Position numbers and translations under genes: made by a program
NCBI GenBank assembly: GCA_001725155.1
Contig: MEFP01000010.1
Span: 1-64,000, forward strand
DNA from: Lysobacteraceae bacterium SCN 69-320
GTDB lineage: Bacteria; Pseudomonadota; Gammaproteobacteria; Xanthomonadales; Rhodanobacteraceae
Direction: 5' to 3'
Length of the DNA: 64,000 nt
Notes under the pieces: generated by a model
What the model saw: the letters and a program-made list of their open reading frames with translations, nothing else
Database searches by the model: none
Told to the model about the DNA's origin: nothing
Shown: piece after piece, positions 1 to 64,000 of the stretch
Layout of the letters: every line of letters starts with the position of its first letter
How positions within the stretch are numbered: position 1 is the first letter of the stretch

Positions 1-1
1 G

Positions 2-991
2 CTGACCGCGCCGCTGGTGCTGACCGACACCTTGTCGGCCAACCAGACCTTCGGCTCGGTCACGAGCGCCGGTGCGTATACCTGTACCGGTACGGTGCAG
101 TGCACCCTGCCGAGCGGTACCGCGCCGGGCACGTACGCGGTCAGCTACACCGCGACGGTCAACACGAATGCGACCGGTACCGTGGGCAACAGCGTCGCGG
201 CGACGGGCGGCGGCGGTTCCAATCCGCCGGACTGCACGAGCTGCGGCACGACGCATCCGCTCAATCCGGGCATCGTCGTCGTCAAGACGTCGAACCCGGC
301 CAGCGGCACGGCCGTCTCGGCCGGCCAGACGATCACCTACACGCTGACCGCGACCGTGGCCAATGCCGCGCTGACGGCACCGCTGGTGCTGTCCGACACC
401 CTGAGCGCGAACCAGACCTTCGGTTCCGTGACGAGTGCCGGTGCCTATACCTGTACGGGCACGGTGCAGTGCACCCTGCCGAGCGGTACCGCGCCGGGCA
501 CGTATGCCGTCAGCTACACCGCGACGGTCAACACGAACGCGACCGGCACGGTCGGCAACAGCGTCACGGCGACCGGCGGTGGCGGCAGCAATCCGCCGGA
601 CTGCACCACGTGCAGCACGACGCATCCGCTGAACCCGGCGATCCGCGTGGTCAAGAGCTCGAACCCGGCCAGCGGCGCGACCGTGACCCCGGGCCAGACC
701 ATCACCTATACGGTGACCGCGACCGTGGCCAACGCCGCGCTCACGAGCCCGCTGGTGCTGGCCGACACGATCAGCGCGAACCAGACCTTCGGTTCCGTGA
801 CGAGCGCCGGTGCCTACACCTGCACGGGCACGGTGCAGTGCACCCTGCCGAGCGGCACGGCGCCGGGCACGTATGCGGTCAGCTACACCGCGACGGTCAA
901 TGCGAACGCCACCGGTTCGGTCAGCAACGCCGTGACGGCGACGGGCGGCGGCGGCACGAATCCGCCGGACTGCACGAGCTGCAGCACGACG
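2..991 (+). repeat. 369-bp in-frame tandem repeats (DUF11 units)
   Basis: Repeat boundaries are easily placed at the HPL codons near 254, 623 and 992, giving an exact 369-bp (123-codon) period. One partial and two full units are present and differ mostly at scattered third positions. This indicates recent duplication or ongoing gene conversion, and makes copy number liable to change by recombination or to be collapsed in short-read assemblies. Confidence 0.9.
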
Positions 992-2287
992 CATCCGCTG
1001 CAGGCCGACGTACGCATCGTCAAGACGCTGAGCAGCGAAAGCGGCAGCGTGGCCGGCGTGGCCGAGCCGGGTGAAACGCTGGTCTACACGATCACGTTGA
1101 GCAACAGCGGCGGCGCGGCGGCGACGAATGTCGGCGTGGTCGATCCGCTGGATGCGAACGTCGTGTTCGTCAGCGCGACCAACGGCGGCAGCCTGAGCGG
1201 CAGCACCGTGACCTGGTCGGGTCTGACGGTTGCGGCCGGCGGCAGCCTCGCCCTCAACGTCACCGTGACCGTGGCCAATCCGCTGCCGGCCGGCATCACG
1301 CAGATCGCCAATCTCGCCTACGAGAGCGGCACCACGCCGCCGATCTGCAGCAGCACGCCGGTTCCGCCGGAATGCGTGACGATTCCGACCGCACCCAACC
1401 TCGCCGTGACCAAGGCACTCAGCGGCGAAAGCGGTGCGCAGCCCGGCGTGGCCGAACCCGGCGAGACGCTGACCTACACGATCACGTTGAGCAACACCGG
1501 CGGCACGGCGGCGGCGAACGTCGGCGTCAGCGACCGCATCGACGCGAACACCACCTTCGTCAGCGCCGACAACGGCGGCGCCTTCGCCGCCGGCGTGGTC
1601 ACCTGGAGCGGCCTGTCGGTGCCTGCCGGCGGTACGGTGCAGCTGACGGTCGTCGTGCAGGTCGCCAACCCGATCGCGCTCGGCGTGACGCAGATCGCGA
1701 ACGTCGCCTACCTGACCGGCACGACGCCGCCGGCCTGCCCGCCGGCCGGTCCGGAGTGCGTGCTGACGCCGACCGAGCAGTCGCCGCGTCTGCAGGTGAC
1801 CAAGACCGTCAACGTGACGTCGGTCTCTGCCGGCGGCACTGCGGCCTATACGGTCACCGTGGCCAACGTCGGCGTGATCCCGGCCAGCAACGTCGTCATC
1901 GACGATCCGTTCCCGGCCGGCATCATCGGCTTCATCTGGACCTGCTCGGGCACCGGTGGCGCCGTCTGTCCGGTCGCCAGCGGAACGGGCGCGCTGCACC
2001 AGACCGTGCCGCAGCTGCCGGTCGGCGGAACCCTGATCTACGCGATCAACGCGCAGATCGCGGCTACCGCCAGCGGCAGCCTGCTCAACACGGTCTCGGT
2101 GTCGCCGTCGTCGAACACGGTCTGCATGCCGTCCGGCCAGCCGGGCCCGTGCAATGCCTCGGTGCCGCTGGTCGTACTGGGCAGCGCGCCGGTGCCGGCG
2201 CCGGCGCTGGGCTGGTTCGCGATGCTGCTGATGATGCTGGGCCTCGGCGCCGTGGCCTGGCGCCAGCACGCGCGGCGCATCAGCTGA
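2..2287 (+). CDS. DUF11-repeat surface protein, 3' part only
   Basis: The 5' end lies outside the window; the frame is open from base 2. At least 761 residues are visible. Three near-identical 123-residue DUF11-type units (VVKTSNP ... TYAVSYTATVN ... NPPDCT) are followed by two related units of about 128 residues (PGETLVYTITLSN) and one divergent unit. The protein ends in PVPAPALGWFAMLLMML plus an RRIS tail: a Pro-rich lead, one membrane helix and a basic end, resembling IPTL-CTERM sorting tails. DUF11 units are Ig-like modules of large surface or adhesin-like proteins. The likely role is a cell-surface stalk; the ligand is unknown. Confidence 0.88.
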   Translation: MTAPLVLTDTLSANQTFGSVTSAGAYTCTGTVQCTLPSGTAPGTYAVSYTATVNTNATGTVGNSVAATGGGGSNPPDCTSCGTTHPLNPGIVVVKTSNPASGTAVSAGQTITYTLTATVANAALTAPLVLSDTLSANQTFGSVTSAGAYTCTGTVQCTLPSGTAPGTYAVSYTATVNTNATGTVGNSVTATGGGGSNPPDCTTCSTTHPLNPAIRVVKSSNPASGATVTPGQTITYTVTATVANAALTSPLVLADTISANQTFGSVTSAGAYTCTGTVQCTLPSGTAPGTYAVSYTATVNANATGSVSNAVTATGGGGTNPPDCTSCSTTHPLQADVRIVKTLSSESGSVAGVAEPGETLVYTITLSNSGGAAATNVGVVDPLDANVVFVSATNGGSLSGSTVTWSGLTVAAGGSLALNVTVTVANPLPAGITQIANLAYESGTTPPICSSTPVPPECVTIPTAPNLAVTKALSGESGAQPGVAEPGETLTYTITLSNTGGTAAANVGVSDRIDANTTFVSADNGGAFAAGVVTWSGLSVPAGGTVQLTVVVQVANPIALGVTQIANVAYLTGTTPPACPPAGPECVLTPTEQSPRLQVTKTVNVTSVSAGGTAAYTVTVANVGVIPASNVVIDDPFPAGIIGFIWTCSGTGGAVCPVASGTGALHQTVPQLPVGGTLIYAINAQIAATASGSLLNTVSVSPSSNTVCMPSGQPGPCNASVPLVVLGSAPVPAPALGWFAMLLMMLGLGAVAWRQHARRIS

Positions 2288-2295
2288 CGGCGGAC

Positions 2296-2323
2296 ATCGC
2301 CCGCCGCGCATGCGGCGGGCGAT
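2296..2323. terminator. 12-bp hairpin just after the DUF11 gene
   Basis: A perfect 12-bp inverted repeat with a GCAT loop starts 9 bases after the stop codon. It has no T-tract, so it may be a processing or pausing hairpin working with the terminator at 2409. Confidence 0.5.
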
Positions 2324-2408
2324 GCCTCAGCTGTCCGGCAAGTGGATATTTGTAAAAAAAGAGACGGTTTGCCGGCGGTCCGCCCGCGGCGGCCGTTGCG
2401 GAACAAAG

Positions 2409-2445
2409 AAAACCCGGCGCCCGTGGCAGGCGTCGGGTTTTTTTT
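2409..2445. terminator. Bidirectional Rho-independent terminator
   Basis: A 13-bp stem with one mismatch (AAAACCCGGCGCC / GGCGTCGGGTTTT) and a 7-nt loop is followed by eight Ts, and preceded by an A-rich run on the other side. It lies between convergent genes (DUF11 protein on +, carboxylase on -) and can serve both. Confidence 0.85.
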
Positions 2446-2660
2446 GTCTTTTGTCGCTCGATGATGTCGCGGTCAGGAATTCGATCGCCGCAAGGTCGTC
2501 TCGGCCAGGTACGGAATGCACCTTGGGGCAGGGCCTGAAACAGGGCAGAAGCCGAGGTCTGTTGCGGCAAGCGATGTTCGGCGCGCCGTTCCCGGCGCAT
2601 GCGCATCGTTGGAGACAGGCCGGCGCGTTCCCGGTGCTTCTCCGGACGCTCTCTCCGAGG

Positions 2661-2678
2661 CCCGCTCGGGAGAGCGGG
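2661..2678 (-). terminator. Small hairpin downstream of mccB
   Basis: A 7-bp GC-only stem (CCCGCTC/GAGCGGG) with a 4-nt loop sits 46 bases past the carboxylase stop. There is no T-tract; weak candidate. Confidence 0.3.
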
Positions 2679-2723
2679 TGTCGCGGCGAATTCGCGGGGC
2701 GCGTGCCGCTGGCCCGCGTCGGG

Positions 2724-4331
2724 TTACATGCGGAACACGCCGTAGCGCTGCGGTTCTATCGGTGCATTCAGGCTCGCCGAGATCGCGAGGCCGAGCACGC
2801 GACGCGTGTCGGCCGGGTCGATGACGCCGTCGTCCCAGAGGCGCGCGCTGGCGTAGTAGGGGTGACCCTGGCGTTCGTACTGGGCGCGGATCGGCGACTT
2901 GAACGCTTCCTCTTCCTCGGCGCTCCAGGTCGTGCCGGCCGCTTCGAGGCCGTCGCGGCGCACGGTCGCGAGCACCGAGGCGGCCTGTTCGCCGCCCATC
3001 ACGCTGATGCGCGCGTTCGGCCACATCCACAGGAAGCGCGGCTGATAGCCGCGGCCGCACATGGCGTAATTGCCGGCGCCGAAGCTGCCGCCGATGATCA
3101 CGGTGAACTTCGGCACGTGCGAGCAGGCCACGGCGGTCACCATCTTGGCGCCGTCCTTGGCGATGCCGGCGTTCTCGTACTTGCGGCCGACCATGAAGCC
3201 GGTGATGTTCTGCAGGAACACCAGCGGAATGTTGCGCTGGTTGCACAGCTCGATGAAGTGCGCGCCCTTGAGCGCCGACTCGGCGAACAGGATGCCGTTG
3301 TTGGCGACGATGCCGACCGGATAACCGTGGATGTGGGCGAAGCCGCAGACCAGGGTCTTGCCGTAGCGCGCCTTGAATTCCTGAAGCTCTGACCCGTCCA
3401 CGATGCGCGCGATGATCTCGCGGATGTCGAACGGCCGGCGCGTGTCGGCCGGAACGATGCCGTAGAGATCTTCGGCGGCGTAAGCCGGCTCGCGCGGTGC
3501 GGTCACGGCGACCGGCAGCTGCTTGCGCCGGTTCAGGTGCCTGACGATGTCGCGCGCGATCGCGAGGGCATGGGCGTCGTTCTCGGCGAAATGGTCGGCC
3601 ACGCCCGAGACGCTCGTATGCACGTCGGCACCGCCGAGAGATTCGGCGTCGACGATCTCGCCGGTCGCCGCCTTCACGAGCGGCGGGCCGCCGAGGAAGA
3701 TCGTGCCCTGTTCCTTGACGATGATGGTCTCGTCGCACATGGCCGGCACATACGCACCGCCGGCCGTGCACGAGCCCATGACGACGGCGATCTGCGCCAG
3801 GCCCAGGCCGCTCAGGCGCGCCTGGTTGTAGAAGATGCGGCCGAAATGTTCCTTGTCCGGAAATACCTCGTCCTGCAGCGGCAGGAATGCGCCGCCGGAA
3901 TCGACCAGATAGATGCAGGGCAGGCGGTTCTCCAGCGCGACTTCCTGCGCGCGCAGGTGTTTTTTCACCGTCATCGGGAAATAGGTGCCGCCCTTGACCG
4001 TCGCGTCGTTGGCCACGACGACGACTTCCTGGCCGTGTACGCGGCCTATGCCGGTGATGACGCCGGCGCAGGGCGCCGCGTCGTCGTACATGCCGTGGGC
4101 GGCCAGCGGCGACAGTTCCAGGAACGGCGAGCCCGGGTCGAGCAGCGCGCGTATGCGCTCGCGCGGCAGCAGCTTGCCGCGCTCGGTGTGCTTGCTGCGC
4201 GCCTTCTCGCCGCCGCCGAGCGCGACGCGCGCCATCTGCGCCTGCAGATCCTCGACCGCGGCGCGCAGCTGCGCCGCATTGGCCTGGAATTCGGGACTGC
4301 GGGAATCAATCTTGGATTCAAGTTGCGTCAT
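2724..4331 (-). CDS. mccB: Methylcrotonyl-CoA carboxylase, carboxyltransferase (beta) subunit
   Basis: A 535-residue acyl-CoA carboxylase beta subunit, the usual length for MccB/LiuB. It transfers carboxyl from biotin to 3-methylcrotonyl-CoA in leucine breakdown. Visible marks are the N-terminal [21 protein letters not shown] segment, the crotonase-fold glycine-rich loops ([42 protein letters not shown]) and the second-domain motif [31 protein letters not shown] and the [12 protein letters not shown] loop favour methylcrotonyl- over propionyl-CoA carboxylase. The biotin subunit MccA is not in the window. The isovaleryl-CoA dehydrogenase that makes its substrate precursor is 8 kb away on the same strand, so the pathway is split rather than one operon. 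Confidence 0.93.
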
Positions 4332-4762
4332 GCCCAGCTCCGGGGTCGGACGAAGGCGCGCATGAGATCACAGCGCGCCAGCAATGGGAAATCACGCCCG
4401 GCCGTGCATCAGGTCGGCGCGCGGCGGTCGGCGGGAAGCATCGCTACGGTCGGCGTGGCAACGCAACCGACGGTCCCGCGGGCCATGCCGGCGTGCCGTC
4501 ACGGCGAGCGCGCGGCCGAAGCCGCCGCAACGCGTCGGCGCGGTGGCCGCCGTCCGGCCGGGCGATGTGGCGAGCGCGTTGCCGCCGGCGGTACGCAGCG
4601 CCGGTGCGGCCTGATCACGGTACCGTTTCCCGGCGGCAGGTCGGCGTTCGCGACATGCACCGGGCCGGGCGCTTTCGTTTCCGGACCGCTGTGCGGCGGC
4701 GTCATGGCGCCGCGGGTCGTCGTGGGGCCGCTCGCAGTGGCGTGTTCCTGCGCCGAAAAGCA
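4332..4762. other. Non-coding or unassigned stretch
   Basis: About 430 bases between mccB and the downstream hairpin of the next gene. All frames give only Arg/Ala/Pro-rich translations typical of GC-rich shadow frames; no ribosome site plus recognisable protein was found. The part next to 4331 must hold the mccB promoter. Confidence 0.5.
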
Positions 4763-4786
4763 AACCGGCCGCGAAAGCGGCCGGTT
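4763..4786 (-). terminator. Terminator of the helical-repeat lipoprotein gene
   Basis: A perfect 10-bp stem (AACCGGCCGC/GCGGCCGGTT) with a GAAA/TTTC tetraloop. On the minus strand it is followed by TTTGCTTTT. It lies 23 bases after the stop codon of the minus-strand gene. Confidence 0.8.
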
Positions 4787-4809
4787 CGTTGCGATGCCTG
4801 AGGCGGGGC

Positions 4810-5253
4810 TCAGTCCTTCTTGACGGCTTCCTTGGCCGCTTCCTTGGCCTGCACCGCGGTGTCCTTGACTTCCTGGCCGACGGCCTTGGCGCCTTCCTTG
4901 ATCTCGTGACCGGCGGCGACGGCGCCGTCCTTGATCTGCTGGCCGACTTCCTTGGCGCCTTCCTTGACCTCGCTGGCGCCGTCCTTGATGGCCTGGCCGG
5001 CGTCGCTGGTCATGGTGCTGATCTTGTCGCCGGCGTCGCCGGCGGCCGACTTGACCTCGGTGGCGGCGTCCTTGACGGCTTCCTTGGTCGTCGAGACGGC
5101 TTCGGCGGCGGTCTTCTTGGCTTCCTCGATCTTCTGCGCGGCCGCCTGCTTGGCGGCGTCGGCCTGCTGCTGGGCGGCCTGCTTGTCCTGCGCGCTGCAG
5201 GCGGCGAGGCCGGCGATCAGGGCCAGACTCAATACGGCATGGTGCAGTTTCAT
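4810..5253 (-). CDS. Lipoprotein with LEA-like amphipathic helical repeats
   Basis: 147 residues. The start chosen (MKLHHAV) follows a strong GGAGGAGG site 6 bases upstream. The signal peptide ends in the lipobox LAAC, so the product is probably lipidated. The rest is almost entirely Ala/Lys/Glu/Asp-rich with imperfect 11-residue periodicity (KIEEAKKTAAEAV, KEAVKDAATEVKSAAGDAG, KDGASEVKEGAKEVGQQIK). This resembles group-3 LEA proteins and bacterial desiccation- or osmotic-stress lipoproteins. It is followed by its own terminator and is probably monocistronic. A periplasmic or membrane-protective role is inferred; no enzymatic motif is present. Confidence 0.8.
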   Translation of the reverse strand: MKLHHAVLSLALIAGLAACSAQDKQAAQQQADAAKQAAAQKIEEAKKTAAEAVSTTKEAVKDAATEVKSAAGDAGDKISTMTSDAGQAIKDGASEVKEGAKEVGQQIKDGAVAAGHEIKEGAKAVGQEVKDTAVQAKEAAKEAVKKD

Positions 5254-5410
5254 TGCGGGTTCCTCCTCCAGGGATCGGTAGCGCGGCAGTATTGAGCCGG
5301 CAGCGGACTCAGGCAAGCGTGTGCTTTGTGAGAATGTGTATTCGGCGCGGCCGCAGCGCGCCGCGGGCGGCGCGCTGCGGCCGGACCCGGTCCGGCTGGC
5401 GGAGAAGTTC

Positions 5411-6589
5411 TCAGACCAGTTCGACGGCGATCGCGGTCGCTTCGCCGCCGCCGATGCACAGCGAGGCGACGCCGCGCTTGAGGCCGCGGTTCTTGAGCGC
5501 GTGGATCAGGGTAACGACGAGGCGCGCGCCGCTGGCGCCGATCGGGTGGCCGAGCGCGCAGGCGCCGCCGTTGACGTTGAGCTTGTCGTGCGGGATGCCG
5601 AGTTCGCGCATCGGCGCCATCGCGACGACGGCGAAGGCCTCGTTGACTTCGAACAGGTCGACATCGGCGACGTTCCAGCCGGCCTTCTTCAGCACGTTGG
5701 AAATCGCCGTGACCGGCGCGGTCGTGAACCACTGCGGCTCCTGCGCGTGCGTCGCGTGGGCGACGATGCGCGCGAGCGGCGCGAGACCGCGGCGCGCGGC
5801 TTCGTCGGCGCTCATCAGCACGGTGGCTGCCGCGCCGTCGGAAATGCTCGAGGAGCTGGCCGCGGTGATCGTGCCGTTTTCCTTGCGGAAAGCCGGCTTC
5901 AGCGAGGCGATCTTGCTGACGTCGCACTTGGACGGCTGTTCGTCGGTGGCGTATTCCACTTCGCCCTTGCGCGTGGCGACCTTGACCGGAACGATCTCGG
6001 CGGCGAACGCGCCGCCGGCCTGGGCGGCCAGCGCGCGGCGCACGGTCTCGGCGGCGTAGGCGTCCTGTTCCTCGCGCGTGAAGTGGTATTTGTCGGCGCA
6101 CTGTTCGCCGAACACGCCCATGGCCTTGCCGTCGTAGGGATTGGTCAGGCCGTCCCAGGCCATGTGGTCGACCGCCTCGAAATTGCCGTAGCGGTTGCCG
6201 CTGCGCGAATTCGGGAGCATGTGCGGCGCGTTGGTCATCGACTCCATGCCGCCGGCGACGGCGACCGTCGTCGAACCGGCCTTGATCGCGTCGTGGGCCT
6301 GCATGATGGCCTTCATGCCCGAGCCGCAGACCTTGTTGATCGTGGTGCAGGCCGTCGCGGCCGGCAGGCCGGCGGCCAGCGCCGCCTGGCGTGCGGGTGC
6401 CTGGCCGAGATTGGCCGGCAGCACGCAGCCCATGATGACTTCGTCGACGTCGTTCGCGCCGACGCCGGCGTGTTCGAGCGCGGCCTTGATGGCGGCGGCG
6501 CCGAGGGTCGGCGTCGGAACGCCGCTGAACTGACCGAGGAAGGAACCGATGGCCGTGCGCTTGGCGCCGACGATGACGATATCGGACAT
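5411..6589 (-). CDS. Acetyl-CoA acetyltransferase (thiolase)
   Basis: 392 residues, the normal size for a degradative or biosynthetic thiolase II. It condenses two acetyl-CoA, or cleaves acetoacetyl-CoA. The nucleophile Cys88 lies in NKVCGSGMKA, the catalytic His in NGGACALGHPIGASGAR near residue 349, and the second Cys in CIGGGEATA near the C-terminus. The start at MSDIVIVGAK is the standard thiolase N-terminus; the frame stays open for kilobases upstream but that part is antisense to the sensor kinase. Its position near leucine-degradation genes fits the acetoacetate end of that pathway; a PHB-synthesis role (PhaA) is also possible. Confidence 0.93.
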   Translation of the reverse strand: MSDIVIVGAKRTAIGSFLGQFSGVPTPTLGAAAIKAALEHAGVGANDVDEVIMGCVLPANLGQAPARQAALAAGLPAATACTTINKVCGSGMKAIMQAHDAIKAGSTTVAVAGGMESMTNAPHMLPNSRSGNRYGNFEAVDHMAWDGLTNPYDGKAMGVFGEQCADKYHFTREEQDAYAAETVRRALAAQAGGAFAAEIVPVKVATRKGEVEYATDEQPSKCDVSKIASLKPAFRKENGTITAASSSSISDGAAATVLMSADEAARRGLAPLARIVAHATHAQEPQWFTTAPVTAISNVLKKAGWNVADVDLFEVNEAFAVVAMAPMRELGIPHDKLNVNGGACALGHPIGASGARLVVTLIHALKNRGLKRGVASLCIGGGEATAIAVELV

Positions 6590-6817
6590 GAATCTCTCCG
6601 GGTAACGTGAAAGAGGGGCGGAACGAGCGGTGCCGGGGCGCCGAACCGCCCGATTATGCGCCGGCCTGTTGCGCTGCGGCAATTGAACGGCGGCCGTTGC
6701 AGCGGGTTGCGTACGGTACTGGCGGAAGCGGCCGCAAATCCGGCGGAATTCGCCGCCGCCGCGACCGGAAATGCGGCATCGGTTGTGCCGTTGCAAGGTC
6801 GCCGCTAGCCTCGCGGC

Positions 6818-9800
6818 ATGCGCGGCAGGGGGAGAATACGCGTGGACTGGCGCTGGCCGGAGCGAGCTCGGCGGTTCGTGGTCGCGTTGCTGGCGACAGC
6901 CGGCCTGCTGACCGCTCCCGTGCTGCGCGCCGACGACGCGCCGGGCGTCGACACGGTGCGCTTTCGCACCTTCAGCACCGAGGACGGCCTGTCCCAGGCC
7001 ACGGCGCGTGCGATCGCCCAGGACAGCAACGGCTTTCTCTGGATCGGCACGCAGGACGGCCTGAACCGCTTCGACGGCCACGGCTTCAAGGTCTATCGCC
7101 ACGACCGCGCCGACCGCTGGTCGCTGGCGCAGAACCACGTCTGGGCGATACAGCCCGAGCGCGACGGCGGTCTCTGGATCGCGACCCAGGGCGGCGGGCT
7201 CGGTCGCTACGATCCGGATCTGGACCGCTTCGACAATTTCCTCGCCGATCCCGCGCGCAGCGATGCGCTGGCCGCCAATCACGTGACCGCGCTGCTGCTG
7301 GACCGGCGCGAGCGGCTCTGGGTCGCCAGCGTGGCCGGCCGGCTGCAGTGGTTCGACCGCGAGCAACGCCGCTTCAGCGACCTGCCGCTCGGCGCGCTGC
7401 CGGCGCTGCGCATGGTCCGCGCGATGCTGCAGGCGCGCGACGGCAGCGTCTGGCTCGGCACGCACGAAGGTCTGCTGCATCTGAGCGAGGACGGCGCCGT
7501 GCGCCTGCCGTTGCCGGCCGAACTGGAGCGTCTGGACGTGTTCGCGCTGGCGCAGGCCGCCGACGGCAGCATCTGGACAGGCACGGCCGATGCGGGCGCG
7601 CTGCAGATCGGCGCCGACGGTCAGGTGCTGCAGCGCCTGCGTCACGATATTTCCGCCGCGCCCGGCGACAGCCTGCCCGACGACGCCGTGCGCGGCCTGC
7701 TGCCTGACGCCGACGGCAATGTCTGGATGACCGGCTCCAACCGCGGCCTGATGTACTACGACGCGGCGCAACGGCATTTCTCGCTGTATGCGCACAACGA
7801 GCGCGACTACTCCATCGCCGGCAACCGGCTCTGGGGCCTGCTGCGCGAGCGCAGCGGCCTGCTCGTCGTCGGTTCCTGGGCCAACGGCTTCAGCATCCAC
7901 GATCCGCGCACGCGTGCCTTCACCCAGGTCGACGCCGTCGCCGGCGATCCGCGCGCCTTGCCGTCGCGGCCGGTGCTGGCCGTACACGCGGATGCCGACG
8001 GCACGCTGTGGGTCGGTCTCATCGACGGCGGCGGCCTGGTGCATTTCGATCTGCAGCGCGGTGTGCTGCGCCGCTATGCGCACGATCCGGCCGATCCGGG
8101 TTCGCTGTCGCACAATTTCGTGCAGTCGCTGACGCGTGGCCGCGACGGCAGCCTGTGGGTCGCCACGGTCGGCGGCGGCCTGAATCGCCTGCGTCCCGGC
8201 AGCGAGCGCTTCGAGCATTACCGTCATGACCCGGCCGATCCGGGCAGTCTCGCCGCCGATGCGCTGGTGTTCGTCGACGAGGATTCCGCCGGCACCGTCT
8301 GGGTCGGCACGCTCGATCACGGCCTCGACGAGCTGTGCGCCGGCTGCGACCGCTTTCGCCATCACGTGCACGATCCGGCCGATCCGGCCAGCCTCGCCGG
8401 CGACACCGTCAACGGCGTGCTGGAGACCCGCCGCGGCGCGTTCTATCTGGCCTACCGCTCGGCCGGGCTCGGGCGGCTGGACCGCGCCAGCGGTCGCACC
8501 GAGAGCCTGCGCGCGCGCGACGGCGATGCGCGGGGACTCGGCAGCGATTCGATCTCGGCGCTGCACGAGGATCGCCAGGGACGTATCTGGGTCGGCATGC
8601 AGGGCGGCGGTGTCGCGCTGCTCGACGACGAGCAGGCCGCGACGCCGACCTTCCGCGTGTTCGGCACGCACCAGGGCCTGGCCGCCGACGCGGTCGGCGA
8701 GATCGCCGAGGATCGCCGCGGACACATCTGGGTCAGCACCACGGTCGGCATCAGCCGCATCGACCCGGTCTCGGGACAGATCCTCAACTTCGGCCGCCGC
8801 GACGGCACCCTGTCGCGCGGCTACTGGGCACGCTCGATGGCGCAGCTGCCCGACGGGCGCGTCGCCTTCGGCGGTCTGGACGGCATGACCGTCGTCGATC
8901 CGGCTGCCGTGGATCCGGCGCCCGCGCAGCCGCCGGTCGTGACCAGCCTGCTGCTCAACAACGTGCCGGTCGCGCTGCGCTGGCGCGATGCGCAATCGCC
9001 GCTGCGCCGCAGCCTCGTGCGCGGCGGCGTGGTGGAACTGGCCTACGACGCCGACAACGTGACGTTCGAGTTCGTCTCGCCGTATTTCTCCGGCGCCGAG
9101 TCGCTGCACTACGCCTATCGCCTCGACGCGCACGACGCGCAGTGGATCGAGGCCGACCATCGTCGCCGCTACGCGACCTATACCGATCTGCCGGCCGGCG
9201 ACTACCGCCTGCACGTGCGCGTGCGCCGCGACGGCCAGGACTGGCTGGAGCAGCAGGGCACGGTGAGCATCGTCGTCGGCGCTGCGCCATGGGCCTCGCC
9301 GCTGGCGTTTCTGCTGTATGCGGCGGCGGCCGGTCTGGCCGTCCTGCTGCTGCTGCGTCGCATGCGCCAGGCGCGCCGTGCGCGCGAGCAGGTGCAGGAG
9401 CGCATACAGCTCAGCGAGGAACGCCTGAAGCTGGCCCTGACCGGCAGCGGCAGCGAACTCTGGGACATCGACCTGGCCAGTGGACGCATGGTGCGCGAGA
9501 ACCGCATGGAGCATGTGGCCGCGACGGCCGATGCCGCCGAGCAGACCCTGGCCGGCTTCCGTCCGTTCGTGCATCCCGACGACCTGGCCGCATTCGAGGC
9601 CGCGCTGGCCGCGCATCTGCGCGGCGACAGCAGCGTGTTCGAAGCGAGCTACCGCACGCCGGATCGCACCGCCGACTGGGTCTGGCTGCTGACCCGTGGC
9701 CGCATCGTCGATCGCGACGCCGCCGGCCGCGCGCTGCGCATGAGCGGCATCACCCAGGACATCACTGCGCTCAAGCGCGCCGAAGAGGCGCTGCGCGCAT

Positions 9801-10651
9801 TGAACGAGGAGCTGGAGCTGCGCGTCGAACGGCGCACCTCGGACCTGCGCGCGGCCAATCTCGAACTGCGCCACGCGCTGGACCGGCTGACCCTGACCCA
9901 GCGCCAGCTGCTGGAGTCGGAAAAGCTCGCCTCGCTCGGCGGGCTCGTTGCCGGCATCGCGCACGAGATCAACACGCCGCTGGGTGTCGGCATCACCGCC
10001 GCCTCGCATCTGGCCGAAGAGGCCACGCGGCTGTCGCGGCTGCTGCACGAGAACCGCCTCGGCCGGCGCGACCTGGACCAGTTCCAGCGCACGGCCTGCG
10101 AAAGTGCCGAGATGATCCTGCGCAACCTGCGCCGCGCCGACCGGCTCGTGAAGAGTTTCAAGCAGGTCGCGGTGGACCAGTCCACCGAAGACCGCCGCGT
10201 CGTCGAACTCGGCGCCTGTCTCGCCGAGATCCTGACCACCCTGGGCCCGGCATTGAAGAAGACGCCGCACAAGGCCGAACTGGTCTGTGCGCAGCCCGTG
10301 GTCTGCGAGACCGCGCCGGGCGCGCTGTACCAGATCGTCGGCAACCTCGTCATGAACTCGCTGACCCACGGTTTCAGCGACGGCCGCCCGGGGCGCATCG
10401 TCATCTGCGTCGAGCGCGACGCGGACGGCATCGCGATCGGCTATCGCGACGACGGTGTGGGCATGGACGAGGCCACGCGCGCGCGCATCTTCGATCCGTT
10501 CTTCACGACGCGCCGCGGCCAGGGCGGCTCGGGCCTGGGCATGCACATCGTCTACAACCTCGTGAGCCAGTCCCTCGGCGGCACGATCCAGGTCGACAGC
10601 GCGCCGGGGCAGGGCATCAGCATCGTCCTTCGCCTCGCTGCGAGCGCCTGA
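6818..10651 (+). CDS. Two-component-propeller sensor histidine kinase
   Basis: 1277 residues. Signal peptide (VVALLATAGLL), then a large periplasmic sensor made of repeated propeller blades (FLWIGTQDGLNRFD, SVWLGTHEGLL, IWVGMQGGGV, to about residue 690). A Y_Y_Y domain follows (YAYRLDAHDAQWIE ... YTDLPAGDYRLHVRV), then one membrane helix near 826-846, a PAS-like domain (866-985), a coiled coil, HisKA with phospho-acceptor His1049 (IAHEINTPLG) and HATPase with DDGVGMDE, DPFFTTRRGQGGSGLGMHIV. There is no receiver or AraC output domain, so a separate response regulator is needed. The convergent DUF3369/HD-GYP regulator at 10715 is the obvious candidate. The HEINTPLG/HATPase type resembles kinases linked to such regulators. 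Confidence 0.93.
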   Translation: MRGRGRIRVDWRWPERARRFVVALLATAGLLTAPVLRADDAPGVDTVRFRTFSTEDGLSQATARAIAQDSNGFLWIGTQDGLNRFDGHGFKVYRHDRADRWSLAQNHVWAIQPERDGGLWIATQGGGLGRYDPDLDRFDNFLADPARSDALAANHVTALLLDRRERLWVASVAGRLQWFDREQRRFSDLPLGALPALRMVRAMLQARDGSVWLGTHEGLLHLSEDGAVRLPLPAELERLDVFALAQAADGSIWTGTADAGALQIGADGQVLQRLRHDISAAPGDSLPDDAVRGLLPDADGNVWMTGSNRGLMYYDAAQRHFSLYAHNERDYSIAGNRLWGLLRERSGLLVVGSWANGFSIHDPRTRAFTQVDAVAGDPRALPSRPVLAVHADADGTLWVGLIDGGGLVHFDLQRGVLRRYAHDPADPGSLSHNFVQSLTRGRDGSLWVATVGGGLNRLRPGSERFEHYRHDPADPGSLAADALVFVDEDSAGTVWVGTLDHGLDELCAGCDRFRHHVHDPADPASLAGDTVNGVLETRRGAFYLAYRSAGLGRLDRASGRTESLRARDGDARGLGSDSISALHEDRQGRIWVGMQGGGVALLDDEQAATPTFRVFGTHQGLAADAVGEIAEDRRGHIWVSTTVGISRIDPVSGQILNFGRRDGTLSRGYWARSMAQLPDGRVAFGGLDGMTVVDPAAVDPAPAQPPVVTSLLLNNVPVALRWRDAQSPLRRSLVRGGVVELAYDADNVTFEFVSPYFSGAESLHYAYRLDAHDAQWIEADHRRRYATYTDLPAGDYRLHVRVRRDGQDWLEQQGTVSIVVGAAPWASPLAFLLYAAAAGLAVLLLLRRMRQARRAREQVQERIQLSEERLKLALTGSGSELWDIDLASGRMVRENRMEHVAATADAAEQTLAGFRPFVHPDDLAAFEAALAAHLRGDSSVFEASYRTPDRTADWVWLLTRGRIVDRDAAGRALRMSGITQDITALKRAEEALRALNEELELRVERRTSDLRAANLELRHALDRLTLTQRQLLESEKLASLGGLVAGIAHEINTPLGVGITAASHLAEEATRLSRLLHENRLGRRDLDQFQRTACESAEMILRNLRRADRLVKSFKQVAVDQSTEDRRVVELGACLAEILTTLGPALKKTPHKAELVCAQPVVCETAPGALYQIVGNLVMNSLTHGFSDGRPGRIVICVERDADGIAIGYRDDGVGMDEATRARIFDPFFTTRRGQGGSGLGMHIVYNLVSQSLGGTIQVDSAPGQGISIVLRLAASA

Positions 10652-10714
10652 ATCGGGCGTGCTCGCCCATGCCTGCCGGTCGCCGCCGCGGTGCCGTGCA
10701 GGACGGCCGGGGCT

Positions 10715-12241
10715 TCAGTCGGGCAGGTCGCGGCGCAATGCGACGACGCTTTCCCAGCTCGCGAACAGCAGGTCGGTCAGCGCCGGATCGAACTGGCTGC
10801 CGCGGCGTCCGGTGATGAACGCGCGGATCTCCGCCTCGGGCCAGGCGTCCTTGTAGCAGCGCTTGCTGCCGAGCGCGTCGAACACGTCGGCCAGCGCGGT
10901 GATGCGGCCGGCGATCGGGATGTCCGCGCCGCGCAGACCGCGCGGATAGCCGCTGCCGTCCCAATGCTCGTGATGGCTCAGCGCGATGTCGGCGGCGAGG
11001 CGGAACACCGGCCGGCGCGAACCGCCGAGCAGGCGTGCGCCGAGTTCCGCGTGCGTGCGCATGACGACGGCTTCCTCGGGTGTGTGCGGGCCGGGCTTGT
11101 TGAGGATCGCGTCGGGAATGCCGATCTTGCCGATGTCGTGCAGCGGCGCCGCATGCCGCAGCAGCTCGCAGGTGGCTTCGTCCAGGCCGTACAGGCGGCC
11201 GAGCAGCGCCGCGAGCAGGCCGACGCGGCGCACGTGGTTGGCGGTCTCCTGCGAGCGCGACTCGGCTGCGCCGGCCAGCAGGTAGATCATGTCGAGCTGG
11301 GTGTCGACGAGCTGGTTGTTCAGATGCCGGTTCTCGAATGCGATCGCGACATTGCTGCAGAACACCTGCAGCAGGCGCTGGCCGAGTTCGTCCGGCGCCT
11401 GCGCCTGGCCCACGCAGATCAGCGCCTCGGCCGCATCGCTGTCGGCGAAGTACAGCACGTAGTGATCGTCGGCATGGACGTGGCGGCGCTGCAGATAGGC
11501 CGCACGCAGCGACGCCACGATCGGCGGCGGCAGGACTTCGTCGGCATTGCCGTCGAGATAGCGGGCATAGTCGCCGCTGGCTGCGGCGACCTGGAAATGT
11601 TCCGGCAGATGCTCCTGCGGCCGGCTGACGCGGCAGCAGAGAGCGCCGGCCTGCAGGCCGGCCAGCTCGCCGAGCTGGGTCAGTACGGTCGAGGCGAACT
11701 GCGGCGGCGGCTGGTGGGCGAATACCTGGCCGGACGCGTGGATGACCTGTTCCAGTCCGCGCCGGCTCGCCTCGATCGTGCGCATGTCGCGGTAGGCGCG
11801 CAGCGCCGCGTACAGGGTCGTGGCGAGCTTCTGCGCGGTCAGCTCGGTCTTTTCCTTGTAATCGTTGATGTCGTAGGCGGCGATGACTTCGTGCTCGGGC
11901 GCCTGGCCCGGCTGGCCCGTGCGCAGCACGATGCGCACGAACTGGTTGCCGAGGCGCTCGCGGATCGCGCGGACCAGATCCAGGCCGGCCTGTTCCGATT
12001 CCATGACCACGTCGAGCAGCACGACGGCTGCGTCGCCGTGGCGGCCGAGCAACTGCTCGGCCTCGCGGCTCGAATAGGCGCTGATCAGGTCGAGCGGGCG
12101 CTCGGCGAAACGGAAGTTGCCGAGTACGAGACGGGTGACGCTATGCACCTCGGGTTCGTCGTCGACGATCAGTACCTTCCAGGGCGGCAACGCCCGCACA
12201 GGTTCGTCGGCGAACTCGATGACGTCGTCCAGCAGACCCAT
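10715..12241 (-). CDS. Response regulator: receiver, DUF3369, HD-GYP phosphodiesterase
   Basis: 508 residues starting MGLLDDVIEF, with GGGAGGGG upstream. The receiver domain has the acidic pair Asp27/Asp28 and phospho-acceptor Asp77 (LLDVVM). The central part matches the DUF3369 sensor-like region found between REC and HD in gammaproteobacterial regulators. The C-terminus is an HD-GYP domain: HDIGKIGIPDAILNKPG near residue 368, HHEHWDGSGYPRGLRG near 422, and LADVFDAL. With all metal ligands and the GYP triplet present it should hydrolyse cyclic di-GMP. Output is thus by second-messenger turnover, not DNA binding. It converges on the sensor kinase, 63 bases apart. Confidence 0.92.
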   Translation of the reverse strand: MGLLDDVIEFADEPVRALPPWKVLIVDDEPEVHSVTRLVLGNFRFAERPLDLISAYSSREAEQLLGRHGDAAVVLLDVVMESEQAGLDLVRAIRERLGNQFVRIVLRTGQPGQAPEHEVIAAYDINDYKEKTELTAQKLATTLYAALRAYRDMRTIEASRRGLEQVIHASGQVFAHQPPPQFASTVLTQLGELAGLQAGALCCRVSRPQEHLPEHFQVAAASGDYARYLDGNADEVLPPPIVASLRAAYLQRRHVHADDHYVLYFADSDAAEALICVGQAQAPDELGQRLLQVFCSNVAIAFENRHLNNQLVDTQLDMIYLLAGAAESRSQETANHVRRVGLLAALLGRLYGLDEATCELLRHAAPLHDIGKIGIPDAILNKPGPHTPEEAVVMRTHAELGARLLGGSRRPVFRLAADIALSHHEHWDGSGYPRGLRGADIPIAGRITALADVFDALGSKRCYKDAWPEAEIRAFITGRRGSQFDPALTDLLFASWESVVALRRDLPD

Positions 12242-12310
12242 GCGGCCCCTCCCGCAGTGAGTACCGCGGCAGTCTACCCCAGTTGTCGGGGAGGCGTGGG
12301 TGAGATTCCG

Positions 12311-12340
12311 AAACCCGGCGCCGGCAGCCCGGCGCCGGTT
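12311..12340 (-). terminator. Hairpin after the isovaleryl-CoA dehydrogenase gene
   Basis: Two copies of CGGCGCCGG separated by a short spacer form a long GC stem flanked by AACC/GGTT. On the minus strand it ends in TTT. It lies 8 bases beyond the stop codon of the acyl-CoA dehydrogenase gene. Confidence 0.55.
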
Positions 12341-12348
12341 GCCGCGTC

Positions 12349-13506
12349 TCAGGACTTGCCGTGGAACAGCTCGCGGCCGATCAGCATGCGGCGGATCTCG
12401 TTGGTGCCGGCGCCGATTTCGTACAGCTTCGCGTCGCGCAGCAGGCGGCCGGTCGCGAACTCGTTGATGTAGCCGTTGCCGCCGAGCGCCTGGATCGCTT
12501 CGAGCGTCACGCGCACGGCGTTCTGCGAGGCATTGAGCAGGCAGGAGGCCGGGTCGATGCGCGACTTCGTGCCGCGGTCGAAATCCTGCGCGACCATGTA
12601 GGCGAACGCGCGCGAGGACTGCAGCGCCGTATACATGTCGGCGATCTTGGCCTGCATGATGCCGAACGTGCCGATCGGCGCGTTGAACTGCTTGCGTTCG
12701 CGCACGTAGGGCAGCGTGATGTCGAGTGCGGCCTGCATCAGGCCGATCGGCCCGCCGGACAGGACCAGGCGCTCGGTGTCCAGGCCGCTCATGAGCACGC
12801 GCACGCCCTCGTTGACCTGGCCGACGACGTTCCCGGCCGGAATCTCGCAATCCTCGAACACGAGCTCGCAGGTGTTGGAGCCGCGCATGCCGAGCTTGTC
12901 GAGCTTCTGCGCCGTGGAGAAGCCCTTCATGCCCTTCTCGACGACGAACGCGGTCATGCAGCGCGAGCCGGCCGGACGCGGCGCCGTGCGCATGTAGACC
13001 AGCAGCACGTCGGCGTCGGGGCCGTTGGTGATCCACATCTTGGAGCCGTTGGCGATCCAGCGGTCGCCCTTGAGCTCGGCGCGGCAGGTCATCGAGCCGA
13101 CCACGTCGGAGCCGGCGCCGGGCTCGCTCATGGCCAGTGCGCCGACGAGATCGCCGCTGCACAGGCCGGGAATGTATTTCTTTCTTTGTTCCTCTGTTCC
13201 GTTGTGGAACAGGTTCTGCACGCAGAGGTTGGAGTGGGCGCCGTAGGACAGGCCGACCGAGCCCGACGCGCGCGAGATTTCCTCCATCGCGACGAGGTGG
13301 GCCAGATAGCCGAGCTCCGAGCCGCCGTATTCGCCCGGCACCGTCACGCCGAGCAGGCCCATGTCGCCGAGTTTCTTCCACAGGTCGGCCGGGAACTGGT
13401 TCTCCCGGTCGATCAGGTCCGCGCGCGGGGCGATTTCCTTGTCGGCGAACTGGCGTACCGATTCGCGCAGGAGATCGAGATCTTCACCGAGGGGGAACGG
13501 TCTCAT
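12349..13506 (-). CDS. liuA: Isovaleryl-CoA dehydrogenase
   Basis: 385 residues. An FAD-dependent acyl-CoA dehydrogenase that oxidises isovaleryl-CoA to 3-methylcrotonyl-CoA in leucine degradation. Family marks are [33 protein letters not shown] (FAD/substrate contact), [29 protein letters not shown], and [18 protein letters not shown]. The Glu in DTERL aligns with the catalytic base of isovaleryl-CoA dehydrogenases, which sits in a different place in other family members. The C-terminal [20 protein letters not shown] / [12 protein letters not shown] is also diagnostic. Its product would feed MccB (2724-4331). It appears to be expressed alone. Confidence 0.93.
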
Positions 13507-13610
13507 GCGCAGTCACCGGCAGGCTGTAGGGGGATGCAATTCTAGCGGTGCGCGGCAGCGGCCGGCTATGGCGCTGCGCGAACGACGGACGCGCGGGGCA
13601 CTGCGCGGCG

Positions 13611-14486
13611 TCAGCGCCGCTGCCCGGCGCCGCGCAGTGCCCGGCGGCGGCGCAGCAGCACGACGACGACGACAGCCGGTGCGACGACGGCGAACAGTAC
13701 GGCGAGCACCAGCAGGGGGCGCTGCGCGGCCGGGGCGACGCCGAACAGGGACTGCACTTCCTGGCGGAAATCGTCCGGATTGGCCGCGTGCGCCGCATCC
13801 ACCCAGGTGTCCAGCGTATGCCGGGCCCAGGCGCGCGCGGGCGGCTCGTCCTCGGAGTAGACGCTGAAGGTCATGAAACGGTTGTCGATCATCGCGAAGG
13901 ACGACGCCGTGAAGACGCGTATCGGATGGGGCTGGCCGTTCACGTCGACGGCAGCCGTCGCCGTGAAAAACAGCCCCCATTTTTCACGCCGGTAGACGCC
14001 GTGATAGCCGATGTCGCTGATGCTCGTCGTGATCTCGGTGCCGTAGATCTCCTTCATCACGGCGTCGCCCTTCGCGCTCTGCTTGCGCGTCTCGTCGGCG
14101 ACCTTGGGCATGCTCTGCTCGAGCGCGCGCTCCATGAGGTCGAGATTGGCCCGAAATCCGATGGCCGAAAGCGGCTTGGTTTCGCTGGCGCGCTGCACGC
14201 CGAGCTGGGCATAGCGCAGCAGCTCGCCGTTGCCGCCGGCGACGAAGACCGCATGATCGTCCGGCGTCACGTAGACGTCGATGACGCGGCCCTCTGCCGG
14301 CGCATAACCTTCGAAGCTCTGCAGCAGCTGCGGCAGGCTGCCGGAAATGCGTGTCAGGGTCGGCGGCGCCGGCAGCTGCAGGGTCCGTCCGCCGACCACG
14401 TAGGGTTCGGCAGCTGCGCCTGAGGCGGCGAACGCCGTCGCCAGCGCGATCGCCGCGCGGAGCATCGGGCTGCGGGAAATGCGCAT
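13611..14486 (-). CDS. Secreted protein with C-terminal membrane anchor, unknown function
   Basis: 291 residues. The start MRISRSPML follows AGGAG at good spacing. There is an N-terminal signal peptide (IALATAFAASGAAAEP), a roughly 200-residue extracytoplasmic domain, and a C-terminal hydrophobic helix (LLVLAVLFAVVAPAVVVVVLL) followed by RRRRALRGAGQRR. This topology suggests a periplasmic domain anchored at the inner membrane with a basic cytoplasmic tail. No family was recognised; features such as EPYVVGGRTLQLP and VFTASSFAMIDNRFMTFSVYS are unassigned. It lies downstream of and on the same strand as leucine dehydrogenase, separated by a hairpin, so independent expression is likely. Confidence 0.75.
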   Translation of the reverse strand: MRISRSPMLRAAIALATAFAASGAAAEPYVVGGRTLQLPAPPTLTRISGSLPQLLQSFEGYAPAEGRVIDVYVTPDDHAVFVAGGNGELLRYAQLGVQRASETKPLSAIGFRANLDLMERALEQSMPKVADETRKQSAKGDAVMKEIYGTEITTSISDIGYHGVYRREKWGLFFTATAAVDVNGQPHPIRVFTASSFAMIDNRFMTFSVYSEDEPPARAWARHTLDTWVDAAHAANPDDFRQEVQSLFGVAPAAQRPLLVLAVLFAVVAPAVVVVVLLRRRRALRGAGQRR

Positions 14487-14523
14487 CGGTGCTGCTCCTG
14501 AAAGCGGGTACACCGGATGCGAC

Positions 14524-14553
14524 GGCGCACGGATCCCGCGGAATCCGTGCGCC
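14524..14553 (-). terminator. Hairpin after the leucine dehydrogenase gene
   Basis: A perfect 11-bp stem (GGCGCACGGAT/ATCCGTGCGCC) with an 8-nt loop, 11 bases past the stop codon. It has no T-tract, as is common for this window's GC-rich hairpins. Confidence 0.55.
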
Positions 14554-14564
14554 GCGCGGTTCGC

Positions 14565-15668
14565 TTACTGACCGCGCATGCGGCCGAGGAAGCGCGTCTG
14601 CTGGTTGCCCATGTGCGGCAGCTTGATCTTGCCGATCGCGCTGATGCGCTCTTCGGCCATGCGGTCGGCGGCGCGGTAGGTCGGAATGCCGTCGCGCTTG
14701 GCGATCTGGAAGATCTTGCCGAGGTTGTAGTAGATCGTGCGCATCATGCGCATGGCGCGTTCGCGGTTGTAGCCGTCGATTTCCAGCGACACGTTCATGA
14801 GGCCGCCGGCGTTCACGGCGTAGTCCGGTGCGTACAGGATGCCGCGCTTCTCGACTTCGTCGCCGATCGCGTCGGTCGCGAGCTGGTTGTTCGCGGCGCC
14901 GCAGATCACCTTGCACTGCAGGCGCGGCAAGGTCTTCTCGTTGACCGTGCCACCGAGCGCGCAGGGCGAGTAGATGTCGGCCGGCACGTCGTAGATCTCG
15001 TCGAGCGCGACGGCTTCGCAGCCGAATTCGTCGACGCAGCGCTTGACCGCTTCCTGGTTGATGTCGGTGACCCACACCTTGGCGCCCTGCTCGCGCAGCA
15101 GCTTGACGAATTCCATGCCGACATGGCCGACGCCCTGCACCGCGTAGCTGTACTTGCCGACGTCCTCGTTGCCGAACTTCGCGTTCAGCGCGGCCATCAG
15201 GCCCTGCAGGGTGCCGAAGGCCGTGAACGGCGACGGATCGCCGGAGCCGCCGTGCACCTGGTGCACGCCGGTCACGAACTCGGTTTCCTTGAGCACGTAT
15301 TCCATGTCGTTGACGTCGATGCCGACGTCTTCGGCCGTGATGTAGCGGCCGTTCAGCGAATTGATGAAGCGGCCGAAGGCGCGGAACAGCGCCTCGCTCT
15401 TGTCCTTGGACGGGTCGCCGATGATGACCGCCTTGCCGCCGCCGAGGTTGATGCCCGACACCGCGGCCTTGTAGGTCATGCCGCGCGACAGGCGCAGCAC
15501 GTCGTTCAGCGCTTCCTGCTCGGTCTTGTAGGCCCACATGCGCGTACCGCCGAGCGCCGGACCGAGCACCGTGTTGTGGATCGCGATGATGGCCTTCAGG
15601 CCGGCGTCCTTGTTGTGGCAGAAAACGACCTGCTCGTGGCCCGTCTGAGCGAGGGTTTCGAAGATCAT
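14565..15668 (-). CDS. ldh: Leucine (branched-chain amino acid) dehydrogenase
   Basis: 367 residues, an NAD-dependent Glu/Leu/Phe/Val dehydrogenase of the leucine dehydrogenase type. It oxidatively deaminates leucine, valine and isoleucine to their 2-oxo acids. Visible are GPALGGTRMW, substrate-binding Lys67 (GMTYKAAVSG), catalytic Lys79 (INLGGGKAVI), GDPSPFTAFG, the Rossmann loop VQGVGHVGMEFVK and the CGAANNQLA active-site segment. Members without the long N-terminal extension of glutamate dehydrogenase have this length. It feeds the leucine and valine branches represented nearby by isovaleryl-CoA dehydrogenase, MccB and IcmF. Phenylalanine dehydrogenase is a less likely reading. Confidence 0.9.
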   Translation of the reverse strand: MIFETLAQTGHEQVVFCHNKDAGLKAIIAIHNTVLGPALGGTRMWAYKTEQEALNDVLRLSRGMTYKAAVSGINLGGGKAVIIGDPSKDKSEALFRAFGRFINSLNGRYITAEDVGIDVNDMEYVLKETEFVTGVHQVHGGSGDPSPFTAFGTLQGLMAALNAKFGNEDVGKYSYAVQGVGHVGMEFVKLLREQGAKVWVTDINQEAVKRCVDEFGCEAVALDEIYDVPADIYSPCALGGTVNEKTLPRLQCKVICGAANNQLATDAIGDEVEKRGILYAPDYAVNAGGLMNVSLEIDGYNRERAMRMMRTIYYNLGKIFQIAKRDGIPTYRAADRMAEERISAIGKIKLPHMGNQQTRFLGRMRGQ

Positions 15669-16192
15669 CGACGTACTACTCCGGCTGGAGACGCGGAATC
15701 CGCGCGGTGCAAAGCGCCTGCATGAGTTCGCTTTTCCGTCAGAATTTCGCGCTAAGTGACTGAGTGGGAAAGCATATGCGCCAACGCCCGCATAAGGGGG
15801 CGGGCGTTGGCGGCGCGTAGTGTAGCCCCGTGCGCCGGTGGGTGGAACGCTCTAGCCGAAAGCGCGGCCGAATGCCGCGCCGCGCAACGTCGCGCTGCAG
15901 CGCCGCAAAAAGCCGCACGCGACGCAGAACCCGGGAACGCGTCCGGACACCCGCCGCGGCATTTCATGTTGCCCGGCGCGTTCGCCGCTCAAGCACCGAG
16001 CCGGACGCGCGGGAGCAACAAATGAACGAACAACGGCGAGGCGAACATCGCTTGTCGGCGTATCCGCCTTCGCTGGCGGCGACCGCTCGCATCGGGAGCC
16101 TCACCGATCGTGCAGCGCCGGGCGGGGAAATCAGACAGAACACCGGAAGATCGACCGCGTGAACGCCGCTCCGGACACCACTCTTTGACGGA
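15669..16192. other. Intergenic region upstream of the leucine dehydrogenase gene
   Basis: About 520 bases with no gene supported on either strand. It holds an 11-bp hairpin with an 8-nt loop at 15781-15810 (CCAACGCCCGC/GCGGGCGTTGG), 113 bases upstream of the leucine dehydrogenase start. That hairpin could be a leader or operator structure, or the end of an older transcript. The rest is Arg/Ala-rich in translation and unassigned. Confidence 0.5.
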
Positions 16193-16242
16193 GGCCCCTT
16201 GAGTCAAGGGGCCGGCCGAACACTCGCATTGCGAGTGTTCGG
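16193..16242. terminator. Twin perfect hairpins downstream of the 16305 gene
   Basis: Two adjacent perfect inverted repeats: GGCCCCTTGA/TCAAGGGGCC at 16193-16213 and a 13-bp stem CCGAACACTCGCA/TGCGAGTGTTCGG with a single-base centre at 16216-16242. They lie 60 bases past the stop of the minus-strand gene. The near-zero loops suggest an operator or cruciform as an alternative to a terminator. Confidence 0.5.
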
Positions 16243-16304
16243 CGGGGTTGTGGAAGCAAGCTGCAGGGCGCAGGAGCGTCGCTGCGAACGCTTTCCTCGC
16301 ACCC

Positions 16305-16910
16305 TCAGGGAATGAAGATCTTGCCGGCCTTGGGCTTCTCCGGCACCGCCGCCGGCTTCGTGCCCGGATCGTCGAGCGTACGCAGGCTCACGTCGTCGGC
16401 CCAGACGGTGCCTTCGTCCAGCAGCAGCATGCCGATGACGACGTTCTGCACGTCGGTCGGCACGGTCAGGGTCAGGCTTACCGTTTTCCACTTGTCCACG
16501 GTGCCGACGATCGGTTCTCCGCGGATCTGTTCGAGCACGTCGCCGGTGTTGCTGGTCAGGTTCACGTACGGGCAGAAGCCGCCGGGGCCGACGTCGCGCG
16601 TGCGGACCTGGAAGCGGTATTCGATCTTCCTGCCGGCCATCGGCGCGGCCGGCAGCGACTGGTCCAGCGCGCCGTAGTGCTGCTCCTTGAGTCGGGTCAG
16701 GCGGAAACTGCGCTTGCCCTTGGCGAAGATGTCGCCGACCGTCGTGAACTCGTAGGCGTCCTCGCCCGAATGCTGCAATGCGCGCCAGCCGCTGACCACG
16801 TCGTGCACCGTGGCGGGCTCCTCGAAGCTCGGGTTCTGCAGCTTGATGTCCTTGGCCTGGGCGGCGCCGGCGGCGGCGAGGCCGAGCAGCAGGACGGTGC
16901 GGTGGATCAT
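16305..16910 (-). CDS. Secreted carbohydrate-binding-like protein, unknown function
   Basis: 201 residues. The start [10 protein letters not shown] was chosen because a signal peptide ([14 protein letters not shown]) follows and GGAG lies 7-8 bases upstream; longer in-frame starts are Arg-rich. The mature part begins [14 protein letters not shown] and carries [17 protein letters not shown] ... [11 protein letters not shown] ... [20 protein letters not shown] ... [13 protein letters not shown]. This is the jelly-roll layout of CBM4/9/22-like modules (NxSFE start, terminal WxDDV strand). No catalytic domain is attached. The last ten residues, [10 protein letters not shown], show no sorting tail. 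It is divergent from IcmF. Confidence 0.75.
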
Positions 16911-17082
16911 CAGGGACTCCGGAAGCATGGTGCGGAGCCGCATCATAGTCGCTGCGGCCGGTTGCTGCCGAGTCGCGCGGCGCCGCGCCGACGGGGCCAA
17001 TTCGTCCGGACAACCCGGCGATCGGCGCGCTGCGGCCACGGGCTACAATGATGGCCTGACGCCACCTCCGCCCGGATCGACG

Positions 17083-20000
17083 ATGAGCACACCCGCCAAA
17101 CGCGTAGCCCCGCAGGATCAGTCGGCCAGCGCCGCGCCGCTGCGTTTCGTCACCGCGGCCAGCCTGTTCGACGGCCACGATGCCGCGATCAACATCATGC
17201 GCCGGCTGATCCAGGCGCAGGGCGCCGAGGTCATCCACCTGGGGCACAACCGTTCGGTCGAGGACGTGGTCCGCGCCGCACTGCAGGAGGACGCCGACGC
17301 GATCGCGCTGAGTTCCTACCAGGGCGGGCACGTCGAGTATTTCAAGTACATGGTCGACATGCTGCGCGAGCGCGGCGCCGGCCACGTGCGCGTGTTCGGC
17401 GGCGGCGGCGGCACGATCACGCCCGAGGAGATCGCCGAACTGCAGGCCTACGGCGTCGAGCGCATCTACCACCCGAACGACGGCATGCACATGGGCCTGG
17501 TCGCGATGATCGAGGACGTCGTGCGCCGCGCCGGCCAAGCGCGCAGCCGCCGCGACGCCGCCGCGCCGGACGGCGAGCGTCCGGCTCTGGCCGACGAGAT
17601 CGGCATCGGCCGCGTGCTGACCGCGATCGAGAACGGTGACTACGACGAGGCCGAACTGGCCAGGCTGCGCAAGGACTGGGCCGGCGCCGATCCGCGCTTC
17701 GCGCTGGCCGGCCGCGGCGCGCCGGTCATCGGCATCACCGGCACCGGCGGTGCGGGCAAGTCCTCGGTCACCGACGAGCTGCTGAACCGCTTCCTTGCGA
17801 GCTTCCCCGACATGCGCATGGCGGTGATCTCCGTCGATCCGACGCGCCGCCGCACCGGCGGCGCACTGCTCGGCGACCGCATCCGCATGAACGCGCTGCG
17901 CAGCCCGCGCGTGTTCATGCGCTCGATGGCCACGCGGCGCCAGCACGTCGCGACGAACGTCGTGCTGAAGGACTGCATCGCGTTCCTCAAGGGCCTGGGC
18001 TACGACCTCGTCATCGTCGAGACGGCCGGCATCGGCCAGTCCGATTCGGAAATCGTCGATCTCGTCGATTTCCCGGTCTACGTGATGACCAGCGACTTCG
18101 GCGCGCCGAGCCAGCTCGAGAAGATCGACATGCTCGACTACGCCGAACTCGTCGTGCTGAACAAGTTCGACAAGCGCGGCGCCGAGGACGCGCTGCGCGA
18201 CGTGCGCAAGCAATGGAAGCGCAACCGCACGGCGTTCCAGATGAAGGACGAGGACGTGCCGGTCTATCCGACCATCGCGAGCCAGTTCAACGATCCGGGC
18301 ATCAGCTGGATGTTCGCGAGCTTGTGCCGCCTGCTGCGGCACAAGCCGGGAATCGGGAATGGGGAATCGGGAATCGGCAATTCCCGCTGCGATTTCAATC
18401 CGGCGATCGACACCTCGCTGAAGGAGCCGCGTGCGACCGTGCTGATTCCGGGCAATCGCGTGCGCTATCTGGCCGAGATCGCCGAGCAGGGCCGCGGCAT
18501 CAACGCGGCGATCGCGAGCCAGGCCGAGACCGCCGACCGCGCGCAGTCGTACTGGCAGTCCCTGCGCGATCTCGAGGATGCGGCACTGCCGAAGCCGCTG
18601 GAACTCTATGCGGCCGATGCGCTGCTGGCCGGCGAGGACCGCAGCCTGAAGACCCTGCGCCAGCGCTACAACGACGCGGTGCAGTCGCTGTCCTCCGAAG
18701 CGCTGAAGCTGCTGCGCGAATGGCCGGCGCGGCTGAAGTCGGTGACCGACGAGTTCACCGAATACCAGGTGCGCGACAAGACCATCCGCGTGGAGAACTA
18801 CCGCGAGTCGCTGAGCCACCAGAAGATCCCGAAGATCGCCGCGCCGAAGTACCGGAGCTGGGGCGAGCTGCTCGTCTTCCTGCAGAAGGAGAACCTGCCG
18901 GGCCACTACCCGTATACCGGCGGCGTCTATCCGTACCGCCGCAGCGGCGAGGACCCGATCCGCATGTTCGCCGGCGAAGGCACGCCCGAGCGCACGAACC
19001 GGCGCTTCCACTACCTCAGCGTCGGCCTGCCCGCCGCGCGGCTGTCCACGGCGTTCGACTCGGTCACCCTGTACGGCGAGGACCCGGCGGTACGCCCGGA
19101 CATCTACGGCAAGATCGGCAATTCCGGGGTCAACATCGCGACCCTGGACGACATGAAGAAGCTCTATTCGGGCTTCGATCTCTGCGCGCCGAGCACGTCC
19201 GTGTCGATGACGATCAACGGTCCGGCGCCGATCATCCTCGCGATGTTCATGAACACCGCGATCGACCAGCAGGTCGAGAAATACCTGCGCGAGGACGGCG
19301 CGCGCTGGGAAGCCGCGCGCGCGACGATCGCCGAGCTGTATCGCGACCGCGCGCGACCGCAGTACGGCGGCCTGCTGCCCGACGGCAACGACGGCCTCGG
19401 CCTGGGCCTGCTCGGCGTGACCGGCGACCAGGTCGTCGACGCGGAGACCTATGCGCGGATCAAGGCGCAGACCCTGGCCACCGTGCGCGGCACGGTGCAG
19501 GCAGACATCCTCAAGGAAGACCAGGCGCAGAACACCTGCATCTTCTCCACCGAGTTCGCGCTGCGCATGATGGGCGACATCCAGCAGTATTTCGTCGATC
19601 GCAACGTGCGCAATTTCTACTCGGTGTCTATTTCGGGCTACCACATCGCCGAGGCCGGCGCGAACCCGATCAGCCAGCTCGCCTTCACCTTGTCCAACGG
19701 CTTCACGATCGTCGAGTACTACCTCGCGCGCGGCATGAAGATCGACGACTTCGCGCCGAACCTGTCGTTCTTCTTCAGTAACGGCATGGATCCGGAATAC
19801 ACCGTGATCGGCCGCGTTGCGCGGCGCATCTGGGCGCGCGCAATGCGCGAGCGCTACGGTGCGGCGGCGCGCAGCCAGATGATGAAGTACCACATCCAGA
19901 CGTCCGGCCGTTCGCTGCACGCGCAGGAAATCCAGTTCAACGACATCCGCACGACCCTGCAGGCGCTGTATGCGCTGTTCGACAACTGCAACAGCCTGCA

Positions 20001-20571
20001 CACCAACGCCTACGACGAGGCGATCACGACGCCGACCGAGGAAAGCGTGCGCCGCGCCGTCGCGATCCAGATGATCATCAACAAGGAGCTCGGCCTGAAT
20101 TTCAACGAGAACCCCTGGCAGGGCAGCTTCATCGTCGACCAGCTGACCGATCTCGTCGAGGAAGCCGTCTACAAGGAATTCGAGGCGATCAGCGAGCGCG
20201 GCGGCGTGCTCGGCGCAATGGACACCATGTACCAGCGCGGCAAGATCCAGGAAGAAAGCCTGTACTACGAGCACAAGAAGCACGACGGCAGCCTGCCGCT
20301 GATCGGCGTGAACACCTTCCTGCCCAAGGACACCGAGATCGAGCTGATCCGTTCGACCGAGAGCGAGAAAGGGCAGCAGATCGCCAACGTCGCGAGCTAC
20401 CAGACCAGCCGCAACGGCTACGCCGCGGCCGGTCTCAGGCCGCTGCAGGCCGCCGCGCGCGAACGCCGCAACGTGTTCGAGAGCCTCATGGAAGCGGTCA
20501 AGACGCACAGCCTCGGCCAGATCAGCCATGCGCTGTACGACGTCGGCGGCGAGTATCGGCGCAATATGTAA
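17083..20571 (+). CDS. icmF: Fused isobutyryl-CoA mutase with G-protein chaperone (IcmF)
   Basis: 1162 residues, three functions in one chain. The N-terminal B12-binding domain has DGHDAAIN (cobalt-ligand His32). The MeaB-like G domain has a P-loop GTGGAGKSS near 220-228, [14 protein letters not shown], and NKFD. The C-terminal TIM-barrel mutase domain carries [35 protein letters not shown] and [21 protein letters not shown]. The enzyme interconverts isobutyryl-CoA and butyryl-CoA, and some members also accept isovaleryl/pivalyl-CoA. The domain order separates it from methylmalonyl-CoA mutase. Oddity: residues 423-434 are encoded by a GGGAATC microsatellite (see finding). The start [10 protein letters not shown] precedes the conserved [13 protein letters not shown]. 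Confidence 0.94.
18348..18385 (+). repeat. GGGAATC heptamer array inside icmF
   Basis: Four consecutive 7-bp units (GGGAATC, GGGAATG, GGGAATC, GGGAATC) run into GGCAATTCCC, which can fold back on the array. The translation stays open ([12 protein letters not shown]). Such heptamer arrays are familiar in Xanthomonadales genomes, usually between genes. Confidence 0.85.
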
Positions 20572-20588
20572 GTCAGGCGATTGGCGAA

Positions 20589-21140
20589 ATGAACCGGCTG
20601 ATCGAACAACTCAGGCAGGCTCTGCAGGCTTTCGAGGTCTGCAGTCAGCCGCCGGCGTTGATCGGCGGCATGGCGGTCAATGCGCATAACGTGATACGTG
20701 CGACCGCCGACATAGATTTCCTGGTCGCGGCCGTTGACGCGGATCGGTTGCACGAGGCGCTGCTCGCTCTTGGCTATCAATGCATCTATCGCACCGAGAA
20801 TGTCGCCAACTATGCGCGTGACGATGAACGCCTGGATGTGCTCTACGCGCATCGACCGTATTCGGTCGAGTTGCTGCGTGATGCGCAACTGCGCCAGTTC
20901 GCTGTCGGTCCGTTAAGGGTAGTCAGCGCCGAGGGCCTCATCGGTTTCAAACTGCAGGCGTTGCGCAACAATCCGGCTCGCGTGAGAGATGAAGAGGACA
21001 TACGCGAGCTCTTGCGCATGAATCGCGATCGGCTCGATATGTCGAAGCTTCGTCGTTATTTCGCCCTTTTCGACCGGGAAGATTGGCTGCGGCAATTGCT
21101 GGAGGATCTTCGGATTGAGCAAGAGCCGCCATCGCTCTGA
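20589..21140 (+). CDS. Nucleotidyltransferase-like protein (AbiEii/MNT-type fold)
   Basis: 183 residues. The N-terminal motif LIGGMAVNAHNVIRATADIDFLV has the GG (26-27) and D41-x-D43 of the Pol-beta-like minimal nucleotidyltransferase fold. The C-terminal part (FKLQALRNNPARVRDEEDIREL) has the conserved KLxA ... RxxDxxDI layout of AbiEii- and DUF6036-like proteins. Such proteins are often toxin-like or stand-alone NTases that modify RNA or partner proteins. It begins 17 bases after icmF on the same strand. Its end overlaps by 26 bases a small ORF that may be its partner. Codon use is less GC3-biased than icmF, hinting at separate acquisition. A DNA-modifying or housekeeping role cannot be excluded. 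Confidence 0.72.
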   Translation: MNRLIEQLRQALQAFEVCSQPPALIGGMAVNAHNVIRATADIDFLVAAVDADRLHEALLALGYQCIYRTENVANYARDDERLDVLYAHRPYSVELLRDAQLRQFAVGPLRVVSAEGLIGFKLQALRNNPARVRDEEDIRELLRMNRDRLDMSKLRRYFALFDREDWLRQLLEDLRIEQEPPSL

Positions 21141-21318
21141 TACGGAGCAGCAGCCGTTCGCCGACGAAGGCGGTCTGCCGTTTCACGCGCCGCCGGCCAC
21201 GGACAGCCTCGCACGCTTTTTCGAGCTCATGGAAGTCGTGCAGATGCTGAGTCCGCGCTGGCCGCCGCGTGAACTGACGCAGGACCGCGGCCAATTTCTG
21301 CTTTCCGGCAAGGAACCC
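21115..21318 (+). other. Small ORF without its own stop, between NTase and thpR
   Basis: 68 codons from a TTG at 21115, overlapping the nucleotidyltransferase gene by 26 bases and reading straight into thpR in the same frame. The text around FFELMEVVQMLSPRWPPRE and GQFLLS looks like a small acidic/hydrophobic partner protein, not a spacer: Phe/Leu-rich helix, WPPR turn, terminal FLL. Either it was a separate antitoxin-like gene that lost its stop, or it is an N-terminal extension. I judge the first more likely because the phosphodiesterase has its own ATG and ribosome site. Function unproven. Confidence 0.4.
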
Positions 21319-21918
21319 ATGGCAACCCCGCACGACCCGTCCGTTCAATCCTCGCTGTTCGGCGACGCGCCCGCGCAGCCGACCGACCGCCTGTTCCTCG
21401 GCCTGTTTCCCGACACGGCGACGGCGGCGCGCATCGACGCGCTCGGCGCCGAGGTCTGCGCGCGCCACGGCCTGCGCGTGCCGCGGCACCAGCCCGGACG
21501 GCTGCACATCACCTTGTTCCACATCGGCGACTGGGCCGGGCTGCCGATGGATACGGTCGAGGCGACCAGGGCGGCCGCGGCATCGCTGCGCGCGCCGCCG
21601 TTTCCGATCCTGCTCGACGAGGTCGCGAGCTTTTCCGGCCGGCGCGACAAGCGTCCGCTCGTGCTCAAGGCCAGCGATGGCAATTCACCGCTGCTGGCGT
21701 TCCGCGCGCAGCTCGGCGAAGCGCTCGCGCGCAATGGCCTCGGCCGCTGCGTCTCGCGCACGTTCGAGCCGCACGTCACCCTGGCCTATGCGGCGCAGGT
21801 GGTCGAACCCGAAGCCGTGGCGCCGATAGGCTGGACCGCGCAGGACTTCGTGCTGATCCACAGCCTGCTCGGACAGACGCGGCATATCGTGCTCGATCGC
21901 TGGCCGTTGAATGCCTGA
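21319..21918 (+). CDS. thpR: RNA 2',3'-cyclic phosphodiesterase (2H family, LigT/ThpR)
   Basis: 199 residues from the ATG at 21319 (AAGGAA 3-8 bases upstream). This is a bacterial LigT-like 2H phosphoesterase with both catalytic tetrapeptides: HITL (His63, Thr65) and HVTL (His152, Thr154). FLGLFPDTATAARI is the first strand-helix. It opens 2',3'-cyclic phosphates on RNA and can act in tRNA ligation chemistry in vitro. The reading frame continues upstream into the small ORF at 21115, so a 267-residue fusion is formally possible. A degenerate paralogue lies at 36317 and shares the end WxAQDFVLIxS. Confidence 0.9.
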   Translation: MATPHDPSVQSSLFGDAPAQPTDRLFLGLFPDTATAARIDALGAEVCARHGLRVPRHQPGRLHITLFHIGDWAGLPMDTVEATRAAAASLRAPPFPILLDEVASFSGRRDKRPLVLKASDGNSPLLAFRAQLGEALARNGLGRCVSRTFEPHVTLAYAAQVVEPEAVAPIGWTAQDFVLIHSLLGQTRHIVLDRWPLNA

Positions 21919-21939
21919 GCGGCAGGACAGACCAGGTCC

Positions 21940-22608
21940 GTGAATCTTCAGCAGTGGCAGCAGCAGGGCTACGGCCTGGTTCGGGCAGTGCTCGACGAGG
22001 CGCGCTGCGCCGAACTGGCGCTGTGTTGCGACCGGATCGACGGCGCCGGTTCGCGCGACTGGCTGGAGCTTGACGCCTGCCGTGCGCTGGCTACGCAGTT
22101 GCGCGAGATGCCGGCGCTGGCGCCGCTGCTCGGTCCTGCTCATGTCGCCGTGCAGTGCACCGTGTTCCGCAAGTCGCCGGCGAACAACTGGCTGGTTCCG
22201 CTACATCAGGATCTGAGCATTCCGGTCGCCGCGCGCGTGCCGGGCGGTGTCGCGAGCGGCTGGTCGCTCAAGGACGGTGTGCACTACTGCCAGCCGTCCG
22301 TCGAACTGCTCGCACGACTCGTCGCCGTGCGCGTGCATCTGGACGATTGCGGCGCCGAGGACGGCGCGCTGAATGTGGTTCCGGGTTCCCATCGGCAGGG
22401 CCGCCTGTCGCCGCAGGCCGCAGCAGAACTGCGCGGGCGACACGGCCTGCAGTCCTGCCTCGCCCGGCGCGGCGATGCGCTGCTGCTGCGGCCGCTGCTG
22501 CTGCATGCCTCGTCCAAGGCCCGTGCCGACAGCCGCCGCCGCGTGCTGCATTTCCTGTTCGGTCCGCGGGAACTGCCGGGTGGATTGCGCTGGCATCGGG
22601 CGGTGTGA
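21940..22608 (+). CDS. Phytanoyl-CoA dioxygenase (PhyH) family protein
   Basis: 222 residues with a GTG start 21 bases after thpR. Fe(II)/2-oxoglutarate dioxygenase fold: the first iron ligands are in PLHQDLSIPV (HxD) and the distal His in LLLRPLLLHASSKA, followed by the 2OG-binding Arg region (SRRRVLHFLF). VVPGSHRQG is the usual conserved turn before the distal His. Members hydroxylate diverse small molecules; the substrate cannot be told from the sequence. It probably shares a transcript with thpR. The end, FGPRELPGGLRWHRAV, is typical of the family, and the gene is complete. Confidence 0.85.
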   Translation: MNLQQWQQQGYGLVRAVLDEARCAELALCCDRIDGAGSRDWLELDACRALATQLREMPALAPLLGPAHVAVQCTVFRKSPANNWLVPLHQDLSIPVAARVPGGVASGWSLKDGVHYCQPSVELLARLVAVRVHLDDCGAEDGALNVVPGSHRQGRLSPQAAAELRGRHGLQSCLARRGDALLLRPLLLHASSKARADSRRRVLHFLFGPRELPGGLRWHRAV

Positions 22609-22765
22609 GGCGCCGTCGATACCGACTTCGTCGGACGATCCGGTCGTGCACAGGACTCTTGGCGAACAACTGAGGGATTGCGGCCGGCTGCGCGTCTTTG
22701 CGGAAGAGATCGTATTCTCGTCGGTTGCGCCGGCGAATTGCGGATAGCGAAGCAGGGGCGCGTTG

Positions 22766-23683
22766 ATGAAGCGGGTGCGCAAATGCCAGTACGGGGTGCT
22801 GGCGACGGGCCTGATGGCGGGATCGGCCTGGCAGGCGGCAATGGCCGATCCGCCGCCGTTCGTTTCGCTTGACGATACCAATGTCCGCATGACGCCCGGC
22901 GAACAGCGCGTGCTGCGGCTCTGGGTCCGCCGCAGTGCGTACGTGGAGGTATTCTCGGCTTACGCGCCGGCCGGCGAGTACACGATCAGCGTGCCGACCG
23001 AGCCGGGCTGTGCCGTGCTGGATCCGGCGGCAGGCATATACCGGGTGTTGTTTGATACTTCGGCCGGTGGCGGCGAACTCGAATGCCGTTACACGATCCG
23101 CCGTGAAGCCCATTCGATCAACGATCTGTCGATGGCGCTGGATCCGCTCGGCAACAACGGCATGCCGGTGAGCGGCGGGGTGAGGCTCCGTTTCGGCGCG
23201 GTGCCCTACCTGGCCTTGTCGGTGAGCTACGAGGGCGAGGCGCTGCTGCCCGACGGACGCCTGCAGCGCATGGCCCGCCTGCGCGTGGACAGCGACGGCA
23301 CGCTGCCGCTGAATGGGGCCAGTGCCGGATTCTGTTTTGACAATGCTTTTCCCGGGTTCGTGATGGACGCTAGCGTGGCCGGCGGTTGCGCGCGGGGCAC
23401 GGGCGGGTACTGCTTCTTCTCGGGCTTTGCCTTCGGGCTGCCCACCGTTCCTCCTGGCGGCTCGTCGAGCTGCCTCGTGCAGCTGACTTCGCGCGAGCCT
23501 TACGAGCAGCCGCTGTATTTCCCGCTGTGGCTCATCGACACCTTGCCGCTACGCGATGCCCTGACCGGCGGAAGCGTATTGCGCGTGCCGGGCAGCAGGG
23601 ATCACGCCACGCTGGTGGTTGCGCGAGACCGGGTATTCGACGACGGCTTTGAGCCTGCCGCTGCGGCGACATCGACACGCTGA
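22766..23683 (+). CDS. Secreted protein with C-terminal IFxxGFE-like tail
   Basis: 305 residues. The ATG at 22766 was chosen over the adjacent TTG because AGGGG lies 7 bases upstream. Signal peptide (YGVLATGLMAGSAWQAAMA), then an all-beta extracytoplasmic body with paired cysteines (PGCAVLD/GELECRYT, GFCFDN/GGCARGTGGYCF, SSCLVQL), suggesting disulfides in two Ig-like folds. Near the end it carries RDRVFDDGFEPAAAATSTR. The FDDGFE element recurs at the ends of two unrelated secreted proteins here (41633 and 46942). No family was recognised for the body; function unknown. Confidence 0.75.
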   Translation: MKRVRKCQYGVLATGLMAGSAWQAAMADPPPFVSLDDTNVRMTPGEQRVLRLWVRRSAYVEVFSAYAPAGEYTISVPTEPGCAVLDPAAGIYRVLFDTSAGGGELECRYTIRREAHSINDLSMALDPLGNNGMPVSGGVRLRFGAVPYLALSVSYEGEALLPDGRLQRMARLRVDSDGTLPLNGASAGFCFDNAFPGFVMDASVAGGCARGTGGYCFFSGFAFGLPTVPPGGSSSCLVQLTSREPYEQPLYFPLWLIDTLPLRDALTGGSVLRVPGSRDHATLVVARDRVFDDGFEPAAAATSTR

Positions 23684-23805
23684 GCCGCACTGCATCGGCA
23701 GCCGGCGGAGCAATCCCGCGCCGCATCAGCGGCTTCCTTCATCATGTTGCTGCAGAAGCCGTCACAGACCAGGACCTGATGGTCTTTCGTGACTTCCTCC
23801 GTCAT
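23602..23805 (-). CDS. Candidate small Cys-rich protein (doubtful)
   Basis: 67 residues starting MTEEVTKDHQVLV. It contains VCDGFCSNMMKEAADAARDC followed by SAGCRCSAA, i.e. paired CxxxC and CxxxCxC clusters around an amphipathic helix. It lies in an otherwise empty 296-base gap and its last 80 bases overlap, antisense, the end of the preceding gene. No good ribosome site is visible. It could be a small metal-binding or peptide-precursor gene, or a chance frame. Confidence 0.25.
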   Translation of the reverse strand: MTEEVTKDHQVLVCDGFCSNMMKEAADAARDCSAGCRCSAAQRVDVAAAAGSKPSSNTRSRATTSVA

Positions 23806-23979
23806 GGGAATATCGGCCCGGATCCCTGTTGCGACGCAGCGGCCGAGTCGGCTTCCCGACGCAAGGCCGCAGCCGGCACAGCAATCAAGGCAAGTGATGA
23901 CACGGACAGAACCACGACACGGCGGACGGTGCAGCGACGGTGGCGCGGGCGCGACAGGTCGCCCGGGGCATAACCAAGG

Positions 23980-24657
23980 ATGATGCTGATCTCGGCCGAA
24001 TCGCTGCGCTTCGACCTGCGCGGCCTGCGCATGACCAATACCGGCAGCGCGCTGCGCGAATGGACCAGCGCCGCCGGCGACACGCTGGGCGTGCAGTTCG
24101 TCGACGGTCCGCCGGACCTGACCGCCGACCTGTCCGATCTGCCCGGCCTGCGCCGCTTCTACCGCGAGCGCGCGGCGGCCGACGGTTATGGGCTGATCGA
24201 GTGCGACACCCTGCGCGTGGCCGGCTGCGCTGCGGTGCGCGTCGTGCTGAAGCTGCCGCAGCAGCCCAGCGGCCTGAGCTATCTCGCCTCGCTGGTACTG
24301 CCGTTCCGCGATTTCGGTTTTCTGGTCAGGGTGCACTGTGTCGAACGCGGTACCACCGGCATGCGCGAGGCGCTAGTGCTCGATCATGCAATGGCCAGCG
24401 GGCAGGTGACCCAGTCCGAACACGGCGATCTGCTCGGCTGGGCGCGCGATCCCTATGGCGACACGGGCCGTTCCGGCCTGCTCTGGAACCTGTCCGACGC
24501 GCGTGCGCACGATGCGCGCTTTCCGGATCACGCGCTGTCGCGTGCGCGCAGCCTGCTCGACCGCGTCGCGGCGACCTTGCGCATCGACGACAACGTGCGG
24601 GCCGCGCCGGCGTTCGTCCATCGCGGCGGCAAGCGGCCCTGGTGGCGGCGCTGGTGA
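23980..24657 (+). CDS. Conserved-looking cytoplasmic protein, unknown function
   Basis: 225 residues with tandem ATGs at 23980/23983. No signal peptide or membrane helix. It has an alternating beta pattern (SLRFDLRGLRMTNTGSALREW, AGDTLGVQFVDGPPDL, CAAVRVVLKLPQQPSGLSYLASLVLPF, FGFLVRVHCVERGTTGMREA) and a basic Trp-rich end KRPWWRRW. The middle resembles small stress-type beta-barrel proteins that assess protein or lipid fitness, but I do not recognise the family. It is followed 85 bases later by the phosphodiester glycosidase gene on the same strand. Confidence 0.7.
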   Translation: MMLISAESLRFDLRGLRMTNTGSALREWTSAAGDTLGVQFVDGPPDLTADLSDLPGLRRFYRERAAADGYGLIECDTLRVAGCAAVRVVLKLPQQPSGLSYLASLVLPFRDFGFLVRVHCVERGTTGMREALVLDHAMASGQVTQSEHGDLLGWARDPYGDTGRSGLLWNLSDARAHDARFPDHALSRARSLLDRVAATLRIDDNVRAAPAFVHRGGKRPWWRRW

Positions 24658-24742
24658 CACAGCCCGGCCGAGAACCGCGCAGCGGGCCGCCGTCGCTGTC
24701 CGGGCGTAGATTCGCAGCGGTTCGCATCGACGGGAGCCTCGC

Positions 24743-25540
24743 ATGCAGCGCGATCGAAGCCGGCCCTCGGCCCCTGTCGCGGCGACGATGCCGGCGCGAG
24801 CGCCGCGGCGAGGTGCCGCTGCCGTGTTCGCGCTGCTGTGCGGCTGGCTGCAGGGGGCCGCGGCAGCCGAGCCCGAGGCGGTCTATACCGTCATCGACGT
24901 CGACCTTGCGCACGACCGTCTCGCGCTGTTTCTCGACGACGAGGCACAGCAGCCGTTCCTGACCCTGCGCCGGCTCGATGGCTGGCTGCAGCGGCGTGGC
25001 CAACGGCTGCGCTGGGGCATGAATGCGGGCATGTTCCACCCGGGCTTTGCGCCGGTCGGTCTGTTCGTCGCCGACGGCATCCAGCGCAGTCCGCTGGACC
25101 TTCGCGACGGCGCCGGCAATTTCTATCTGAAGCCCAACGGCGTGTTCCTGGTCGGCGCCGACGGCGCGCGGATCGTCGAATCCTCGCGCTATGCGTCAGT
25201 CGCCGCCGGCGTGCAGCTGGCCACGCAGTCGGGGCCGCTGCTGGTGCAGCAGGGCGTATTGCATCCGCGCCTGGACCCGGCTTCGCGCTCGCGCCACGTG
25301 CGCAACGGCGTGGGCATCGGCGCCGGGCGCGTGCGCTTCGTCATCAGCGAGCAGCCGGTCACCCTGCACGCGTTCGCGAGCTATTTCCGCGACGTGCTGC
25401 AGTGCTCCGACGCGCTGTATCTCGACGGTTCGGTGTCGAGCTTCTATTCGCAGTCGCCGCGCCGGGATACGGCGCGGGCGCGGCTGGGACCGCTGATCGG
25501 GGTCGTCGACGCGATCGGCGACGCCGCCGCGCAGGACTGA
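24743..25540 (+). CDS. Phosphodiester glycosidase family protein (NAGPA/DUF2233), secreted
   Basis: 265 residues. A long Arg-rich N-terminus precedes a hydrophobic core (AAAVFALLCGWLQGAAAAEP) that should act as a signal peptide; an internal start nearer the core is possible. The catalytic family is recognised from WGMNAGMFHPGFAPVGLFV, GNFYLKPNGVFLV, TQSGPLLVQQG, RSRHVRNGVGI and ALYLDGSVSSFY. This is the conserved order of the domain that removes N-acetylglucosamine linked through phosphodiesters. A role in envelope- or phospho-glycan trimming in the periplasm is inferred. It converges on the TonB-dependent receptor gene. Confidence 0.88.
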   Translation: MQRDRSRPSAPVAATMPARAPRRGAAAVFALLCGWLQGAAAAEPEAVYTVIDVDLAHDRLALFLDDEAQQPFLTLRRLDGWLQRRGQRLRWGMNAGMFHPGFAPVGLFVADGIQRSPLDLRDGAGNFYLKPNGVFLVGADGARIVESSRYASVAAGVQLATQSGPLLVQQGVLHPRLDPASRSRHVRNGVGIGAGRVRFVISEQPVTLHAFASYFRDVLQCSDALYLDGSVSSFYSQSPRRDTARARLGPLIGVVDAIGDAAAQD

Positions 25541-25555
25541 TTCGCAGGAATTGCC

Positions 25556-25585
25556 GCGCAGGCGCCGCCACGCGGACGCCTGCGC
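25556..25585. terminator. Hairpin between convergent genes
   Basis: A 9-bp stem (GCGCAGGCG/CGCCTGCGC) with a partly paired loop lies 15 bases after the glycosidase stop and 10 bases before the receptor stop. It has no T-tract. Confidence 0.5.
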
Positions 25586-25595
25586 GGGTCTGGCG

Positions 25596-28025
25596 TCAGA
25601 ACTTGTAGCCGAGTTCCACGCCATACATGCGCGGCGGGCTGATCGTCGCGTAGGTCGTGCCGAATACGTCGGTGGTGTAGTTGCCGACGCCTTCGACGTA
25701 GCGCTTGTCGAACAGGTTGGTCGCGAACGCGGCCGCATGCCAGTGATCGCCGGCGTCGGTCCAGCCCAGGCGCAGGTCGGTGCGCTGCTGTGCGGCGCCG
25801 ACGTCGAAGTTCGGGCTGATGCTGCAGTCGCCCTGCAGCTGCGAGTCGGCGTTGCAGCGGCTTTTGCCGCGATAGGCATGACGCAGGGACAGGGTCATCG
25901 CGCCGGCGCTGCCGAAATCCCAGCGGTAGCTGCCGCCGAGCGAGAACGACAGATACGGCTCGCCGGTGGCCTGGCCGGACAGATCCGCACCGCTCGGCGC
26001 GACCTTGTCCTTGTAGGTCGCATCGATGAAGGCGAGGTTGGCGTCCAGGCTCAGCGCGCGCACCGGCTGCCACTGCACGCCGGCGTCGATGCCCCAGGCC
26101 TTCTCGTCGCTGGTGTCCACGAGATAGCGCGGTACGCCGCTGCCGGCGCTGTTGGGATCCAGGCGTATGGCCTGGCGGTCGGAATAGATGTAGTAGAACG
26201 CCGAGGCGTTCCACATCAGACCGTGCTCATGGTCGACCTGCTTGAAGCCGGCTTCGAGATTCCAGACATCCTCGTTGTCGAACTTCGCGCCGATGTCCAG
26301 GCTGTTGTAGCCGCCGGCCTTGTAGCCCTTGGCCAGCGAAGCGAACAGCAGCGTGTCCGGCGAGAGCTGGTGATCGAGCACGAAGCGCGGGCTCAGGTCG
26401 CTCCAGGACGTGCTGTCGCGCACCTTGATCCCTTCCAGCGCGCCGTTGGCGAACACGATGTCGCTGCCGGCGACGCCGAGCGCGAACAGCGCCTGCTCCT
26501 GCAGCTCCGGCGGCAGCTGGGCGACCAGCGGCAGCAACTGCTGGATCGTTGTGTCCAGGGTCGGCGCGATGCGCGGGCCGTTGAGCCAGCTGAATTTCTT
26601 CTCGTCGCGCGTATAGCGCAGGCCGACCGTGAAATGGGTCGAGTCGCCGAGCGACCAGATCGTGTCGCCGAACAGCGCATAGGCGCGCGAATCGGCGCTG
26701 TTGATCATCTCCTCGCGCCAGCGGTGGTCGCGCAGGCTGAACGGCGCGTCGAACGAGGCGAGCACGTCGCTGAAATAGCCGAACAGGGTGCCGTCGGGTG
26801 TCGGCGCCAGGCCCTGGTTGCGGATCAGCGTATCCAGGCTGTCGGTGAACACATTGACCTGCGAGGTCTGGTTGGCCTTCTCGCGGTAGTAGCTTGCGCC
26901 GGCGACCCAGTTGACGGTGCCGGTGTCGCCGGAGAACTTGAGCTCCTGATAGAAGCTGCGGTTGTCCTCGATGTTGGCGGTGTCGAGATACAGATAGCGC
27001 CGGTTCGTGCCGTCCTCGTCCTCGCGGTTGACCGTGTCGAACTTGCGCCAGGCCGTGGTCGAGGTCAGATGGCCCCAGTCGGCATCGTGATTGATCGCCA
27101 GCGTCGCGCCGTTGAACGTGCGCGATTCCTCGTTGCCTTCGACGTCGTTGAACACCGGCGCATGGCGCGGATCGAGATAGGTCGCCGGGTCCGGCGGCGA
27201 CGGCGGCCAGTCCGGCGAAGCCGGCAGCGGCACGATGCCGATGGCCGGACGCGCGAGCTGGTCCAGGCGCTCGTGGTCCCAGGTCAGCACGGCGTTGGTC
27301 GAATTCGACAGATCCCAGCGGAACGCGGCACGCGCGGCCCAGTTGTCGTCGCCGTTGAGGTCGCGGCCGGTGGCCGCGTCGCGCAGCCAGCCGTCGGACT
27401 CGTTGCGCAGCACGCTGACGCGCAGCGCCGTCGTGTCGCCGAGCGGCGTGTTGATCAGACCGTCCACATAGCGCTGGCCGTCGTTGCCGACGCGCGTGGT
27501 CACGCGGCCTTCGAGGTCGCGGCCCGGCTGCTTGCTGATCAGCGATACCGCGCCGGCCGCGCTGTTGCGGCCGAACAGGGTGCCCTGCGGCCCCTTGAGC
27601 ACCTCGATGCGCTCCACATCGTTGAACGCGAGCACCGAACCGCCCGAGCGCGCCGAATAGACGCCGTCGATGTAAACCCCGACGGCCGGGTCGGTGCCGA
27701 TGCCGAAGTCGCCGGTGCTGATGCCGCGGATCGCGAAATAAGGCTGTGTCTTCTGTCCGCTGACGACGAGGCCGGGCACGAAACTGTCGATGTCCTGCAG
27801 GTCGTAGGCGGTGGTTTCGGTGATGAGCTTTTCATCGACGACCTGGATCGCGATCGGTACTTCCTGCAGTTCCTGCTCGCGGCTCTGCGCCGTGACGACG
27901 ACGCGTTCGAGCAGGTTGTCTTCGGCGTCAGTGGGCTGGGCGAAGGCGGGCAGGCTCGCGGCAGTCAACGAGACGAGCAGGGCCTGACGCAGGCTGGCGA
28001 CGAGCTGGCGGCGAATCGGTTTCAT
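25596..28025 (-). CDS. TonB-dependent outer-membrane receptor
   Basis: 809 residues. Signal peptide ends SLPAFAQ. The TonB box region is RVVVTAQSREQELQEVPIA. Plug domain (about 45-160): DLQDIDSFVPGLVVSG, YFAIRGISTGDFG, DGVYSARSGG, VERIEVLKGPQGTLFGRNSAAGAV. The remainder is a 22-strand barrel ending in GVELGYKF with the terminal aromatic. A GGGGAG site precedes the ATG. Receptors of this type carry substrates such as metal chelates, vitamins or sugars and oligomers. It is the last gene of a cluster with a diheme cytochrome-like lipoprotein and a beta-helix lipoprotein, so the ligand is probably what those proteins handle. Confidence 0.93.
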   Translation of the reverse strand: MKPIRRQLVASLRQALLVSLTAASLPAFAQPTDAEDNLLERVVVTAQSREQELQEVPIAIQVVDEKLITETTAYDLQDIDSFVPGLVVSGQKTQPYFAIRGISTGDFGIGTDPAVGVYIDGVYSARSGGSVLAFNDVERIEVLKGPQGTLFGRNSAAGAVSLISKQPGRDLEGRVTTRVGNDGQRYVDGLINTPLGDTTALRVSVLRNESDGWLRDAATGRDLNGDDNWAARAAFRWDLSNSTNAVLTWDHERLDQLARPAIGIVPLPASPDWPPSPPDPATYLDPRHAPVFNDVEGNEESRTFNGATLAINHDADWGHLTSTTAWRKFDTVNREDEDGTNRRYLYLDTANIEDNRSFYQELKFSGDTGTVNWVAGASYYREKANQTSQVNVFTDSLDTLIRNQGLAPTPDGTLFGYFSDVLASFDAPFSLRDHRWREEMINSADSRAYALFGDTIWSLGDSTHFTVGLRYTRDEKKFSWLNGPRIAPTLDTTIQQLLPLVAQLPPELQEQALFALGVAGSDIVFANGALEGIKVRDSTSWSDLSPRFVLDHQLSPDTLLFASLAKGYKAGGYNSLDIGAKFDNEDVWNLEAGFKQVDHEHGLMWNASAFYYIYSDRQAIRLDPNSAGSGVPRYLVDTSDEKAWGIDAGVQWQPVRALSLDANLAFIDATYKDKVAPSGADLSGQATGEPYLSFSLGGSYRWDFGSAGAMTLSLRHAYRGKSRCNADSQLQGDCSISPNFDVGAAQQRTDLRLGWTDAGDHWHAAAFATNLFDKRYVEGVGNYTTDVFGTTYATISPPRMYGVELGYKF

Positions 28026-28102
28026 GGTCCACTCCCCGGGGGTTGGCTGATTTCTGGTTTTTCTGGTTTTTGGTCGTGCGTTTTTCTGTGACGGTCGAAC
28101 AG

Positions 28103-29242
28103 CTAGCGGTTGCAGTCCCCTTGTTGCGCGTCGATCCACTGCCCGATCAGCGCCGCGCCTTCGCGATGGGCGACCGAGCGGCCGAGCTCCGGCATCATGA
28201 CGGCGGGATCGGTGCTTTCCAGGCGGTACAGCAGCACCGAGCCGGCCGCGTCGCCGGGCTTGATGTCGTAGAGCCGGTTGCCCGTACCCTTGCCGGCGGC
28301 GACGGGCTGCTTGCAGAAGCCGAAGTGGATGCCGGGTTCGTGGGCCACGTCGAGGAACAGGCCCGAGGTGTTCGCCGCACCCTTCGCACTGTGGCAATGG
28401 CCGCAGTTGATGTCGAGATAGGCGCGCGCGCGCGCGGTCAGATCGGCGCCCATGTCGCGCGCATCGGCCGCGCGCGGCCGCTGTTGCGCGGGCGGCAGAC
28501 CCGTCAGATAGCCGGCCGAGGCCAGCGTCGCGAGCTGGTCCGCCCGGCCCGACGCATAGTCGAATTCGCGGTTCAGGTGGCGCGCCTTCAGGCCGATCGG
28601 CTGCAGCACGCGCGCGAGGTTGTCGGTGTTGTGGCAGCTCGCGCACTGGTTCTGGTCGGGCACCTGATAGGCCACTTCTTCCGCTGCGCCGGCCGCGTCG
28701 ACGAGCTGCAGCGGAATCAGCGCGCCTATGCGTGTCAGGGTCGCATCGCGCTGGTCGGCGTCCCAGACATAGGGCAGGGCGATCCAGCCGTCCTGGCGCC
28801 GCACGAGCAGGCGCGTCTCGATCAGGCGCGTGCGGCGCAGGTCCAGCGCGCCGTCAGTGAAGCTGCTCGCCGCCGGATCGCTGCGCTGTACGCGGTCCGC
28901 AGCACCGCCATCGTCGGGGCGCGGGTAGTAGAAGGTCTTGCTGATAATGGTGCCGACCGGAAAGTCGAACGCATTGTCGGCATCGTACTTCGCGCTGACC
29001 CCCGGCGGCATCCAGACCGTGCGCAGCTTGTGCGCGTAGTCGCTGAACAGCGGCGTGTTCAGATCGTAGGGCTGCACGCCGCTATTGAGGCCAAGACGCT
29101 GGCCGTCGCTGACCAGCACGCTCCACTCGGACAGTTTGGCCGGCATGCCCTCGGCGAAGAAACGCACCGGTGCCGGTTCGCGCGCGCAGGCGCCGAGCAG
29201 CAGCGCGGCCAGCAGCGCGAACGGTTTCGCAATCCGGCGCAC
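28103..29242 (-). CDS. Exported diheme cytochrome-like lipoprotein (HNE_0200/SO2930 family)
   Basis: 379 residues with a GTG start 3 bases after the preceding stop (translational coupling). The lipobox LLGAC gives a lipidated N-terminus. Two c-type heme-binding motifs are visible, CASCH (NQCASCHNTDN) and CGHCH (NCGHCHSAKG). A Met-rich segment (PAVMMPELGR) could supply an axial ligand. Conserved parts are YDLNTPLFSDYAHKLR and FPVGTIISKTFYYP. The family (TIGR03806) is known to travel with parallel beta-helix lipoproteins; its function is not established. An electron-transfer or redox-enzyme role in the periplasm is inferred. Confidence 0.88.
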   Translation of the reverse strand: MRRIAKPFALLAALLLGACAREPAPVRFFAEGMPAKLSEWSVLVSDGQRLGLNSGVQPYDLNTPLFSDYAHKLRTVWMPPGVSAKYDADNAFDFPVGTIISKTFYYPRPDDGGAADRVQRSDPAASSFTDGALDLRRTRLIETRLLVRRQDGWIALPYVWDADQRDATLTRIGALIPLQLVDAAGAAEEVAYQVPDQNQCASCHNTDNLARVLQPIGLKARHLNREFDYASGRADQLATLASAGYLTGLPPAQQRPRAADARDMGADLTARARAYLDINCGHCHSAKGAANTSGLFLDVAHEPGIHFGFCKQPVAAGKGTGNRLYDIKPGDAAGSVLLYRLESTDPAVMMPELGRSVAHREGAALIGQWIDAQQGDCNR

Positions 29243-29245
29243 GGA

Positions 29246-30472
<1,227 letters not shown>

Positions 30473-30715
30473 GGCCGACTCCGACACGGGGAATCCCTGC
30501 AGTCTTGTGCGGTCGCCGCATCACAAGCGAGGGCGGCAGCGGCATACTAAGGGGGGAAAAGCGGCCAAGCGGATTTTCGCTGCGGCCGCTGCAGCCACCG
30601 GGAATCACGGAACAGCTCGACGCTCGTCGCGCAAGTGCCGGCCGTTTCATGGGGACGGGCAGCAGGGCACGGAGGCCATGCTGCCGATACGAGTTCAGAT
30701 CCTGCAGAGGGGTAG

Positions 30716-31756
30716 ATGGCGCGAGCACGTACCACGGTCGACGATCCGCGGCTGTCTGCAGCGGTGTTGCCGACCAATATCCTCTGCAGCCTCGTGCAGC
30801 TGGCGCAGGAACGGAACATCGACGCGGGCGCCTGGTTCGCCGGCTGTGCCCTGAGTCCCGGCGACGTCAGCGACCCGAGTGCGCGGGTCTCCTACCGCCA
30901 GGCCATCGCGATCGTCCGCTGCGCGCTGCGCGACTTGCCCGATCCCAACCTCGGCCTGCTGCTCGGCCGGCGCCAGGACATCGGCAACTTCGGCCTGCTC
31001 GGCCTGGCGATGAAGACCGCGCGCAGCTTCCTCGACGCGATCGGCATCGGCATCGCCCACCAGCGCGCGACCGGCGCGCTGCTCGACCTGCATGTGGAGA
31101 GCCTGCCCTCGGGCGAACTTGCACTGTTCGCGCGCGCGCCGCTGAACGACGCGGCCGTGCTGCCGTTCCTCTGCGAGGAAATGTTCTCCAGCGTGCTTGC
31201 CGTCGCGCGAGAACTCGCCGGTCCGGCGCTACGGCCGCTGCGCCTGGAACTGGCCTATGCGGCGCCGCTGCATCGGGACGAATACCACGAACTGTTCGGC
31301 TGCGAGCTGCGCTTCGGCAGCGCGCACAACTGTCTCGTCGTCGATGCGCAGGTGCTGGACCAGCCATTCCCGAACTACAACCCGGTCACCTCGCGCCAGG
31401 CGCTGGCGGCGCTGCAGCGCGAACTGCAGGCGGCGCCGGCCGCGCGCAGCGAGACCGTCGCGGCCGTGGAGCGCCAGCTGCGCCTGCGCCTGAACGAGAA
31501 TCCGCGCCAGCTCGACGTGGCCGTTTCGCTGTGCCGCAGCGAGCGCACCCTGCGCCGCCAGCTCGCCGGGGAAGGCGAAAGCTTCGCGACCATCCACGAT
31601 CGCGTGCGCTGCGAGCGCGCGCTCGAACTGCTGCGCGACCGCCGCCTTACCGTGGCTGAGGTCGGCACCCAGGTCGGTTTCGGCGACGTGCGCGAATTCC
31701 GCCGCGCGTTCAAACGCTGGACCGGGCGCACGCCGGTCGAGTCGCGCGAGACCTAG
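30716..31756 (+). CDS. AraC-family transcriptional regulator
   Basis: 346 residues. The N-terminal ligand-binding domain is of the arabinose-binding/OruR-ArgR type (LGLLLGRRQDIGNFGLLGLAMKTARSFLDA ... LELAYAAPLHRDEYHELFGCELRFGSAHNCLVVD). The C-terminal HTH_18 covers the last 90 residues (QLDVAVSLCRSERTLRRQLAGEGESFATIHDRVR ... VAEVGTQVGFGDVREFRRAFKRWTGRTP). GAGGGG lies just upstream of the ATG. Divergent position makes it the likely regulator of the beta-helix/cytochrome/TonB-receptor operon. Regulators of this subtype often sense fatty-acid- or amino-acid-like ligands; the effector here is unknown. Confidence 0.9.
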   Translation: MARARTTVDDPRLSAAVLPTNILCSLVQLAQERNIDAGAWFAGCALSPGDVSDPSARVSYRQAIAIVRCALRDLPDPNLGLLLGRRQDIGNFGLLGLAMKTARSFLDAIGIGIAHQRATGALLDLHVESLPSGELALFARAPLNDAAVLPFLCEEMFSSVLAVARELAGPALRPLRLELAYAAPLHRDEYHELFGCELRFGSAHNCLVVDAQVLDQPFPNYNPVTSRQALAALQRELQAAPAARSETVAAVERQLRLRLNENPRQLDVAVSLCRSERTLRRQLAGEGESFATIHDRVRCERALELLRDRRLTVAEVGTQVGFGDVREFRRAFKRWTGRTPVESRET

Positions 31757-32070
31757 GCGGGTCTGCCGGGTTGGCCGTCGCGTTGTGCCGGTGACGATTT
31801 CCCCCGGCTTTTCTGTCTGCGCGTTCAACTGCACGGTTGCCGTGCAGCGCGACGACTACCGAATGCATCGGCACGGACGCCGCGAACGCCCCGATGATTC
31901 GCCAGAACAGAAACGCCACCGATCGTCGATGAGGGACGAGGCGCCGCCCCGGCGTCCTCGCTGACTCCGGCCGCGAAGCGCCTGCGCGGGTCTGTTGCCC
32001 ACAGGCTCGCTCCTGACACAAGACTGCGGACCTGGCCGGCCGACACAATGCGCCGAAGCTCTGGCTGGAG
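31757..32070. other. Unassigned intergenic stretch
   Basis: About 310 bases after the AraC gene. No translation in any frame resembles a protein, and no hairpin or repeat stands out. Confidence 0.45.
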
Positions 32071-32405
32071 GTGCGCAGGAAGAACGGGCTGTTTCTCGCC
32101 GTCGCGATCGTTTCCGAAGTGGCCGCGACGTCGGCGCTGAAGGCCAGCGACGGTTTCTCGCGCCTGTGGCCGTCGCTGCTCGTCGTCGCCGGCTATGCGG
32201 TCGCGTTCTGTTTTCTGTCGCTGACCCGGTGCGCGATTCCGGCCGGCGTGGCCTATGAAGTCTGGTCGGGCCTCGGCATCGTGCTCGTCACGGCATCGGC
32301 CTGGCTGATCTACGGCCAGAAGCTCGATGCGCCGGTGCTGTGCGGCTTGGGCCTCGCCGGCGCGTGCTCGTCATGAACCTGTTCTCGCGCAGTGCGGTGC
32401 ATTGA
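32071..32405 (+). pseudogene. SMR-family small multidrug transporter, frameshifted near its end
   Basis: Encodes an EmrE/SugE-like four-helix protein: [20 protein letters not shown] (with the essential Glu in SEVAATS), [46 protein letters not shown]. It then reads [10 protein letters not shown] and stops at 32376. In the +1 frame, the next bases give [13 protein letters not shown] followed by TGA at 32403, which is the normal SMR C-terminus. Restoring one G near 32362 (GCG TGC to GCG GTG C) rejoins both parts. The start is also poor: a GTG directly after GGAG. The gene is broken, or this is a sequencing error. Confidence 0.85.
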
Positions 32406-32565
32406 GTCGCCATTGACGGGCTCATCCGGCAGCGGCACTTTTCCGCATTGCCGCATGGCGAGCCATGCAATCGTGGAACTGTAGAAATTTCACGGAAGTT
32501 TTTCATTGCTGCTGTTGCAATCGCGTGGTCGCCTGCGTGCGTGGGCCGACAGCGCGGAGGCGGAC

Positions 32566-32964
32566 ATGCAGCGCGCGAGCCATGGACTGTTGCCGATACT
32601 GCTGCTCGCGGCGGCGAGCGCGCCGGCCGATCGCGCCGCGGCGCAGAGCGCAACGGCAAGCCTGCGCATCACCCTGGATGCCGAGGCCGTCGAGATCGTG
32701 CGTGCCTGGCGGCGCAATCGGGGGCTGGACGCGCCCGACCCGCAGGCCGATGCGCGGGTCGCGGCGCTGCTGCAGCGCCTGCACGCCGTCGCGTCAGAAG
32801 ATCAGCCGCCGCAGACCGGGCAAGCGGCGAAGGCCGGCGGGTCGGATGCACCGTCGTGGCGGGATCCGGCGAGCGCGCTCGCGGCCGCGCCGCTGCCGCA
32901 ACGATCCCGTGATGCCCCAGTCGTCGGTCCGGCGGACAGAAACGACCTGAGCCGCGACGACTAG
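32566..32964 (+). CDS. Small periplasmic protein, unknown function
   Basis: 132 residues. The start ATG at 32566 has GGAGG 5 bases upstream. Signal peptide (GLLPILLLAAASAPADRAAAQS), then a short folded part (ASLRITLDAEAVEIVRAWRRNRGLD ... ARVAALLQRLHAVA) and a disordered, charged, Pro/Ala/Asp-rich tail. Not recognised; probably periplasmic. It sits alone between the broken SMR gene and the 33136 pair. Confidence 0.6.
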   Translation: MQRASHGLLPILLLAAASAPADRAAAQSATASLRITLDAEAVEIVRAWRRNRGLDAPDPQADARVAALLQRLHAVASEDQPPQTGQAAKAGGSDAPSWRDPASALAAAPLPQRSRDAPVVGPADRNDLSRDD

Positions 32965-33135
32965 CCCGGTGCGGGCGCCGTAGCGCGACCGGGTATCCGG
33001 CGGCGGCATGGCGGAGGTTCGCGGCAGGCTGGCCGCTCCACTCGGCGCCATCGCCGTTTTCGGACGCCGGCCTCTTGCGCCGTCGCGGCGATTGGCCGAC
33101 ATTGCCGCGGCCGCTTTCCGGCATACGAGGTGATC

Positions 33136-33735
33136 ATGGCTCTTCTGCTGCCTGGTGAACTGGCCTGGTACGTGACCGGGCGCTTCTACGAGCGTTCCGA
33201 CCACAGCCTGGCCGACTACGGTTACTTCCTGCATCTGGCCGGCATCGAGGCCGACCTGTTCCACGGCACGCCGTCGGAACGCACGGCGCATTTCACGTTC
33301 GCGGCCGAGCCGTTCACGCCGCGCGAAGGCGTGACCAACGGCAGCCTGAGTCTGGGCCGGGATCCGGTCGGCGATTTCTCGGTTTATCTGCAACAGGAAC
33401 CGGCAGGTGATTTCGACGACCCGCAGAGCTTCGCGCGCGGCCAGCGCATCGCGACGTTCCGCCGCGTCAGCATCGTCGTCGGCACCACGCTCGAGGTCGC
33501 CGGTCACGGCAAGGCGCATCCGCTGCTGAGTTCCAACGTGTTCTCGGCGCGCCTGCTGATCAGCAATCCGTTCGAGTTCGCCGGCCGCCGCTACGATCTG
33601 CGCCATCAGATCGGCAAGGGGGTGACCCAGTTCGGCACGGCCGCTGCGGCGCCGCTGCCGCCGGAGCAGACACCGAAGGACTGCGTCTCGGCGATCGCGT
33701 TCTCCGGCTCGGCGCTGGCGCTGATCGATGGTTGA
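33136..33735 (+). CDS. Unknown protein paired with a monooxygenase-like protein
   Basis: 199 residues from the ATG at 33136 (ACGAGG upstream). It contains YVTGRFYERSDHSLADYGYFLHLAGIE, THFTFAAEPF-like text (AHFTFAAEPFTPREG), DFSVYLQQEPAGDFDDPQSFARG, and RRVSIVVGTTLEVAGHGKAHPLLSSNVFSARL. No signal peptide or membrane helix. The Asp/Phe-rich beta pattern looks like a soluble barrel, but no family was recognised. It overlaps the next gene by 8 bases, so the two are co-translated and may cooperate. Confidence 0.72.
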   Translation: MALLLPGELAWYVTGRFYERSDHSLADYGYFLHLAGIEADLFHGTPSERTAHFTFAAEPFTPREGVTNGSLSLGRDPVGDFSVYLQQEPAGDFDDPQSFARGQRIATFRRVSIVVGTTLEVAGHGKAHPLLSSNVFSARLLISNPFEFAGRRYDLRHQIGKGVTQFGTAAAAPLPPEQTPKDCVSAIAFSGSALALIDG

Positions 33736-34045
33736 GCCGATGGCCGGCTATGTCTATGTCTGGGAGTTTCGCGTCGCCGCGGCGCAGCGTGCCGCGTTCG
33801 AACGGCGCTACGGTGCCGACGGCGACTGGATCGCCCTGTTCCGCCGCGGCGAGGGCTATCTCGGCACCGCGCTGCTGCGCGACCGCAATGAGGACGGACG
33901 TTATCTGACGATCGACCGCTGGCGTGACGAAGCGGCCTTCCGCGCGTTCCGTGCGCAGTTCGACGTCGAATACCGCCGCCTGGACGCGGCCTGCGAAGGA
34001 TTGACCGTCGCCGAGCGTTCGCTCGGCGACTACAGCGAAGCCTGA
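33728..34045 (+). CDS. Antibiotic-biosynthesis-monooxygenase-like small protein (dimeric alpha/beta barrel)
   Basis: 105 residues, overlapping the upstream gene by 8 bases; an alternative start is the ATG at 33740 (MAGYVYVWEF). The pattern VYVWEFRVAAAQRAAFERRYG ... WIALFRRGEGYLGTALLRD ... RYLTIDRWRDEAAFRAFRAQF is the ferredoxin-like ABM/EthD fold. These act as small oxygenases, heme-degrading proteins or simply dimeric binding proteins; no specific substrate can be named. Coupling to the 33136 gene suggests a two-protein function. Confidence 0.75.
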   Translation: MVEPMAGYVYVWEFRVAAAQRAAFERRYGADGDWIALFRRGEGYLGTALLRDRNEDGRYLTIDRWRDEAAFRAFRAQFDVEYRRLDAACEGLTVAERSLGDYSEA

Positions 34046-34130
34046 CCGCGCCGGCGCAACGCGCGCCGGGATCGTTCCGCAACCTCCGCCGGGCCCTGGG
34101 CAATGCACGACGCGCAGGACCCGGCGCTCG

Positions 34131-35954
34131 TCAGGGCTGATACGTCACGTTGAGCCTGGCCGTCGCGCCCTTGTCGATCCAGAGGTAGTTCGTCGCGCTC
34201 TGGTTCGTCGCGAAGCGCAGGCGCAGCTGGGTGCGGCCGGCCGCGTTGATCGCCGCGAGGCCGGCGGCGGAGAACACGCTGCTGCTCTGGCTGCCCCCGG
34301 TGAATGCCGGAATCTGCGCGGCCGCGCTTGCGCTGGCCGCGGCGGCCCAGTCGGTGGCCTCGATCGTGCAGGCGCCCAGGCAGCCGCTCTGAACGTCGAC
34401 GAGCAGGCTGTTGCCGGCCGGACTGGTCCAGGGATTGCCCGATGCGCTGCGATAGGCGACGGTCACGGTCGCCGCGGTGATCGTCGCGCCATCGGGAATG
34501 GCCGAGGTGTCGAACGAGAGCACGGCGCGATTGAAGTTGCCGTCGGTGCCGCGGCCTATGGCCAGGCCGTACAGCGATTCCAGGGTGCCGACCGCCGCGC
34601 CGCTGCCGCTCGCATTCGCCTTGACGTAGCCGTCGTTCGCATCCTCGTTGCTGAACTGCAGCGTGACCGGCGTGGTTCCACCGCCGCCGCCGATGCCGCC
34701 GGTGACGGTCACGTTGACCGGTGCCGAACTGCCGAGGTTGCCGGCCAGATCCTGCGCGCGGGCCAGCAGCACATGGGCGCCGTTGCTCGCGTTCGCCGCG
34801 TCCCAGGTCAAGGTATACGGCGCGCTCGCGTCGCTGCCGAGCAGGCTGCCGTCGAGCAGGAAGTCGACGTGGTCGACGCCGACGTCGTCGCTGGCCGTCG
34901 CGGCGAGCATGACCGCGCCGCTGACGATGCTTGCATCGGCCGGCGCGGTCAGCGCGACGCTCGGTGCGGTGCCGTCGAGATCGTCCAGGCCCCAGAACCG
35001 GGCGATGTAGTAGCTCGAGCAGATGTTCACGTCGAGGATGTAGGCGCCGGCCGTGCCGCACTGGGTTTCGCCGCTGCCGGGGTCCACCGGCGTGCCGTGG
35101 CCCATGCCGGTGATCGTCCAGGTTTCCACGCGCGGCTGGCCGGATGCGTCGTTGTATACCTTGTGCGGATAGCCGGCGACCGTGTCGGCGGCATCGGCGG
35201 TCTGGTCGATGCCGTGTACGTTGGTCCATTGCTGCATCAGCTCGGTCTGGTTGGCCGGGCGCACGGTGTAGTCGGCGTCGCCGTGCCAGATCGAGACGAT
35301 GGGCCACGGACCGCTCCAGCTGCTCGCCGCGCGCACCTTGTCGCCCCATTGCGCCGGCGTCAGGTCGGAGCCGGGGTTCATGCACGAGAACGCGTTCGTC
35401 TGGCTGGTCGCACAGCGATAGGGCAGGCCCGACAGCACCGCGCCGCCGGCGAACACGTCCGGATAGGTCGCCAGCAGCACCGCCGTCATCGCGCCGCCGG
35501 CGGACAGGCCGGTCGCGTAGACGCGGCCGGCCGCGCTGGCATGGTCGGCGATCATGCGGTCGACCATCTGCCTGATCGACAGCGCCTCGCCCTGGCCGCG
35601 CGTGGTGTCGCCGGTCTCGAACCAGTTGAAGCAGCTGCTGGAGTTGTTCGCGCTCTGCTGCTGCGGCAGCAGCAGCGCGAAATGCCAGCGGTCGGCCAGC
35701 AACTGCCAGCCGGTCTCCGCGTCGTAGCTCGCCGCGCTCTGTGCGCAGCCATGCAGCGCGACGACGAGCGGCGCGCCTGCGGGCAGGCCGGCGGGCACGT
35801 ACTTGAACATGCGCAGATTGCCCGGATTGCTGCCGAAGCCGGTGACTTCGGTCTGGGCGAAAGCCGGTGCGGACAGCGCCAGCGCGAGCACGCCGGCATA
35901 CAGCGACAGACGCGAGCCGCGCAGGCTCGCGCTCGATGACGAAAAAGCGGACAT
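34131..35954 (-). CDS. Secreted PHB-depolymerase-type esterase with Ig-like and C-terminal modules
   Basis: 607 residues. Signal peptide (LYAGVLALALSAPAFAQ). Catalytic domain (35-320): oxyanion region VVALHGCAQSAASYD, nucleophile Ser151 (TGLSAGGAM), Asp228 (WHGDADYTV) and His286 (GMGHGTPV), the triad of extracellular PHB depolymerases and related feruloyl/acetylxylan esterases. Next comes an Ig-like module (PSVALTAPADASIVSG ... VDHVDFLLDGSLLG), a Gly-rich linker, and a DNRLRE-like beta-sandwich (AVLSFDTSAIPDGATI ... LNVTYQP). GAGGAT precedes the ATG. It probably degrades PHB granules or ester-linked polymers outside the cell. Confidence 0.9.
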   Translation of the reverse strand: MSAFSSSSASLRGSRLSLYAGVLALALSAPAFAQTEVTGFGSNPGNLRMFKYVPAGLPAGAPLVVALHGCAQSAASYDAETGWQLLADRWHFALLLPQQQSANNSSSCFNWFETGDTTRGQGEALSIRQMVDRMIADHASAAGRVYATGLSAGGAMTAVLLATYPDVFAGGAVLSGLPYRCATSQTNAFSCMNPGSDLTPAQWGDKVRAASSWSGPWPIVSIWHGDADYTVRPANQTELMQQWTNVHGIDQTADAADTVAGYPHKVYNDASGQPRVETWTITGMGHGTPVDPGSGETQCGTAGAYILDVNICSSYYIARFWGLDDLDGTAPSVALTAPADASIVSGAVMLAATASDDVGVDHVDFLLDGSLLGSDASAPYTLTWDAANASNGAHVLLARAQDLAGNLGSSAPVNVTVTGGIGGGGGTTPVTLQFSNEDANDGYVKANASGSGAAVGTLESLYGLAIGRGTDGNFNRAVLSFDTSAIPDGATITAATVTVAYRSASGNPWTSPAGNSLLVDVQSGCLGACTIEATDWAAAASASAAAQIPAFTGGSQSSSVFSAAGLAAINAAGRTQLRLRFATNQSATNYLWIDKGATARLNVTYQP

Positions 35955-36316
35955 GGCCGGATCCTCAGGGTGGAAAGGCCTGCGCAGTGGGCCATGGCGC
36001 GGTACAAGTGCACAGTGTCCGAAGGGGAAAGCTGCGGCGCAGCATGGATGGCGCCGCGGCGCCTGAGGCTCGGTCCTCGCACGGGCACGACGCTACGGCG
36101 CGGAAATGCCGGCGAGTTCGTGTTCGTGCACCGCAACACCGCGCGCATGCCATGATGCATTGCAGCGCTCGCCGCGACGATCTTCGGCAGGATTTCCGCA
36201 CGCCGCCGTCGCGGGGCATTCGCGCAAACCCGGCAACCCGTGCGTGCGGCGCGGTGCCCGTATGCGGCTATCATGGCCGCCCCTGTCTGCTCGCACAGTC
36301 CGGGTGAGGTGCGATC
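35955..36316. other. Unassigned intergenic stretch between divergent genes
   Basis: About 360 bases that must hold both divergent promoters (esterase and LigT-like gene). No ORF with protein-like composition, repeat or strong hairpin was found. Confidence 0.45.
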
Positions 36317-36892
36317 ATGCAGTCGTATATTTCACTAGATGTGAACGAAGCCGGGCACTATTGCTTCGCGCTGGAGCCGACCGTGGCGGCGCGGGCGCTG
36401 ATGGTGGAACAGGCCGACCGCGTCGCGCGCGAAGGCGGCCTGGCCGGGCGGCCGGCGGTATTCAGCCAGGTATACGTACCGCTGTGCGCGACGGGTCGCG
36501 ACCGGGGCCTGTGCGAGCCGCTGCTGCCGGCGCTGACCCGCGCCGCGGCGGCCGTGCATGCGGTCGCGCTGGAAGTCTGTTTCGACCGCTTCGCGAGCCT
36601 GCGTCTCGGCGGGCAGAACCACGCGCTCGTGCTGCGCGCGCCGCCGACGGTGACGACGGCGCTGCGCTTTCTCGGCAACGCGATCGGCCATGCGCAATAT
36701 GCGCAGGGACTGTACCGGCCGGCCGCATCGCGTTTCGCCGCCCAGGCGACGTTGCGCTATCTGCCGCGGGCGCTGGAACGCGAGATCGCGATCGAGCCGA
36801 TCACCTGGCAGGCGCAGGATTTCGTGCTGATCCGCAGCGTGCGTGGCATGCAGGACGTCGTCGGCCGCTGGAAACTTGCCGCGGCGGTCTGA
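36317..36892 (+). CDS. LigT-like 2H-phosphoesterase homologue lacking catalytic HxT motifs
   Basis: 191 residues, GAGGTG upstream. The C-terminal text ITWQAQDFVLIRSVRGMQDVVGRWKL matches the thpR product (IGWTAQDFVLIHSLLGQ), and the overall layout fits LigT. But where the active protein has HITL this one has SQVYVPL (residues 50-56), and where it has HVTL this has QATL (143-146). Both catalytic histidines are gone, so the phosphodiesterase reaction should be lost. It may retain RNA or nucleotide binding. Homology is by eye over the second half; the first half is more diverged. Confidence 0.65.
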   Translation: MQSYISLDVNEAGHYCFALEPTVAARALMVEQADRVAREGGLAGRPAVFSQVYVPLCATGRDRGLCEPLLPALTRAAAAVHAVALEVCFDRFASLRLGGQNHALVLRAPPTVTTALRFLGNAIGHAQYAQGLYRPAASRFAAQATLRYLPRALEREIAIEPITWQAQDFVLIRSVRGMQDVVGRWKLAAAV

Positions 36893-36926
36893 AGCTGCGG
36901 ACCCCGGGGCGAAGGGAACGCCGCGC

Positions 36927-37349
36927 TCAGCGCGACGGCGCGACGGCCTCGCCGCCCCAGTCCGCCGGATCGACGTCGGCGACCGATTCGGAAAACGTCC
37001 AGACGTGGCCGGCGAAGTCGGCCGCGCTGTACTGGCGTTCGCCGTAGGCATGGGTCGCCGGTTCGGCGAGGATGCGCGCGCCGGCGGCACGCGCCCGCGC
37101 GCAATGCGCATCGACGTCGGCGACGCGCAGCATCATCGAGCAGCCCGTCGACGCGGCCTGTTGCGCGACGACGAGCGCACCGTCGCCGTGGCTGAGCTGC
37201 ACGCGATGGTTGGCGATGCGCAGGCGCTCGACGAGGCCGAAGGCCTGCACGAGCCAGGTCGCGGCCGCACGCGGATCGGCATAGCCGAGTACCGGAATCA
37301 CGCAGCTGTCGGGTATCGAGCGGTTGCGCGGCAGTGTCGGCGAGGACAT
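36927..37349 (-). CDS. VOC-family (glyoxalase/bleomycin-resistance-like) protein
   Basis: 140 residues from MSSPTLPRNR. A single pair of beta-alpha-beta-beta-beta modules: VIPVLGYADPRAAATWLVQAFG, GALVVAQ, CSMMLRVADVDAHCARARAAGARILAEPATHAYGERQYSAADFAGHVWTFSES. The PVLGYADPxAAxxWLxxAFG start and terminal DFxGHxWTFSE are typical of small VOC proteins of the PhnB/YitW-like type. Possible metal ligands are few; enzymatic activity is uncertain. It follows the 37364 gene on the same strand, 14 bases away, so the two probably share a transcript. Confidence 0.85.
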   Translation of the reverse strand: MSSPTLPRNRSIPDSCVIPVLGYADPRAAATWLVQAFGLVERLRIANHRVQLSHGDGALVVAQQAASTGCSMMLRVADVDAHCARARAAGARILAEPATHAYGERQYSAADFAGHVWTFSESVADVDPADWGGEAVAPSR

Positions 37350-37363
37350 GGCGGTCTCCGGTT

Positions 37364-38026
37364 TCAGGCGCTCGCGCCGGCCTGGCGCAGCAGATAGTCG
37401 GCGCGGTGCGGCAGCGGCGTGCTTGCGATGTCGTGCGGCGTCGTGTTCTTGAGGCTCAGGCGGCTGCCGAACTGCAGGCCGGCCGCGGCATAGCAGTGCT
37501 GCACGAATGCCGAGCAGTACAGCGAGTTTTCGCGCGCGAGCAGGTTCTCGCGTTCGCGCAGGGTGGGGCGGGCCAGCGCGAACATGGTGCCGACGATCTC
37601 GCGCAGCGAATAGCGCGTCGCGTTGGCCAGCAGGTCCAGCGCGGCGCCGAGCACGCGGCGGCTGGCCGCGTCGTCGAGGCCGAAATCGAGCACGGCCAGA
37701 TTCGGCCATTCGGCGGCATCGAAATACTTGGCCAGGCGGTTCTCCTGTACGCCGAGGCGGATCTGCTTGCTGCGCAGGTCCAGATCCGATTCGAGCACCC
37801 ACCAATGGCCGTCGCTGCGCCGTTCGCCGAACAGGAAGGCATGCGACCAGGCGCTGCCGGCGGCATCATCGGCGAGCAGGCGCTGCGCCTTGCGTATGCC
37901 GCGGTCGATCAGCGCGCTGCCGCCGGCCAGGCCTACGCGCGCCGGAGCCGCGTGTGCATGCAGGAAGTCGCTGTTGGACTGGGCGCTGTCGGCGCGATGA
38001 CGGCGGATGGCGGATTCGGCATTCAT
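37364..38026 (-). CDS. Papain-like hydrolase, permuted NlpC/P60 (YiiX-like) type
   Basis: 220 residues; start MNAESAIRRH chosen because the longer frame adds only Pro/Arg-rich text. GIRKAQRLLADDAAGSAWSHAFLFG supplies the His (62), WWVLESDLDL an acidic residue (Glu79), and NSLYCSAFVQHCYAAAG the nucleophile-like Cys171. The order His before Cys is that of circularly permuted NlpC/P60 enzymes (YiiX/LRAT-like), which act on lipids, amides or peptides. No signal peptide is visible, so it is probably cytoplasmic. The assignment is from motif order, not overall similarity. Confidence 0.6.
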   Translation of the reverse strand: MNAESAIRRHRADSAQSNSDFLHAHAAPARVGLAGGSALIDRGIRKAQRLLADDAAGSAWSHAFLFGERRSDGHWWVLESDLDLRSKQIRLGVQENRLAKYFDAAEWPNLAVLDFGLDDAASRRVLGAALDLLANATRYSLREIVGTMFALARPTLRERENLLARENSLYCSAFVQHCYAAAGLQFGSRLSLKNTTPHDIASTPLPHRADYLLRQAGASA

Positions 38027-38158
38027 GAACCGATTGTGCCGGGCCGGTGGCGGGCTGTCGAAATGCGGCATGGTCGGTGGTGACGGCGGAGGGCCCGGCG
38101 CTGGCCTGGCGTTTGGCGTCGCCCTAAGATCGCCGCCTCACCGCTGGCGGAGCCGTTG

Positions 38159-38680
38159 ATGACCGCATTCGTCGCCCTGTTGCGCGCCGTCAATGTCGGC
38201 GGCACCGGCAAGCTGCCGATGGCGACCTTGAAATCGCTCTGCGTGGACTGCGGCTTCGCCGACGTGGCGACGTATATCGCCAGCGGCAATGTCGTGTTCA
38301 CGACGCGCAAGAGCGAATCCGCCGTGCAGAAGGCGCTGGCCGCGGCCCTGGCCGACTACGCCGGCAAGCCGGTCGGCGTGCTCGTGCGCACGGCCGCGGA
38401 AATGGCCGGCGTGCTTGCGTGCAATCCGTTCGCGCAGGCGCCGGCCAATCGCGTCGTCGCGATCTTCCTCGATGCGCCGCCGCCGGCCGATTGCCTGACC
38501 AAGGCCAGCCATGTCCGGGACGAGCAGTTCGCGCTCGGCGCGCGCGAGATCTATGTGCACTACGGCGACGGTATGGCCGATTCCCGGCTCCGGATTCCGG
38601 CCGCCGCCGCCGGCACGGCGCGCAACCTCAACACGGTGGCCAGGCTGGCGCAGATGGCTGCGGCGCTGGAGAGCCGTTGA
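38159..38680 (+). CDS. DUF1697 family protein
   Basis: 173 residues from the ATG at 38159 (GGAG 7 bases upstream; a TTG directly precedes it). Family signature: FVALLRAVNVGGTGKLPMATLKSLCVDCGFADVATYIASGNVVF, then FLDAPPP, and the C-terminal RNLNTVARLAQMA. The function of DUF1697 is not established. Its stop codon overlaps the possible TTG start of the M50 protease gene, so the two may be co-translated. Confidence 0.93.
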   Translation: MTAFVALLRAVNVGGTGKLPMATLKSLCVDCGFADVATYIASGNVVFTTRKSESAVQKALAAALADYAGKPVGVLVRTAAEMAGVLACNPFAQAPANRVVAIFLDAPPPADCLTKASHVRDEQFALGAREIYVHYGDGMADSRLRIPAAAAGTARNLNTVARLAQMAAALESR

Positions 38681-39447
38681 GCGGCGCCGGTGCCGTCGTC
38701 GGCGCTGTGCAGCGCGGCCTGCTGTTCGTGCTGCGCTACGCCGTCCTCGGCGTGGCGCTGGTGCTGGGCTTCTGGGCCCTGCCGAAGGCCGGCCAGCCGT
38801 TCACCGCAGTGGCGCTCTTGGCGGCGCTCAACGGCGTGAATCTCCTGGTACATGAAGGCGGTCACTACCTTGCAGCCCGCTGCCTGGGACTGCGCGTACT
38901 CCAGTGGCGCGTGGGGATGCTCGAGCTGATCGCGCGCCGCCGCGGTTTCCGCGTGCGCTGGCGCCCAGCCGCCAAGGGCGCGCCGGCAGGCTTCGTGCAC
39001 ATGGTTCCGCTGCCGCGGGTGCCGATGCGAAAGGCGTTTCTCGTGGCCATCGCCGCCGGCCCGGCGGCGAATCTGGTTGCCGCAGCGTTCGCCGGGCTGG
39101 CCGGATTGCTGCTGCCAGGGGCGGCCGCGGCGGTGGCATTTGCGTTTGCCGTCATCAGTCTGTTCACGGGACTGGCGAACCTGTACCCGATGCCGAGCGA
39201 GAGCAACGACGGCGCGCTGCTGCAGTTCTGGTGGCGGCAGCGGGACGAGCGTGCGCCGTTGCTGGCCGGCGTGCGCCTGATGGCGCTCAGCATCGACGGC
39301 ACGCCGCCGGACCGGCTGCCGGTCGAGGATCTGCTGACGCTGGAGGAGTCCGAACCCTGGGCGGTGGCCCGGTACCGCGCTAAAGCCGCGCAGCTCGGCG
39401 GCGACTGGCCGGCTGCGCGTCGGCAATGGCAACAGTTGATCGACTGA
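38677..39447 (+). CDS. M50-family (site-2-like) membrane zinc protease, shortened
   Basis: 256 residues if started at the TTG overlapping the previous stop; the GTG at 38707 is the alternative. Two N-terminal membrane helices, then VNLLVHEGGHYLAARCLGL with the zinc motif HEGGH, more helices (FLVAIAAGPAANLVAAAFAGLAGLLL, AAVAFAFAVISLFTGLANLYP) and NLYPMPSESNDGALL, the NxxPxxxxDG-type third ligand. Such proteases cut membrane-embedded regulators. The frame stops after RRQWQQLID, yet the same frame continues with protein-like text for another 70 codons, so the C-terminal extension has probably been lost by a point mutation (see next feature). The catalytic core is intact. Confidence 0.75.
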   Translation: MSGAGAVVGAVQRGLLFVLRYAVLGVALVLGFWALPKAGQPFTAVALLAALNGVNLLVHEGGHYLAARCLGLRVLQWRVGMLELIARRRGFRVRWRPAAKGAPAGFVHMVPLPRVPMRKAFLVAIAAGPAANLVAAAFAGLAGLLLPGAAAAVAFAFAVISLFTGLANLYPMPSESNDGALLQFWWRQRDERAPLLAGVRLMALSIDGTPPDRLPVEDLLTLEESEPWAVARYRAKAAQLGGDWPAARRQWQQLID

Positions 39448-39827
39448 TTCCACACGCTGACCCCGACGCAGCGCGACGTTCTGCGCGACTACCGCTATCT
39501 CGTGCTGGCCGAGCTCGCGTTCGGCGATGCACTGGCTGCGCGTGACCCGGGTCCGCTGCGCGATCCTCATCTGTTGCCGGCAGATGTCGCGTGGCGGCTG
39601 CCGAGCCTGCAGGCGCGCTGCGCGGCCTTGCTCTCGGCGCTCGACGGCGATGCCCCGCCTGCGCCGGCTGGCTGGAGCGCGCGCGGCTGCGCGCGGAGGA
39701 CGGCGTCGATCGCGGACTCGTGGATGCCGAGGCGCGCCTGGCTGCCGCGGTACGACGCGTTGCCGGGGCCGGCGCGGTGCCGTCGGTGCCGCTGACAGGC
39801 AGCGCGGCTCAGCGGCTGCCCGACTGA
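39448..39827 (+). pseudogene. Decayed C-terminal extension of the M50 protease gene
   Basis: After the TGA at 39445 the same frame reads FHTLTPTQRDVLRDYRYLV, LAELAFGDALAARDP and LLPADVAWRLPSLQARCAA with normal composition. Near 39660 the frame turns Arg-rich, while another frame takes over with WLERARLRAEDGVDRGLVD and AEARLAAAVRRV, ending at 39827. This is what a helical-repeat extension looks like after one nonsense change (possibly CGA to TGA) and one frameshift. Its end overlaps the end of the convergent cupin gene by 19 bases. Confidence 0.6.
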
Positions 39828-40585
39828 TACCGGCGCGACGACTGTTCCCAGTCGATCAGCGGCGCGCGCAGCACGCCGTGCGCGTCGATTTCGGCGGCGA
39901 GCGGATCGACGAGCTCCAGCGCGAACTCGCGGCCGTTCGCCTCGATGCCCTGCACGATGACGTCGAGCGTCGCCGAGCCGTCCTGTTCGGCGACGAACCA
40001 ATGCACGTTGCCTTCCACTGCGCTGATCGCGGCGCTGAAGCCCGGTGTCGCGACGGTGTCCAGGCGCGGCTTCAGCAACAGCGCGTCGCCGTCGCGGCCG
40101 AGGCGGTCGTAGGTGCGCAGCTGCAGCCGGCCGCTGACGACCGCGTGCGCCGAGACCATGCCGCGATGCGCATGCGGGGTGATGACCTGGCCCTTGGCGA
40201 ACACGAAATAGGCCGCGGCGAACGCCGCCTTGTGCAGGCTGCCGTCGGCCTCGGCCAGGGTCACGAAGGTCTTGGTCGGATCGTGGCCGTCGCGCGCAGC
40301 GGCCAGCGCGCGATCGAACTGCAGTTGCGGCAGGAATTCCGGCAGCGGCGTCGTCGCGGCGAGCGCGTCGATCTGGCGACGCCACTGCGCGCTGTCGATG
40401 GCGCCGTCGCGCAGTTGCCGCGACAGTGCCTGGACCTGCTGCAGCCAGTGCCGTACGGCGGCTGCATCGGCCAGCCGCGGCTGCGCGCGCAACAGCGGCG
40501 CGCTGGCCGCGGCCAGCGCGAACAGCGTGATATCGGCGAGGAAGCGCCGGCGCGACGGCTGGTCGGCGGGAACGTTCGTGCTCAT
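39809..40585 (-). CDS. Tat-exported cupin-domain protein
   Basis: 258 residues from MSTNVPADQPS. The N-terminus SRRRFLADITLFALAAASAPLLRA is a twin-arginine signal, so the protein is exported folded, fitting a metal cofactor. The cupin part is GQVITPHAHRGMVSAHAVVSGRLQLRTYDRLG (metal ligands H-x-H and a later His), SAVEGNVHWFVAEQDGSATLDVIV. The N-terminal helical segment (VRHWLQQVQALSRQLRDGAIDSAQWRRQIDAL) is of unknown role. The overall pattern resembles exported cysteine-dioxygenase-like cupins. Substrate unknown. Confidence 0.8.
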   Translation of the reverse strand: MSTNVPADQPSRRRFLADITLFALAAASAPLLRAQPRLADAAAVRHWLQQVQALSRQLRDGAIDSAQWRRQIDALAATTPLPEFLPQLQFDRALAAARDGHDPTKTFVTLAEADGSLHKAAFAAAYFVFAKGQVITPHAHRGMVSAHAVVSGRLQLRTYDRLGRDGDALLLKPRLDTVATPGFSAAISAVEGNVHWFVAEQDGSATLDVIVQGIEANGREFALELVDPLAAEIDAHGVLRAPLIDWEQSSRRYQSGSR

Positions 40586-40715
40586 GGCTGCCTTTGGCGA
40601 CGGGTCTGCACGCAGACTGGCCGGCGCATCTGGCCGCGGGCGGGATGATTGCTGGCTTTCTGCGGGCGGGGCGTTCACCAGGATGCGCCGGCGCGGATGT
40701 GCAGCCGACTCGGTC

Positions 40716-41633
40716 TCAGCGCATGGTCAGCACGTAGATCGCGACCGTGCCGGTGGACTGCGTCGTGCTGCCGAAGTTGCAGACGCGGACGGCTACGGTG
40801 TCGGCACTGGGCACCTTGAGCGGCTGCACCAGCATGTTCGGCGGCAAGGTGGCGCCGGCCTGCAGATTGAAAATCACGAGATCGCCGGCCTGCGCACCCG
40901 GAATCGACAGGTTGTAGTCGTTGCAGTCGTTGGCACCGACGGTGAACGCGGCCGCGCCGTTGCTGTAGCCGCCGGCGATCTTGCCGCGCGTGACGCTGTC
41001 GCTGGCCAGCTGCGTGGTGCCGACGGCGCCGTTGGCCAGTTCCGTCGCGCCGACGGCGCCGGTGCTGATCTTGCTCGCGGTGATGGCGTTGTCGGCGATC
41101 TTCGAGTTCGTCACCACGCCGGAGTCGAGCTTGGAATTCGTGACCGAAAAGCTCTGCAGCTGGTTGGTGCCGACCGAGCCGTTGGCCAGGGTCGGGTTCG
41201 GATAGGTGCCGGTGAGGCTGCCGCCGGCCGGTCCGCTGATGCTGCCGCTCAGCGAGAACTGCGCGACCGGCGCCGTCGTGACGGCCTGGCGCGGCAGCAG
41301 CGGCGTGCCGCCGATGCTGACCTGCAGATAGCGCTGCGAACCGGTGAACGCGCCCGGGAAGCTCAGCGACACGCTGAACAGGCCGTTGACGACGGGATAG
41401 GCCGGCTGGTTGATCGTACTGCCGATCTGGTTGCCGTTCGTCGCGGCATCGAACAGCGCGAAGCTCAGGTCGAAGTTGCCGTTGGCCGGCGCGCCGTTCT
41501 GGTCGAGACGGCCCTGGTAGACGAAGTCGGGGATCTGCGGGGTCTGCGCGAATGCCGGCGCGGCGGCGGCCAGCAGCATCAGCAGCGCGGCGCCGCGACG
41601 CAGCAGGCGTTGAAAATCGGTGAGCGTTTTCAT
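40716..41633 (-). CDS. Exported fibre/stalk-like protein with parallel-beta repeats
   Basis: 305 residues. Signal peptide (RGAALLMLLAAAAPAFAQ), an N-terminal beta domain (IPDFVYQGRLDQNGAPANGNFDLSFALFDAATNG), then a stretch of short hydrophobic-spaced repeats: GSLTGTYPNPTLANGSVG, VTNSKLDSGVV, NSKIADNAITASKISTGAVG, ATELANGAVGTTQLASDSV. These look like the trimeric stalks of tail-fibre or collagen-associated bacterial proteins. A C-terminal beta cap follows (DLVIFNLQAGATLPPNMLVQP). Its ATG overlaps the stop of the small gene upstream by one base, so both are co-translated; together they probably form a surface or secreted structure. Confidence 0.8.
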   Translation of the reverse strand: MKTLTDFQRLLRRGAALLMLLAAAAPAFAQTPQIPDFVYQGRLDQNGAPANGNFDLSFALFDAATNGNQIGSTINQPAYPVVNGLFSVSLSFPGAFTGSQRYLQVSIGGTPLLPRQAVTTAPVAQFSLSGSISGPAGGSLTGTYPNPTLANGSVGTNQLQSFSVTNSKLDSGVVTNSKIADNAITASKISTGAVGATELANGAVGTTQLASDSVTRGKIAGGYSNGAAAFTVGANDCNDYNLSIPGAQAGDLVIFNLQAGATLPPNMLVQPLKVPSADTVAVRVCNFGSTTQSTGTVAIYVLTMR

Positions 41634-41941
41634 CAGTTGCATCCCTCGAAGCCGCTGTTGAAGATGGCGTCGCGCGCCGTTTCGCCGGCGCCGGCCCAGA
41701 AGCCGGCGCTCAGCGCGTAGCTGCCGCCGCCGGCATGGCCGACCGCCGGCTCGCCGATCGCGCCCTGCAGCACGCGGCAGCCGCCCGGCGAGACCAGCCG
41801 GCCGCCGCCGCTGACGATGACCTGACCGCGCAGCACGGTCTGGCCGGGCGCGTCGGCCGCGGCCATGGCGGCCAGCACGAGAAACAGCAGGGCGCGTCGC
41901 AGCGGACGCGGCGAAGACGGATGGAGTGCGGCGATACGCAT
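41633..41941 (-). CDS. Small secreted protein ending in an IFNSGFE tail
   Basis: 102 residues. The start MRIAALHPSS was chosen because GGGAG lies 7 bases upstream. Signal peptide RRALLFLVLAAMAAADAPGQ. The short mature part is TVLRGQVIVSGGGRLVSPGGCRVLQGAIGEPAVGHAGGGSYALSAGFW-like: a beta hairpin motif common at the start of Xanthomonadales secreted proteins (GEPVVG...SYALSAGFWAG). It closes with DAIFNSGFEGCN, the GFE-type tail also seen at 23627 and 49219. Translationally coupled to the fibre-like protein (1-base overlap). Confidence 0.8.
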   Translation of the reverse strand: MRIAALHPSSPRPLRRALLFLVLAAMAAADAPGQTVLRGQVIVSGGGRLVSPGGCRVLQGAIGEPAVGHAGGGSYALSAGFWAGAGETARDAIFNSGFEGCN

Positions 41942-42101
41942 CGCGAAGCTCCCAGGCGGCAACATCGTCGTATTCAACGTCGCGCGCCGGCGACACCGAA
42001 CACGGCGCGCCGCCGCGGCGGACTCGGCGGTGGCGCCACGCCTTGCACGGGTTGCGCGGCCGCGCATAGGGTGGACGCCCGCGCTGTCTGACGGAACTGT
42101 C

Positions 42102-42521
42102 ATGTCCGAGCCCAAGACCCGCCCGACCGGCACCACCGTGCAGACCTTCCTGTCCGGCGTGACCGATCCGGCGCGGCGCGCCGACTGCGTCGCCGTCGCC
42201 GAGCTCATGCAGCAGGTCACCGGCGAGGCGGCCGTGATCTGGGGCAGCAGCATCGCCGGCTTCGGCGTCTGCCGGTATCGCTACGGGAACGGTCGCGAGG
42301 CCGACTGGCCGCTGATCGGCTTCGCCGCGCGCAAGAACGGCCTGACCCTGTATTGCGTGTTCGGCTTCGACGGCAGCGACGCGCTGCTGGCCCGGCTTGG
42401 CAAGCACAGGACCGGCAAGGGCTGTCTCTATCTCAGATCCCTGGCCGACGCGGACCGCACCGTACTGGCGGATCTGCTCCGGCGCAGCGTCGCAGCCCGC
42501 GAGCCGCAGCGCGTGCGCTGA
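42102..42521 (+). CDS. DUF1801 family protein
   Basis: 139 residues. TGTTVQTFLSGVTDPARRADCVAVAELMQQVTGE, MLWGSSIAGFG-like text (VIWGSSIAGFGVCRYRY) and ADWPLIGFAARKNGLTLYCVFGF, TGKGCLYLRSLADADRTVLADLLRRSV match the DUF1801 (YdhG-like) fold. The role is not established; the family occurs in many bacteria and may bind small molecules. The gene is single. Confidence 0.9.
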   Translation: MSEPKTRPTGTTVQTFLSGVTDPARRADCVAVAELMQQVTGEAAVIWGSSIAGFGVCRYRYGNGREADWPLIGFAARKNGLTLYCVFGFDGSDALLARLGKHRTGKGCLYLRSLADADRTVLADLLRRSVAAREPQRVR

Positions 42522-42577
42522 TCAGGCGGCGCTCGGGCCGGTCCCGGCGGCGCGTCGTCGCGGACCGGATCGCGCCG

Positions 42578-43765
42578 TCACGGCGACGGCGGCGAGGCCG
42601 GCCGCAGCTCGCCGCTGACCAGCTGCAGCCGCGCGGCAAGCGTCTGCTCCACGGCAGTCGTCTGCGGCTCGCCGCTGTCCGGACTGCCGCCTTCGCGCCC
42701 GATGTCGTAGCGCATGCTCAGCGCGATGCTGACGCCGTCCTTGTCGGGCTTCCAGACGGCCTGGCCAAGTTCGCCGCCGAGCGCTTGATCCGGCTCCGGG
42801 AAACTCAGGCTGGCGACCTGGTAGCGCGTATGTCCGCCGGTGCCCGTGGCGATCGGACGCAGCACGTAGACGACGAGGCCGGCCGCGTCGGTGCGGCCTA
42901 TCGCGAGCATGGCCAGGCTGCCGTCGGCCAGGGTCTGGCGCTGCACGACTTCCTCGATCACGCCGGAATCGGAGAACAGCAGGCGGCGTATCGCTTCGGG
43001 ATCGCCGGGGGCACCGTCGACTTCCTCGACCGAGGTCGCGCTGTCGCCGCGTGCCGCCTGGTTCGCGTCCGCACCGCCGCTGATCGCGGCCGGATCCAGC
43101 GCTTCGGTCGAACCCTGCGGGTCCAGCGCAATGTGGCCGTCGTCGTCGATGCGGAAGGCGGCGCGATAGTCGGGGCCGCTGGCGGTTTCGCGTCCGCCGA
43201 CTTCCAGGATCGTGAACTGCAGCGGACTGCGCAGATCGACGTCGCGCCGGTACATCACGCCTTCGACGCCGACCAGCATCTGGTCGCTGAGTCTGCCGTG
43301 CGCGTCGCTCGTGAAGATCAGGTCGTAGCGGCTGCCTTCCATCGCCAGGCCCGTGTCGATGCGCAGCAGCCAGGTCGTCGCCGCCGCGCCCTGGGCGACG
43401 CGCAGCAACTGCACGCGGTCGTGATCGACATTGGTCCAGCGCAGGTCAGCGTCTTCGCCGTGGGCGGCCTGTATCGGGGCATAGGCCGCGTCGTAGCGTT
43501 GCGGCGAGGCGAAGCGCGTCTGGCCCCAGACGTCGGCGATGCAGCGCAGGCCGGCCGCGTCCAGCGGCGTCGCGGCGAAGTCCTGCGCATACAGCGAGGC
43601 GGCCGGTGTGGTCAGTGGTGTGACCGGCAGGCTGGCCAGGCAGTTGCCGGCGGCGGGCGCGGCGGGCGCGGCGGGCGGCGTCGCGGCCGGGCCCGGCGGT
43701 GGCGCGCCGCTGCAGGCGGCGAGCAGCAGCGGCAGCGAGAGCACACGCGGAAGACGAGACGGCAT
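42578..43765 (-). CDS. Large lipoprotein, unknown function
   Basis: 395 residues. Lipobox LLAACSG after MPSRLPRVLSLPLLLAA; GGGAG upstream of the ATG. A Pro/Ala linker (GPAATPPAAPAAPAA) leads to an all-beta domain: YAQDFAATPLDAAGLRCIADVWGQTRFASP, LLRIDTGLAMEGSRYDLIFTSDAHGRLSDQML, RRDVDLRSPLQFTILEVG, HIALDPQGSTEALDPAAI. No family recognised. It is probably anchored to the outer membrane facing the periplasm. It converges on the DUF1801 gene, with 56 bases between. Confidence 0.72.
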   Translation of the reverse strand: MPSRLPRVLSLPLLLAACSGAPPPGPAATPPAAPAAPAAGNCLASLPVTPLTTPAASLYAQDFAATPLDAAGLRCIADVWGQTRFASPQRYDAAYAPIQAAHGEDADLRWTNVDHDRVQLLRVAQGAAATTWLLRIDTGLAMEGSRYDLIFTSDAHGRLSDQMLVGVEGVMYRRDVDLRSPLQFTILEVGGRETASGPDYRAAFRIDDDGHIALDPQGSTEALDPAAISGGADANQAARGDSATSVEEVDGAPGDPEAIRRLLFSDSGVIEEVVQRQTLADGSLAMLAIGRTDAAGLVVYVLRPIATGTGGHTRYQVASLSFPEPDQALGGELGQAVWKPDKDGVSIALSMRYDIGREGGSPDSGEPQTTAVEQTLAARLQLVSGELRPASPPSP

Positions 43766-43913
43766 CGACAACTCCCTGTTGGCGGCTGTGCCGGTCGGGC
43801 GCAGTCCACTAGCCCGCAGCTTAGCCTGAGCTGAAGCCGCGCCGGCGTGAACCCGGTCGTCCTGGGCTACGCTACGCGCCCTCGCGCCTTGGGCGCACGA
43901 TTGCCGGGATGCC

Positions 43914-44960
43914 GTGGACGACGCTGCCGTACAGGCCCTGTTCCTGCCGTTTGTCGACGGCACGCTCGCGCCGCCGGCGCGACTGCTCTGGCTGCGCGCG
44001 CGCGACGGCCAGGGACTGCAACAGTTCCGCTCGCTGTTTCCGGCCAGCACCATCGTCGCCGAGCAGAGCTTCCGTCCGTTTGCCGATGCGTTGCCGGCCT
44101 GGCTGGACGTCAGTGCCGCCGCGACGGGACGCTTCGAGGCCGTGCTGCTGTTGCCGCCGCGCCAGCGCGACGAGGCGCGCGCCTTGCTCGCGCGCGCGCT
44201 GGATCAGGTCGTCGAGGGCGGCCTCGTCGTGGCCAGCGTCGCGAACAACGAAGGCGCGCGCGCGATCCAGAGCGACCTGGCCCGCCTGGCCGGCGAGCCG
44301 GCCGTGCTGTCCAAGCACAAATGCCGCGTGTTCTGGCTGCGTGCCGATGCCGCGCGCCGCGATGCGGCGCTCGTGCAGCAGTGGGCGGCCATCGACGTGC
44401 CGCGCGCGATCGCCGACGGCCGTTTCCTGAGCCGGCCCGGCCTGTTCGCCTGGGATCGCATCGACACGGCGTCGGCGCTGCTCGCCGCGCACCTGCCCGA
44501 GGATCTGGCCGGTGCCGGCGCGGATCTCGGCGCCGGCTACGGCTTTCTGGCCGATGCGGTGCTGCGCCGCTGCGCGCAGGTGACTGCGCTGGATCTGTAC
44601 GAGGCCGAAGCGCGCGCGCTGGCGCTGGCGCAGCGCAATCTCGCCGCGACCGCAGCGGTGCGTGCGGCCCCCGTGGCGCTGGGCTATCACTGGCACGACG
44701 TCGTGCGCGGCCTGCCGCGGCGCTACGATTTCATCGTGATGAATCCGCCGTTCCATCAGGGCCGCGCCGACCGGCCCGAGCTCGGCCGCGGTTTCATCCG
44801 CGCCGCGGCGCAGGCGCTGACGGCGACCGGCCGCCTGCTGCTCGTCGCGAACCGCCATCTGGCCTACGAGGAGGAACTGCAGCGGCATTTCACGCAGACG
44901 CGCGTGCTCGCCGACGCGCAGGGCTTCAAGGTGATACAGGCTCAGGGGACGCGCGCATGA
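43914..44960 (+). CDS. RsmC/RlmG-like 23S/16S rRNA (guanine-N2) methyltransferase
   Basis: 348 residues with a GTG start. Two-domain layout of RsmC/RlmG: an N-terminal degenerate methyltransferase-like half (LLPPRQRDEARALLARALDQVVEGGLVVASVANNEG) and a C-terminal SAM-binding half with GADLGAGYGFLADAVLRR, LDLYEAEARALALAQRNLA, and the guanine-binding NPPF motif (DFIVMNPPFHQG). It methylates N2 of a ribosomal guanine. Which site cannot be settled from sequence alone. Its stop overlaps the ATG of the pseudouridine synthase, so two rRNA-modification enzymes are co-translated. Confidence 0.88.
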   Translation: MDDAAVQALFLPFVDGTLAPPARLLWLRARDGQGLQQFRSLFPASTIVAEQSFRPFADALPAWLDVSAAATGRFEAVLLLPPRQRDEARALLARALDQVVEGGLVVASVANNEGARAIQSDLARLAGEPAVLSKHKCRVFWLRADAARRDAALVQQWAAIDVPRAIADGRFLSRPGLFAWDRIDTASALLAAHLPEDLAGAGADLGAGYGFLADAVLRRCAQVTALDLYEAEARALALAQRNLAATAAVRAAPVALGYHWHDVVRGLPRRYDFIVMNPPFHQGRADRPELGRGFIRAAAQALTATGRLLLVANRHLAYEEELQRHFTQTRVLADAQGFKVIQAQGTRA

Positions 44961-45661
44961 AGCTGCTGCGCTATATCGCCAATCTCGGTTACGGCAGCCG
45001 GCGCGACGTCACCGCACTGTTCCGCGACGGCCGCATCGGCGACGCGCACGGCAACGTGCTCGACGAGGATGCGCGCATCGCGCCGGCCGACGTGCGCATT
45101 GACGGCGAGGTGCTGGACCCGCCGCCGGGCCTGGTCGTGCTGCTGCACAAGCCAGTCGGCTATACCTGCTCGACCAAGGACCCGGGGCGGCTGATCTACG
45201 ACCTGTTGCCGCGGCGCTTCCGCTATCGCGATCCGCTGCTGTCGCCGGTGGGCCGTCTCGACCGCGACACCTCGGGCCTGCTGCTGCTGACCGACGACGG
45301 CGGCCTGCTGCACCGGATCATTTCGCCGAAGGCGCGCATCGCCAAGCATTACGAAGCCGAACTGGCACAGGATCTGCGCGGCGACGAAGCCGCACTGTTC
45401 GCCGGCGGCACCCTGCTGCTGGAATCGGAAAAGACCCCGCTGCTGCCGGCGCAGCTTGCCGTGCTCGCGCCGCGCCGCGTGCGGTTGACCCTGCACGAGG
45501 GCCGCTATCACCAGGTGCGACGCATGTTCGCCGCGACCGGCAACCACGTGACGGCGCTGCATCGCGCCCAGGTGGGCGCATTGACCCTGGACGGCGTGGC
45601 GGCCGGCGAATGGCGCGCGCTGGACGCGTCCGACCTGCAGCGCGTGTTCGCTGCGGACTGA
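44957..45661 (+). CDS. rsuA: RsuA-type 16S rRNA pseudouridine synthase
   Basis: 234 residues, overlapping the previous stop by 4 bases (ATGA). An N-terminal S4-like domain (LLRYIANLGYGSRRDVTALFRDGRI) is followed by the RsuA/RluB/E/F catalytic domain: LVVLLHKPVGYTCSTKD, GRLDRDTSGLLLLTDDG with the catalytic Asp (in RLDRDTSG), HYEAELAQDL and LHEGRYHQVRRMFAATGNHV. The length (234) and S4 region fit RsuA, which makes pseudouridine 516 in 16S rRNA. RluE is the main alternative. Confidence 0.87.
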   Translation: MKLLRYIANLGYGSRRDVTALFRDGRIGDAHGNVLDEDARIAPADVRIDGEVLDPPPGLVVLLHKPVGYTCSTKDPGRLIYDLLPRRFRYRDPLLSPVGRLDRDTSGLLLLTDDGGLLHRIISPKARIAKHYEAELAQDLRGDEAALFAGGTLLLESEKTPLLPAQLAVLAPRRVRLTLHEGRYHQVRRMFAATGNHVTALHRAQVGALTLDGVAAGEWRALDASDLQRVFAAD

Positions 45662-45721
45662 GGTTTCGCCGCATCCGCACGGACCGCTCGCGGCATTGCG
45701 GCGCGGCCGCGCGAAGGAGGC

Positions 45722-46651
45722 TCAGCCCGCCGTTTCGCCGGCAACGCGCGAATCGGTCACGACCCGACGCGCGAGCCGCGCCTCGCGATGCGCGATGTAG
45801 ATGTTGCTGCCGACGATGATCGCGGCGCCGACGCCGGTCCAGAGATCGAGCTTCTCGGCGAACAGGAAATAGCCGAACACGATGACGACGGGCAGCTGCA
45901 GGAAGCTCAGCGGCGTCAGCGCCGACACCTCGCCGAGCTTGAGCGCGCGCGTCCACAGCAGGTGCGCGATCGTGCCGAAGCCGCCGGCCAGAACGACCCA
46001 GAGCCAGATCCAGCCCTGCGGCCATTGCCAGACCGGCAGCGCGCCGGGCAGCGACAGCAGCACCCAGAGCCCGGTCGTGATCAGCACGATCGCGTCGGGG
46101 TGCTCGGTGCGCGAGAGGTATTTGATGCTGATCGCGACGGTGCCGCTCATGGCCGCGGCGAGCAGGGCGATCAGGCTGGCGCCGCTGAAGTCGGCCGCAC
46201 CGGGACGCACGATCACGACGACGCCGATGAAGCCGAGCAATACCGCGGTCCAGCGTCGCAGCCGCACGACTTCACCGAGGAACATGACTGCGCCTATGGT
46301 CACGAACAGCGGCGTCGCATAGGACAGCGAGATGGCCTGGGCCAGCGGCAGATGCACGACCGCCCAGAAGCCGGCGAACATCGAGACGATGCCGATGCAG
46401 CAGCGCAGCACGTAGAAGCGCCATTTGTCCGTGCGCAGCAGGCCTGGTCCGTGGCGCAGCAGCAGCGGCAGCGCGAACACGAAGCCGAACAGGCTGCGGA
46501 AGAACGCGATCTCGAACGCATGCAACTGCTCGGACGCGAGACGGATGGTCACCGTCATGAAGCCGAACAGCACGGCACTGGCCGTCATCAGCAGCGCGGC
46601 CCTGATCAGCGTGGAGGAAGCGGCAGGCGCCGCTTCGGCTGTAGCGTTCAC
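45722..46651 (-). CDS. EamA/DMT-superfamily transporter
   Basis: 309 residues, GTG start. Ten predicted membrane helices in two EamA repeats: LLMTASAVLFGFMTVTIRLA, FFRSLFGFVFALPLLL, CIGIVSMFAGFWAVVHLPLAQAISLSYATPLFVTIGAVMFLGE, LLGFIGVVVIVRPG; then LIALLAAAMSGTVAISIKYLSRTE and SALTPLSFLQLPVVIVFGYFLFAEKLDLWTGVGAAIIVGSNIYI. Typical S-adenosylmethionine/amino-acid or metabolite exporter of the RhaT/YddG class. Inner membrane; substrate unknown. Confidence 0.92.
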   Translation of the reverse strand: MNATAEAAPAASSTLIRAALLMTASAVLFGFMTVTIRLASEQLHAFEIAFFRSLFGFVFALPLLLRHGPGLLRTDKWRFYVLRCCIGIVSMFAGFWAVVHLPLAQAISLSYATPLFVTIGAVMFLGEVVRLRRWTAVLLGFIGVVVIVRPGAADFSGASLIALLAAAMSGTVAISIKYLSRTEHPDAIVLITTGLWVLLSLPGALPVWQWPQGWIWLWVVLAGGFGTIAHLLWTRALKLGEVSALTPLSFLQLPVVIVFGYFLFAEKLDLWTGVGAAIIVGSNIYIAHREARLARRVVTDSRVAGETAG

Positions 46652-46941
46652 GGCAATACCGCGGTCAGACGAAGCGCCTAGCCTAGCGCCGGCCGCGGCA
46701 GTGGCGACAGGGCCAAAGGTGGGGGGCAGGCGAGGGCCAAGCGGCGCGGCGTCTCCGCAGCGGCGGCCGCGGCCGGGGTCGCGCGAATTTTCGCGGTTGC
46801 CGCGCGATGCGGGCCGGGCGGCGCGTCCGATCGGGAGGGAATCTCCCCTCGGTCGTGCGACGGAATCAGGTCTTGCGGCAGCCGCAGCGCGGTCCGTCTC
46901 GGTTACGATGCGGCTCGCCATCGGGATCATCGGGGGACGTC

Positions 46942-49248
46942 ATGAAAACGCTATCGGTAGTGGGGGCCAGCAGTCTGTTCGCCATCGTCCTCGGCCTGTC
47001 GGCGGGCGCATCGGCGGGGCGCGGCGACGATGCAAAGGCGCAAGCGTCCGCCGCCGATCGGGTCGCGGCCGAGAACGCCTCAGCCGCCGAAGAAGAAGTC
47101 GAAGGCGACATGGAACCGGTGGACCCGGCCGAGCAGCGTCCGCAGAAGATGCCGCCGCCGCGGCCGTCCAGCCGCGCCGCCACGGCCGACACCTGGGTCG
47201 CGCTCGGACCGTCGCCGACCCAGTCGGCGCAGGTCGCGGTGCCGCCGGACAACGAAGTCACCGGCGCGATCCACGCGATCGCCGCGCATCCGAGCAATGC
47301 CAGCATCCTGTACATCGGCGCGGTCAACGGCGGCATCTGGAAGACCACCGACGCGACCGCGGCGCGGCCGACCTGGACGCCGCAGACCGACAACCTGCCG
47401 TCACAGTCGATCGGCGCGATCGCGTTCGATCCGACCGACGCGACCAACCAGACCCTGATTGCCGGCATCGGCCGCTTCAGCAACTTCGCCCAGCGCGGCG
47501 ACGACGAGCTCGGCGTCTACCGCACGACCAACGGCGGCGCGAGCTGGACCCTGCACGGCGGCTCGACCCTGCTCGGCCAGAAGATCATCGCGGTCGCCGC
47601 GCGCGGCGCGACCCTGTTCGCGGCCTCGACGACCGGCGGCCTGTACCGCAGCACGAACACCGGCGCGAGCTTCGCGCTGGCCTCGGGCACCGGCGGCCTG
47701 CCGACCGGCGGCATCTTCGATCTCGTCGGCAATCGCGCCAACGTCAATCAGCTCTACGTCGCCGTGCGCGGCAGCGCGCCGAAGGTGCTGCGCAGCGACG
47801 ACGGCGGCGCGACCTGGAACGACGTGACCGCCGGCATCGCGAACCTCAGCAGCGCGACCGGCGCGATACGCCTCGCGGTCGGCCCGTCCAACGTGGTGTA
47901 CGCGGCCATCGTCAACAGCAACATCATTGCCGGCGTCGTGCGCTCGACCAATCTCGGCGCGACCTGGACCGCGATGGACGTGCCGGCCATCCATCCGGGT
48001 GCGCAGGGCAACGTCAACACCTCGATCGCGGCCGATCCGTCCAACGCCAACCTCGTCTATCTCGGCGGCGACCGCATCACCGCCAGTCCGTTCACCGGCA
48101 ACACCGTGCGTGGCGATGCCTCGCTCGCCGCCGGCAGCCAGTTCGCGATCATCCACGGCAGCGGCGCCGGCGGCACCTCGCCGCATGCGGACAGCCGTGC
48201 GATGGCCTTCGACGCCAACGGCAACCTGCTCGAATCCGACGACGGCGGCATCTACCGGCGCAGCACGCCGGCCACGACCGGCACCTGGTCGTCGGTGATC
48301 GGCAATCTCGCGGTGACCGAAGTGCATGACCTGGACCATGACAAGGTCACCAACGTCATCATGATCGGCACGCAGGACAACGGCACGCACATGCAGCAGG
48401 CCGCGGCCAATCCGCGCTGGACCATGATCAACGGCGGCGACGGCGGCGACGCGGCCATCGACGACGACACGCTCGGCATTGCCGGCAGCTATCGCTACAT
48501 CAGTTCGCAGAACAGCGGCGGCTTCCGTCGCGCGCAGTACAACGCGGCGAATGCCTTCGTCAGCAACCTGAGCCTGCCGACGATCGGCGATCCGCAGTTC
48601 GTCACGCCGCTGGAACTGAACGTGACGACGCCGACGCGCCTGCTGATCGGCGGCACGAACGCGATCTACGAGTCGACCAACATCACCACCGGAACACCGA
48701 CCTTCACCTCGCTCGGCACGCCCGGCGCGAACCGCAACGCGATGGCCTACGGCGCGGCCGACAATCCCGATGCGGCCTATGTCGGCAAGAACGCCGCGGT
48801 ATTCCGCCGCCAGGGGGCGTCCTTCGTCGCGACGACGGCCCTGCCGTCCGGCGCGGCCGCGGTCACCGACGTGGCGATGGACCCGAACAATTCGCAGCGC
48901 GTGTTCGCGATCGACGACAACCAGGTGTTCCGCTCGACCGACGGCGGTACGACCTGGCAGGACGTGACCGGCAATCTCGGCACGATCAGTGCGCAGGATT
49001 TCCGCACGATCGAGTACATCCCGAGCGCGTTCGGCGACGGCGTCGCCCTCGGCACGCGTTCGGGCGTCTACTACGCAGCGGTCAATTCCAGCAGCTGGAG
49101 CCTGCTCGGCAGCGGCCTGCCCGACGTGCTCGTGTTCGACCTGCGCTATATCGCGGCCTCCGGCCAGCTGATCGCCGGTACCCTGGGCCGCGGCGTCTGG
49201 CGGCTCAACGTCGTTACCGACCGCATCTTCGCGAACGGATTCCAGTAA
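46942..49248 (+). CDS. Secreted BNR/Asp-box beta-propeller protein with GFQ tail
   Basis: 768 residues, GGGGG just upstream. Signal peptide (SLFAIVLGLSAGASA), an acidic linker, then repeated propeller blades each carrying an Asp-box (TTNGGASWTLHGG, SDDGGATWNDVT, STDGGTTWQDVT) and the lead-in IHAIAAHPSNASILYIGAVNGGIWKTTD. This is the sortilin/VPS10-like and bacterial sialidase-fold BNR architecture without a recognisable catalytic site. The chain ends LNVVTDRIFANGFQ, the third member of the IFxxGF-tailed set in this window. Extracellular, probably a binding or scaffold protein. Confidence 0.88.
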   Translation: MKTLSVVGASSLFAIVLGLSAGASAGRGDDAKAQASAADRVAAENASAAEEEVEGDMEPVDPAEQRPQKMPPPRPSSRAATADTWVALGPSPTQSAQVAVPPDNEVTGAIHAIAAHPSNASILYIGAVNGGIWKTTDATAARPTWTPQTDNLPSQSIGAIAFDPTDATNQTLIAGIGRFSNFAQRGDDELGVYRTTNGGASWTLHGGSTLLGQKIIAVAARGATLFAASTTGGLYRSTNTGASFALASGTGGLPTGGIFDLVGNRANVNQLYVAVRGSAPKVLRSDDGGATWNDVTAGIANLSSATGAIRLAVGPSNVVYAAIVNSNIIAGVVRSTNLGATWTAMDVPAIHPGAQGNVNTSIAADPSNANLVYLGGDRITASPFTGNTVRGDASLAAGSQFAIIHGSGAGGTSPHADSRAMAFDANGNLLESDDGGIYRRSTPATTGTWSSVIGNLAVTEVHDLDHDKVTNVIMIGTQDNGTHMQQAAANPRWTMINGGDGGDAAIDDDTLGIAGSYRYISSQNSGGFRRAQYNAANAFVSNLSLPTIGDPQFVTPLELNVTTPTRLLIGGTNAIYESTNITTGTPTFTSLGTPGANRNAMAYGAADNPDAAYVGKNAAVFRRQGASFVATTALPSGAAAVTDVAMDPNNSQRVFAIDDNQVFRSTDGGTTWQDVTGNLGTISAQDFRTIEYIPSAFGDGVALGTRSGVYYAAVNSSSWSLLGSGLPDVLVFDLRYIAASGQLIAGTLGRGVWRLNVVTDRIFANGFQ

Positions 49249-49266
49249 GGCGCTCGCCCCGGTACG

Positions 49267-49290
49267 TCGCCGCCGGGTCCGCGGCGGCGA
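49267..49290 (+). terminator. GC hairpin after the propeller gene
   Basis: An 8-bp stem (TCGCCGCC/GGCGGCGA) with an 8-nt loop, 18 bases past the stop; no T-tract. Confidence 0.4.
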
Positions 49291-49512
49291 GCGGGCGCGA
49301 AGCATTCGATCGCTGCGAAGTCCGCCATGGACGGCGGCCGGACCTGCGATGGGAGAGCAGCCAGTCGCACCGGAGGTTTGCCGAGCCGACGTTCGCCGCC
49401 GCGGCTTTCGCCGGAAAATGATCCTCGCCGTTGCATTCCTGCGCGATACGAGGTGACCGGGCTCCAAGGGGGAATCCCGGCATTTTCTGGTCATTGCAAA
49501 GGAGCGTTAGCG

Positions 49513-49884
49513 ATGATGTTCAAGTTCCGGCAAGCCTTTCTGTCGTTGGCCCTGGCCGCTGCGGCGCTAGGCGTCTCGACGGCCCATGCCACCTGTACGA
49601 TTTACGCGGACGCCGATTTCAAGGGCGCAAGCGGGGTGGTCCAGCCCAACGATCTGCTGCGGTTCAACGCCGAAGGGACGCGGGATGTCACGCTCCTGCT
49701 TCGCAAGGTCAGGACGTTCCGCGATCCGTCCTGGTTCGAGCAGGTGTCGTCCGTGCAGGTGAGCGAGAAGTGCGAGGCCATTTTCTGGAACAAGAAGGGT
49801 TCGCACGACCGGTTCCGCACCACGGCGCAGCTTCCGCCCGAGTACGACAATCCTGCCCTGGGCGTGCACTGCGAATGCAAATAA
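49513..49884 (+). CDS. Small secreted beta/gamma-crystallin-like protein
   Basis: 123 residues, AAGGAG 8 bases upstream. Signal peptide (FLSLALAAAALGVSTAHA). The mature part begins TCTIYADADFKGASGVV and continues WFEQVSSVQVSEKCEAIFWNKKG, the pattern (aromatic-x-aromatic/Gly ... SSVxV) of beta/gamma-crystallin or streptomycete metalloprotease-inhibitor-like folds. Such proteins bind calcium or inhibit proteases. Four Cys allow two disulfides. It is convergent with the kinase gene. Confidence 0.68.
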   Translation: MMFKFRQAFLSLALAAAALGVSTAHATCTIYADADFKGASGVVQPNDLLRFNAEGTRDVTLLLRKVRTFRDPSWFEQVSSVQVSEKCEAIFWNKKGSHDRFRTTAQLPPEYDNPALGVHCECK

Positions 49885-49914
49885 GCGCGGCCTGAGCCCG
49901 CAGCGAGCAGGAAT

Positions 49915-49951
49915 CCGCCGCCATCTCCCGCCGTCGCGGGGATGGCGGCGG
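49915..49951. terminator. Hairpin between convergent genes
   Basis: An 11-bp stem (CCGCCGCCATC/GATGGCGGCGG) with further inner CCC/GGG pairing, centred between the stops of the crystallin-like and kinase genes. It can act on both strands. Confidence 0.6.
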
Positions 49952-49979
49952 CCGGCGTTCCCGCTCGGGCCGGGCGGTC

Positions 49980-52778
49980 CTAAGGCGACTCCGGCAGCAG
50001 GCGCCGAAATGCCGAATCGGCCGGATAGGCGCTTTCGAGCCGTGTGCGGAATTCGCGTTCGAGCGCCTGCGCCTGCTGGGTGTCGCCCGCAGCGCGCAGC
50101 GCGCGTGCATAAGCCAGGGCGTAGCGCGCGGTACGCGGATGCCGCGCGCCGCGGTCGCTCCGGGTGAGCTCGTAGGCCGATTGCTCCTGTTTCAGCGCAG
50201 CGGTGAAGTCGCCGCGTGCGCGCAGGACCGCCGCGCGTACGGTGGCGGCGCGTGCATGCAGTTCCGCTTCCACGCGATTGCCGACGGCATCGACCTGATC
50301 CAGGAGCGCCGCCGCCTGCGCGTGTTCGCCGTGATCTGCCAGCCAATGCGCCAGCGGCAGACGCGCATAGGCCAGGTCGAGCGAGTCCGCATCGGCTGAG
50401 CTGCGGGTGGCGATGACCGAATCCAGCAGCGAGCGCGCCTCCGTGTCGGCACGGCCGGTCTCCATCAACGCCATGGCCAATGCCACACGAAACACCTGCA
50501 GGCGGTCGTTGTCGCGGCCGTCGACGGCGTCCTCGTGGATCTCCAGCGCCTCGCGCAGCAGTTTCGCTGCGGCATCGAACTCGCCGAGCGCATATCGCAG
50601 CCAGCCTGCATTGAATACGGCCAGCGCGTACTGGGTGCTCTGCGCGCCGTTGCGGCGCAGGATCACCGGAGTTCCCGCAGCCAACGCCGCCGCCGCCTCG
50701 TCGAACAGGCCGTGTTCGGCGAGTTTCTCGCTGAAGAAGACGAGGTCCATCGCCAGTGCTGTGCTGTCCTCGCCGAAGAGTTCCCGCGTCAGTGCGATGC
50801 GTTCGCGCAGGACTGCCAGCCCCCGCTCGGAATTCCCGCTGTAGAGCAGCGTGACGCCGAATTGCTTGAGGGTCACCCGGTAATCGTCACTGTGCTTCGC
50901 GCCGGCGTCGGCGTACAGCGCCAGCGCCCGCTCGCAGAAGCGCAGTGCCCGCGCGTACTCGCCGCTGTTGGAGGCGATGGCGCAAAGATCGAACAGGCTC
51001 TGGGCAATCGCCAGCGGGCTGGCGCCGCCGGCCTCACGCAGTGCCAGCGCCTGCTGTGCAGCACCGTCGGCCCGACTCTGCTTTCCGCCGGCTGCCAGCG
51101 CCTGCGCCAGCGTTCCATAGGCGTCGGCGAGCACGAGGCTGTCGCCGGCCGCATGCCCGGTGATGAGATCGAAGGCCCGTTGTGCGGCCCGCTCGGCTTC
51201 ATCGGTGGAGCCGCGTACGGCAAGAACGCCGATCGCCTTCGCCCGCAGGCTGCGCGCAGCCGCAAGGGGATCGGCCACCGACGGATCGAGGTACAGCTGC
51301 GCGGCCGTCTCGAGCAGCGGTGCGCCGGCCGTGCCTTCGTTGATGCCGCGGTAGGCATTGCCCAGCGCTTCGAGCAGGCGCGCACGCATGCGCGGCTGCC
51401 CGGCGAGTTCCTCGTCCACGCGGTCGCGGCCGCGGTCGAGCACTTCGCGGGCGCTGAAATCGTGCCGCCCGGCGCGAGTGGGATCGGACAAGGTGAAGGC
51501 TGAAATCAGGAACGACGTGGTGCGCTCGGCCAGCTGGGCCTGCAGCCGCGCCTCGCGCTCGGCCTGCACGGTGCGCCAAGTGAATCCGGCAACGATGGCG
51601 AGCAGTGCCGCGCCGGCGGCCAGCGGCCAGCGGTTGCGCTGCACGAAACGCTGCATGGGGTAGATCCGTTGCCCGCGTCTGGCCTGAACCGGGCGCGCGG
51701 CGAGAAAGCATTCCAGGTCCTGCGCGAATTCGCGCAGCGAGGCATAGCGCTGTACGGGCTCGCGCCGCAGGGCCTTCAGCACGATCGCGTCGATGTCTGC
51801 CGGAATGCGGTACGGTCGGAGGCGTTCTGCGACGGCCGCGGCGATGCGCGGACTTTGCCGGCTCGGCGGCAGGACGCTGCCGGACAGGATCGCGTTGGCG
51901 AGCGCATGGCCCGCGGCGCCGGGTTCGAACGGGCGCACGCCGGCGACGAGTTCGTACAGCACGACGCCGAGCGACCACACATCGGTCGCGGTACCCAGCA
52001 GCGCCCCCTCGATCTGCTCGGGACTGGCGTAGGCGAGCGTCATCGCCCGGGGCGCCTGCGTGACCGTAGTGTCGGCGCCGACGAGGCGCGCAATGCCGAA
52101 ATCGAGCAGTTTGGGCTCTCCCGCCGCATCGACCAGAATGTTGGCGGGCTTCAGGTCGCGATGGATGATCAGGCGTTCGTGCGCGTAGGACACCGCCGCG
52201 CAGATCTTCAGGAACAGGCTGATGCGCGCGCGCAGATCGAGTCCGCGCGCGTCGCACCAGTGGTCGAGGCGCTCGCCCTCGACATACTCCATTGCCAGAA
52301 ACGGATCGCCGTCGGCATCCGTGCCGGCATCGACGAGGCGCGCGATATTGGGATGGCTGAGCGTGGCCAGGATGCGCTGTTCGTCCCGGAAGCGGGTTTG
52401 CTGCGCCACCGAGTCCGCGCGCAAGCGTTTCAGTGCGACGCGCTGGCGAACGCCGCCGACCTGCCGCTCGGCCAGCCAGACCACGCCCATGCCGCCTTCG
52501 CCAAGGGGTTCGATCAGGCGATAGCGGCCCGGCGCGGCGGCGTCGACATGCAGATTCGCCGAAAGTTCGACGGCTACCGCCGCGATGGCGGGTGGGATTT
52601 CGTCGGGCGAGGTATCCGTGGCCGCTGCAATGAGCCATTCCACCTCGCGCCGCAGCTGTGCGTCATCGCCGCATAGTTGTTCGAGACCGGCGTTGCGTGT
52701 TTCAGGCGGAAGATCCAGCAGCGCATGGACGATCGACTGTGCGTGTCCGTAAAGCGCGCCGGACGCATCCTCAGGCAT
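49980..52778 (-). CDS. Membrane Ser/Thr protein kinase with TPR-rich C-terminus
   Basis: 932 residues starting MPEDASGALY, overlapping the sigma factor stop by 8 bases. Complete Hanks-type kinase: glycine loop GEGGMGVV (93-100), ATP-binding Lys117 (VALKRL), HRDLKPAN (206-213), DFG (227-229), SPEQ (252-255) and DVWSLGVVLYE. A single membrane helix near 384-401 is followed by about 530 residues of helical repeats (TPR-like: ALGNAYRGIN, LAQALAAGG, RLPLAHWLADHGEHAQAAALLDQVD). The kinase faces the cytoplasm and the TPR part lies across the membrane. Linkage to an ECF sigma factor lacking an anti-sigma gene fits known systems where the kinase activates its sigma by phosphorylation (Xanthomonas PknS/EcfK). 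Confidence 0.92.
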   Translation of the reverse strand: MPEDASGALYGHAQSIVHALLDLPPETRNAGLEQLCGDDAQLRREVEWLIAAATDTSPDEIPPAIAAVAVELSANLHVDAAAPGRYRLIEPLGEGGMGVVWLAERQVGGVRQRVALKRLRADSVAQQTRFRDEQRILATLSHPNIARLVDAGTDADGDPFLAMEYVEGERLDHWCDARGLDLRARISLFLKICAAVSYAHERLIIHRDLKPANILVDAAGEPKLLDFGIARLVGADTTVTQAPRAMTLAYASPEQIEGALLGTATDVWSLGVVLYELVAGVRPFEPGAAGHALANAILSGSVLPPSRQSPRIAAAVAERLRPYRIPADIDAIVLKALRREPVQRYASLREFAQDLECFLAARPVQARRGQRIYPMQRFVQRNRWPLAAGAALLAIVAGFTWRTVQAEREARLQAQLAERTTSFLISAFTLSDPTRAGRHDFSAREVLDRGRDRVDEELAGQPRMRARLLEALGNAYRGINEGTAGAPLLETAAQLYLDPSVADPLAAARSLRAKAIGVLAVRGSTDEAERAAQRAFDLITGHAAGDSLVLADAYGTLAQALAAGGKQSRADGAAQQALALREAGGASPLAIAQSLFDLCAIASNSGEYARALRFCERALALYADAGAKHSDDYRVTLKQFGVTLLYSGNSERGLAVLRERIALTRELFGEDSTALAMDLVFFSEKLAEHGLFDEAAAALAAGTPVILRRNGAQSTQYALAVFNAGWLRYALGEFDAAAKLLREALEIHEDAVDGRDNDRLQVFRVALAMALMETGRADTEARSLLDSVIATRSSADADSLDLAYARLPLAHWLADHGEHAQAAALLDQVDAVGNRVEAELHARAATVRAAVLRARGDFTAALKQEQSAYELTRSDRGARHPRTARYALAYARALRAAGDTQQAQALEREFRTRLESAYPADSAFRRLLPESP

Positions 52779-53328
52779 CGGCCAGCTCGCGCTGCAGCCA
52801 TGCGCGCGCCATGCGCCAGTCGCGTACGACGGTCGGTCTCGCGACATCGAGAAGGTCGGCGATTTCGTCGAGTTCCAGGCCGGCGAAAAACTTGAGATCG
52901 ACGACGCGTGCCTGGCGCGGGCTGATCCGGGCGAGGCGCCTGAGCGCATCGTCCAGACCGATCAGGTCTGCTTCGGCTTCCGGCAGATCTATTTCCTCGA
53001 TCATGACGCGCACGTCCGAGGTCGGTCGTTTGGCCGCCGTGCGGCGGCGCGCGTGATCGACCAGCACGCGCCGCATCATCTGTGCGGCGACGCCGAGGAG
53101 TTGCGCGCGATTGGACGCATCGAAACTGTGTTGCCCGATCACGCGCAGGCAGGCTTCGTTGACCAGCGCGGTGGTCTGCAGCGTATGGTCGTCGCGTTCG
53201 GCGCGCATGGCCCCCGCAGCCAGCGCCTTGAGCTCCGCGTACAGCAGCGGTGACAGCCGTTCGCCGGAACTCGCCGGTGCGAGCGCATCGCAGGCATCGT
53301 CGGCGTCTGGATCTGAAGGAAGTGGCAT
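52771..53328 (-). CDS. ECF-type RNA polymerase sigma factor (kinase-linked group)
   Basis: 185 residues from MPLPSDPDAD. Region 2 (LYAELKALAAGAMRAERDDHTLQTTALVNEACLRVIGQ ... RAQLLGVAAQMMRRVLVDHARRRTAAKR) and region 4 (RLARISPRQARVVDLKFFAGLELDEIADLLDVARPTVVRDWRMARAWLQREL). The LQTTALVNEA and MRRVLVDHARRRxAxKR segments are those of the Xanthomonadales-rich ECF group that neighbours Ser/Thr kinases. No anti-sigma gene is adjacent. Overlap with the kinase start (ATGCCTGA) indicates coupled translation in a fixed ratio. Confidence 0.92.
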   Translation of the reverse strand: MPLPSDPDADDACDALAPASSGERLSPLLYAELKALAAGAMRAERDDHTLQTTALVNEACLRVIGQHSFDASNRAQLLGVAAQMMRRVLVDHARRRTAAKRPTSDVRVMIEEIDLPEAEADLIGLDDALRRLARISPRQARVVDLKFFAGLELDEIADLLDVARPTVVRDWRMARAWLQRELADA

Positions 53329-53671
53329 GCGGCGGGCGGCGCGTGGCGATGCGCCCAGGATAACAACAAACCATACAGTCCAAGCAGCGAGGGAATTTCC
53401 GCTTGCGGTGCGTCGATGAGTGGCCTGCTGTCCGCGCAGACTCACGGCGCGCACCGACCGACAATCGGGTTCCGATCGTGCGCCGCGAACTCGCAGGTTT
53501 GGGGCGGAAAACGTGGATGTGCAAGCCGGGCTGGAGGTTCTGCGCTCGTGGGGCGGCTGCGTGATCGGGTCGGAGCGGGCGCGTTCGACTCCGGCCGGTT
53601 GGACGTTCAGGGCGGACTTGCGTGAGCGATGTCCGGCATCTGTGTCGGCAATCGTCAGGGAAGGAGCGGAA
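53329..53671. other. Intergenic region upstream of the sigma factor
   Basis: About 340 bases between the sigma-factor start and the chitinase terminator. It must hold the sigma/kinase promoter. No protein-like frame or repeat was seen. Confidence 0.45.
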
Positions 53672-53701
53672 AAACGGGGAGCCGTCGCCGGCTCCCCGTT
53701 T
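53672..53701. terminator. Terminator of the chitinase gene
   Basis: A perfect 12-bp stem (AAACGGGGAGCC/GGCTCCCCGTTT) with a 6-nt loop. The minus-strand side continues with Ts (GTTTTTCC). It starts 27 bases past the chitinase stop. Confidence 0.8.
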
Positions 53702-53727
53702 CATTTCGGCCGATGCCGCCGGTGGCT

Positions 53728-55776
<2,049 letters not shown>

Positions 55777-56588
55777 GTCCTTGACTCCGTTGCGAGTGAG
55801 TGCGGAGAGCGAAACCGGGGAGCGGCGAGTCTGCGTTGACGGACGGCGACGGTCTGCGCGCGTGCCGGCGGCTTCAGGGGCCGCGGCGCGGCGACGATTC
55901 CGCGGAATCGCCGCAATGGCAGAACCGCCATCGCCGCCGGACGGGCGTCCGGACGCAACGGCAGCGACGACATGCCCTCCCCGGACATATCGACTGGGGC
56001 GAGGACCGTTGCCGCATCCGTGTCCACGGTCCGTGCCCCCGCACGGCCGCCTGGGAACCGGTTCCCGGCCGGTTCCGTCGCTCGCCGCGGCATACCGCGG
56101 TCGGCGATTCCTTCCCTGGTGCGCGCTGCCGCAGGGCAGGGCGCCGGATGCGCGGTCTTCGCCGCCGCGTCGGGAGTGATCCCGGCCGGCAGCCCTGCCG
56201 GCGATGCGCCGCGTCTTTCGCGGCGACTTCCGTGTCGACGGCTTCTCGCCGTCGGCCCGACGCGGGACGTACAGTGCGCGTGATTGACAACGTTGTCAAC
56301 AAATGCACGAACGGGACTTGCGGGGCGTTTCACAGAACCGGAAATATGTTGCGTTGCGGAAAAAGGCGGAGCCTGGAACCGGTGCGGATCTCGACCGGGA
56401 ATGGCGCCGGCGAGCGGCTTTTGCCGCCTTGCATGACGAAAAGAGCGAGGAGCAGCGCCCGGCGGTGGTCCACGACGCCGGTCAGGAATGCGAAACAGCT
56501 GCCTGACCGGAAAATGACAACGTAAGTCGTCGTATGCCGGAAAGCGCTCCGTCCAGGCGCCGTTCGCGCGGTGCGTCGGTGGCGGCCG

Positions 56589-56665
56589 CAGGTTGCGGCG
56601 AGCCGTAGGCGAACCGCAACCTCGAGGCCCATGCCGCGCCGAGAACCCGCATCGCCGCGAACCGG
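56589..56665. repeat. 77-bp imperfect direct repeat, copy 1
   Basis: Begins CAGGTTGCGGCGAGCCGTAG and ends CGCCGCGAACCGG. The first 32 bases contain an inner inverted repeat (GGTTGCGG ... CCGCAACC) able to form a hairpin. It aligns without gaps to 56833-56909. Confidence 0.75.
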
Positions 56666-56767
56666 TACGACCGCGTTCACGCAGTGTGTTGAAAACGGCG
56701 AGGTTCGTTCAATCCGATCGCCCGCCTGCCCGAGATCGCGCGCCGATCCGGCGTATTCCCGTCCGGG

Positions 56768-56803
56768 GCCCCGATGTTGCGGTTCGCCGTGGCCACCGCA
56801 AGC
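56768..56803. repeat. Shortened inverted copy of the same repeat
   Basis: On the complementary strand it reads CTTGCGGTGGCCACGGCGAA followed by CCGCAACATCGGGG: the same TTGCGG ... GGCGAACCGCAAC core, with a 7-base instead of 9-base spacer. Confidence 0.5.
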
Positions 56804-56832
56804 GGCGTCTGTGCGTCGAAAGCGAATGCGGA

Positions 56833-56909
56833 CAGGTTGCGGTGAGACGCAGGCGAACCGCAACGTCGAGGACCTCGTCCCGCAAGCAACCCGCGCCGCC
56901 GCGAATCGG
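56833..56909. repeat. 77-bp imperfect direct repeat, copy 2
   Basis: Begins CAGGTTGCGGTGAGACGCAG and ends CGCCGCGAATCGG. The first 39 bases match copy 1 at 35 positions; the second half is more diverged. Starts 244 bases after the start of copy 1. Confidence 0.75.
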
Positions 56910-56926
56910 CGGCGGCCGCATTCGTG

Positions 56927-58174
56927 CTACGCGCGGTCCAGCAGCCACTGCGCGGCGCCGCGGCCGGCGATCAGGCCGCTGGCCATGCTCGCGGTCAGCA
57001 GGTAGCCGCCGGTCGGCGCTTCCCAGTCGAGCATTTCGCCAGCGCAGAACACGCCGGGCAGGGCGCGTAGCATGAGTTGCGCGGTCAGGGCTTCCAGGCG
57101 GACGCCGCCGGCGCTGCTGATCGCTTCGGCGACCGGGCGTGCGCGGCGCAGGCGCAGCGGCAGCGATTTGATCGTGCCGGCGACCTGTGCGGCATCGGCG
57201 AGCGAAGTCTTGTCCAGCACCTCGTAGACCAGCCCGGCGCGGACGCCGTCGAGGCCGGCCTGGCGGCGCAGGTGTTCGCCGAACGAACGCTTGCCGCGCG
57301 GCTTCGCGAGCGCGCGCTGCAGTTCGTCCAGCGCGGTCGCCGGTGCAAGATCGAGCCGGATCACGGCCTCGCCGTCGCGCGCGATGGTCTCGCGCAGATC
57401 GGCCGAAGCCGCATAGATCAGACTGCCTTCGACGCCGCCGGCAGTGATGACGAACTCGCCCTGGCGCGTTTCCTCGCGGCCGTCACGGCGCTGCCACTGC
57501 AGGCAGACCGGCTTGACCGGCGCGCCGGCGTGGCGCTGGGCGAAATGCGCCGACCAGTCCACGTCGAAGCCGCAGTTGGCCGGCTGCAGCGGCGCTATGC
57601 CGATACCGCGCGCGGCCAGTGGCGCGACCCAGGCGCCGTCGGAGCCGAGCACCGGCCAGCTCGCGCCGCCGAGCGCGAGCACACAAGCGGTGGCGGCGAT
57701 GCGCTGTGCGGCGCCGTCTCGGTCTTCGAAACGCAGGTCGCCCTGCGCATCCCAGCCGACGAAGCGCCGGTTCACGTGGAAATGCACGCCCTGTTCGCGC
57801 AGGCGGCGCACCCAGCCGCGCAGCAGCGGCGCGGCCTTGAGGTCCTGGGGGAATACGCGACCGGAGCTGCCGACGAAGGTCTCCACGCCGAGGCCGCGCG
57901 CCCAGGCGCGCAGCGCGTCGGCGTCGAAGACCTCTAGCCAGTCGCGCACGGCATCGGCACGTTCGCCGAAGCGCGCGACGAAAGCCGCGAACGGTTCGGA
58001 ATGGGTCAGGTTCAGGCCACCCTTGCCGGCGATCAGGAGCTTGCGGCCGACCGAGCCCATCGCGTCATACACCGCGACGGCGACGCCGGCGGCGCGCGCG
58101 GCCTCGGCGGCCATGAGTCCGGCCGGACCTCCACCGACGACGATCAGAGTTGGCGCAGCGGGATCGGCAGGCAT
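56927..58174 (-). CDS. BaiN/HI0933-type FAD-dependent flavoprotein (TIGR03862-like)
   Basis: 415 residues from MPADPAAP; an upstream ATG at 58201 would add 9 residues and neither has a clear ribosome site. FAD-binding: TLIVVGGGPAGLMAAEAA, GSVGRKLLIAGKGGLNLTHSE, GLGVETFVGSSGRVFPQDLKA, CVLALGGASWPVLGSDG. Insert domain with QWQRRDGREETRQGEFVITAGGVEGSLIY; C-terminal GVFCAGEMLDWEAPTGGYLLTASMASG. The Gly-Gly-Lys-Gly-Gly loop and GEMLDWEAPTGGY end are characteristic of the HI0933/YhiN superfamily. Physiological substrate unknown. Confidence 0.92.
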   Translation of the reverse strand: MPADPAAPTLIVVGGGPAGLMAAEAARAAGVAVAVYDAMGSVGRKLLIAGKGGLNLTHSEPFAAFVARFGERADAVRDWLEVFDADALRAWARGLGVETFVGSSGRVFPQDLKAAPLLRGWVRRLREQGVHFHVNRRFVGWDAQGDLRFEDRDGAAQRIAATACVLALGGASWPVLGSDGAWVAPLAARGIGIAPLQPANCGFDVDWSAHFAQRHAGAPVKPVCLQWQRRDGREETRQGEFVITAGGVEGSLIYAASADLRETIARDGEAVIRLDLAPATALDELQRALAKPRGKRSFGEHLRRQAGLDGVRAGLVYEVLDKTSLADAAQVAGTIKSLPLRLRRARPVAEAISSAGGVRLEALTAQLMLRALPGVFCAGEMLDWEAPTGGYLLTASMASGLIAGRGAAQWLLDRA

Positions 58175-58272
58175 GGCGGCAGCGGCGTAGCGGGCGCGCA
58201 TGATACGCGAGGCGGCCGTCACGCGCGGTGCGGCGTTTGGCTAGCATAGGCGTCTTTGTCCGGAAGCCGTCC

Positions 58273-59190
58273 ATGCGCCGCCCATTCCCCGTTGCCGCCG
58301 CCCTGTTGTCCGTCGTTGCGTTGCTGGCCGGTTGCGATCGGCCGTCGGTGCCGCCGGCGGTTGCTGTGCCCGCCGCATCGACCGTGCCGGCCAAGATCGT
58401 GCCCGGCGTGCGCGTCCGCCCGATGGCCTTGCCCGAGTCGCTGGCCAATGCCGCGACAGTGCCCGTGGCGGGTACGGCGGTGGAAAAGGGCAGGGCGCCA
58501 TCGGCGGAGCTGGACGCGTTGCGCGAACGCCTGCAGGCGCTCGGCTTCGCGCCGCTGAGCGTGGACTGGTCGCAGCTGGAGGCCGGCGAGAAGCGGCCCG
58601 AATCGCTGCTGCGCGCGGCCGGCCTGCTGGTCTGGTTCGATGTGGAAACCGGCGCGTTTCCGAACGAGCACGACGCGCTGCTGCGCGAACTCGGCACGGC
58701 GGCAGCCGGTGATCTGGCCGGTGTCGTGTTCGAGGAGATTGCACCCGAGCCGGACACGGGTGGCGGCCGCTACCGCCTCAACGCCTATGCCGACGGCAAG
58801 CGCTGGAGCGTCGATGCGCAGGACTACGGCGACTGGTACGACGTCGACGCCGTGCTGCGTCTGGCCAATGCGCTGCTGCGCGATCGCGGCAGTGAACGGC
58901 GCATGCTGCTGCTGGCTACCGAGGATCAGACGGCCGAAGTCGTCGTCGCGCCGCGCGCGGCGCTGGCCGCCGCGTTGCGCGAAGGCCTGCTCGAAGCCGG
59001 CGACGACGAGCAGGCGCGTGAGCTCGGTCGTGCGGCCGAGGAGGTCGTGCGTGCTTCGGTGACGAAGCCGGCTGCCTCTGCGGAGACTCCATCGACGGCT
59101 ACGGCGCCGGCCGCGACGGCGGCGAATGAGGCGGCTGCAGCGAAGAATGCGGCTCCGGCGCGGGACGCCGCTCCGGGCGAAGCCCACTGA
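58273..59190 (+). CDS. Lipoprotein, unknown function
   Basis: 305 residues from the ATG at 58273 (GGAAG 6-7 bases upstream). Lipobox LLAGC after VAAALLSVVA. Structured middle: LDALRERLQALGFAPLSVDWSQLEAGEKRPESLLRAAGLLVWFDVET, GRYRLNAYADGKRWSVDAQDYGDWYDVDAVLRLANALL, ERRMLLLATEDQTAEVVVAPRAALAAAL. The last 50 residues are low-complexity Ala/Thr/Pro. No family recognised. Divergent from the flavoprotein gene with about 100 bases between starts. Confidence 0.72.
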   Translation: MRRPFPVAAALLSVVALLAGCDRPSVPPAVAVPAASTVPAKIVPGVRVRPMALPESLANAATVPVAGTAVEKGRAPSAELDALRERLQALGFAPLSVDWSQLEAGEKRPESLLRAAGLLVWFDVETGAFPNEHDALLRELGTAAAGDLAGVVFEEIAPEPDTGGGRYRLNAYADGKRWSVDAQDYGDWYDVDAVLRLANALLRDRGSERRMLLLATEDQTAEVVVAPRAALAAALREGLLEAGDDEQARELGRAAEEVVRASVTKPAASAETPSTATAPAATAANEAAAAKNAAPARDAAPGEAH

Positions 59191-59197
59191 AACGAAA

Positions 59198-59220
59198 GCG
59201 CCGGCCATTGCGGCCGGCGC
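59198..59220 (+). terminator. Hairpin after the 58273 lipoprotein gene
   Basis: A 9-bp GC stem (GCGCCGGCC/GGCCGGCGC) with a 5-nt loop starting 8 bases past the stop; followed by GTGTGTTTG, a weak T-rich tail. Confidence 0.6.
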
Positions 59221-59315
59221 CGTGTGTTTGGCGTGAGTCGATGATCGGTTCTCGCATCGACGCAGGGCGAGCGGCGCCCCTGCCTGGCCTTGCGCATGGA
59301 CTGCGCCGATCCGGC

Positions 59316-59334
59316 GCCGGCCAATGCGGCCGGC
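59316..59334 (-). terminator. Hairpin after the collagenase gene
   Basis: A 7-bp stem (GCCGGCC/GGCCGGC) with a 5-nt loop, with further CCGG/CCGG pairing outside. It lies about 30 bases past the collagenase stop on the minus strand and nearly repeats the stem of the terminator at 59198. Confidence 0.5.
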
Positions 59335-59362
59335 ACCGGGGTCTTTCGTCACCCGCCAGACA

Positions 59363-62212
59363 TCAGTATTCCGCGCTGATGCTGACGCCGCTGAAGGCCG
59401 AGGTCGCGAGCAGGCTCACGTAGTAGTAGCCCGCCGGCGGATTGGCGATCGTCAAGGTCTCGCCGTTGCCGGCGTTGATCGAACGCTGCTGGTAGTTCGC
59501 GCTCGTCGCCCAGCTGCTCGCGCTCGCATACAGGTCGGCGTTGCCGCTGCCGCCGCTGGTGCGGATGCGCAGCTGGCTCGTGCCGGCCGGAATCTGCAGA
59601 TAGAAATAGGCGTAGTTGCCCGCGTTCGCCGTGACGTTGCTGCGCTGGCAGTTCCTGCCGAGTTCGCGCGCGTCTGCGGCGCTGCATTCCGGCAGGCCGG
59701 CCGGCGGCGGCGTGAAGCTCGCGACCAGGCTGGCGCCGGAGAATGCCGCATAGCCGTTGAGCATCACGTGATAGCGGCCCGCCTGCGGTGCGGCGATCGT
59801 GCAGGTCTCGGCGTTGCCGCTCAGGTACGGTCGGCAGTCGTAGGCGCTGGTCGTCGGCGCGCTGGCGTAGCGCAGATACAGATCCGCATCGCCGCTGCCG
59901 CCGCTGAGGCTGACCTTCAGGTTCGTCGCGCCGGCCGGCACGTCGATCGTGAAATACAGCTTGCCGTTCTGCGCGGCGGCGAGGCCGGTGCGCGCGACAC
60001 CGTTCTGCAGCTCGGTGCCGCCGCCGCCCGGCGCGGTCACGCTGACCGTGCGCGTCGTGCTCTGGCTCGCGCCGCGGTCGTCGGTCACGCTCAGGGTCAC
60101 GGCATAGCTGCCGCCGGCCGCATAGGTCTTGCCCGGATTCGTCGCGGTCGAGGTCGTGCCGTCGCCGAAGTTCCAGCTGCGCGCGGCGATGCTGCCGTCG
60201 CTGTCGCTGGAGCCGTCGGTGAAGCTCACGGCCAGGCCGTTGGCGACGAAGCTGAAGCTCGCCGTCGGCGGCTGGTTCGCGCTGCCGCCGCAACCGCTGC
60301 CGGACGGATTGGCGACGCAGGCGAGGAAGCTGCGGAATTCGCTGTCGTAGCGCGTGCCGATGCCGTTCATGAAGGTCGCGTAGCCGGTGTAGTTGCCCGG
60401 GCGGAAGTAGCCGAGGATGCTGGCCACGTCGCCGCGATGCTTCTCGAACAGGAAGCGCACGGCCAGATAGCCCCAGCGATACACGCGTGTGGTGCCGCTG
60501 TTGTAGTCGTTCTGGAAGATCGTGCTCAGGGCGTAGGTGCCGGCGGCGGCTTCGCTGGTCGCCGCGGTGTAGGCCAGGTTGCGGTAGCTGTAGGACACGT
60601 ACTCGGCGAAGCCTTCGACCCACCAGACGGTCTTCTGCGCCATCGCGGCGGAGAAGTCGCCGTACATGTCGTAGCGGCCGTCGAGGTAGTGCACGTATTC
60701 GTGGGTCAGGTTCCAGATCTCGAAGGTCGGGCGCACCCACTCGGCCTCGTAGGCGATGAAGCGCGCCTGGTTGCCGGCGGCGGCCGGGTTGCCTTCGAGG
60801 TACATGCCGCCGTTGTTGGTGTCGATGCCGAACAGCGCGCCGGCGTAGGTGCCGTAGTCGTCGCTGCTGTCGAACACGACCATCTCCAGCGCGGCGTTGT
60901 TGTCGTTGGCGACCGGCACGCCGTTGCTGGCGACCTGGGTATGGAAGAAATTGTCGAGACCGGCCACCGTGGTGCAGGCGCTGTTGATCTCGGCCTGGGT
61001 CATGGACTGGGCGCGCAGGCGCAGGGTCGGGCTGCACTGGTAGCTGATCGGCAGAACGTTGCTGGACAGCCGCTGCTGGAAGTCGCAGAGGCCGTAGTAG
61101 CTGCAGTTGGCCTTGTCGTAGTAGTCGACCATCTCGCCGAGACCGACCCACAGCGGCGCGGTCACGCCGGTCACGGCGCTGCGATCGAGCAGGGCCTTGG
61201 CACGCGAGCGCGCCAGGGACTGCAGATTGCCGGTGTACTGCAGGAAGCGGCCGAGTTCACGGCCGGCATTCGCCACCAGATAGCTGTCGTCCTGGCCGAG
61301 GCGTGCGAAATGCGTGTTGGCGAAGTTGTACAAAGTGTCGACGATGGAGGTGTCGGACTGCACCAGACTCGCGAATGTCGCGTCGTAGTGGCCGCGGAAA
61401 AGCACCGTGAACGCGTTGTTGGTCGCCGACTTCATCCAGAAATACGGCGCATACGTCGCCGGCACGTAGTTGCCGAGTACGCGCTTGACCACATACAGAT
61501 AACGCGCGTTCTCGCCAGCGCTGTCGAGCAGGGTCACGTACTCGGCGAGCACTTCGCCGTGGACGTCGTCGACGCGGTTGAAGTTGGCGTTGGCCGCGAA
61601 CGCGTCCAGCGCCGGGCGTATCGCATTGCGCAGGTTCGTGCCGTAGCTGCCGATCGTGGCCGAGTCGTAGTACTGCACGTAGTAGCCGGCGCGCAGGAAC
61701 AGGATCAGCTGCAACGCGCGGCCGCCGTTGGTGCCGTCATAGCTCGCCGCGACGCTCTGCAGGCCGTTGGCGATACTGACCATCTGCGCTTCGCGGAACG
61801 TGTTGGCTGCGGTACTGCCGCCCAGGCTGAACAGGCTGTTGATGCACTCGCTGTCCGCAGCCTTGACCGCGTTGACGAGCGCGCTGCCGCTCAGACTGGC
61901 GAACTGCGCGCTGTCGCAGGCGGCCTTCAGTCCGGACGGGCTCGACGGGCGTGCGGGCTGGACGGTCTGCAGCGGCGGCAGGTCGTAGTCGGAACGATGT
62001 GCGGCCGACAGCGCCGGCGACGGCGGCCGTTGCGCCGTGTCGAGATACTGCTCGCGATGCGCGTGCTCGGTGTTGACGACGGCTTCGGCCGCGGCGGATT
62101 TGCTGCCGAACTGCGGTTTCGCCGCGGGCGCGGCATCGGCCGGATGCAGGCCGGCGCCGAACAGCAAGGTCGCGGCCAGGGCGATGGATCGGTAACGCGT
62201 GGTGCGGAACAT
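59363..62212 (-). CDS. Secreted M9 (Vibrio-type) collagenase-like metalloprotease
   Basis: 949 residues from MFRTTRYRS (GGAGG 8 bases upstream). Signal peptide (IALAATLLFGAGLHPADA), an N-terminal activator-like helical domain, then the zinc site HEYVHYLDGRYDMYGDF (His504, Glu505, His508) and the downstream Glu in WWVEGFAEYVSY. C-terminal modules: a PKD domain (PTASFSFVANGLAVSFTDGSSDSDGSI ... GSYAVTLSVTDDRGASQST) and two PPC domains (LYFTIDVPAGATNLKVSLSGGSGDADLYLRY; YFYLQIPAGTSQLRIRTSGGSGNADLYAS). This is the layout of M9A collagenases of Vibrio and Xanthomonadales. Substrate is collagen or gelatin-like protein. Confidence 0.93.
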   Translation of the reverse strand: MFRTTRYRSIALAATLLFGAGLHPADAAPAAKPQFGSKSAAAEAVVNTEHAHREQYLDTAQRPPSPALSAAHRSDYDLPPLQTVQPARPSSPSGLKAACDSAQFASLSGSALVNAVKAADSECINSLFSLGGSTAANTFREAQMVSIANGLQSVAASYDGTNGGRALQLILFLRAGYYVQYYDSATIGSYGTNLRNAIRPALDAFAANANFNRVDDVHGEVLAEYVTLLDSAGENARYLYVVKRVLGNYVPATYAPYFWMKSATNNAFTVLFRGHYDATFASLVQSDTSIVDTLYNFANTHFARLGQDDSYLVANAGRELGRFLQYTGNLQSLARSRAKALLDRSAVTGVTAPLWVGLGEMVDYYDKANCSYYGLCDFQQRLSSNVLPISYQCSPTLRLRAQSMTQAEINSACTTVAGLDNFFHTQVASNGVPVANDNNAALEMVVFDSSDDYGTYAGALFGIDTNNGGMYLEGNPAAAGNQARFIAYEAEWVRPTFEIWNLTHEYVHYLDGRYDMYGDFSAAMAQKTVWWVEGFAEYVSYSYRNLAYTAATSEAAAGTYALSTIFQNDYNSGTTRVYRWGYLAVRFLFEKHRGDVASILGYFRPGNYTGYATFMNGIGTRYDSEFRSFLACVANPSGSGCGGSANQPPTASFSFVANGLAVSFTDGSSDSDGSIAARSWNFGDGTTSTATNPGKTYAAGGSYAVTLSVTDDRGASQSTTRTVSVTAPGGGGTELQNGVARTGLAAAQNGKLYFTIDVPAGATNLKVSLSGGSGDADLYLRYASAPTTSAYDCRPYLSGNAETCTIAAPQAGRYHVMLNGYAAFSGASLVASFTPPPAGLPECSAADARELGRNCQRSNVTANAGNYAYFYLQIPAGTSQLRIRTSGGSGNADLYASASSWATSANYQQRSINAGNGETLTIANPPAGYYYVSLLATSAFSGVSISAEY

Positions 62213-62828
62213 GACTACCCTCCCGAATGATGGATTCCCCCGAGCTCCGGAGCGGCTCGTTGCGGCCTTGGTCCGGAGCGGCGGCAAATCTAGGAGGCGC
62301 GGTCGTCGCCGTATTGTCATATCCGCGGACAAAACCGTCCGGATGTGAACAAAAAATAATTAGATAAAAATAATAAAAATACACACAAAAAGAAGCGCCC
62401 TGCGCGGTGGCGCGCAAGGCCGGAATGCCGGTGTGCGGATGCGGCCGGTTCGCCGGTGCCGCAGTCGCGGCGGCCGTCACGAAACCGTCTTCTCATACCG
62501 AAATCCACGCGCGATGCGCCGATTACGGCATGACAGCCGCCCGGCGCCGCGCGAAAGTCGCGGCGCCGGCTGCATTGGACGTCATAACGACCCATCGCGC
62601 CGCCGCCGAATCGGACCCGGACGCCGCCACTTGGCGTTCCGAGCCCGCCGGCGCTCGCGGCACATTGCCGGTGCCGCGGTTTCTGGCCGGACCTGCAGAT
62701 GTCCGGCAGAGTCGGGGGACTCGCAGAGAGGGAGCGGTGCAGCGGAGGCTGGCCGTCGATCGTGGAGACGCGCAGTGCAGGCCGGAGTGCCGCGCTGCCG
62801 CCATTTGCCAGGTCGCAGAGCCGCCGCC
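62213..62828. promoter_or_regulatory. Upstream region of collagenase and Lrp genes with AT-rich island
   Basis: About 610 bases without a credible gene. At 62348-62394 lies a 47-base stretch of nearly only A/T (GAACAAAAAATAATTAGATA and on), striking in this GC-rich window. On the minus strand it reads as T-rich runs with TATTAT- and TAATTA-like elements about 135-180 bases upstream of the collagenase start. It suits an UP element/promoter or an H-NS-like or MvaT-like silencing site. Confidence 0.5.
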
Positions 62829-63263
62829 ATGCACGCCATCGACGCCAAGGATCGCCAGCTGCTCGAACTGCTGTACCGCAACGCCCGCCTGCCGCTGAAG
62901 ACCATCGCCGCGCGCGTCGGTCTCGCGCGCAGTTCGGTGCGCGAACGCGTCGCCCGGCTCGAGAGCAGCGGCGTGATCCGCGGCTATCGCGCCGAGGTGG
63001 CCTGGCCGCAGACGCCCGAATCGGTGCAGGCGTATTTCCAGGTGCGCCTGCGCCAGACGCCGGCCGCCGCCCTCGTGCGCCGTCTGCGCGACCGGCCCGA
63101 GTTCGAGCGCTGCTGCTCGATCGGCGGCGAGGTCGATCTGGTGCTCAGCGCCAGCGTGGACTCGCTGGCCGCGCTGAACGGCCTGCGCGACTGGCTGGCC
63201 GTGCAGGCCGAGGTCGCGTCGGTATCGACGTCGGTCGTGCTCAGCGAAGACTTCCGCCGCTGA
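62829..63263 (+). CDS. Lrp/AsnC-family transcriptional regulator
   Basis: 144 residues. N-terminal HTH: DAKDRQLLELLYRNARLPLKTIAARVGLARSSVRERVARLESSGVIRGYRAEV. C-terminal RAM/AsnC ligand-binding domain with the weaker consensus VQAYFQVRLRQTPAAALVRRLRDRPEFERCCSIGGEVDLVLSASVDSLAALNGLRDWLAVQAEVASVSTSVVL. Members sense amino acids and form octamers that wrap DNA. With proteases and amino-acid catabolism nearby, an amino-acid-responsive role is plausible. It may control the downstream multicopper oxidase or the divergent collagenase. Confidence 0.93.
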   Translation: MHAIDAKDRQLLELLYRNARLPLKTIAARVGLARSSVRERVARLESSGVIRGYRAEVAWPQTPESVQAYFQVRLRQTPAAALVRRLRDRPEFERCCSIGGEVDLVLSASVDSLAALNGLRDWLAVQAEVASVSTSVVLSEDFRR

Positions 63264-63345
63264 GCCTTCGCCGCTGAACCTTCGCCGATGCGGCGCGCGC
63301 CGGTACGTCGCCAGTGCCGGCAGACACATCGTCGCCTGATAGCTT

Positions 63346-63374
63346 TTGTCGCAAATTTGCGATTGTGTTAGCGT
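63346..63374 (+). promoter_or_regulatory. Palindromic operator overlapping a candidate promoter
   Basis: TCGCAAATTTGCGA at 63349-63362 is a perfect 14-bp palindrome. A possible -35 (TTGTCG, 63346) and -10 (TAGCGT, 63369) lie 17 bases apart around it, so a dimeric regulator bound there would compete with RNA polymerase. It precedes the multicopper oxidase gene by 86 bases. Confidence 0.5.
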
Positions 63375-63447
63375 GGCGCTGCGTCAGGGGCAGCGCGTCC
63401 ACGCGGGCTGCCAGGTCCGCTTTCCAGGGCTCCAAGGGGAAAATCCG

Positions 63448-64000
63448 ATGAAGGCTGACGGTGCGTTCGGAGCGCGGCACGATGCTGCGCGAATCAGACA
63501 GTCCAAGGCGCGCCGGGTCTTGCCGGCATTGCTGTTCGCAGCAGCCGGTGCAGCCACGGCGGCCGAACGCATCGACGCGCCGCCGGTCGCCGCGCAGATT
63601 CGCCGCGGCGCCGAGCTCGTGCGCAAAACGGCGGCAGAGCTGGCGACGACGCCGGCCAATCCGTGCCAGCGGCCGCTCGGTTCGCACGAGGTCTGCATTC
63701 CGCTGGACATCGAGTTCACCGACTCGACGATCTTCAACCCGGCCACCGGCCAGGACGACCGCGTCCATCTGCGTTCCTACCGCAGTCCCGGCACCGATCC
63801 GAAAATTCCGTTCGTCGCGCCGCTGATCGAGATTGCGCCCGGCCAGACCGTGCGCATTCCGCTGCACAACAAGCTGCCGGCCGAGCCGGACTGCGCCAAG
63901 GGCATCCCGAGCATCAACGTGCCGCACTGCTTCAACTCGACCAACCTGCATTCCCATGGCCTGTGGGTCAGCCCGGCCGGCAACAGCGACAACGTGCTGA
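63448..64000 (+). CDS. Multicopper oxidase, 5' part only
   Basis: 184 residues visible; the gene leaves the window. AAGGGGA lies 7 bases upstream of the ATG. An N-terminal hydrophobic stretch (RRVLPALLFAAAGAATAAE) is a signal peptide, so export is likely. The first cupredoxin domain shows PLIEIAPGQTVRIPLHNKLPAEPDC and STNLHSHGLWVSPAGNSDNVL. HSHGLW carries the first HxH copper-ligand pair of the trinuclear centre of multicopper oxidases (laccase/CueO/CopA-like). Substrate cannot be told without the C-terminus. Confidence 0.88.
   Translation, partial: MKADGAFGARHDAARIRQSKARRVLPALLFAAAGAATAAERIDAPPVAAQIRRGAELVRKTAAELATTPANPCQRPLGSHEVCIPLDIEFTDSTIFNPATGQDDRVHLRSYRSPGTDPKIPFVAPLIEIAPGQTVRIPLHNKLPAEPDCAKGIPSINVPHCFNSTNLHSHGLWVSPAGNSDNVL

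Follow-up and report, generated by a model that had tools for sequence, protein, structure and literature searches.

Three secreted proteins with unrelated bodies are encoded in the 64,000-nucleotide stretch of contig MEFP01000010.1 from Lysobacteraceae bacterium SCN 69-320 (the whole stretch analyzed here, hereafter the window), and all three end or nearly end in the same short element, raising the question of what this shared tail does. The preliminary description had reported the three tails on proteins with signal peptides, and all three were found where it had placed them, with signal-peptide-like N-termini in each protein (by a hydrophobicity rule, or by inspection for the 22766..23683 protein). 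The proteins and their tails are the following:

22766..23683, + strand: tailed secreted protein of 305 aa with a signal peptide and no assigned family (corrected start 22766)
23627..23653, + strand: its tail, DRVFDDGFE, followed by nine residues and the stop
41633..41941, − strand: tailed small secreted protein of 102 aa
41636..41671, − strand: its tail, DAIFNSGFE followed by GCN, ending the gene
46942..49248, + strand: tailed secreted BNR/sortilin-type beta-propeller protein of 768 aa with an N-terminal signal peptide
49219..49245, + strand: its tail, DRIFANGFQ, the final nine residues with nothing beyond

A Pfam scan of the part of the 305-aa protein from 23132 onward gave no match. The tail is also at the end of the homologues of the 102-aa protein in L207 and L197.

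Across the six frames of the window, the pattern [IVLM]FxxGF[EQDN] matches only these three tails. The DNA pattern [IVL]FxxGF[E/Q/D/H] has 57 matches in the whole genome, compared to two for the reversed pattern, and the tail is therefore present beyond chance. Among these matches, 44 are located 0 to 16 residues before a stop (43 tabulated rows and the L031 protein, whose tail forms its exact end) and the remaining 13 are internal or in chance frames; at the protein level, 44 predicted proteins carry [DE]x[IV]FxxGF[QED] at or near their C-terminus. The stricter motif [DE]x[IVL]FxxGF[EQD] retrieved 42 tails at most 20 residues from the stop and none when reversed. Since the 27-base sequences coding these 42 tails include 41 distinct ones, a copied DNA insert or DNA insertion element was rejected as the source of the tail.

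The 44 carriers exhibit a wide range of bodies, including proteases, nucleases, beta-propellers, beta-helices and small proteins, and with a mean column identity of 8% and many Pfam families these bodies are unrelated. A signal peptide is predicted in 43 of the 44 (called by the hydrophobicity rule or by inspection rather than by SignalP); one carrier, a DUF1501 protein, is Tat-like, and the tail is found on Sec-type and Tat-type proteins alike. The recurrence of the tail on unrelated secreted bodies, as claimed initially, is thus corroborated: it is neither confined to one homologous body family nor equally present in cytoplasmic proteins. The view that no named system covers it also stands, as none of the 25 NCBIfam families listed, out of 63, for the 44 proteins names the tail (E-values up to 1, many entries being probably under curated cut-offs). 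In the 40 carriers scanned against Pfam (all but L067, L053, L061:3994-4425 and L069:5128-6273), no best-scoring stretch extends into the tail, and literature searches did not retrieve any description of it among the papers listed.

In all 44 tails, the motif is followed by 0 to 16 residues without any hydrophobic stretch. The membrane helix and the basic terminal cluster are both absent, in agreement with the preliminary description, which had set the tail apart from PEP-CTERM- and LPXTG-like anchors. The tail is C-terminal as a rule, sometimes in tandem and rarely at the mature N-terminus, just after the signal peptide; a variant ending in GME is rare (2 of 43 genomes). Together, the lack of helix and basic end, the doubled copies and the copies after the signal peptide suggest, from the sequences, that the tail is a tag for docking and not an anchor that is cleaved.

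The tag is near-restricted to one order, in which it reaches up to 143 matches per genome (Marinicella, Dokdonella, Tahibacter), whereas 389 genomes of the same phylum outside this order have 0 to 2 matches each. The preliminary description had mentioned similar tails in Rhodanobacteraceae, but a trait of this family is not supported: many families of the order have the tag, and it is absent from most sampled genera of the window's own family. Genomes with a single match were not retained as tag bearers: in G032, G061 and G111, the match is DLVFVGGFQHPPN, in a protein that we take to be a glycosyltransferase, and in G024 it is internal.

Two type II secretion systems (T2SSs) have to be distinguished in these genomes. 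T2SS-A is an Xcp/Out-like system (gspC-gspD-gspE(-gspF)) whose GspC has a PDZ domain, whereas T2SS-B, the Xps-like system beside which it is found, has a GspC that shows none. Among the scanned proteins, the T2SSC domain and PDZ were found in all six GspC-A (PDZ above the Pfam cut-off in four and below it in L265 and L276) and PDZ in none of four GspC-B. The best solved-structure match of GspC-A is OutC (6hcg); GspD-A of the window's genome matches the secretin 5wln over residues 2-592 (390 bits), while the best match of its GspD-B scores 140.5 bits. By its predicted domains (a GspC with T2SSC and PDZ, a full-length GspD secretin), T2SS-A fits the Xcp/Out/Eps-like class.

With genomes carrying five or more tags considered as tag-rich and the partner scored by presence of the T2SS-A secretin, this secretin was found in 74 of 80 tag-rich genomes compared to 34 of 171 others, so that the tag does co-occur with a machine. 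Within the window's own family, the figures are 25 of 27 tag-rich versus 0 of 90 tag-poor genomes, six of the latter having a diverged relative. The split is maintained within one genus (G075, G088 and G100 versus G008, G032 and G061) and, in family f2, G195 alone has both tags and a canonical T2SS-A. When mapped on a tree built from 57 T2SS-B secretins, the tag and T2SS-A undergo four changes each, and three of these fall on branches shared by both (crude chance of this coincidence, 7e-5). The tag was therefore gained and lost together with T2SS-A. Any T2SS as partner was rejected, since the Xps-like T2SS-B occurs both with and without tags.

The correspondence has exceptions in both directions. 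Among the six tag-rich genomes missing the T2SS-A secretin, five are drafts with T2SS-A-bearing congeners and the sixth, G172, is a real exception, with at least five C-terminal tags and neither T2SS-A secretin nor GspE detected. Tail-like ends in GME are retained in G166 and G200, which are devoid of T2SS-A. Conversely, T2SS-A is present in all 26 sampled genomes of family f10, but 14 of them have only 0 to 1 pattern matches and nine have 2 to 4; T2SS-A with 0 to 1 match also occurs in f7 (G122, G132) and in G140, G188 and G224. In the T2SS-A genome G195, L311 encodes a cargo-like homologue without tag.

Based on the co-occurrence with T2SS-A and on the branch changes shared on the T2SS-B tree, we propose that the tail is, on balance, probably a portable linear targeting tag for T2SS-A cargo. 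Sec or Tat would first take carriers across the inner membrane, and the tag would then direct them to T2SS-A, whose export across the outer membrane would need it. GspC, through its PDZ domain, and/or GspD, through its N-domains, would probably bind the tag as a flexible, exposed peptide, in a manner similar to loop 3 of PelI in Dickeya. A stronger form is advanced only tentatively: a true linear T2SS signal, i.e., a nine-residue peptide, usually C-terminal, that would be read directly by the GspC PDZ and/or GspD N-domains of one T2SS subclass and would suffice to export almost any folded periplasmic protein.

Known systems resemble the tail only in part. The C-terminal domains of type IX secretion in Bacteroidota also address many bodies to an outer-membrane machine, but they are folded domains of about 80 residues serving an unrelated machine, whereas the tail is a nine-residue peptide. 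With the tripartite sorting signals (LPXTG, PEP-CTERM, GlyGly-CTERM, MYXO-CTERM), it shares the C-terminal position on many unrelated exported proteins but not the membrane helix and basic cluster. GlyGly-CTERM and the tail have body families in common, ExeM and M36 among them. Like the tail, GlyGly-CTERM is a many-to-one tag found by phylogenetic profiling, but with a tripartite structure and an intramembrane protease, rhombosortase, as partner; its authors did not find it linked to a T2SS subclass (PMC3237569). The nine-residue loop 3 of the pectate lyase PelI is described as a T2SS (Out) signal that contacts GspC and GspD (PMC7949064): it is short, flexible and exposed, as proposed for the tail, but it is one loop of one fold that needs other loops too, whereas the tail is one linear motif ending many unrelated folds. 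In Vibrio cholerae, the PDZ domain of EpsC selects VesB, so that there also a PDZ-bearing GspC decides which cargo is exported; however, a folded Ig domain carries the signal there, and VesB alone is fully dependent on this PDZ (PMC12369372). The Xps T2SS of Xanthomonas resembles T2SS-B: clade B includes the Xanthomonas-like (f2) secretins and is found with and without tags, and XpsC is described as devoid of a PDZ fold (PMC11981180).

The joint loss fits a secretion signal and a later-acting tag on the same cargo alike and cannot tell them apart. The chief alternative, to which we give a minor but real share of probability, is accordingly a surface-retention or matrix-docking tag: bodies would exit through T2SS-A by virtue of their fold, the tag would then bind a cell-surface partner, and loss of T2SS-A would make cargo and tag useless. 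This would account for the co-loss equally well and also for T2SS-A without tags in f10; several of the 44 carriers fall into families whose names refer to other anchors (choice-of-anchor Q, n = 6; J, n = 2; D, n = 1), and tandem copies would suit avidity. However, the tag was lost exactly with T2SS-A on three branches although T2SS-B and the cell surface persist. It is unlikely that the true partner is a different gene that disappeared from the same lineages, with T2SS-A as a mere fellow traveller: G172, tagged with T2SS-A undetected, and a correlation resting on few losses would be in line with this, but three losses coincide, only proteins destined for the periplasm or for sites beyond it carry tags, and T2SS-A offers a plausible mechanism.

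A role of the tail as a structural cap seems scarcely credible; such a cap would be a strand that completes the fold of each body and that derives from the opening strand of a jelly-roll domain. L243 does carry IFADGFETGDTSAWT at the apparent start of a domain that we take to be a jelly-roll, but one and the same tag is found behind beta-propellers, beta-helices, proteases and small proteins, and in a weak predicted model of the 768-aa window protein (mean pLDDT 50.8) residues 757-768 have no secondary structure; the prediction for the 102-aa protein (mean pLDDT 45.8) was useless. A processing signal, with the tail cut by a soluble or outer-membrane protease, is quite improbable: a C-terminal, many-to-one tag is reminiscent of GlyGly-CTERM with rhombosortase (PMC3237569), but the tail has no helix or basic end and cutting makes little sense for tandem copies or for copies right after the signal peptide. 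Thus, of the roles initially envisaged, a type II-like secretion signal is plausible given the co-occurrence with T2SS-A, whereas a processing protease or transpeptidase is disfavored by the tandem and N-terminal copies and by the partner found being a T2SS.

How T2SSs choose their cargo is an old question that is still open. A review regards linear secretion signals as excluded for T2SSs (PMC9251779), and a 2025 paper points out that a universal linear signal is lacking (PMC12369372). The present results suggest that the tag serves as a simple address label, although this machine is believed not to read any. The linear-signal reading, if true, would contradict the view that T2SSs use no linear signal, and a tag acting as the address label of T2SS-A would make the question of cargo choice directly testable. 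It might also provide a simple tag to export folded proteins in laboratory strains and, if true, would make T2SS cargo readable from sequence across much of a bacterial order.

Only three sequences match [IVLM]FxxGF[EQDN] in the six frames of the window, and they are the three tails that the preliminary description had reported at protein ends; the tail also lacks a membrane helix and a basic end, as had been claimed. The third gene starts at position 22766, and its product has a signal peptide. Across the own assembly, which comprises 30 contigs and 5.71 Mb, the DNA pattern gave 57 matches versus 2 for a reversed control, and the surroundings of all 57, including the three window genes, were inspected. 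Forty-four matches lie 0–16 residues before a stop (with zero residues after the motif in 18 of them), the remaining 13 being internal or in chance frames. In the 43 tails counted (L031 was left out), the first position is D (n = 36) or E (n = 4), the core shows I (n = 40), F (n = 43), N/D/S (n = 38), G (n = 43) and F (n = 43), and the last position is Q (n = 22), E (n = 16) or D (n = 5). A stricter motif found 42 tails versus none when reversed. The DNA encoding these 42 tails comprises 41 different sequences whose synonymous codons vary, which points to maintenance by selection on the protein rather than to copying of DNA.

Signal peptides are predicted in 43 of the 44 tailed proteins by a hydrophobicity rule or inspection, not SignalP (by recognition of the start on inspection only for L034, L040 and the third window gene). 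The sole carrier devoid of one, L067, is an endonuclease I relative that keeps the tail and has no N-terminal part; it looks like a decayed gene. The DUF1501 protein L043 starts with MFDRRDFLK, which resembles the consensus of twin-arginine signals. Pfam searches of 40 of the 44 proteins found at least one family (threshold 0.001) in 27 and none in 13. Among these families are Peptidase_S8, Reprolysin, Endonuclease_1, Exo_endo_phos, Glyco_hydro_44, GSDH, Kelch, PD40, DUF5122, Beta_helix, Sortilin/BNR, InhA-like MAM and PKD, along with a number of Ig folds. NCBIfam models (all 44 proteins, E up to 1) added choice-of-anchor Q (n = 6), J (n = 2) and D (n = 1), ExeM/NucH, and rhombosortase- and myxosortase-dependent M36 families, whose names suggest that relatives of several tailed bodies bear other sorting tails elsewhere. 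A serine/threonine kinase-like protein, recognized by eye, is encoded near the tailed BNR gene (window 49980-52949, minus strand), and a similar one lies near the T2SS-A of genome G149 (L277:14147-16990).

The tail is kept across families on DUF1501 proteins (L043 and L079; by eye also L371 and L381) and on endonuclease I (L045; by eye also L098). Tags occur in tandem at five loci (L236, L237, L238, L239 and L241) and in 2 of the 129 tails of named loci. The motif is found at the mature N-terminus, directly after the signal peptide, in L234 (G139:C13, with a presumably DUF1800-like body), L243 (G126:C70) and L368 (G172:C11, the same locus as L088). In L033, L046 and L063, which are long proteins encoded by the own genome, it lies internally, 145–207 residues from the end. 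Judging from these sequences, such a position-tolerant, repeatable, helix-free and non-basic-ended element looks like a docking peptide. L243 (G126:C70:17300-20500) also contains the tag-like IFADGFETGDTSAWT at the apparent start of a jelly-roll-like domain; the tag may be derived from, or mimic, such a strand. The structure models of the 102-aa and 768-aa window proteins are both weak. In the better one (768 aa), the tail at residues 757-768 has pLDDT <50 and no secondary structure, as would a free tail, although other parts of the model behave likewise.

The tag was then counted with the pattern GAYNNNRTNTTYNNNRRYGGNTTYSAN, as raw matches that include some background. Among 117 genomes of the own family, 27 have 13–143 matches, seven have one and 83 have none; of the four single matches read, three are in a glycosyltransferase (G032, G061 and G111) and one is internal (G024). 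Matches occur in 90 of 160 genomes of the order. In a phylum sample of 398 genomes (nine belonging to the order), 28 of the 389 outside the order have 1–2 matches, never more. Exact-end GFE tails were found in at least 118 stretches of named records, and the matches listed include Marinicella marina, M. litoralis, M. pacifica, M. meishanensis, Tahibacter soli, Dokdonella fugitiva, Pseudofulvimonas gallinarii, a Rudaea bin and numerous bins that are unnamed or assigned to Lysobacterales, with a few labelled Alcanivoracaceae, Pseudomonadales and one Bacillota (labels as recorded). From these labels, we infer that the order is Lysobacterales (synonym Xanthomonadales).

GspD secretins were searched in 60 chosen genomes, 31 tag-bearing and 29 tag-poor. 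All exceed the family cut-off except G117, which has a PilQ-like match only, and in the own family the best scores separate tagged from tag-poor genomes. Two deep clades emerge in a tree of 60 secretins: clade A (30 rows from tagged genomes and four from untagged ones, i.e., three of family f10 plus the long-branched G025) and clade B (26 rows, including Xanthomonas-like f2 genomes, tagged and untagged alike). The clade-A secretin of the own genome is:

G000:C3:169512-171293, outside the window: T2SS-A secretin (GspD-A)

It matches XcpQ (5WLN; identified as such in PMC11981180) over its whole length with 390 bits, and the best solved-structure match of the own GspD-B reaches 140.5 bits. Two T2SS-A loci read rhlB, gspC, gspD, gspE, an unrelated transporter gene, gspF, ftsE, ftsX (L251) and gspC-D-E-F-ftsE-ftsX (L277), genes being named by recognition except for GspC (Pfam) and GspD. 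A PDZ match was found in six of six GspC-A proteins, including one of f10 (four above the Pfam cut-off, L265 and L276 below), and in none of the four GspC-B proteins scanned with Pfam, three of which have sub-threshold T2SSC matches only. This agrees with the published XpsC, which lacks a PDZ fold (PMC11981180).

The 160 order and 117 family genomes (251 distinct) were then searched with a profile of clade A (A2). T2SS-A was called at ≥700 bits, and six matches that are partial or lie at a contig edge were counted as well (G065, G163, G214, G217, G225 and G245, with GspE-A confirmed in G065, G217 and G245 only). The secretin is present in 74 of 80 genomes with at least five tags, 15 of 17 with 2–4 and 19 of 154 with 0–1 (Fisher p 1.6e-29, relatedness being ignored); 15 more of the latter have diverged relatives (400–700 bits). 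By genus, 25 have both, 41 neither, nine T2SS-A only and one tags only. In the own family, T2SS-A occurs in 25 of 27 tag-rich and none of 90 tag-poor genomes (six with diverged relatives). The only tagged f2 genome sampled, G195, has a canonical T2SS-A and C-terminal tags (6/6 checked). Eight further f2 genomes carry diverged relatives and are untagged (a single match in G191). G025 and five other genomes of genus g25 have a diverged T2SS-A-like secretin (606–642 bits) and no tags, the only other secretin-family match of G025 being PilQ-like. G134 (genus g41 of the otherwise tag-rich family f9) has neither tag matches nor a match to the T2SS-A secretin, and nothing GspE-like at 1e-60.

The two characters also change together. 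When 57 T2SS-B secretins in a FastTree phylogeny serve as a species-tree proxy (INDEPENDENCE; two extra G010 copies excluded), the tag and T2SS-A show four changes each, counts forced by the starred branches. Three changes coincide by branch (f2 minus G195; a 12-genome f1 clade; G008/G032/G061 within a tagged genus); the fourth does not, because f10 retains T2SS-A with few tags. At least three coincidences have a chance of 7e-5 under random placement on 111 branches, a crude model applied to genomes picked with tag counts known. We infer that these changes are losses rather than gains.

The pairing is imperfect. T2SS-A is present in all 26 f10 genomes, yet 14 have 0–1 tag matches and nine have 2–4, and G122, G132, G140, G188 and G224 also combine T2SS-A with 0–1 matches. 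Conversely, six tag-rich genomes lack the T2SS-A secretin, and GspE-A was not found in them either; five are drafts (77–96% complete, 150–830 contigs) for which the sample includes A-bearing congeners. The true exception is G172 (97% complete, 130 contigs): it has five or more C-terminal tags and no T2SS-A detected, and its congeners likewise lack a canonical one. G166 and G200, devoid of T2SS-A, have proteins ending in GME; ends such as IFRSGME and IILKHGME (L309 in G166; G200:C45 and L310 in G200), with M for F, sit on homologues of DUF1501 proteins and on others. DUF1501 homologues were compared in 60 genomes, most of them tag-poor: of the 30 read among 44 matches listed, 28 lack the tail and two have the GME variant, many being distant paralogues and L313 having a broken frame. 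The tail is absent from L311, a DUF1501 homologue of the tagged G195.

Among the matches listed from the libraries searched, no model corresponds to the tail, and no description of it was found among the papers listed in the literature searches. C-terminal address labels as such are already known. Known C-terminal sorting signals have a tripartite architecture that the tail lacks, and it differs from known T2SS signals in being linear, common and portable. In the mechanism that we propose, the cargo would cross into the periplasm through Sec or Tat and fold there, the exposed tag would be bound by T2SS-A, and the protein would be handed on to the secretin. Binding at the GspC PDZ and/or the GspD N-domains is a guess, made because the EpsC PDZ selects VesB (PMC12369372) and PelI touches GspC and GspD through its loop 3 (PMC7949064). 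The chief alternative is that the tag acts after secretion, on T2SS-A cargo; co-loss with T2SS-A fits such a role and an export signal alike. If the tag is read directly by T2SS-A, the system would stand further from anything known.
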